Both the position numbers and the translations under genes were made by a program. Shown here in pieces: positions 1 through 24,493 of a stretch of DNA of 24,493 nucleotides (its first letter is position 1; each line of letters begins with the position of its first letter). Origin of the DNA: a virus; the IMG/VR virus record IMGVR_UViG_3300031599_000036, positions 1 to 24,493 of that record; one strand, 5' to 3'. The notes beneath the pieces are model-generated. The model did no database searches. It was not told the origin of the DNA and was given only the letters and a program-made list of their open reading frames with translations.

Positions 1-13
1 ACTGAGTACAACG

Positions 14-259
14 ATGATTGAATACGAGGGCAAGAAGGTAACAGCTAAAGTATACGCCAAGCATCAAGCATCAGATCATATGATGGATTTGTTTGATAAG
101 CCTATGGACTATATGTGTCAAGGGTTTGACAAGGCGACACCAAAGGAGCAAGACGAGATACTAAAACACATCAGCTTGTTTGAGGATAGGATACATAAGC
201 TACTGGGCGTGAAGTTTAAAAGCATAACGAGTAGCAGTAACTATGTTAAATCAATTTAA
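14..259 (+). CDS. Small hypothetical early protein (81 aa)
   Basis: A complete ORF of 81 residues that I do not recognise. The product is mixed-charge and probably helical, with no membrane segment and no cysteine pair beyond a single Cys. The start ATG lies in ATGATTGA, so it overlaps a TGA at 19-21. That TGA closes a frame open from base 1 and could be the last codons of an upstream gene, which would make this an overlapping operon gene. It is the first of a run of very small + strand genes. Function is unknown; early host-takeover proteins are typical at such a position, but that is inference. Confidence 0.7.
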   Translation: MIEYEGKKVTAKVYAKHQASDHMMDLFDKPMDYMCQGFDKATPKEQDEILKHISLFEDRIHKLLGVKFKSITSSSNYVKSI

Positions 260-274
260 AATAGGAGGACGAAG

Positions 275-514
275 ATGAAAGTTAAAGTAAAAGAATATGT
301 GCAAACAATATATGAATTGCCAGATGATCATTTTAATAAGTTAATAAATGATAATGGTGGAGGTTACACAATAAATGATATGTCTGATTGTGAAATTGCA
401 GATGAGTTTATAACACATGGTCAAGAAATTTTTCAAGATAGGTCATATGACGAAGACCTTATATCTTGGGATATAAAGGACAAGATAACAGATGATATCT
501 TGAGATACAAATAA
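275..514 (+). CDS. Small acidic hypothetical early protein (79 aa)
   Basis: A 79-residue, acidic, soluble-looking protein (many Asp and Glu, C-terminus rich in D/I/K). The ATG at 275 follows an excellent Shine-Dalgarno (AGGAGG, 263-268). It sits 15 nt after the previous stop and 11 nt before the next small gene, so the three form an operon. The same kind of leader (GGAG..CGAAG before ATG) precedes the next gene, suggesting a shared, strong translation signal. No family recognised. Confidence 0.75.
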   Translation: MKVKVKEYVQTIYELPDDHFNKLINDNGGGYTINDMSDCEIADEFITHGQEIFQDRSYDEDLISWDIKDKITDDILRYK

Positions 515-525
515 GGAGAACGAAG

Positions 526-645
526 ATGAGTAACTTACAAAGACTAGAAAAAGAATTAGATTTTCTGGCAGAATTAAATGCCATGATTAAAATAAGATTG
601 GACTTATGCACAGAAGAACTAAACAATATTTTTGAGGAGGACTAA
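526..645 (+). CDS. Small coiled hypothetical protein (39 aa)
   Basis: A 39-codon ORF (begins MSNLQRLEKELDFL, ends FEEDD-like acidic tail, actual last residues FEED) with a clear Shine-Dalgarno AAGGAG (513-518) and ATG at 526. The Leu/Glu/Lys pattern predicts one amphipathic helix. It is evenly spaced with its neighbours, and its own end (GAGGAGGACTAAG) carries the ribosome site for the next ATG at 647. Function unknown. The small size and good translation signals support a real micro-protein. Confidence 0.6.
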   Translation: MSNLQRLEKELDFLAELNAMIKIRLDLCTEELNNIFEED

Positions 646-646
646 G

Positions 647-706
647 ATGAATAAAGAATTCACAAGATTGTCACACAACTGTCACACAAATGACACAGTA
701 GTATGA
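647..706 (+). CDS. Possible 19-aa micro-ORF
   Basis: ATG at 647 is placed just behind GAGGAGG (634-640) and opens 19 codons ending TGA at 704-706. The ORF contains the TGTCACAC motif twice, so the DNA may be conserved as a regulatory site rather than for its peptide. Listed because the ribosome site is very good; the coding claim is weak. Confidence 0.25.
   Translation: MNKEFTRLSHNCHTNDTVV
669..687 (+). repeat. Tandem TGTCACAC motif, one helical turn apart
   Basis: TGTCACAC occurs at 669-676 and again at 680-687, an 11-bp step that places both copies on the same DNA face. A third copy lies at 1591-1598, four bases before the -35 box of the promoter at 1602-1630, and is preceded by the similar GTAACACGAT. 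The shared context is GATTGTCACAC(A/G)A. A protein-binding site is the simplest reading (inference). Confidence 0.45.
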
Positions 707-707
707 T
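679..707 (+). promoter_or_regulatory. Weak candidate sigma70-type promoter
   Basis: CTGTCA (679-684) and TATGAT (702-707) are separated by 17 nt. The match is poorer than at the three promoters further on and lacks the TG of an extended -10, but it lies right before the folded non-coding segment 717-921. Its -35 box coincides with the second TGTCACAC copy. Confidence 0.3.
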
Positions 708-716
708 AAGATAAGT

Positions 717-921
717 TTTGTAGTTAGGAGTGAGCCTTATAAAATCCAGTGCCATTAGAGTATAGGTTAGGCTAAAAGTAAATGAGAACTAAACCACCAT
801 GCACTAACTACAAATTAAATCCTAGAGTTGGTTTGGGTAAGCTACCCTTACTGTATCACTAGGCTTACGACCTGCTAGGTAGAGTAGGTATGGTTTGTCA
901 GTTCCATATTAAAGACTGACA
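717..921 (+). ncRNA. Candidate structured RNA or 5' leader
   Basis: This stretch between coding regions has no credible ORF and strong folding potential. TTTGTAGTTAG (717-727) is perfectly complementary to CTAACTACAAA (804-814), giving an 11-bp closing stem. Inside it, AGCCT (733-737) can pair with AGGCT (769-773), or instead CCT-ATA (735-741, T738 bulged) with TATAGG (761-766) and GGTTAG (765-770) with CTAAACC (789-795); these are mutually exclusive. A second part holds GGGTA/TACCC (835-839/843-847), CCTAG (821-825) with two possible CTAGG partners (859-863, 875-879), and GTAAGC/GCTTAC (837-842/863-868). It ends in an 8-bp hairpin (896-922). No known riboswitch class or tRNA was recognised. 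It precedes the ribosome site of the gene at 949. Confidence 0.5.
896..921 (+). other. Hairpin upstream of gene at 949
   Basis: TGTCAGT (896-902) pairs with ACTGACA (915-921), loop of 12 nt. It is followed by CTTTAATTT, too poor in T for a confident intrinsic terminator. It may be the 3' end of the folded RNA or a leader hairpin. Confidence 0.4.
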
Positions 922-948
922 CTTTAATTTAAAACGAGGAGGTATGAT

Positions 949-1116
949 ATGGATTGGGTACAACTAGCACTTGATGAAACATTCAAGGCAATAGAAGAAG
1001 AACAAGAAAGAATGGCAGGGTTACAAGATCAACACGAGGACACTGGACTGTGTACTTGTGGTGTATTGATTCCAGATTGTGATGAGGCATACGCACACAT
1101 AACAGGAGGTGCATGA
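949..1116 (+). CDS. Small protein with CxCG...C motif (55 aa)
   Basis: ATG at 949 follows ACGAGGAGG (935-943). The 55-residue product has an acidic N-terminal helix (LDETFKAIEEEQERM) and then LCTCGVLIPDC, a CxC...C cluster that could bind a metal but is incomplete as a zinc finger. The stop TGA overlaps the next ATG (ATGATGA, 1113-1119), so translation of the next gene is probably coupled. It was chosen over the ATG at 945, whose frame closes after a few codons. Function unknown. Confidence 0.65.
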   Translation: MDWVQLALDETFKAIEEEQERMAGLQDQHEDTGLCTCGVLIPDCDEAYAHITGGA

Positions 1117-1247
1117 TGAAAATTAAATCATGGAACATAGGAATTGTATGGGAAGATGGTACAGAAGAATGTATAGGAGACGTACCAGACTGGGTAGCCA
1201 CAAGCGTGGATGAATTTTTAACTGAGTTAGAGGAGGAAGATGTATGA
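1116..1247 (+). CDS. Small acidic hypothetical protein (43 aa)
   Basis: A 43-residue ORF starting in TGATG at 1114-1118 behind the AGGAGG at 1104-1109. The product has a short, possibly beta-rich N-terminus (IKSWNIGIVWEDG) and an acidic C-terminal helix ending ELEEEDV. Its end carries GAGGAGGAAG, the ribosome site for the next gene, which begins inside its last codons. It is the middle member of a three-gene coupled set (949, 1116, 1244). No family recognised. Confidence 0.65.
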   Translation: MKIKSWNIGIVWEDGTEECIGDVPDWVATSVDEFLTELEEEDV

Positions 1248-1477
1248 TGGAACGAATAGAAAAAAGTACATGGCATTCCAGAGTTGAGGAGATTTTAGCC
1301 AGAGACTTTGGAAATGTTTACAGTAAATTGACAGAGGTAACGCAACAAATGTTGCTAGATGATACCCATGATTACGTAATAAATTGTGATGATGTAGATA
1401 GTCTATCAGAGATGGACATAAACATGCTTGTAGAAGAGTATGTGGCGTCCTGTATTGCACGTTCGTTCAAGTACTAA
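1244..1477 (+). CDS. Small hypothetical protein (77 aa)
   Basis: A 77-residue soluble, acidic protein that overlaps the preceding gene by 4 nt (ATGA). Two adjacent ATGs (1244 and 1247) follow GAGGAGGAAG (1230-1239), so either may be used. No motif recognised. The C-terminus changes from acidic to basic (ARSFKY). The frame ends just before a hairpin-forming sequence at 1477-1504. Confidence 0.7.
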   Translation: MMERIEKSTWHSRVEEILARDFGNVYSKLTEVTQQMLLDDTHDYVINCDDVDSLSEMDINMLVEEYVASCIARSFKY

Positions 1478-1504
1478 GGGGTAACCTACCTTGTTACTAA
1501 CCCT
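1477..1504 (+). other. Post-gene hairpin
   Basis: AGGG (1477-1480) plus GTAAC (1481-1485) can pair with GTTAC (1493-1497) plus CCCT (1501-1504), with a 3-nt bulge and a 7-nt loop. There is no T-tract, so it is not a standard intrinsic terminator. The segment resembles 835-867 (GGGTAA.CTACC and a later CTTA). Confidence 0.35.
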
Positions 1505-1527
1505 ATGCTTAGAATGGAGGAGAATTT

Positions 1528-1584
1528 ATGATTGCAACGTTGGTTTTAGTTTTAATTACTAGAGATTTATGGAAGAAATTGTAA
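1528..1584 (+). CDS. Possible 18-aa hydrophobic micro-peptide
   Basis: ATG at 1528 has a strong ribosome site (GGAGGAG, 1516-1522) and opens 18 codons: a hydrophobic run (IATLVLVLI) followed by a basic tail (WKKL). If made it would be a membrane micro-peptide. Support is only the ribosome site and composition. Confidence 0.3.
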   Translation: MIATLVLVLITRDLWKKL

Positions 1585-1601
1585 CACGATTGTCACACGA
1601 T

Positions 1602-1630
1602 TTGACTTTTGTTATTTTTTATGATATAAT
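1602..1630 (+). promoter_or_regulatory. Extended -10 sigma70-type promoter P1
   Basis: TTGACT (1602-1607), 17-nt spacer, TATAAT (1625-1630), with TG at 1622-1623 forming an extended -10. A TGTCACAC copy lies just upstream. Transcription would start near 1637 and give a leader of about 97 nt, nearly all A and T, before the gene at 1734. Confidence 0.8.
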
Positions 1631-1719
1631 CTTATACATATTAAAACATTAATCAAATTAATAATTAATTATATTAAATATTTATATTAATATTTAACAA
1701 ACTTTATAAAACTTTATAA
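1631..1719 (+). other. AT-rich block with inverted and direct repeats
   Basis: About 90 nt almost free of G and C directly downstream of promoter P1. It holds a perfect 9-bp inverted repeat, TTAAATATT (1674-1682) and AATATTTAA (1689-1697), and a tandem direct repeat ACTTTATAA (1701-1709 and 1711-1719). In T7 the primary origin is an AT-rich segment just behind promoters, so an origin or unwinding element is possible here (inference). Confidence 0.4.
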
Positions 1720-1733
1720 GAGGAGAACTATAC

Positions 1734-1976
1734 ATGGAAGGATTAATATTATTGGGAGGGGTTTTGTTTCTTACATTGTCAGCGTTGCTGTATGTGTACT
1801 TGATAGAAACTAAAAGGATTCAACCACACACTAGCAGACACTACCTAAAAACAAAAGCTAAGGTTGAACACGAAGGAAACTTTTGGGATGCAGAGTCTCG
1901 AATGTTTTACAAATGGGATGAGTTAACGAAACTATCTAAAGAAAGAAAGGAGAATAAGAATGACACAGTATCTTAA
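1734..1976 (+). CDS. Small membrane-anchored protein (80 aa)
   Basis: The 80-residue product begins with a strongly hydrophobic helix (about residues 3-24, LILLGGVLFLTLSALLYVYL), followed by a basic, soluble tail rich in Lys. This predicts a single-pass inner-membrane protein with a cytoplasmic C-terminus. The ATG follows AGAGGAGAA (1719-1727) and it is the first gene behind promoter P1. It overlaps the next gene by 17 nt. No family recognised; a role at the host envelope early in infection is inference. Confidence 0.75.
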   Translation: MEGLILLGGVLFLTLSALLYVYLIETKRIQPHTSRHYLKTKAKVEHEGNFWDAESRMFYKWDELTKLSKERKENKNDTVS

Positions 1977-2151
1977 TGAAATTTTAACAGGTAAGGAACG
2001 GGTGAGTGAAGAAGAACTTGACAAGCTTGTTACATCTTTGTATAGGCACAAGACTAAAGACGAGGACTACTACTTGACAAGGTTTGCCAGTGGTAGAACT
2101 GTTAAAGAGTTTACAGACAAGCGTAAGAAAGATGAGGTAACCTATGGATAG
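1960..2151 (+). CDS. Small charged hypothetical protein (63 aa)
   Basis: ATG at 1960 follows AAAGGAG (1946-1952) within the end of the preceding gene. The product is 63 residues, highly charged, with a basic C-terminal half and predicted helices. It overlaps the next gene by 8 nt (stop at 2149-2151, next ATG 2144). No motif recognised. Confidence 0.7.
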   Translation: MTQYLNEILTGKERVSEEELDKLVTSLYRHKTKDEDYYLTRFASGRTVKEFTDKRKKDEVTYG

Positions 2152-2332
2152 GACTGAGTGTGCAGTGGTCGGGCTTTTCTTAGCGTTGTGGATGTTGATG
2201 TCATTCCAAATGCTAACAGCATCCGAAGAACCTTCAGCAAGACAACGGTATGAGGTGTGCAGAGATAAACTTTTCACACCTTATCCTTATGAAATCAATC
2301 AACAAGTATGGAGGAACTGTATCAATGGCTAA
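2144..2332 (+). CDS. Small exported or membrane protein (62 aa)
   Basis: The N-terminus carries a hydrophobic segment (about residues 7-26, CAVVGLFLALWMLMSFQMLT) followed by ASEEPSA, which resembles a signal peptide with a cleavage region, then a short domain with two cysteines (VCRDKLF, WRNCING). A periplasmic or membrane-anchored small protein with a possible disulfide is likely. It sits beside another membrane protein (1734) in the same early operon. Function unknown; envelope modification or superinfection exclusion would fit but is not shown. Confidence 0.7.
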   Translation: MDRTECAVVGLFLALWMLMSFQMLTASEEPSARQRYEVCRDKLFTPYPYEINQQVWRNCING

Positions 2333-2480
2333 TGCAAGAACTAAAACATTAAAGGCTTACATGTCTGCTACACAGGGCAAGGGCAAAAGAACAAGTCAAG
2401 GTGAGGGTAACGTTAGCACCTCCACCATGAACAAGAATAAAAAAGCTAACTACAAAAAATATAGAGGGCAAGGAAAATGA
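2325..2480 (+). CDS. Small very basic protein (51 aa)
   Basis: The start is set at ATG 2325 because GGAGG (2310-2314) lies 10 nt before it; the in-frame ATG at 2250 has no ribosome site and lies deep in the previous gene. The 51-residue product is very rich in Lys, Gly, Asn and Ser/Thr and has almost no hydrophobic core, so it is probably disordered and may bind nucleic acid. It overlaps the 2144 gene by 8 nt and the next gene by 4 nt (ATGA). Confidence 0.65.
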   Translation: MANARTKTLKAYMSATQGKGKRTSQGEGNVSTSTMNKNKKANYKKYRGQGK

Positions 2481-2701
2481 AACATAAAATAGTAACGATT
2501 AAAGCACAACAACAAGACATTGATTTTGTGATTAAAGATTTCAATGATGCTATGTGGGGAACTTCAAGTTTGTTTGAGTATGGTAGTTGTACCATGATAG
2601 AAGCTCATGCTATTCAAGATGTTCTTGAAAGAGTAAAAAGAATACTTGACTTAGAAGAGATAGGCTACTACCCTAACAACTGGCAGAGGAAAGTTAAATA
2701 G
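2477..2701 (+). CDS. Small hypothetical protein (74 aa)
   Basis: Begins in an ATGA overlap with the previous stop and has AAGGA (2470-2474) as ribosome site. The 74-residue product looks like a compact alpha/beta protein: a beta-like start (HKIVTIKAQQQDIDFVI) and a helix (IQDVLERVKRILDLEE). No family recognised. It ends the transcription unit that starts at P1; the following 47 nt contain only A/T-rich sequence before promoter P2. Confidence 0.7.
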   Translation: MKHKIVTIKAQQQDIDFVIKDFNDAMWGTSSLFEYGSCTMIEAHAIQDVLERVKRILDLEEIGYYPNNWQRKVK

Positions 2702-2748
2702 ACACACTAGTTAACGTAGAAAAAACAGCCTTTAATTTTTTAAAACTG

Positions 2749-2777
2749 TTTACATCTTAGCATTAGTGTGGTATAAT
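2749..2777 (+). promoter_or_regulatory. Extended -10 sigma70-type promoter P2
   Basis: TTTACA (2749-2754), 17-nt spacer, TATAAT (2772-2777), with TG at 2769-2770. The predicted start point (6-8 nt past the -10) falls on or next to the A of ATG 2785, so the transcript should have no leader. Confidence 0.85.
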
Positions 2778-2784
2778 ACAGCTT

Positions 2785-2988
2785 ATGTATTCAACAGAAA
2801 GAGATCAATATAGGACAGAGATTCTAACTCGAGAAGAGTATAGAAAATTTGGGAAGTATATGCACGAGCATTACCCTAACGTTGGGCACGTGGTAGATAA
2901 ATTAGATACAACCTTCAAGGTACGTATAGATAATACACCACTAACTTTTTGGGAAGACATCATACCTCATATCAGAGATGAATCTTAG
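2785..2988 (+). CDS. Small protein on a probable leaderless mRNA (67 aa)
   Basis: The 67-residue product is soluble and charged, with a helical N-terminus and VVDKLDTTFKVRID as a likely beta segment; no family recognised. The ATG lies only 7 nt after the TATAAT of promoter P2 and no Shine-Dalgarno precedes it, unlike almost all its neighbours. It should therefore be read from a leaderless mRNA. It is alone in its transcription unit: two hairpins follow (3033-3083) and then promoter P3. Confidence 0.75.
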   Translation: MYSTERDQYRTEILTREEYRKFGKYMHEHYPNVGHVVDKLDTTFKVRIDNTPLTFWEDIIPHIRDES

Positions 2989-3032
2989 GTATGTTATGGA
3001 TAGCCCTCCAGTTTTAACTTAATCTATAACAG

Positions 3033-3050
3033 CTGACTGACCCCAGTTAG
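3033..3050 (+). other. Hairpin in the 3' untranslated region
   Basis: CTGACT (3033-3038) pairs with AGTTAG (3045-3050) around a 6-nt loop (one G-U pair). It stands just before the stronger hairpin at 3057-3083. Confidence 0.35.
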
Positions 3051-3056
3051 ACAAGT

Positions 3057-3083
3057 TGCCGGTCTTGTACCTACCTACCGGCA
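3057..3083 (+). terminator. Probable intrinsic terminator before promoter P3
   Basis: TGCCGGT (3057-3063) pairs perfectly with ACCGGCA (3077-3083), a GC-rich 7-bp stem in AT-rich surroundings, with a 13-nt loop. It is followed by CTTAATTAATTTTT. The T-run is displaced by several bases, so efficiency is uncertain. Its place between the P2 gene and P3 fits termination of the P2 transcript. Confidence 0.55.
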
Positions 3084-3106
3084 CTTAATTAATTTTTAAA
3101 TAACAG

Positions 3107-3135
3107 TTGCAATTAGATTGTAACTGTGTTATAAT
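3107..3135 (+). promoter_or_regulatory. Extended -10 sigma70-type promoter P3 (replication genes)
   Basis: TTGCAA (3107-3112), 17-nt spacer, TATAAT (3130-3135), TG at 3127-3128. The predicted start near 3142 leaves a 25-nt leader with AAAGGAG before ATG 3167. It probably drives the replication and RNR genes, since no other promoter of this quality was seen up to 12604. Confidence 0.85.
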
Positions 3136-3166
3136 GTACGAACTTAATACAACAAAGGAGAAAACT

Positions 3167-3583
3167 ATGTATGAGTATGTAAAAGGAAAGGCGATGTGGG
3201 CGAATATCACGTCACCTAATACGAGGTTCCAACCTCACAAGTATGGTTTAACTGTGTTAACTGACACAGATACAGCGGCTAAGCTAGAAGGCATAGGGCT
3301 GAATCAAGTTAGAGACAGAGCAGGACAACCTAAGTATGATGAACCGGCTTTTACTTTTAGTAAGAGAGCCACAAAGAATGACGGTGAAGCAAACGTTGCA
3401 CCTAAGTTAGTTGACATGGAAGGCGTTGCCTTAGATGTTAGCGTTGGTAATGGTTCAGAAGTAGTTGTAAAAATCAAGCCTTACAAAAATGATTACGGTC
3501 AATTTGCAGAGCTGATGGCTGTTAAAGTTGAGACTCTTATTGAGTACAGCGAAGCGGCTACTGACGATAACGAGGAATTTTAA
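3167..3583 (+). CDS. Single-stranded DNA-binding protein, T7 gp2.5-like
   Basis: A 138-residue protein that should coat single-stranded DNA at the replication fork and coordinate helicase and polymerase. The N-terminus (MYEYVKGKAMWANITSPN) and the later FTFSKRA and LDVSVGNGSEVVVKI segments resemble the OB-fold binding proteins of T7-like marine phages. It is shorter than T7 gp2.5 (232 aa). The C-terminus is acidic and ends in Phe (TDDNEEF), like gp2.5, whose tail contacts polymerase and helicase. ATG 3167 was chosen: AAAGGAG lies at 3154-3160, whereas the in-frame ATG at 3107 overlaps the -35 box of P3 and cannot be on the transcript. It is followed within 2 nt by the 85-aa gene and then primase-helicase. 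Confidence 0.8.
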   Translation: MYEYVKGKAMWANITSPNTRFQPHKYGLTVLTDTDTAAKLEGIGLNQVRDRAGQPKYDEPAFTFSKRATKNDGEANVAPKLVDMEGVALDVSVGNGSEVVVKIKPYKNDYGQFAELMAVKVETLIEYSEAATDDNEEF

Positions 3584-3584
3584 T

Positions 3585-3842
3585 ATGGTTGTTACTATAA
3601 CTAACGATGATGTTACTACAAACTTTGATATCGATATGATTACAGACGATGCAGTGAAGCAAGAAGCTACTGTTATCGTACAAAAAGTAGGTAACCTACA
3701 AGTTATTATCGAAGCGTTGGACTTTGCAAGTCGTTCTCATCGTGCTAACTTAGAAGTGTTACTGCAAGGCAGAGACGAATCAATCGTTGAGCCAGATGTT
3801 AATGACACTACAGAAGGAGACGAACAACCTGAAGAGTCTTAG
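3585..3842 (+). CDS. Hypothetical acidic protein between ssb and primase (85 aa)
   Basis: An 85-residue protein: a Thr/Asp-rich beta-like N-terminus (VVTITNDDVTTNFDIDM), a helical middle (EALDFASRSHRANLEVLL) and an acidic tail ending EGDEQPEES. ATG 3585 lies 2 nt after the ssb stop with GAGGA (3571-3575) upstream; the longer in-frame start at 3528 lies inside ssb without a ribosome site. Position between ssb and the primase-helicase suggests a replication accessory, but no family was recognised. Confidence 0.7.
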   Translation: MVVTITNDDVTTNFDIDMITDDAVKQEATVIVQKVGNLQVIIEALDFASRSHRANLEVLLQGRDESIVEPDVNDTTEGDEQPEES

Positions 3843-3859
3843 TCTATAGGAGGGCTAAC

Positions 3860-5530
3860 ATGGAAGATAAAACTTGGGATAAGTTAAAGCAACCCTGTCC
3901 ACTTTGCACCAGCAGTGATGCTGTAGGAATCAATCAAAATGGTTCTGCAAAGTGTTTCAGTTGTGGAGAATTTATGCCTAACTATAAACAATCATGTGAA
4001 GGAAAAGATATGACAACAACAACAACAACACAGCACAAGCAGATAGATAGTGTGGGTGAGGGTAACTTCATTGCACTAACAGACCGGCAGATATCTCAGA
4101 GCACTGCTCAGAAGTATGGAGTTAAGGCTGTTCAAGATTTGAAAGGTCAGGTAGTAAAACATTTCTATCCATATTATAATGGACATGAGTTGTCTGCTAC
4201 CAAGTGTCGTAACACAGTAACTAAAGACTTCTTTGTTACAGGTACATACAACGACACCGGATTGTTTGGACAACAGCTGTTCAAGAGTGGTAAGTATGTT
4301 ACCATAACCGAAGGCGAGTGTGATGCTATGGCGGCTTACGAACTACTGGGTAGTAAGTGGGCAGTCGTATCTATCAAGCGTGGTGCACAAGGTGCAGTGC
4401 GTGACATCAAGGAGAGCTTAGAATTCTTTGATGACTTTGAGAATATTATTGTAGCATTTGATAATGATAAGGCAGGTAAGGATGCGGCTGTTAAAGTTGC
4501 TAGGCTTTTCAAGCCGGGCAAAGCTAGGATACTTACTCTACCTAATGGTTTCAAAGACCCGAATGATATGCTTCGAAGTAACAAGCACAAAGACTTCGTT
4601 GAAGCTTGGTGGGCTAGTAAAGTTTACACACCTTCTGGTGTCATTAATGTTACTGAACAACGAGAAAAGTTTCACAATCGTGAGAGAAAACAAAGCGTTC
4701 CCTATCCTTATGAAGGACTAAACAAAAAGCTATATGGCTTAAGACAAGGTGAACTGGTAACTCTAACAGGTGGTACAGGTCTTGGTAAGTCTAGTGTAAC
4801 TAGAGAGATAGAGCATTGGCTTGTCAAACAGACTCAAGATAACGTAGGTATCATAGCACTAGAAGAAGATTGGAGACGTACCATTGATGGTATAATATCT
4901 ATCGAAGCTAATGCTAGACTGTACGTTGATGAAGAGAGAGAGAAGTTTTCGAAAGAAGAACTTGATAAGATGTTTGATATGCTGTATGATGGTGATAATA
5001 AAAACAGAGTCTGGGTTCACTCACACTTTGGCACCAACGACATTGATGATATCTTTACCAAGCTTCGCTTTATGATTATAGGATGTGACTGTAAGTGGGT
5101 GGTCATTGACCATTTACATATGCTAGTCAGTGCTGTACATGATGGAGACGAAAGACGAGCTATTGATTCTATTATGACCAGGCTTAGAAGTTTAGTTGAA
5201 GAGACAGGTGCAGGGATTATTCTTGTATCACATCTCAGAAGAGTTGATGGTAACAAAGGACACGAGAATGGAGTAGAGGTTAGCCTCTCACATCTTCGTG
5301 GCTCCAATAGTATTGGTCAGCTTTCTGATTGTGTGATTGCTTTAGAACGTAATCAACAGTCTGATGACCCTGATGAAGCAAGGACAACCAAGCTTCGTGT
5401 ACTTAAATCAAGGTACACAGGTGATGTTGGACTAGCGGCTCGAGTCATCTATGATGGTGAGACAGGCAGACTAACTGAACTTACAGACGAAGACATTGAG
5501 TTTGATAACTCTAAAGATGAGGCATTTTAA
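3860..5530 (+). CDS. Primase-helicase, T7 gp4-like
   Basis: The 556-residue product should unwind DNA and make lagging-strand primers. Domains in order: zinc-binding CPLC/CFSC (Cys13, 16, 32, 35); a Thr-rich linker (about 52-57); TOPRIM primase core with ITEGECDAM (Glu151) and VAFDNDKAG (Asp201, Asp203); RecA-like ring helicase with Walker A GGTGLGKSS (Lys310), Walker B VVIDH (Asp417), SHLRR, and LRGSNSIGQLSDCVIALERN, very close to the same T7 motif. RVLKSRYTGDVGLA corresponds to the T7 segment carrying the arginine finger. The acidic C-terminus ends in Phe (DNSKDEAF) as in T7 gp4, where it binds polymerase. ATG 3860 follows AGGAGG (3848-3853). Length matches T7 gp4 (566 aa). An internal start at 4010 may give a helicase-only form. 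Confidence 0.95.
   Translation: MEDKTWDKLKQPCPLCTSSDAVGINQNGSAKCFSCGEFMPNYKQSCEGKDMTTTTTTQHKQIDSVGEGNFIALTDRQISQSTAQKYGVKAVQDLKGQVVKHFYPYYNGHELSATKCRNTVTKDFFVTGTYNDTGLFGQQLFKSGKYVTITEGECDAMAAYELLGSKWAVVSIKRGAQGAVRDIKESLEFFDDFENIIVAFDNDKAGKDAAVKVARLFKPGKARILTLPNGFKDPNDMLRSNKHKDFVEAWWASKVYTPSGVINVTEQREKFHNRERKQSVPYPYEGLNKKLYGLRQGELVTLTGGTGLGKSSVTREIEHWLVKQTQDNVGIIALEEDWRRTIDGIISIEANARLYVDEEREKFSKEELDKMFDMLYDGDNKNRVWVHSHFGTNDIDDIFTKLRFMIIGCDCKWVVIDHLHMLVSAVHDGDERRAIDSIMTRLRSLVEETGAGIILVSHLRRVDGNKGHENGVEVSLSHLRGSNSIGQLSDCVIALERNQQSDDPDEARTTKLRVLKSRYTGDVGLAARVIYDGETGRLTELTDEDIEFDNSKDEAF
3998..4012 (+). promoter_or_regulatory. Internal ribosome site and start for a short helicase form
   Basis: GAAGGA (3998-4003) stands 6 nt before an in-frame ATG (4010-4012, Met51), exactly between the zinc domain and the Thr-rich linker. 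T7 gene 4 makes a helicase-only gp4B from an internal start at the same architectural point. Confidence 0.5.
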
Positions 5531-5532
5531 TT

Positions 5533-7263
5533 ATGGATTTAGTATTTGACATAGAGACTGACGATTTAATAGCTACTAAAGTGTGGTGTATTGTTGCTCA
5601 GAATCCTGAGACAGAAGAGATATTTCAATTCACACCGGATAACTTACAAGCAGGGTATGACTTCTTAGCCACAGCCGACACATTGATCGGACATAATATC
5701 ATAGGCTTTGACATTCCTTTAGTAGAGAAGTTTGGTAACGTAAATCTCAGTGGCAAAAATGTTATTGATACCTTAGTACTCTCTAGATTATTTAATCCCA
5801 CTAGAGATGGTGGTCATAGTCTAGGTACTTGGGGTTACAAGCTTGGCTATCCTAAGATTGAGTTCGAAGACTACCTTAACTATTCCCCACTGATGCTTGA
5901 GTACTGCACACGTGATGTTACTTTAAACACTCGTGTCTTACAAGAGCTAAGAAAAGAATCAAAAGGTTTTACACCTGACTGTATTGCTATAGAGCAGGGA
6001 GTATCTAAGATTATGAAGCAACAAGAGACCAATGGTTTCTTATTTGATATGCCTTCAGCACTATCTTTACTTGCAGAGCTTAGAGAAAAGATGCAGATTA
6101 TAGAGGACGAGGTACACAATACCTTTAAATCTAAGTGGGTAGATACTAAACTTGTTACACCTTTCATTAGGAAAGATGGCAACCTATCTAAACGTGGACT
6201 AACTGATGATGAGTATCAGCGTTGTTTAGATACAAGCAACTACCTTCCTTTCATGCGACAAACATTACAAGAGTTTAATCTTGGTAGTCGTAAACAGATT
6301 GGAGAATATCTTATTGACTTTGGTTGGAAGCCAGATAGGTTTACACCTACTGGTCAACCCATAGTAGATGAGAAAACATTATCAGCTATCACACACATAC
6401 ACGAAGCAAAACTTATTGCTGACTTCTTGTTAATACAGAAACGTATTGCTCAAGTAGATTCGTGGGTGGGTGCTGTTAAAGAAGACGGGCGGGTTCATGG
6501 TTTTGTTATTCCTAACGGTACAATTACCGGACGGATGGCACACAGGAATCCAAATATGGCACAGGTTCCTTCAGCACACAGCCCATACGGTAAAGAATGC
6601 CGAGCATGTTGGGTGGTAGGTGAAGGGAACGTATTACTAGGAGTAGATGCAAGTGGGTTAGAAATTAGAATGTTAGCTCACTATATGAATGACAATGAAT
6701 ATATCAACGAAATACTTAACGGAGACATACACTCCTCTAATCAAAAATCTGCAGGACTTGAATCAAGAAATCAGGCTAAGACATTCATCTATGCACTCAT
6801 GTATGGAGCCGGAGATGAGAAGCTTGGTAACGTGGTCGGAGGAAATAAGAAAGATGGGCAAAGAGCTAGACAACATTTCTTCGATAATAAACCTGCATTT
6901 AAGTCTCTTAGAGATAGAGTTAGCAGAGCTGCAGAAAAAACTTTCCTCAAAGGATTAGATGGGAGGAAGCTTTACATACGTAACAAACATGCGGCACTCA
7001 ACACTCTACTACAGGGAGCAGGTGCTATTGTTATGAAGAAAGCTTTAATTATTCTGGACGATCTACTTAAACTAAATGCTATAGACTATAAGTTTGTTGC
7101 TAACATTCACGATGAGTGGCAGATAGAAGTTAAAGAATCACAGGCAGATTTTGCAGGTGAGTTAGCAGTCAATAGTATTATACAAGCAGGAGAAGAATTT
7201 AATCTTCGTTGTCCTATGGATGGTGAATACAAAATAGGGAGGGATTGGAGTGAGACACATTAA
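5533..7263 (+). CDS. DNA polymerase, family A, T7 gp5-like
   Basis: The 576-residue replicative polymerase has an N-terminal 3'-5' exonuclease domain: FDIETDD (Asp6, Glu8), GHNIIGFD, DTLVLSRL (identical in T7) and YCTRDVTL. The polymerase domain has motif A GVDASGLE (Asp372), motif B QAKTFIYALMYGAGDEKLG (Lys416, Tyr420) and motif C NIHDEW (Asp527). Tyr420 is at the T7 Tyr526 / E. coli Phe762 position, which governs dideoxynucleotide discrimination. It is about 128 residues shorter than T7 gp5; part of the difference lies in the thumb between FKSKWV and FNLGSRKQI, where T7 carries its thioredoxin-binding loop. The ATG lies 2 nt after the primase stop, with GAGG (5519-5522). It overlaps the next gene by 14 nt. 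Confidence 0.95.
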   Translation: MDLVFDIETDDLIATKVWCIVAQNPETEEIFQFTPDNLQAGYDFLATADTLIGHNIIGFDIPLVEKFGNVNLSGKNVIDTLVLSRLFNPTRDGGHSLGTWGYKLGYPKIEFEDYLNYSPLMLEYCTRDVTLNTRVLQELRKESKGFTPDCIAIEQGVSKIMKQQETNGFLFDMPSALSLLAELREKMQIIEDEVHNTFKSKWVDTKLVTPFIRKDGNLSKRGLTDDEYQRCLDTSNYLPFMRQTLQEFNLGSRKQIGEYLIDFGWKPDRFTPTGQPIVDEKTLSAITHIHEAKLIADFLLIQKRIAQVDSWVGAVKEDGRVHGFVIPNGTITGRMAHRNPNMAQVPSAHSPYGKECRACWVVGEGNVLLGVDASGLEIRMLAHYMNDNEYINEILNGDIHSSNQKSAGLESRNQAKTFIYALMYGAGDEKLGNVVGGNKKDGQRARQHFFDNKPAFKSLRDRVSRAAEKTFLKGLDGRKLYIRNKHAALNTLLQGAGAIVMKKALIILDDLLKLNAIDYKFVANIHDEWQIEVKESQADFAGELAVNSIIQAGEEFNLRCPMDGEYKIGRDWSETH

Positions 7264-7603
7264 ACCAAACGACAGTAGTAGGAAAGGTGATCTAGCTGAG
7301 TACTACGCAGTAACATGGCTATGGGATAATGGCTATGAAGTTTTTAAAAACTCAGGCTGTACAGGACCAATAGATATGATAGCTGTAGATAACAAAGGAG
7401 TAGCTACTTACATTGATGTAAAGACTTTTAGAAAAAGAAATAGAAAATCAGAGGGAAAATATAACGGAAGTCTTAGTGAAGGTACAAACTTAGAACCAAG
7501 TAGAGCTAGAACAAAATTACAAAAAAAATTAGGGGTTAAACTTTTATGTTTTAATCCTAAAACAAGAAAACTAAAATTTGTGGAGCATTTAGATGACAAA
7601 TAA
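7250..7603 (+). CDS. PD-(D/E)XK nuclease, Holliday-resolvase-like (117 aa)
   Basis: A small nuclease with the signature of the archaeal-resolvase/YraN-like PD-(D/E)XK fold: KGDLAEYYAV (Glu17), GPIDMIAVD (Asp42) and TYIDVKT (Asp56, Lys58), in the usual spacing. The rest is basic, fitting DNA binding. The start is GTG at 7250 inside the polymerase end, with a perfect AGGGAGG (7237-7243) before it; no ATG is near. It probably acts on branched or foreign DNA. It overlaps the following exonuclease gene by 11 nt. The exact substrate cannot be told from sequence. Confidence 0.75.
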   Translation: MRHIKPNDSSRKGDLAEYYAVTWLWDNGYEVFKNSGCTGPIDMIAVDNKGVATYIDVKTFRKRNRKSEGKYNGSLSEGTNLEPSRARTKLQKKLGVKLLCFNPKTRKLKFVEHLDDK

Positions 7604-8411
7604 AACAAAACCACTTGACACAACCGATCAAGATGTATATAATAAACTGTCGGCTAAGAAAAAAACAGCCGAGTCAGGACACTGGTATACCCAGACAGGT
7701 GAGCCAATGTATACTATCATTGGAGCTAACGGTAAAGAACGTAACACTACTCTTCGAGATGCTAAGAAAGATAACTTAGTACCTTCGGTCACTACTGTGT
7801 TAGGTATGATAGCCAAACCTGCATTAGAAAACTGGAAGATCAACCAAGCATTAAACTCTGCACTTACTTTAGAGAAAGAAGAAGATGAATCTCTTTCTGA
7901 GTTTGCTTACAGATGCAAACAAGATTCTAAAAGGATAGGACAGGAAGCCGCAGAACAAGGTACTAAAATACATGCTATGATTGAGCAGGGATTTGAAGGT
8001 GGTGAAACAAACAAACCTTATGAAGCTGTTAAAGCTTTCTTGGATAAACAATTTCCTAACGAGCATTGGATAGCAGAAGATTCTTTTTGTGCTGACTTAG
8101 GTTATGGTGGTAAGATAGATTTATATTCTACTACCGGTATCTTTGTTGACTTTAAAACTAAAGATAACTTAGAAGGTAAAGACCCTGCTTCATTAGTATA
8201 CGATGAGCATGGTATGCAGTTGTCTGCTTATGCACAGGGTTGTGGTTACCATAACGTTGAACGTGTTTCTATTTTTATAGATAGGAAACAACACGATCTT
8301 ATTGCTTGTCACATCTGGGATAGAGACTCACAAACAAAACACACAGAAATGTTTAACAGCATTTTAAACTATTGGAAACTAGTAAAGAACTATGAATCAA
8401 AAAAAATCTAG
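7593..8411 (+). CDS. RecB/Cas4-type exonuclease (PD-(D/E)XK)
   Basis: A 272-residue nuclease. The visible order is GTKIHAMIE (His127), GGKIDLY (Asp176), VDFKTKD (Asp186, Lys188) and MQLSAYAQG (Gln209, Tyr213), which is the His-D-DxK-QxxxY pattern of RecB-type exonucleases. It occupies the place of T7 gene 6 (5'-3' exonuclease) after the polymerase and may replace it in host DNA breakdown and recombination (inference). An N-terminal segment of about 70 residues (HWYTQTGEPMYTI) may bind DNA. ATG 7593 follows GGAG (7582-7585) inside the previous gene; the end overlaps the next gene by 20 nt. Confidence 0.8.
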   Translation: MTNKTKPLDTTDQDVYNKLSAKKKTAESGHWYTQTGEPMYTIIGANGKERNTTLRDAKKDNLVPSVTTVLGMIAKPALENWKINQALNSALTLEKEEDESLSEFAYRCKQDSKRIGQEAAEQGTKIHAMIEQGFEGGETNKPYEAVKAFLDKQFPNEHWIAEDSFCADLGYGGKIDLYSTTGIFVDFKTKDNLEGKDPASLVYDEHGMQLSAYAQGCGYHNVERVSIFIDRKQHDLIACHIWDRDSQTKHTEMFNSILNYWKLVKNYESKKI

Positions 8412-8640
8412 ACAGTTAAGACGTAAAGCAGAAGACCTACTTATTGAGTGGTTAAGAACAATGGTTCCGGACGGAGAAGATACATCTAAGATTAATAAAA
8501 AAAATATCTCAGAATTTCTTCCTGAACAGACACATTTATTTGCTCGTAATAAATATTTACTAAGTGCTTATAGTTTACGATGGTTTTATAAACAAGTCAA
8601 ACGAAATCCCAACCTAACGTTGGAGGACATCAATGTCTAG
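8392..8640 (+). CDS. Hypothetical helical protein between nucleases (82 aa)
   Basis: An 82-residue basic protein with a Lys/Arg-rich N-terminus (KKSRQLRRKAEDLL) and aromatic, helical C-terminal half (LLSAYSLRWFYKQVKRN). I recognise no named domain. It overlaps both neighbours: it starts within the exonuclease end and its last codons contain the endonuclease I start, with GGAGGA as that gene's ribosome site. The tight packing suggests co-expression with the two nucleases; a DNA-binding accessory is possible but unproven. No ribosome site is obvious before ATG 8392, so coupling to the upstream gene is likely. Confidence 0.7.
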   Translation: MNQKKSRQLRRKAEDLLIEWLRTMVPDGEDTSKINKKNISEFLPEQTHLFARNKYLLSAYSLRWFYKQVKRNPNLTLEDINV

Positions 8641-9070
8641 AAGAGTACCACGAAAACCAAGACCTAAGAAAACTAATGTACCAAAAGGGTATGACAGTTT
8701 ATGGGAGTATGACATTCATCAAACGATTCTTAAAGATTGGAAACATCATTGGAACAAAATAGGATATGTCATACATCATAAGTATGAGCCAGACTTTGTA
8801 AAACAAATTGATTCAAAGTTTATCTTACTTGAAGCCAAGGGTAGGTTCTGGGATCATGCCGAATACAGTAAGTATATACATGTACGAACAGCTTTACCAG
8901 ATACTACGGAGTTAGTCTTTTTATTTCAAAAACCTTATGCACCTATGCCGGGAGCTAAGATAAGAAAGAACGGAACTAAACGAACCCATGCTGAATGGGC
9001 AGAAACAAATAATTTTACATGGTACAGTGAAGATACTTTACCTGACAACTGGAGAACTAATGGATTATAA
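8633..9070 (+). CDS. Endonuclease I, T7 gp3-like junction resolvase
   Basis: A 145-residue homologue of T7 endonuclease I, which cuts branched DNA and Holliday junctions as a dimer. The catalytic set is visible: SLWEYD (Glu25), YEPDF (Asp54) and LLEAKG (Glu67, Lys69), matching T7 Glu20, Asp55, Glu65 and Lys67. The N-terminus is very basic (RRVPRKPRPKK). Length is near the T7 enzyme (149 aa). ATG 8633 follows GGAGGA (8622-8627). It is the third PD-(D/E)XK nuclease in 1.8 kb. It overlaps the next gene by 11 nt. Confidence 0.88.
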   Translation: MSRRVPRKPRPKKTNVPKGYDSLWEYDIHQTILKDWKHHWNKIGYVIHHKYEPDFVKQIDSKFILLEAKGRFWDHAEYSKYIHVRTALPDTTELVFLFQKPYAPMPGAKIRKNGTKRTHAEWAETNNFTWYSEDTLPDNWRTNGL

Positions 9071-9353
9071 ATTTAATGAACGAAGACATATAATTGAATT
9101 AAAAGAGTATATTGATGGTACATATGGTGAGCATTATGCTTCCGATAAGTACCAAGCAACAGATATTATTATTGATGCTGGACATGGTATGGGTTTTTGT
9201 ATGGGTAATATTTTAAAGTATGCAAAACGTTACGGAAATAAAGATGGACACAACAGAAAAGACTTGCTAAAAATCTTACACTATGGTATAATAATGCTTG
9301 ATATACACGATGATAGAGATAAGTTTTTTAAAACAGGAGAGAGTAAGTGGTAG
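9060..9353 (+). CDS. DUF3310-family protein (97 aa)
   Basis: The segment FCMGNILKYAKRYGNKDG followed by RKDLLKILHYGIIML matches the G-N-x-x-K-Y-x-x-R-Y ... DLxKxxxY pattern of DUF3310 proteins, common small phage proteins often labelled nucleotide kinase without good proof. Start ATG 9060 is preceded by GGAG (9051-9054) and lies in the endonuclease end; the in-frame ATG at 8988 lies deep inside endonuclease I and lacks a ribosome site. Its end overlaps the nrdA start by 7 nt, so a link to nucleotide supply is plausible by context only. Confidence 0.7.
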   Translation: MDYKFNERRHIIELKEYIDGTYGEHYASDKYQATDIIIDAGHGMGFCMGNILKYAKRYGNKDGHNRKDLLKILHYGIIMLDIHDDRDKFFKTGESKW

Positions 9354-11242
9354 AAGACAAAGTAGGTATCAAGGAATATCTTGGTATAAAAATTAATTAC
9401 AGTAACGAAAGAAATTTAGATAAGTTCAGCCTTGATACACTCAAGGATAGATACTTATGGGAGAATGAAACACATGCACAAGAAGCGTTCGCAAGAGCCT
9501 CCGTCTTCGGAGCAACCTACAAAGGAGTCACCAATTTTGAGTTGGCTCAACGCCTTTATCACTACAGTTCCTCTTGTTGGTTCATGTTTAGCACTCCTAT
9601 TCTTAGTAACGGGGGAACAAGTCGTGGGCTTCCTATCAGTTGTTTCCTTAATTATGTACCTGACAGCAGGGTCGGTCTATCAGATCATTATGATGAAAAT
9701 ATATGGTTGGCGAGTTCAGGTGGAGGTATTGGTGGATATTGGGGAGACATTAGGAGTAACGGTGTATCTACTACTCACGGCAGTAAGTCTACTGGTTCAA
9801 TTCCTTTCATGCATGTAGTAGATTCTCAGATGTTAGCCTTTAATCAAGGAGTAACAAGACGAGGTTCGTATGCCGCATACATGGACATCAGCCATCCGGA
9901 GATAGAAGAGTTCATAAACATTCGAAAAGAATCAGGTGGAGATATTAACAGGAAGTGTTTGAATTTACACAACGGTATTAATATCACAAATGATTTTCTT
10001 AAAGCTGTAGAAGATGATGCAGACTGGAGATTAGTTGACCCTAAATCAAACGAAGCGGTTAAGGTTGTTAATGCTAGAGACCTATGGTGGCAGATAATTA
10101 ACGCTAGAGCAGAGACAGGTGAACCGTACATGATTAACATTGATACATGTAACGAAGCTTTACCTAAAGAACAGAAAGCTTTAGGATTAAATATTAAACA
10201 AAGCAACCTATGCTCAGAGATTACACTAGCAACTAATGAAGAACGTACAGCTGTATGTTGTTTGTCTTCTGTTAATCTAGAATACTTTGATGATTGGTCA
10301 GAGAATCCAATGTTCATAGAAGATTTAATAACAATGCTCGACAATGTTTTGCAACATTACATTGACAACGCTGTCGACACAACACACTTAGGAGAATATA
10401 GTGCTAACTTTAAAAGGTTTCAAAAACATATCAAGCCGGGCAAAGAAGGGTTTACTAAATCTGCCTACTCTGCTTATCGAGAAAGGTCGCTGGGCTTGGG
10501 TGCAATGGGATTCCATTCGTATCTCCAGTCACGCAGCCTACCTTTTGAGGGTATATACGCTACGGGATTTAATCACAAAGCGTTCAAATACATTAAGAGC
10601 CAAGCTTCTAAAGCATCTGAACAACTTGCAGAAGAACGTGGTGAAGCTCCTGACATCCATGGCAGTGGGCGTAGGAATGCTCATCTCCTCGCTGTTGCTC
10701 CTAATGCCTCTTCTAGTATTATTTGTGGTGGGACATCTCCTTCTATTGAGCCATACAGGGCTAACGTATATACACACAAAACTTTATCCGGCTCCTACCA
10801 AGTAAAGAACAGACATTTAGAAAGCTTGTTAGCCACAAAGAAACTAAACAAAAATGAACTTACAGAAGTATGGAAAGATATAGCAGGACATGAAGGTTCT
10901 GTTCAACATCTTACTATACTAACTGACAAAGAAAAAGAAATATTTAAAACTGCTACTGAGTTAGATCAAGTTTGGGTTGTAGAACATGCATCTCAACGAC
11001 AAGAATTTATATGTCAAGCTCAATCAGTTAACCTATTCTTTACTATACCTACAGCTACAGAAGCACAAGAAGTGCACGATGAATACATGCAGTATGTCAA
11101 TGATGTACATTGGTATGCTATGCACAAGTTAAAATCTTTGTACTATTTTAGAACAAATGCTGCTCGTAACGCAGAGAATGTAAACACTAAAGTTCAACGC
11201 ATCAAGTTAGATGAAGTTGAATGCATAGCGTGTGAGGGATAG
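9347..11242 (+). CDS. nrdA: Class I ribonucleotide reductase, large subunit
   Basis: This 631-residue subunit reduces ribonucleotides to deoxyribonucleotides for phage DNA synthesis, using the radical made by the small subunit encoded downstream. Visible active-site elements are PISCFLNY (Cys99), SNLCSEI (Asn287, Cys289, Glu291), AVCCLSSVNL (Cys304), the radical-path pair LYY (Tyr599-Tyr600) and a C-terminal CIACEG pair (Cys626, Cys629) that shuttles electrons from a thioredoxin or glutaredoxin. It is about 130 residues shorter than E. coli NrdA and the N-terminal ATP-cone appears absent, so inhibition by dATP is not expected. The start is GTG at 9347 with AGGAG (9335-9339), inside the DUF3310 stop. 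No thioredoxin gene is seen here. Confidence 0.95.
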   Translation: MVEDKVGIKEYLGIKINYSNERNLDKFSLDTLKDRYLWENETHAQEAFARASVFGATYKGVTNFELAQRLYHYSSSCWFMFSTPILSNGGTSRGLPISCFLNYVPDSRVGLSDHYDENIWLASSGGGIGGYWGDIRSNGVSTTHGSKSTGSIPFMHVVDSQMLAFNQGVTRRGSYAAYMDISHPEIEEFINIRKESGGDINRKCLNLHNGINITNDFLKAVEDDADWRLVDPKSNEAVKVVNARDLWWQIINARAETGEPYMINIDTCNEALPKEQKALGLNIKQSNLCSEITLATNEERTAVCCLSSVNLEYFDDWSENPMFIEDLITMLDNVLQHYIDNAVDTTHLGEYSANFKRFQKHIKPGKEGFTKSAYSAYRERSLGLGAMGFHSYLQSRSLPFEGIYATGFNHKAFKYIKSQASKASEQLAEERGEAPDIHGSGRRNAHLLAVAPNASSSIICGGTSPSIEPYRANVYTHKTLSGSYQVKNRHLESLLATKKLNKNELTEVWKDIAGHEGSVQHLTILTDKEKEIFKTATELDQVWVVEHASQRQEFICQAQSVNLFFTIPTATEAQEVHDEYMQYVNDVHWYAMHKLKSLYYFRTNAARNAENVNTKVQRIKLDEVECIACEG

Positions 11243-11243
11243 T

Positions 11244-11408
11244 ATGAACTGTTGGCATTGTAATACACAATTAATCTGGGGTGGAGATCACGACATAGAA
11301 GAAGAAGATGATGAGTACATAATGGAAACTAATTTAAGTTGTCCTAAATGTGAATCATTTGTAGTGGTATACTTACCCAAAAAATTTAACAAACTAAACG
11401 AGAAATAA
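11244..11408 (+). CDS. Zinc-ribbon miniprotein between nrdA and nrdB (54 aa)
   Basis: A 54-residue ORF lying 1 nt after nrdA and 1 nt before nrdB. It has two Cys pairs, NCWHCN (Cys3, Cys6) and SCPKCE (Cys33, Cys36), spaced as in a zinc ribbon, with an acidic insert (HDIEEEDDEY) between them. Similar small CWHC...CPxC proteins occur beside RNR genes in phages as far as I recall, but no function is known to me. Location suggests a partner of RNR or a regulator. No Shine-Dalgarno is visible; translation is probably coupled to nrdA termination. Confidence 0.75.
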   Translation: MNCWHCNTQLIWGGDHDIEEEDDEYIMETNLSCPKCESFVVVYLPKKFNKLNEK

Positions 11409-11409
11409 C

Positions 11410-12393
11410 ATGAGCTTACTAGACACACGAGATTACTATAAACCTTTCGACAATCCTTGGATGTTCGATTACTACGTACTACAAAATCAAATGCATTGGA
11501 TGCCTGAATCTGTAGCACTACACACAGATGTAAAAGATTGGCAAGAGCTATCAAAGCAAGAGAAGTATTTACTAACACAAATCTTTAGATTGTTTACTCA
11601 ATCAGATGTTGATGTAGGTGCAGGATATGTAGATAGATACATGCGTATCTTTAGAAAGCCGGAAGCTAGAATGATGATGGGTTCTTTTGCAAACATGGAA
11701 TCAATACATCAACATGCTTACAGCTTACTACTTGATACAGTAGGTATGCCTGAGATAGAGTACAAAGCCTTTGCTGAATACGAAGAGATGTCAGCCAAGC
11801 ATGAGTATGTACACAACATCAAGACTACCAAGGCAGACAAGAAAAGCATTGCAAAAACTTTAGCAGTTTACTCAGCCTTTACAGAAGGACTACAACTCTT
11901 TAGCAGCTTTGCAATCTTGTTAAACTTCCCACGCTTTGGACGTATGAAAGGTATGGGACAGATTGTTACTTACTCTATTCGTGATGAGTCAATGCATGTC
12001 GAAGCTATGACTAAATTGTTTAGAGAGTTTATTCAAGAGAACCTTGATATATGGACAGACGATTTCAAAGCAGAAATCTACGAGATATGTAGACAGATGG
12101 TTGACCTTGAAGACAAGTTCTTAGACCTAGTGTTTGACATGGGAGACCTTGAAGGACTTACAAAGAAAGATATGTATGCTTACAATAGATACATAGCTGA
12201 TAGAAGATTACTACAGCTTGGACTGAAAACAAACTATGACCAACGTGAGAATCCTCTCGGGTGGTTAGATGAAGTGATGGGTGTTGAACATCAGAACTTC
12301 TTTGAAGGTCGTGCTACTTCTTATATGAAAGCAGGACTGCGTGGTAGACAGGACAAGATTAACTTTACACCTCTGGAGAAGAAAGATGGTTAA
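11410..12393 (+). CDS. nrdB: Class I ribonucleotide reductase, small subunit
   Basis: The 327-residue subunit carries the di-iron centre and tyrosyl radical for NrdA. The metal ligands are seen in order: Asp66 (TQSDVD), Glu97 and His100 (NMESIH), Glu159 (FTEGLQLF), Glu193 and His196 (RDESMH). Tyr104 (QHAYS) is at the radical-Tyr position, E. coli Tyr122, four residues after the His ligand. This points to the conventional tyrosyl-radical subclass, not a Tyr-less variant. The gene is slightly shorter than E. coli nrdB (376 aa). It follows the zinc-ribbon gene by 1 nt, and its last 8 nt overlap the next gene. Confidence 0.95.
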   Translation: MSLLDTRDYYKPFDNPWMFDYYVLQNQMHWMPESVALHTDVKDWQELSKQEKYLLTQIFRLFTQSDVDVGAGYVDRYMRIFRKPEARMMMGSFANMESIHQHAYSLLLDTVGMPEIEYKAFAEYEEMSAKHEYVHNIKTTKADKKSIAKTLAVYSAFTEGLQLFSSFAILLNFPRFGRMKGMGQIVTYSIRDESMHVEAMTKLFREFIQENLDIWTDDFKAEIYEICRQMVDLEDKFLDLVFDMGDLEGLTKKDMYAYNRYIADRRLLQLGLKTNYDQRENPLGWLDEVMGVEHQNFFEGRATSYMKAGLRGRQDKINFTPLEKKDG

Positions 12394-12604
12394 CAAAAGC
12401 GAAGCAAACCTTATAAGCTTTAAGGTATTGCTCACTAGAAAAAATGAAATCGTAACAGAATTTAGTATGTTACCTATAGATATGGTTGATGAAATCTTTC
12501 CTAAAGATGAAAGAGACTTAATCAAATCTATTCTGAAAAACGGAGAGGTTAAACTTAAAGACCTACATGCTTTCTTTCAAAGAGAAATGAACTCTTTAAA
12601 ATAA
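12386..12604 (+). CDS. Hypothetical protein after nrdB (72 aa)
   Basis: A 72-residue protein of unknown function; a beta-like N-terminus (NLISFKVLLTRKNEIVTEF) and helical C-terminus with basic/acidic pattern. ATG 12386 follows GGAG (12375-12378) and overlaps the nrdB stop. The longer in-frame start at 12341 lies in nrdB without a ribosome site. It is the last + strand gene: its stop is only 11 nt from the stop of the convergent late operon. Confidence 0.7.
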   Translation: MVNKSEANLISFKVLLTRKNEIVTEFSMLPIDMVDEIFPKDERDLIKSILKNGEVKLKDLHAFFQREMNSLK

Positions 12605-12615
12605 CAGAAGATGAA

Positions 12616-12957
12616 TTAATCTGCTAATGGATTACCGGAGCTTTTCTTTAGCCCCTCAACAGTGTTGTTTAAGACTTTGATGTCTGCTTCAACATTAGCG
12701 ATGGACTTGTAAAGCTCTGTGTTGTCCGGTATTTTCTTAACTCTAAGTTTAAGATTAACAATTTCCACATCAATCCCTACAAACCTTTTTTCAATTTCAA
12801 TTACTGAAGCTCTTACAGCTCCACTGCTTTGTATTTTCTTTTCAACAACAACTAACCTGTTATAAAGTTCAGCCCCTGCCCAACCAAAACCTGTTAGTGT
12901 ACTTAGTATCCCTACAAACACTGTTAATTGTCCTGTTCTTTCTTTTAACCAATCCAT
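12616..12957 (-). CDS. Membrane-anchored coiled-coil protein, possible inner-membrane spanin
   Basis: The 113-residue product has one N-terminal transmembrane segment (about residues 10-30, LTVFVGILSTLTGFGWAGAEL) followed by a long heptad-patterned helix (about 36-105). One anchor plus a coiled coil is the plan of i-spanins (Rz), which fuse inner and outer membranes in the last lysis step, but also of other small phage membrane proteins; no lipoprotein (Rz1) partner was found nested or adjacent. A good ribosome site (AAGGAG on the - strand, 12963-12968) precedes ATG 12957. It is the last gene of the late operon, 12 nt after iscU, 11 nt from the convergent + strand gene. Confidence 0.6.
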   Translation of the reverse strand: MDWLKERTGQLTVFVGILSTLTGFGWAGAELYNRLVVVEKKIQSSGAVRASVIEIEKRFVGIDVEIVNLKLRVKKIPDNTELYKSIANVEADIKVLNNTVEGLKKSSGNPLAD

Positions 12958-12969
12958 ATTTTCTCCTTA

Positions 12970-13359
12970 TTATTTATTGTGCCAATTTATAATGGCTTTT
13001 TTTATACTTTCTTCTGCTAGTACACTACAGTGTAACTTTATAGAAGGCAACTCTAATTCTTTAGCTATATCTTTATCTTTTATTTGACTAGCTTCTTCTA
13101 CAGTTTTACCCTTTAACATATCAACAAACATTGTACTTGCTGCTATTGCCGACCCACACCCATATGTTTTAAATTTTACATCTGTTATAATGTTGTCTTT
13201 AATTTTTAATTGTAGTTTCATAACATCACCACATGCTGGAGCACCAGTTAAACCTGTTGCTACATCTGAATCTTCCGGATTGAAACGACCTACCGAATGT
13301 TTCTTAGGATTATTTAAAACACTTTCAAACCTATCAATAACTTTTTGTGAGTATGCCAT
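12970..13359 (-). CDS. iscU: Iron-sulfur cluster scaffold protein IscU
   Basis: The 129-residue protein is full-length IscU. It begins MAYSQKVID, as bacterial IscU does, and keeps GAPACGDVMKLQ (Cys43, Asp45), FKTYGCGSAIA (Cys68) and LHCSVLAE (His110, Cys111): all three cluster-binding cysteines, the Asp and the His. The IscU loop recognised by HscA, normally LPPVK, reads LPSIK (Ser106 instead of the second Pro). A short insert (VLNNPKKHS) follows the first helix. IscU builds Fe-S clusters on cysteine sulfur delivered by IscS; no IscS, HscA or ferredoxin gene is in the window, so it must use host partners. It starts one base after the nidogen-like gene stop (TAAAATG) with no Shine-Dalgarno, so it is probably translated by coupling. 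This is a host-derived metabolic gene inside a late virion/lysis operon. Confidence 0.92.
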   Translation of the reverse strand: MAYSQKVIDRFESVLNNPKKHSVGRFNPEDSDVATGLTGAPACGDVMKLQLKIKDNIITDVKFKTYGCGSAIAASTMFVDMLKGKTVEEASQIKDKDIAKELELPSIKLHCSVLAEESIKKAIINWHNK

Positions 13360-13360
13360 T

Positions 13361-15526
13361 TTATAAGTTAGGTTGTAATCGTTTCATTTCAGTAAGCATG
13401 TTAATACTCTGTCCTGCCATTTGATAAAAGCCTTCGAGGTTGTCAACTAACATGTTGTTAGCGTATATACTACGAGGGTCATACCAAGTTTCTTTCTGTG
13501 GTAGTGTCACATTTCTATAACTGTTAAAGTCTGGGACAAAGCCCATGTAGGCTATGATGGTGTCTTCTGCACCGTACTCACCTGTCTCTTCTTGTTTAGT
13601 AGTCACATCATCTTGAGCATCTTGCATGTTCTGTGCTATTATCTTATCAGCTATCAGGTCTGAATCCGAAGCTGTAGTTTCTGTTGAGACTGACACATCA
13701 ATTTGATTTTGTATAGTTTGTGTCGTGGTCGTATCTACAGATAGCGATGTAGAGACCGTCTCAACTTCCACAACTTCGGAAGACATGGAAGTACTGACAT
13801 CAGAATTAAAACTCATGTCAAGTAATTGATTGGTTTGTACAGAAGCAGATGCAAATTGTTCTGACATACTAGGAGAACTACTCGTACTCATCCCTCCACT
13901 GGAGTTAGATGCGTTAGAATTGGAAGCTCCTGTTGTGCCGCCTGTAGCGTGAATAGATGTGCCTGACGTTGTGCCACTAACACTTGCTTGAGCTGTCCGT
14001 AGCGTAGACGAGACAACCTTTAACGCCATCTCTCGTGTCACAGAACTCTTGCCTTCTTTACTCTCTGGTATAAATTCACCGGAAGCTACTTGCTCTTCAA
14101 ACTCTTCATCATTTTCTTCTACAAAGGCTTCTTCAAATACCGGTTCGTTGAATTCTTCTTCCGACTCTTCTGCAATCGCAAGAGCTTCTTCTTCGTGCCT
14201 TTCTTCATGGTGTTGTGTTTCCTCTTCAAACCATTCTTCTAGTTGTTCAATCGTTTCTAATTCTATAAATGTTTCTGGTTCTCTAAAATCTTCTACAAGA
14301 AAACTTTCCTGAAACAAAAACTCTTCTAACAGCATTTCTTCATGGTGTATAATATCTTGTTCCATATCCCATACATCCATTTGTACATCTACATCATCAT
14401 ATGAATCCATAGCTGTACTGTCCCACTCAACCATACCATCATCATTAAAACTTATATCTGCCCCAAACCATTCGTCTACTTGCTCTTGTCCAAACTGTTC
14501 AGTATCTAAGGCGTACCAATCAGCATCAGTAAATCCTTCACACCTATTCTCATAGCACGGGTCTGAGCTATCTAACCATTCGTCATACTCTTCATCGTAC
14601 CACATATCCTCTTCGTTAAAACCATAGTCTGTTTCATGGTCATAGTAGGCTACAGAGTCTTCCGTATTATATCCTTGACATGCTGGAGAATACTGGGTAT
14701 CTAATTCACATTGCCTATCATCGTAAGCGTCCCAGTAAGAAGGACACGCAGTGTTGTACAGCTGGTCCAACTCACACTGTTGTGTTTGATAAGCTGCTGC
14801 ATACCCACTACATGCTGCGTTGTTTAAAGGATCGCTACAATCTATAGCGTTACCTGTGCCAGCACCGTACAAAGAACCACCGCTTTCTAATAAAGTATTT
14901 GAGTCAGTGCTATTCCATGTTCTGCTAACACAACTGCTTGAGTTAGTTGTGCCTGTAGAACATTGATCGTGAAACAGATATTGATACACTTCTGAACTAC
15001 CACTACCCATTTCTCCTATAAGAACATCGTGCTTAATAACATCTAATGCACCATACCTAAACTCGAAGTTATCATTACGCCAGAGTATGACTTCAAAGCT
15101 GTTATCAGAAGCTCTGTTGTACTCTCTCATGTTATACCAACCAAAGACTGTCTTATCGTCAAAACTTTTAGCCACCATACTAGAGCCACTGTCTCTAATT
15201 AAGTCTGTCCAAAAAGGAAGTAGAGTATAAGTAAACTGATTAGCTAATGGGTCAGGTGTGTAGTCACTACAAAAAGCACCTGATGTTTTAAAATGTAAGC
15301 AACCATTGGTAGCCATTCTACCTTGAGTAAACGCTTGACCATAGAAATCAAAAGTAAAACCTAGATTAAAAGCAGATGAGACTTGGTCGTCTGATGCGTT
15401 AAGGTTAGTAGTGCCTGATTGATTGGTAAGGTTTATTAAAGCCTGATTGGCTTCATAGGTGTATGTGCTTGAGACATTAAGACTAAGCAGACACGCTACT
15501 GCGTAGCATAGAATTCTTTTTTGCAT
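13361..15526 (-). CDS. Secreted nidogen-like, Cys-repeat, acidic surface protein (721 aa)
   Basis: Order of parts: signal peptide (about residues 1-25, RILCYAVACLLSLNVSS); a nidogen-like beta domain (about 30-200) recognised by FDFYGQAF, ATNGCLHF and LLPFWTDL; three tandem repeats of about 22 residues with the pattern CxxDxxxxxACxxY (Cys230/239, 251/261, 273/283); a Trp/Tyr/Asp-rich region; a very acidic Glu-rich stretch (about 395-490); a Ser/Thr-rich linker (about 500-640); and a conserved-looking C-terminal domain (GFVPDFNSYRNVTLP and on). It looks like an exported adhesive or envelope protein; I cannot say whether it is in the virion. The ATG overlaps the upstream gene by 31 nt and has no Shine-Dalgarno, but the charged MQKR start and the signal peptide support it. 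Confidence 0.75.
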   Translation of the reverse strand: MQKRILCYAVACLLSLNVSSTYTYEANQALINLTNQSGTTNLNASDDQVSSAFNLGFTFDFYGQAFTQGRMATNGCLHFKTSGAFCSDYTPDPLANQFTYTLLPFWTDLIRDSGSSMVAKSFDDKTVFGWYNMREYNRASDNSFEVILWRNDNFEFRYGALDVIKHDVLIGEMGSGSSEVYQYLFHDQCSTGTTNSSSCVSRTWNSTDSNTLLESGGSLYGAGTGNAIDCSDPLNNAACSGYAAAYQTQQCELDQLYNTACPSYWDAYDDRQCELDTQYSPACQGYNTEDSVAYYDHETDYGFNEEDMWYDEEYDEWLDSSDPCYENRCEGFTDADWYALDTEQFGQEQVDEWFGADISFNDDGMVEWDSTAMDSYDDVDVQMDVWDMEQDIIHHEEMLLEEFLFQESFLVEDFREPETFIELETIEQLEEWFEEETQHHEERHEEEALAIAEESEEEFNEPVFEEAFVEENDEEFEEQVASGEFIPESKEGKSSVTREMALKVVSSTLRTAQASVSGTTSGTSIHATGGTTGASNSNASNSSGGMSTSSSPSMSEQFASASVQTNQLLDMSFNSDVSTSMSSEVVEVETVSTSLSVDTTTTQTIQNQIDVSVSTETTASDSDLIADKIIAQNMQDAQDDVTTKQEETGEYGAEDTIIAYMGFVPDFNSYRNVTLPQKETWYDPRSIYANNMLVDNLEGFYQMAGQSINMLTEMKRLQPNL

Positions 15527-16578
15527 TGCTTTTTAGTTTTAGTTTTAGTTGTGTAAAGAACCTTGACTGCCCCAACAACATCTTTGTTTATCTTGTCTCT
15601 GTTAGGGTTTCTATTCTGTGTGCATTGCTGTATAAAAAGTTTCTCTTGGTCTTTAGCATCAGGTCTACGAGATGCATTTTCAGCCCAAGCTGCTGTGGCT
15701 TCTTTGCCGATTTTTCCAAAAATTGGACAAGGTGTACCTGCCATTTCCATAGCCTTAAAAACTCGAGGGTCTTGACAAAGAATACTAACAGATGCTACTT
15801 TCATGCCGGTGTCATAGAGATATTTTGAGAGCTTTAATCTTTCACAATTTTTGTCTGTAACTGTACGTCCTGTAGAGAAACCAAACACTTGCCCTTGGTA
15901 AGCACCAGACCGTCCCACGGTGCACAAATCTTGCGAGTAAGACATAATGCTAGGGGCTATCGCAGACGCTGGAGGAGCTTTACTAGTTACATTTTGATTG
16001 ATGGTCTGAGTTGAGTTAGACTCGTTTATATTTTTGTTAGTATTATTAGAGTTGGAATTATTGTTGTTAGTATTTGTATTAGCGGTAGTAACATTGGACT
16101 CTGACTCAGACTTGTTAGTATTTGTATTGTTGTTTGTGTTTGTATTAGCTGATGTAGACGCACTTGTATTGTTGACATTTTGATTTACCGTAGAATTAAC
16201 TGTAGAATTAGACGTTGAGGTGTTTGTATTTACAGAAGTATTATTATTGGTATTGCTATTGGTATTAGCATTTGAGCTAGTAGAATTATTCGTGTTAGTG
16301 TTCGTGGAGTTATTCGTATTTTGATTGGTGTTAGTTGATGTGTTGACATTCGTGTTTTGATTTGTGTTAGTGTTGGCATTGGTATTATTATTTGTGTTAG
16401 TATTATTATTTGTATTAGTTGTAACTGTATTATTAATTGTTGTTAAACCATTATTTTCACAATACTCTGTACCAGCAGTACAGTCACCTGTCTGATCAGC
16501 TTGTAAATTTATAGATAAAAATACTACTAATGAAACAATACTTCCTACTATAATTAATGTTCTTTTTCCTTCGTTCAT
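15496..16578 (-). CDS. Anchored Asn/Thr-repeat protein with Cys-rich C-terminal domain (360 aa)
   Basis: An N-terminal hydrophobic segment (about residues 7-26) acts as signal peptide or membrane anchor, followed by a short Cys pair (Cys33, Cys40). Residues about 46-198 are an Asn/Thr/Ser tract of NT and NTN units, a disordered spacer. A globular C-terminal domain follows with DLCTVGRSGAYQGQVFGFS, KNCERLKLSKYLYDTGMKVA, LCQDPRVFKAMEMAGTPCP and further cysteines, suggesting disulfides outside the cytoplasm. I have seen this C-terminal pattern in marine phage proteins but know no function. It starts one base after the holin stop (TAAAATG) with only a weak GGGA upstream and overlaps the nidogen-like gene, so the two exported proteins probably work together. 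Confidence 0.72.
   Translation of the reverse strand: MNEGKRTLIIVGSIVSLVVFLSINLQADQTGDCTAGTEYCENNGLTTINNTVTTNTNNNTNTNNNTNANTNTNQNTNVNTSTNTNQNTNNSTNTNTNNSTSSNANTNSNTNNNTSVNTNTSTSNSTVNSTVNQNVNNTSASTSANTNTNNNTNTNKSESESNVTTANTNTNNNNSNSNNTNKNINESNSTQTINQNVTSKAPPASAIAPSIMSYSQDLCTVGRSGAYQGQVFGFSTGRTVTDKNCERLKLSKYLYDTGMKVASVSILCQDPRVFKAMEMAGTPCPIFGKIGKEATAAWAENASRRPDAKDQEKLFIQQCTQNRNPNRDKINKDVVGAVKVLYTTKTKTKKQCKKEFYATQ
15988..16443 (-). repeat. Imperfect hexanucleotide tract coding Asn-Thr repeats
   Basis: About 150 codons made mostly of AAY and ACW/AGY codons, read on the - strand, giving a degenerate (AAYACN)n repeat. Such a tract can change length by slippage or recombination. Occasional Val, Ala, Ser and Glu codons break it. 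Confidence 0.8.
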
Positions 16579-16579
16579 T

Positions 16580-16966
16580 TTATTTTTCCCTGTTGACCCC
16601 TTTCATTTTCTCAAAGGTTCTAAGACCTCCAAGTCCCAACATCCCCATTAAAATACTACTTAGCTGTGAGAATTCAAACTCCGGTAGTATAACTTCTGCA
16701 CCTGCCATAGTAAAAACAAACACCATGAAAGGTGAAAGTAAAAAATGGTAGAGTAAAGATACACCACACACCCAACCAACAAAAGGTCTCCAGCCACTAA
16801 CAAACATAGATGTATGTGCAGCTTCAACTTTGTTTACTTCTAGTTGGGCAAGGTTTGCCTTGTGTAAAGACATCCCAAGCTCATGAGTTAATTTCTTTTG
16901 TAAGTCTTTATCAGGTATTAGCTTTCCTACTATATCGCTGATGGGTCCTATTAATTTATCTATCAT
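16580..16966 (-). CDS. Holin, 3-TM type
   Basis: The 128-residue protein carries the conserved segment of the three-TM holin family described for gene transfer agents and many phages: MFVSGWRPFVGWVCGVSL (about residues 54-71), followed by two further hydrophobic spans (LLYHFLLSPFMVFVFTMAG and LSSILMGMLGLGGLRTF) and a basic tail. The N-terminal 50 residues form a charged amphipathic helix. It would open the inner membrane so that the lysozyme, which lacks a signal, reaches the cell wall. ATG 16966 lies in the end of the 47-aa gene (11-nt overlap), with a weak GGAAGA before it. Lysozyme is two genes upstream, a typical lysis cassette. Confidence 0.8.
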   Translation of the reverse strand: MIDKLIGPISDIVGKLIPDKDLQKKLTHELGMSLHKANLAQLEVNKVEAAHTSMFVSGWRPFVGWVCGVSLLYHFLLSPFMVFVFTMAGAEVILPEFEFSQLSSILMGMLGLGGLRTFEKMKGVNREK

Positions 16967-17099
16967 AATTTTCTTCCATTAATTCTTCATAAAGTTTTCT
17001 AAAGTGTTCAAGTTCCATAAAGGCTAACCCTCGTCCTAGTTGATGCATCCTATAAATGTTGTAAGATATTTCTAATTGATCTTCAGTGTATAGTAGCAT
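16956..17099 (-). CDS. Small protein between lysozyme and holin (47 aa)
   Basis: A 47-residue ORF on the - strand that starts in TAATG, sharing one base with the lysozyme stop, and overlaps the holin start by 11 nt. The product is soluble, helical and acidic at the C-terminus (LEHFRKLYEELMEENYDR); no membrane segment, so not an antiholin of the usual kind. Exact tiling with both neighbours is the main evidence that it is real. No Shine-Dalgarno; probably translated by coupling. Function unknown, possibly lysis timing by context. Confidence 0.65.
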   Translation of the reverse strand: MLLYTEDQLEISYNIYRMHQLGRGLAFMELEHFRKLYEELMEENYDR

Positions 17100-17551
17100 T
17101 ATACTAAGTTTAAAACTAACTGTTGTAGCTCTCCGCTACGTCTACCAACTTGTTTAAACCACCTACTATCTTCCATTTGTATAGCCATCTCAGTCCAGTT
17201 GTTTTCTTTACAAGCTTTTAACATGTTACGAAACTTAGAAAGTCTTGTACCACCTAGGTTAAAACACATGTTAACTAACACACGTTGAATATCTTCTGGA
17301 AGATTATTAAAATCTACCTCACTACCAAAGACATGTACAGTTTCATAGTAATGTTTGTGAAAATCTTGTTCATAATATTTGTCTACAACTTCTTGTGATA
17401 CAGGTGTACCTATTTCCCAGTCGTATTCTGCATCATTTGGTTGACATAGATGACCAACTCCTAGAGTCTTATAACCTAAACTGTCGTTATAAATCTCTAG
17501 GACTTCGCCCTCGTGTCTTTTAATTTCCCATTTGCATAAGTCTATGTTCAT
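17099..17551 (-). CDS. Endolysin, T4-type lysozyme (GH24)
   Basis: A 150-residue muramidase that cuts the peptidoglycan MurNAc-GlcNAc bond. The catalytic triad has T4 spacing: Glu14 (KRHEG), Asp23 (YNDSLGYKT) and Thr29 (YKTLGVGH), equal to T4 Glu11, Asp20 and Thr26. VLVNMCFNLGG and SRWFKQVGRRSGEL also match the T4 lysozyme C-terminal domain. There is no signal peptide or SAR segment, so release depends on the holin. ATG 17551 has AGGAG on the - strand (17556-17560) and overlaps the stop of the 1741-aa gene (ATGA). Lysis genes placed directly behind virion genes fit late expression. Confidence 0.92.
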   Translation of the reverse strand: MNIDLCKWEIKRHEGEVLEIYNDSLGYKTLGVGHLCQPNDAEYDWEIGTPVSQEVVDKYYEQDFHKHYYETVHVFGSEVDFNNLPEDIQRVLVNMCFNLGGTRLSKFRNMLKACKENNWTEMAIQMEDSRWFKQVGRRSGELQQLVLNLV

Positions 17552-20500
17552 GTAGTCTCCTGTTTTTTATCTGCATCGTCCATTTCCATTAACATTTTTC
17601 CAGCTGCCGGAATACTGATACCATATTTTTTAGCAATCTCAATAATACGAGCATCAAAAACAACATAGTTGCGTCCTTTCTTACTCCCAGATTTTCTGCT
17701 TAGTCCATCAAGAAATTTAATTCCTTGCACACCTTCTGCTTTTAACAAATCTTCTATGTATACTTTCTTTGGGTTTATAGGTTTTGTAGCAGTAGGACTA
17801 GAAAATTTTTCAATATCAAATATACGATTCATTCCTGCAACAAACTCTCCACCAGTTATTTCTTCTAGTGCAACTCTAGCATCAGATCGAAATTGATCTA
17901 AGTCTAGCTTTCCAGCTTTATCAAGTTTTGTCCACGAAGGATACTTACCAAATTGATTAATAAATAACTCTAGTTCGGTAGGTGTTAATCTATCAAGTGC
18001 TATTTCTGCCGCATTTATAACTCCGCTTGATTGACTAGACATTTTCATATCCCAATCTAACAAATGAGTCTTAGTAGTTTTAAGGTTTACATCATATAGT
18101 TTACCTTGTTTAACAGGAAGACTAGACTTTTTAGGCTTTCCATTGTCTAGTTCTTTTAGTTGTTTTAATTTAGCTGCCGCTTGATCAAGGTATGTTTTTT
18201 CTAAACGTGCTGCTTCACTTAAAGATATTTCACTAGCTTGTCCACTTTTGTGAACTTTTTCTGCTTTGAATATAAGATCATGATATTCTTGTGCTAGTTC
18301 TCTGCTTAGTACTCGAGAACTAACTTGTTCTCTGTACATTTTTGCTATGTCTAAATTTTCAGCAAAGTATAAACCTTTACCATATCCCATTGCTCCTTCA
18401 CCTGATTTTAAAAAGTCAGTTGTAAACTTTTCAAAGTCGTAAGCTGTGCCATGATGTGCTGGTATTCCAACAAAATCATCATCAGCAAGTATTCTTTTTT
18501 GCGTATACTTAAGTGGAAGCAAAGGAATTTCTTTTGGGTTTAAAGGTTCGGCTTTTGGCAGAACAGTTTCGGTTGCTTCTTTAGCACCCCTTGTTGCTCC
18601 TCTTTTAGCTAACTGTTGAAACAGTACACCACCAAAACTTTTCTGTTCACGCTGATAAGGTTCACCTGTATAAGGGTCTACCCTATCTGCTGGGTTTTCT
18701 TTCGTGTAAGGGACAAGTAAAGGACTATTTATTAAACCACCTGTTACTTTAGGAACCCTGCCACGTTTTAACATTTCTAAAGCTTCACGCCCTTTAACAG
18801 TATATTTGTCTCTTGTTTCTAATAAAGGAAGTTGTGTAAGTAAAGAAGTTAAATCTGCTAATGTTTTTTTGATTACTGTTTTATCAGCATCAGGATGCAT
18901 TCTAAAAAACTCTTCTAATTCTATAGTTGTAGGAACAATAGGAATAAATGTATCTCTAGCATAATTACCATTGTTTAATTGGTTTCTTAAAATTTCAGTA
19001 AATCCTGCGTCTTTTAATACTGACTCAATTTTATCATAAGCTATAGTACCATCTGATGTAATGGTTCCTATGTTATACCTAGGAGATTGTCCACTGTCCA
19101 TCTTTTTTCTATCTATCATAGCTAGTTGTCTTAAACTATCTACCATTTGTTTTGTCTCAACATACTGAGTATAGTATATTTTGTTAGCTCTTAAAAAATT
19201 ATTATAAAGATCATCAACAGTAATAGGAGTTCTTGAGCTACCATAGTTGCTTGTCATAACACTTTTAGCTACTCTTTTTTCTGAATCAAAATCATAAAGT
19301 TTTTGTTTAAAAGACTTAAGTAAAGTTTTTTCTGTAACAGGTTTGTAATTAAACCCAACTGCGTTACGCCATGCCTCTAATTCTAAACTTGGTTTTACTC
19401 CATACTTATCTTCTTTAGGGTCTACGGCTCTTACAATACTTTGAACGTTGTCAATAACTGCTGGTTTGAGAGCAGTGTTCCACGCATGTGTTGCTACAGC
19501 TAGTATATTTTCAACCCGAATATCTCCAGTTGCGTTTTTTGATTTAACATATCCCGGGATATCAAACCCATCAGCATCTGTACCATCTCTGGCTATAGTA
19601 TCAATTAAGACTGAGCCTAATAAATTTTCATCAAAGAAAGGTGCTGAAATAGAAACAACTGAATTTATTAAAAATTTATTAAGCACTGAGTCTAACTCTT
19701 CTTCTGCAACATTTCCAGTTGCTACCATTTTTAAAGCTAAATCTAAACTAGCGTCATTAACAGGAGCATCAGGATCAATAAACTTCATATCAACAAATAA
19801 TAAATCTCCTGTGCTGCTTTGTGTATCATAAATCCAATTATCGCCATGATAATCTTTTTTCATAATATTTTTAATGTGTTCATCTTCATCACTAGACACA
19901 CCTGCAAATGCCATAGCACCGGCACTAGTAATGTATCCTCCTCTTGAGCCTACAGCAATCTTTGCTCCCAATCGTTGAATTCCTCTGTTTCGAATTATTT
20001 CATTACCCGATTCATAGCCAGATTTAACTTCTTTCCACCCTTGTTTATATGTCTTGACAGTATTTCTAAATCTTTCTGCGTGAAATGAAAAGTAATTACC
20101 CCAAGGAGAATATCTTAAAGCTTTAAATCCTTCAGGAATCATATCATATGTAGGCATTACATCTCTTGTAATTTGAGCTGCTTGTTGTTCTAAAGCATCA
20201 GCCGACATATTTGGAAAAGCTTTTTTAAGTGTTGCTAATTCTTTTTCAAACACAGCTATCTTCCATATATCATCTTCTGCCACATACAGTCTTTCAATAC
20301 CTTTGTATGTACCTCGTAAAGATTTACCACCTACTGAAAAATCTAAAACTTGGTTAGCATATCCAGCTGCTCCAGTCTTACTAGCACTTTGCAATAGCTG
20401 TCGAATATCACCAATCTTAGCATTTTGATTAACAATTCCAAGTCTTAAATATCTATTGTACAAATTGTCAAGAGCTTCATCTCCACCCTTTATAACGTTG

Positions 20501-22773
20501 TTCCAAGCAATCTCAGTTGCTTCCCAAGATGTTTTACTAAAAGGATTTAGTCCATTACTAAGCATAATAATACCACTACTTTGAAAGTTTCTTTCATGCG
20601 TAACATTATTAAGAACAGTTTTAGAACCCTGTCCAAATCCTTTTGCAGCGTATAATAATTTTACTGCTTGTGGAATTTTTGACCAGTCTGCTGCTTTGTC
20701 TATTGCTTTGCCGGGTCTTAAAAAATTGACCCACATAGAATCTGTAGTCCACTGCCCGTCTAAAGAGCCAAACTCTTTGCCTTTAATCTGTCGGTCAAAT
20801 TGACCTGTAGCATTTTTAAAAAAATATTTACCTTCACCCATCCTATAGAATTTTTCAAACGTGTTTTGTTTAGCAATAAAATCTGATAAAGTATTAATCG
20901 TACTAAACACTCGATTGCCTGTGTTTGTTTCTTTACCTAAAAGATTTTCTATAGATTTATGAATTTTAAGTTTTTCTTTAAAAATAATACTAGCGTCTTT
21001 TCCGCCTTTTACAGTATTTAAAAATTGAAACATATCATCACTGTATTGAGCTTCTCTTAGTAAAATAGTAACAGAAGCCTCTGCTTGTTTTTTTAATACG
21101 TCAGAGCTTACTCCAAAATTAGAATTTCCCGGAATCTCACTTTGTTTTAAAAATTGTCTGTGTATGTAAGCTGTTGCATCATCAACATGTTGCTGTGATG
21201 GTTTGTAATTAGGGTCTTCAAACTTCTTGTAAGTTGTTCTTAAATAACTTCCTAAGTTTTCTCTGATAGCTTTTTTTAGTTCTGGGTCTATACCTTTACT
21301 TTGACCTATTAATTCTGAAAGTTCATCAATACTATCTCTAGCTTCTTTGGCTACAGACTGCATACTTTTGGGTAAATCTTTTAATGGTTTATTCCCAAAT
21401 AAATAACCATCAAATAAATCTTGACTAAGTCTTTCTCGTAGTTCATCATTGTTACTAAACTTACTTCCTCGCTGTACAGCTAAAGTTTCAATTTGAGAAT
21501 TAATTCTATTCATTAATTGCTCACCTTTTGCAGCCCACGCAACTTGAGCATTTTTGTTTAAGTTTAAAACTTGAAACATCTTAGGAGTTTTAGTTCCTTC
21601 TGATCTAAAGAATGCACCATACATTGTACTTAACCATCGTTGATGTTTATTATCACTAAACCTCCATAGGTCTACAACCTCATCAGTTTCAGGACCCCTT
21701 AATTCACTAGGTGTTTTGCTGACTAATGGTTTGTTTTCTGCAGATATTTGTATAACTTTTATAAGCTCTTGTTTTTCTGCAGGTGTTCCAGTCTCTTTAA
21801 CACTTTTAAATTTGTTAAATAATTCTTTACCACTACGGTATATTGTTGGTCCAAATTGAATAACTCCTGTAATTCCTGCAGATATAAATAAACCATCAAA
21901 TAATAACGCAGCACGATTTTCTAAATCAGTTTTATCTTTACTAGAAGATACATACTCAAGTAGAGTACTCATAGTACCTTCATTGTTGCTTGCAAAACCA
22001 CCTAACCACTCACCTAAGAAAGCAGTTTGTGGGTCTAATGTTACCTGAGATACTGCTTCACCAATAGCTATTCCTTCAGCTACTTTTTTTGTTCTAATAT
22101 AGTTACCCGGTAACAGACTGGATATTCTTGCATCTGGATATGCTGTTTGAAGTTTTTTTATTTTTTTAAGTTCTCTTGCTTTTTTAATAGAGTTAAACCA
22201 TGTAGTTCCTGTATATAAACCTAATGCAAATTCAGTTCCTTCTTTAACAAGTGTTCCAAATATAGTTTCTGGTCTTTTAGTTTTACCAATTTTTACTCCC
22301 GGCTCGTCTTCGTACCTATCAATATTTTCTTTGCCTACGACTAATTGAGTTGCAGCAGTAGAAAAATCTGCTGCTCCTTTACGCACTGACTCAGGTATAT
22401 ATTGTCTTAACCCAACATCAAGTGCTAAATCCGAGAAATCCCGTATATTTGCTATAGGAGCTACAGCAACATTTTTTTTAACCGAGTCAGGGACTAAACC
22501 AAAAAGTCTTTGAAAAGCTGGTTCAAATGACTCAACAATTTTTTGACTAGTTGAATAGTTAAAGGGAGTAATTTTTTTCTGTAGCTCTGTCTGACTTAAA
22601 TTATCATCAACGCTATAGTCTGTTTTAAAACTTTGAAAAGACTCATATTGATCTTTAAGTTTATCTTTACTATAAAGTTCTCGCAATAATTCATCATCAT
22701 CTAAAGTAAGATATCTTGATGTAGGGTTTGCAGTGTATAAGTTAGATTTAACTAATTCTAATTTTGTTGCCAT
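17548..22773 (-). CDS. Very large internal-virion-type protein with C-terminal ADP-ribosyltransferase-like domain (1741 aa)
   Basis: A mostly helical giant protein. Its size, place in the late operon and helical, charged composition resemble the ejected internal proteins of podoviruses (T7 gp16, 1318 aa), though no transglycosylase motif is seen. The C-terminal part (about 1436-1715) looks like the ART found in phage polyvalent proteins: an HHGT start (His1440-Thr1443) in AHHGTAYDFEKF, GMGYGKGLYFAE-like GYGKGLYFAEN with the NAD-site Tyr, EGVQGIKFLDG and the terminal RNYVVFDARIIEIAKKYG (Asn1702 on). The family transfers ADP-ribose from NAD to a target. An insert of some 100 residues with a coiled segment separates the first and last ART motifs. 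If ejected, it could modify host proteins on entry, as T4 Alt does (inference). ATG 22773 has a modest AGGAT. Confidence 0.7.
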   Translation of the reverse strand: MATKLELVKSNLYTANPTSRYLTLDDDELLRELYSKDKLKDQYESFQSFKTDYSVDDNLSQTELQKKITPFNYSTSQKIVESFEPAFQRLFGLVPDSVKKNVAVAPIANIRDFSDLALDVGLRQYIPESVRKGAADFSTAATQLVVGKENIDRYEDEPGVKIGKTKRPETIFGTLVKEGTEFALGLYTGTTWFNSIKKARELKKIKKLQTAYPDARISSLLPGNYIRTKKVAEGIAIGEAVSQVTLDPQTAFLGEWLGGFASNNEGTMSTLLEYVSSSKDKTDLENRAALLFDGLFISAGITGVIQFGPTIYRSGKELFNKFKSVKETGTPAEKQELIKVIQISAENKPLVSKTPSELRGPETDEVVDLWRFSDNKHQRWLSTMYGAFFRSEGTKTPKMFQVLNLNKNAQVAWAAKGEQLMNRINSQIETLAVQRGSKFSNNDELRERLSQDLFDGYLFGNKPLKDLPKSMQSVAKEARDSIDELSELIGQSKGIDPELKKAIRENLGSYLRTTYKKFEDPNYKPSQQHVDDATAYIHRQFLKQSEIPGNSNFGVSSDVLKKQAEASVTILLREAQYSDDMFQFLNTVKGGKDASIIFKEKLKIHKSIENLLGKETNTGNRVFSTINTLSDFIAKQNTFEKFYRMGEGKYFFKNATGQFDRQIKGKEFGSLDGQWTTDSMWVNFLRPGKAIDKAADWSKIPQAVKLLYAAKGFGQGSKTVLNNVTHERNFQSSGIIMLSNGLNPFSKTSWEATEIAWNNVIKGGDEALDNLYNRYLRLGIVNQNAKIGDIRQLLQSASKTGAAGYANQVLDFSVGGKSLRGTYKGIERLYVAEDDIWKIAVFEKELATLKKAFPNMSADALEQQAAQITRDVMPTYDMIPEGFKALRYSPWGNYFSFHAERFRNTVKTYKQGWKEVKSGYESGNEIIRNRGIQRLGAKIAVGSRGGYITSAGAMAFAGVSSDEDEHIKNIMKKDYHGDNWIYDTQSSTGDLLFVDMKFIDPDAPVNDASLDLALKMVATGNVAEEELDSVLNKFLINSVVSISAPFFDENLLGSVLIDTIARDGTDADGFDIPGYVKSKNATGDIRVENILAVATHAWNTALKPAVIDNVQSIVRAVDPKEDKYGVKPSLELEAWRNAVGFNYKPVTEKTLLKSFKQKLYDFDSEKRVAKSVMTSNYGSSRTPITVDDLYNNFLRANKIYYTQYVETKQMVDSLRQLAMIDRKKMDSGQSPRYNIGTITSDGTIAYDKIESVLKDAGFTEILRNQLNNGNYARDTFIPIVPTTIELEEFFRMHPDADKTVIKKTLADLTSLLTQLPLLETRDKYTVKGREALEMLKRGRVPKVTGGLINSPLLVPYTKENPADRVDPYTGEPYQREQKSFGGVLFQQLAKRGATRGAKEATETVLPKAEPLNPKEIPLLPLKYTQKRILADDDFVGIPAHHGTAYDFEKFTTDFLKSGEGAMGYGKGLYFAENLDIAKMYREQVSSRVLSRELAQEYHDLIFKAEKVHKSGQASEISLSEAARLEKTYLDQAAAKLKQLKELDNGKPKKSSLPVKQGKLYDVNLKTTKTHLLDWDMKMSSQSSGVINAAEIALDRLTPTELELFINQFGKYPSWTKLDKAGKLDLDQFRSDARVALEEITGGEFVAGMNRIFDIEKFSSPTATKPINPKKVYIEDLLKAEGVQGIKFLDGLSRKSGSKKGRNYVVFDARIIEIAKKYGISIPAAGKMLMEMDDADKKQETT

Positions 22774-22797
22774 TTAATATCCTAGTTTTTTAATAGT

Positions 22798-24493
22798 TTA
22801 TTGGTCAGGAAGCATAGCTTGTTCTAGCTCATCGTCAAAGTTTAATTCTATTTCAGGTTGGAATACACCCAGCCACTCATTCTGCTGAACGTAATTTCTA
22901 GTTATTGTTCGCATTTTTTCTGCTCTCATTATTTCTTCTACTCTTTCTAAAGAAACCTGTATACTACCATCTTCTTCTATCCTAGCCCGACGATTTTCTA
23001 CTGCTGATATGCCTGTACTACTAGCAAAAAATGCATCTAATTGAGAAATAGATCGTGTTGCTGCACCTGCTGTAATCGAAGCCATGTCATTACCTTTATT
23101 TAATTTTTGAGATGTCCAATTATCTAGAATTTTTTTTCTTCTTTCTTCTATAAAAGTATCAAGGTTTTCTTGAGTTTCTTCTCCTTTACTAACTAACTCT
23201 GTCATTTGCATAATATCTAGTTGAACTGACATAAGTTGTTGAACTTCAGATTCATATTGAACTAGAGCACTATCTTGATAGCCTGATGCTTTTCTAGCAG
23301 CAGCATACTTAGAGCCGTTTCTTGAATAGTCATCTTCTCGTTTTTTCTCCCAAGCTTTATGTGCTACTTCAAACTCTGCATCAGTTTCAAAGTCACCTAG
23401 TGCTGGTCTTGTTTTAATATAGTCTTCATCATTATTTTTGTAAGCATTAAATATTGATTGTCTAGCGTTAATACCATCCATTACAACAGCTGTTTGAATA
23501 ATCTCTAGGACGTCTTCTTCAGTTTTAGTCTCTGAATCTTTAAACATCTGAATTGCTTCTTTACGTGCTCCAGCAGTTGTTAATTTTTTAAACATATCAT
23601 TTCGTCTGAATTGCCCTTCAGAAAATTGAGTTCCTGCTTCAAATTCTGATGGTAACATTCCTACAGAAACTTTTTGTCCTGTTTCTTCTTCATACTCTGC
23701 AGCAGTTACTCTTTTGTCTTTGTATACAAACTTGCCATCTTTAGGAGTAGCCGATTCAAGATTATAAAGATTTTTCATTTTATAGTTTTCATCAAAGTCT
23801 GATGCAAATATACTACCTAAGTTATTTCCATTATTTCTTCTTTGATTATATTTGTCAACAACAGCTTTTGTTGTAGCAACCTCATCAAGGTATTTTTGAT
23901 CTCCACCAATACCTATAAAATTTAAACCTTTATGCACAAGACTTGTTTTTCCCGGAGAAGAAGCTAGTGCAGCTTTTGCTTTAAATAAATCTTTTACTGG
24001 TTTAGAATATTCTTCAAAGGTATCAATGTTTTTATCAATGTTAACATACTTTGCATCGTGTCTAGGCATTAAGAACTCATCTGTGTACCTTTGCATAGCT
24101 TGTCTTTTTTTATTATAGTTGGGTGAACTTGTATCTTCAAAGTCTAAAGGGTCAAAACCTGCAGCTTGGTTTTCTGCGTTGTTAAACCAAGACTCTGCCT
24201 CACTTTCAAAATGTTGATACGCCCCTTTAGTTTTAATAGAATCTTGTGCTTCTAAAATTTTAGCTCGTTTGTTAAACTCAGCTTGAGCTTTTGCAAGTTT
24301 TACAGTTTTGTTATCGTCTAACTCTTGTAAATTTTTTAATACGCTAGACTGTCTTTTACTTTCCCAAGCGTTAAATCCTAACATAGCTATTAATGCGTTT
24401 CTACTTTTTTTACTGTTTTTACTATTTCCAGAAAAATAACCTGCCGCTAACTCTCCCCATGATTGTCCGGGAGTTTGTTTACCTAGTAAACTT
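22798..24493 (-). CDS. Partial helical virion-type protein, 5' end beyond the window
   Basis: At least 564 residues ending LEQAMLPDQ, helical and highly charged, rich in Glu, Lys, Gln and Ala, with no recognised domain. The first in-window Met with a long frame is at 24384, but no Shine-Dalgarno precedes it and the frame stays open through 36 more codons to the window edge (SLLGKQTPGQSWGELAAGYF and on), with coding-like composition. The true start is therefore outside. It lies 24 nt upstream of the 1741-aa gene; a pair of long helical proteins recalls T7 gp15/gp16, so an internal virion (core or ejection) protein is the best guess. Confidence 0.7.
   Translation of the reverse strand, partial: SLLGKQTPGQSWGELAAGYFSGNSKNSKKSRNALIAMLGFNAWESKRQSSVLKNLQELDDNKTVKLAKAQAEFNKRAKILEAQDSIKTKGAYQHFESEAESWFNNAENQAAGFDPLDFEDTSSPNYNKKRQAMQRYTDEFLMPRHDAKYVNIDKNIDTFEEYSKPVKDLFKAKAALASSPGKTSLVHKGLNFIGIGGDQKYLDEVATTKAVVDKYNQRRNNGNNLGSIFASDFDENYKMKNLYNLESATPKDGKFVYKDKRVTAAEYEEETGQKVSVGMLPSEFEAGTQFSEGQFRRNDMFKKLTTAGARKEAIQMFKDSETKTEEDVLEIIQTAVVMDGINARQSIFNAYKNNDEDYIKTRPALGDFETDAEFEVAHKAWEKKREDDYSRNGSKYAAARKASGYQDSALVQYESEVQQLMSVQLDIMQMTELVSKGEETQENLDTFIEERRKKILDNWTSQKLNKGNDMASITAGAATRSISQLDAFFASSTGISAVENRRARIEEDGSIQVSLERVEEIMRAEKMRTITRNYVQQNEWLGVFQPEIELNFDDELEQAMLPDQ

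What the first reader, a model, noticed from the sequence alone, without database searches (positions are those of the whole stretch)
17548..18470. ADP-ribosyltransferase-like domain at the end of a probably ejected virion protein
The last 300 residues of the 1741-aa protein show the ART-of-polyvalent-proteins signature: HHGT...FEKF, GYGKGLYFAEN and a closing NYVVFDARIIEI. T4 injects Alt, an ART that modifies host RNA polymerase, so a T7-like phage placing an ART on its giant internal protein may do similar early takeover. The large insert inside the domain is unusual. Seen: motifs and position. Known: ART family traits. Inferred: ejection and target.
Basis: partly seen in the sequence, partly recalled or inferred. 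Interest (0 to 1): 0.68.

Follow-up and report, generated by a model that had tools for sequence, protein, structure and literature searches.

The report
ADP-ribosyltransferase cargo on phage ejection protein
The giant internal protein of a marine phage ends in an enzyme-like domain of the ADP-ribosyltransferase family, a known kind of cargo that phages are thought to inject with their DNA to modify host molecules; the target is unknown.

Summary
Residues about 1434-1719 of the 1741-aa protein (window 17548-22773, minus strand) form an ADP-ribosyltransferase (ART) domain. It shares homology over its full length with phage and plasmid ARTs (best E 3e-21), and H1441 and Y1469 are essentially invariant in 76 aligned sequences. 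A confident AlphaFold2 model (pLDDT 85.5) has its best PDB match (Z 11.4) in the region of cyanophage A4's solved pre-ejectosome protein (9k3a_B) that carries the same H and Y motifs. It is a long-insert branch of the described ART-PolyVal (H-Y-D) kind, not of the T4 Alt (R-S-E) kind. The large insert is a family trait, not an oddity.

The rest of the protein belongs to a virion-protein family: Cellulophaga phi18:3 gp123 was found by MS/MS and matches the core profile at E 2.6e-62. Virion location is therefore well supported; ejection is inferred. An RNA-polymerase target has no support here.

One addition. In marine relatives the C-terminal cargo varies and often follows a linker, VPFTKENPADRINPxTGEPY, conserved at the protein level and shared by giant proteins whose cores show no detectable similarity. 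New member of a known kind, with a possibly new cargo-junction motif.

The parts
17548..22773 (-). giant protein, 1741 aa: virion-protein core plus linker plus C-terminal ART
19549..21336 (-). conserved core (residues 480-1075), homologous to MS/MS-detected virion protein phi18:3 gp123 and to structural proteins of HTVC027P and Y3
18664..18714 (-). linker VPYTKENPADRVDPYTG (residues 1354-1370), a junction motif shared by giant proteins with unrelated cores and cargos
17617..18474 (-). ART domain (residues about 1434-1719)
18451..18453 (-). H1441, strand 1 (H of the H-Y-D triad), 74 of 75
18367..18369 (-). Y1469, strand 2 (Y of the triad), 76 of 76
17653..17655 (-). D1707, end of strand 5 (D of the triad), 64 of 76
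17668..17670 (-). N1702, invariant (76 of 76), start of strand 5; by motif register (my reading) it sits where PARP1 has its catalytic Glu
17695..17709 (-). D1689 and R1693 (KFLDGLSR), both invariant in 76 of 76
18145..18354 (-). insert 1: long helical hairpin (model residues 45-114)
17737..18027 (-). insert 2: helices between the LDWD..SxQS motif and strand 4 (model residues 154-250)
17099..17551 (-). lysozyme gene (Phage_lysozyme, E 7e-10), overlapping the end of the giant ORF; in HTVC103P gp52 a lysozyme domain is fused at the C-terminus instead
16580..16966 (-). holin gene
22798..24384 (-). upstream 528-aa late protein (frame open to the window edge, 564 aa), partner of the giant protein in L002, L004 and L005

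Best explanation
The giant protein is an internal (ejection-type) virion protein. Its C-terminal about 290 residues are an ART domain of a long-insert branch of the polyvalent-protein ART kind (H-Y-D active site). Proposed mechanism: the protein is packed in the capsid, leaves the virion with or ahead of the DNA, and its ART domain uses host NAD+ to ADP-ribosylate a host macromolecule early in infection, or to interfere with NAD-based defence. Shown: homology, conserved pocket residues, predicted fold, and membership of the core in a family with an MS/MS-detected virion protein. Inferred: packaging of this particular protein, ejection, enzymatic activity, target.
For: ART: full-length homology to phiGT1_5, Tunturi_5, vir555 and plasmid proteins. 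Motif conservation in 76 sequences: H 74/75, Y 76/76, D1689, R1693 and N1702 76/76, D1707 64/76. AF2 model with pLDDT 85.5 and strands carrying H, Y and N/D in ART order. Best PDB match 9k3a_B at Z 11.4 over 177 residues, next row 8.7; PARP/tankyrase chains and diphtheria toxin at about 8. BFVD: 26 hits at E<=1e-3, several named ART-PolyVal. Virion: core profile hits phi18:3 gp123, annotated from MS/MS proteomics, at E 2.6e-62; Y3 protein matches virion-structural phrog_22602 at E 3e-80 and itself carries an ART-PolyVal match; HTVC027P gp85 is a putative structural protein. Delivery: 9k3a_B is A4 gp27, titled pre-ejectosome, and its matched region carries HGT and GTYF. ARTs also sit in giant proteins beside 'internal virion protein' genes in vir555 and LS06-2018-MD07. 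Purifying selection between window and L002 (dN/dS 0.35 overall, 0.44 in the ART). Literature predicts exactly this role (PMC5512222, PMC9503650).
Against: No direct proteomics of this phage. The Pfam cut-off is not reached. The invariant N1702 stands where many ARTs have Glu, so the reaction could be weak, NADase-like or absent. Most core homologues lack this ART profile, so the domain is accessory. The PDB Foldseek search gave no hit at E<=0.001, and Z values near 8 are in the noise zone by the tool's own note. BLAST finds no ART-region alignment between window and A4 gp27, and profile comparison gives only a weak 33-column alignment.
Confidence: 0.74

Rival explanations
1. The ART fold is retained but catalytically inactive: a structural or NAD/ADP-ribose-binding cargo, or a decoy for host NAD-based defence.
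For: N at the place of the usual catalytic Glu in all 76 sequences, and D1707 replaced by N, S or R in some.
Against: H, Y, D1689, R1693 and N1702 are essentially invariant over very divergent sequences, which is unusual for dead enzymes; the published triad for this clade is H-Y-D, not H-Y-E (PMC5512222).
Confidence: 0.17
2. The ART acts during assembly or late infection (on phage proteins or late host targets) and is not delivered at entry.
For: The gene is a late-type gene next to lysis genes; synthesis is late.
Against: The core belongs to a virion-protein family; cyanophage A4 has an ART-like region inside a pre-ejectosome protein.
Confidence: 0.15
3. The domain modifies host RNA polymerase as T4 Alt does.
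For: Analogy of delivery only.
Against: Different ART clade: Alt is R-S-E, this is H-Y-D/N (PMC5512222). No tool result points to RNA polymerase.
Confidence: 0.07
4. Not an ART: a chance match of short motifs.
For: Sub-threshold Pfam score.
Against: E 3e-21 full-length homology, 536 relatives in IMG/VR, confident fold.
Confidence: 0.02

Closest known systems
ART-PolyVal (PF18760) ARTs of polyvalent proteins, Tox-ART-HYD2 clade (Iyer et al. 2017, PMC5512222)
   Same: H in strand 1, Y in strand 2, D at strand 5; sits in large multidomain phage proteins; phiGT1_5, the best isolate match, is noted in its record as closest to BAR32501, a protein cited in that paper
   Different: two helical inserts, about 240 residues between Y and D; invariant N before YVVFD; scores below the Pfam cut-off
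Cyanophage A4 (Anabaena phage A-4L) gp27, pre-ejectosome protein, PDB 9k3a_B
   Same: giant internal protein in a phage of the same gene layout; C-terminal region with H and Y motifs, best fold match
   Different: no detectable sequence similarity in the core; shorter domain; followed by a further tail
Pseudoalteromonas phage vB_Pun_Y3 ORF31 (annotated ADP-ribosyltransferase, PMC11654794)
   Same: homologous core (E 1e-29) and an ART-PolyVal match in one protein
   Different: ART is compact and N-terminal; a separate 3421-aa protein is encoded just upstream
T4 Alt
   Same: ART associated with a virion and (for Alt, known) injected
   Different: different ART clade (R-S-E), different carrier protein; known target RNA polymerase does not transfer
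HTVC027P gp85 and HTVC103P gp52 (pelagiphages)
   Same: giant late proteins; HTVC027P shares the core, HTVC103P shares genome layout and position
   Different: no ART found; HTVC103P carries a methyltransferase-like domain (by eye) and a lysozyme at the C-terminus

Membership tests
ART-PolyVal / Tox-ART-HYD2 ARTs | His in strand 1 | tested here: met
   H1441, 74 of 75 sequences, in strand 8-14 of the model
ART-PolyVal / Tox-ART-HYD2 ARTs | Tyr in strand 2 | tested here: met
   Y1469, 76 of 76, in strand 39-42 of the model
ART-PolyVal / Tox-ART-HYD2 ARTs | Asp in strand 5 | tested here: met
   D1707 at the end of strand 272-276, 64 of 76; which Asp the paper means is my reading
ART-PolyVal / Tox-ART-HYD2 ARTs | score over the curated Pfam cut-off (a database threshold, not a biological trait) | tested here: not met
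   22.5 vs 31.2 bits; phiGT1_5 (30.0), Y3 (28.9) and Teredinibacter (25.2) also fall short; hence filed as a long-insert relative rather than a plain member
ART-PolyVal / Tox-ART-HYD2 ARTs | ART fold | tested here: met
   model pLDDT 85.5; BFVD hits named ART-PolyVal with E down to 2.9e-11; PDB best 9k3a_B Z 11.4
ART-PolyVal / Tox-ART-HYD2 ARTs | NAD+-dependent ADP-ribosyl transfer | not testable with these tools
   needs biochemistry
Alt/VIP2 ARTs (T4 Alt) | R-S-E active site | tested here: not met
   H and Y in place of R and S; N1702/D1707 in place of E
Internal/ejection virion proteins of podoviruses | present in the virion | tested here: inconclusive
   not measured for this phage; core homologue phi18:3 gp123 found by MS/MS
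Internal/ejection virion proteins of podoviruses | ejected into the host | not testable with these tools
   inferred from A4 pre-ejectosome and literature
T7 gp16-like core protein | transglycosylase/lysozyme domain within the giant protein | tested here: not met
   none found in the 1741 aa; the lysozyme is a separate downstream gene

The most novel reading that the evidence does not exclude
Giant internal proteins of marine podovirus-like phages have a defined C-terminal cargo slot: a linker (VPFTKENPADRINPxTGEPYxEQMxRLGF) conserved at the protein level marks the junction and is shared even between giant proteins whose cores show no similarity, and behind it enzymes (several ART kinds, methyltransferase, HExxH protein, lysozymes, carboxypeptidase-like) are swapped. 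The linker would be a functional part of cargo loading, processing or release.
Probability: 0.3. Interest if true: 0.65.

Novelty: new member of a known kind. Interest (0 to 1): 0.38.

Why it matters
It adds a clear marine case to the idea that phages inject ARTs on large multidomain proteins, and links that sequence-based idea to a solved pre-ejectosome structure with an ART-like region in the same kind of protein. The swapping of C-terminal modules behind a conserved linker, if confirmed, would give a handle for finding injected effectors in phages of abundant ocean bacteria and for asking how cargo is loaded and released.

Tried and rejected
PHROGs and NCBIfam gave no match for the giant protein. 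PDB sequence searches with the protein or the ART alignment found no relative. Foldseek against PDB gave no hit at E<=0.001; only the VIA-align second look was informative. HTVC103P gp52 was tested as a homologue of the whole protein: none detectable by BLAST. A second structure prediction, of the 'HGSS' C-terminal module of L003/L178/L204 (a possible second ART kind in the same slot), gave a poor model (pLDDT 58) from a shallow alignment, so its ART identity rests on motifs and one weak Pfam hit (E 0.019). A weak match of the 528-aa neighbour to a VIP2-like ART (E 0.02) was taken as chance. The idea that the linker is shared only by recent DNA exchange was tested: at residues that agree, codons agree 55% of the time against 50% expected from codon usage, so synonymous sites are near saturation. 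The linker was not found in isolate phages. The A4 paper (doi 10.1073/pnas.2423403122) is not held and is known only from a reference list.

Full report
WHAT IS THERE. The window encodes a 1741-aa protein at 17548-22773, minus strand. Residues 1430-1741 match ART proteins over nearly their whole length: Sulfitobacter phage phiGT1_5 (E 3e-21), Tunturiibacter phage Tunturi_5 (2e-10) and a Teredinibacter plasmid (3e-16); the methanogen virus vir555 matches over about half (4e-8). Pfam ART-PolyVal matches only residues 1440-1489, below its cut-off. The scan patterns covered GEGxQxYG and LDWD only, so the conservation of the His and of the closing strand is independent of them.

ACTIVE SITE AND FOLD. 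In 76 aligned sequences (A3), H1441 is 74/75, Y1469 76/76, D1689, R1693 and N1702 76/76, and D1707 64/76. Iyer et al. 2017 (PMC5512222) define the polyvalent-protein ARTs by H in strand 1, Y in strand 2 and D in strand 5, and separate them from Alt/VIP2 (R-S-E). AlphaFold2 on A3 gave pLDDT 85.5 and pTM 0.79, with strands at 8-14 (H12), 39-42 (Y40), 129-135, 255-259, 272-276 (N273, D278 just after) and 282-287. By motif register with [E]YIVYD of PARP1 (from memory), the invariant N1702 stands at the usual catalytic Glu; whether this changes chemistry is open. Best PDB match on a second look: 9k3a_B, Z 11.4, 177 residues; PARP and tankyrase chains and diphtheria toxin score about 8, which the tool marks as weak. 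BFVD gives 26 hits at E<=1e-3, several named ART-PolyVal.

THE A4 LINK. 9k3a_B is identical to gp27 of Anabaena phage A-4L, an entry titled 'Cyanophage A4 pre-ejectosome'. Its matched region (1418-1603) contains LYHGT (H1426) and GTYFS (Y1448). BLAST finds no ART-region alignment with the window protein, and a profile comparison finds only a weak 33-column alignment over these motifs (E 0.007, probability 5.5). The evidence is therefore fold plus motif. The genome layout of A-4L (replication genes one way, structural genes the other) is like the window's.

THE INSERT. The two helical inserts are a family trait: Y-D spacing is 174-267, median 213.5, window 238 (rank 11 of 76).

THE CARRIER. Residues about 480-1065 form a core found in HTVC027P gp85, 023Pt, Y3 and Cellulophaga phi18:3. 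phi18:3 gp123 is annotated 'based on experimental MS/MS proteomics analysis' and hits the core profile, which did not include it, at E 2.6e-62. The Y3 protein hits phrog_22602, virion structural protein. Downstream lie a lysozyme gene overlapping the stop, and a holin. In HTVC103P (DNA polymerase 52% identical to the window's) the giant protein gp52 at the matching position carries a lysozyme domain fused at its C-terminus. Virion location of the family is thus well supported; that of this protein is inferred, and ejection more so.

CARGO SWAPPING AND A LINKER. Among 72 core homologues examined from IMG/VR, only L203 carries the same long-insert ART by profile; the named set adds window, L002 and L004. 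Others with extra C-terminal length carry other modules: an HGSS/YTS module that weakly hits ART-PolyVal in L178 (structure inconclusive), a second ART-PolyVal half-match in L188 and a methyltransferase in L180, and HExxH proteins in L179 and L212 (by eye). L004 and L203 also carry an RGG..SVFA module and a methyltransferase-like stretch before the ART (by eye for the RGG module). Upstream of the cargo is often the linker VPFTKENPADRINPxTGEPY. L016 has the same linker and the closest ART outside L002 (46% identity) but a core that the core profile does not detect. A DNA pattern for NPADRINP found 26 stretches, 23 of them in such proteins by inspection, followed by lysozyme-like, carboxypeptidase-like, methyltransferase and ART modules (several of these names are by eye). 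Codons at identical residues agree 55% against 50% expected, so conservation is at the protein level. The linker was not found in isolates. Its function is unknown.

SELECTION. Window against L002: dN/dS 0.35 overall, 0.20 in the core, 0.44 in the ART (29 differences only). The domain is under constraint, apparently less than the core.

JUDGEMENT. The ART and the virion-type carrier are well supported; injection and enzymatic action are the best reading; the RNA-polymerase target is not supported. This is a new member, with a long insert, of a kind described in 2017 and surveyed in 2022 (PMC9503650). The linker and cargo-slot pattern is the part a specialist might not know.

Noticed in passing
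18664-18714 (minus); L016, L201, L279, L289, L290, L299 and others: Linker VPYTKENPADRVDPYTG shared by giant phage proteins with unrelated cores and cargos; conserved at protein level with near-saturated synonymous sites.
   Followed up: partly
L004:7518-14447 and L203: Homologous giant proteins with an RGG..SVFA module (ART-like by eye), a methyltransferase-like stretch and the long-insert ART in one polypeptide.
   Followed up: partly
L003:3610-4131, L178:7019-7519, L204:8566-9066, L213:2894-3487: A different C-terminal module (HGSS...YTS...) in the same slot on a homologous core; weak ART-PolyVal hit, structure prediction inconclusive.
   Followed up: partly
17099-17551 and HTVC103P gp52: The lysozyme is a separate gene overlapping the giant ORF in the window but a fused C-terminal domain in HTVC103P.
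   Followed up: partly
L003:5391-6222: Downstream ORFs look like CsgF- and CsgG-like proteins (by eye only).
   Followed up: no
12970-13359, 9347-11242, 11410-12393: NifU-like Fe-S scaffold protein and both ribonucleotide reductase subunits encoded by the phage.
   Followed up: no
15496-16578: 360-aa protein with Asn-rich repeats and a C-terminal stretch shared with several pelagiphages (about 50-60% identity).
   Followed up: no
alignment A3, window 17668-17670: Invariant Asn at the place of the usual ART catalytic Glu in 76 of 76 long-insert ARTs.
   Followed up: partly
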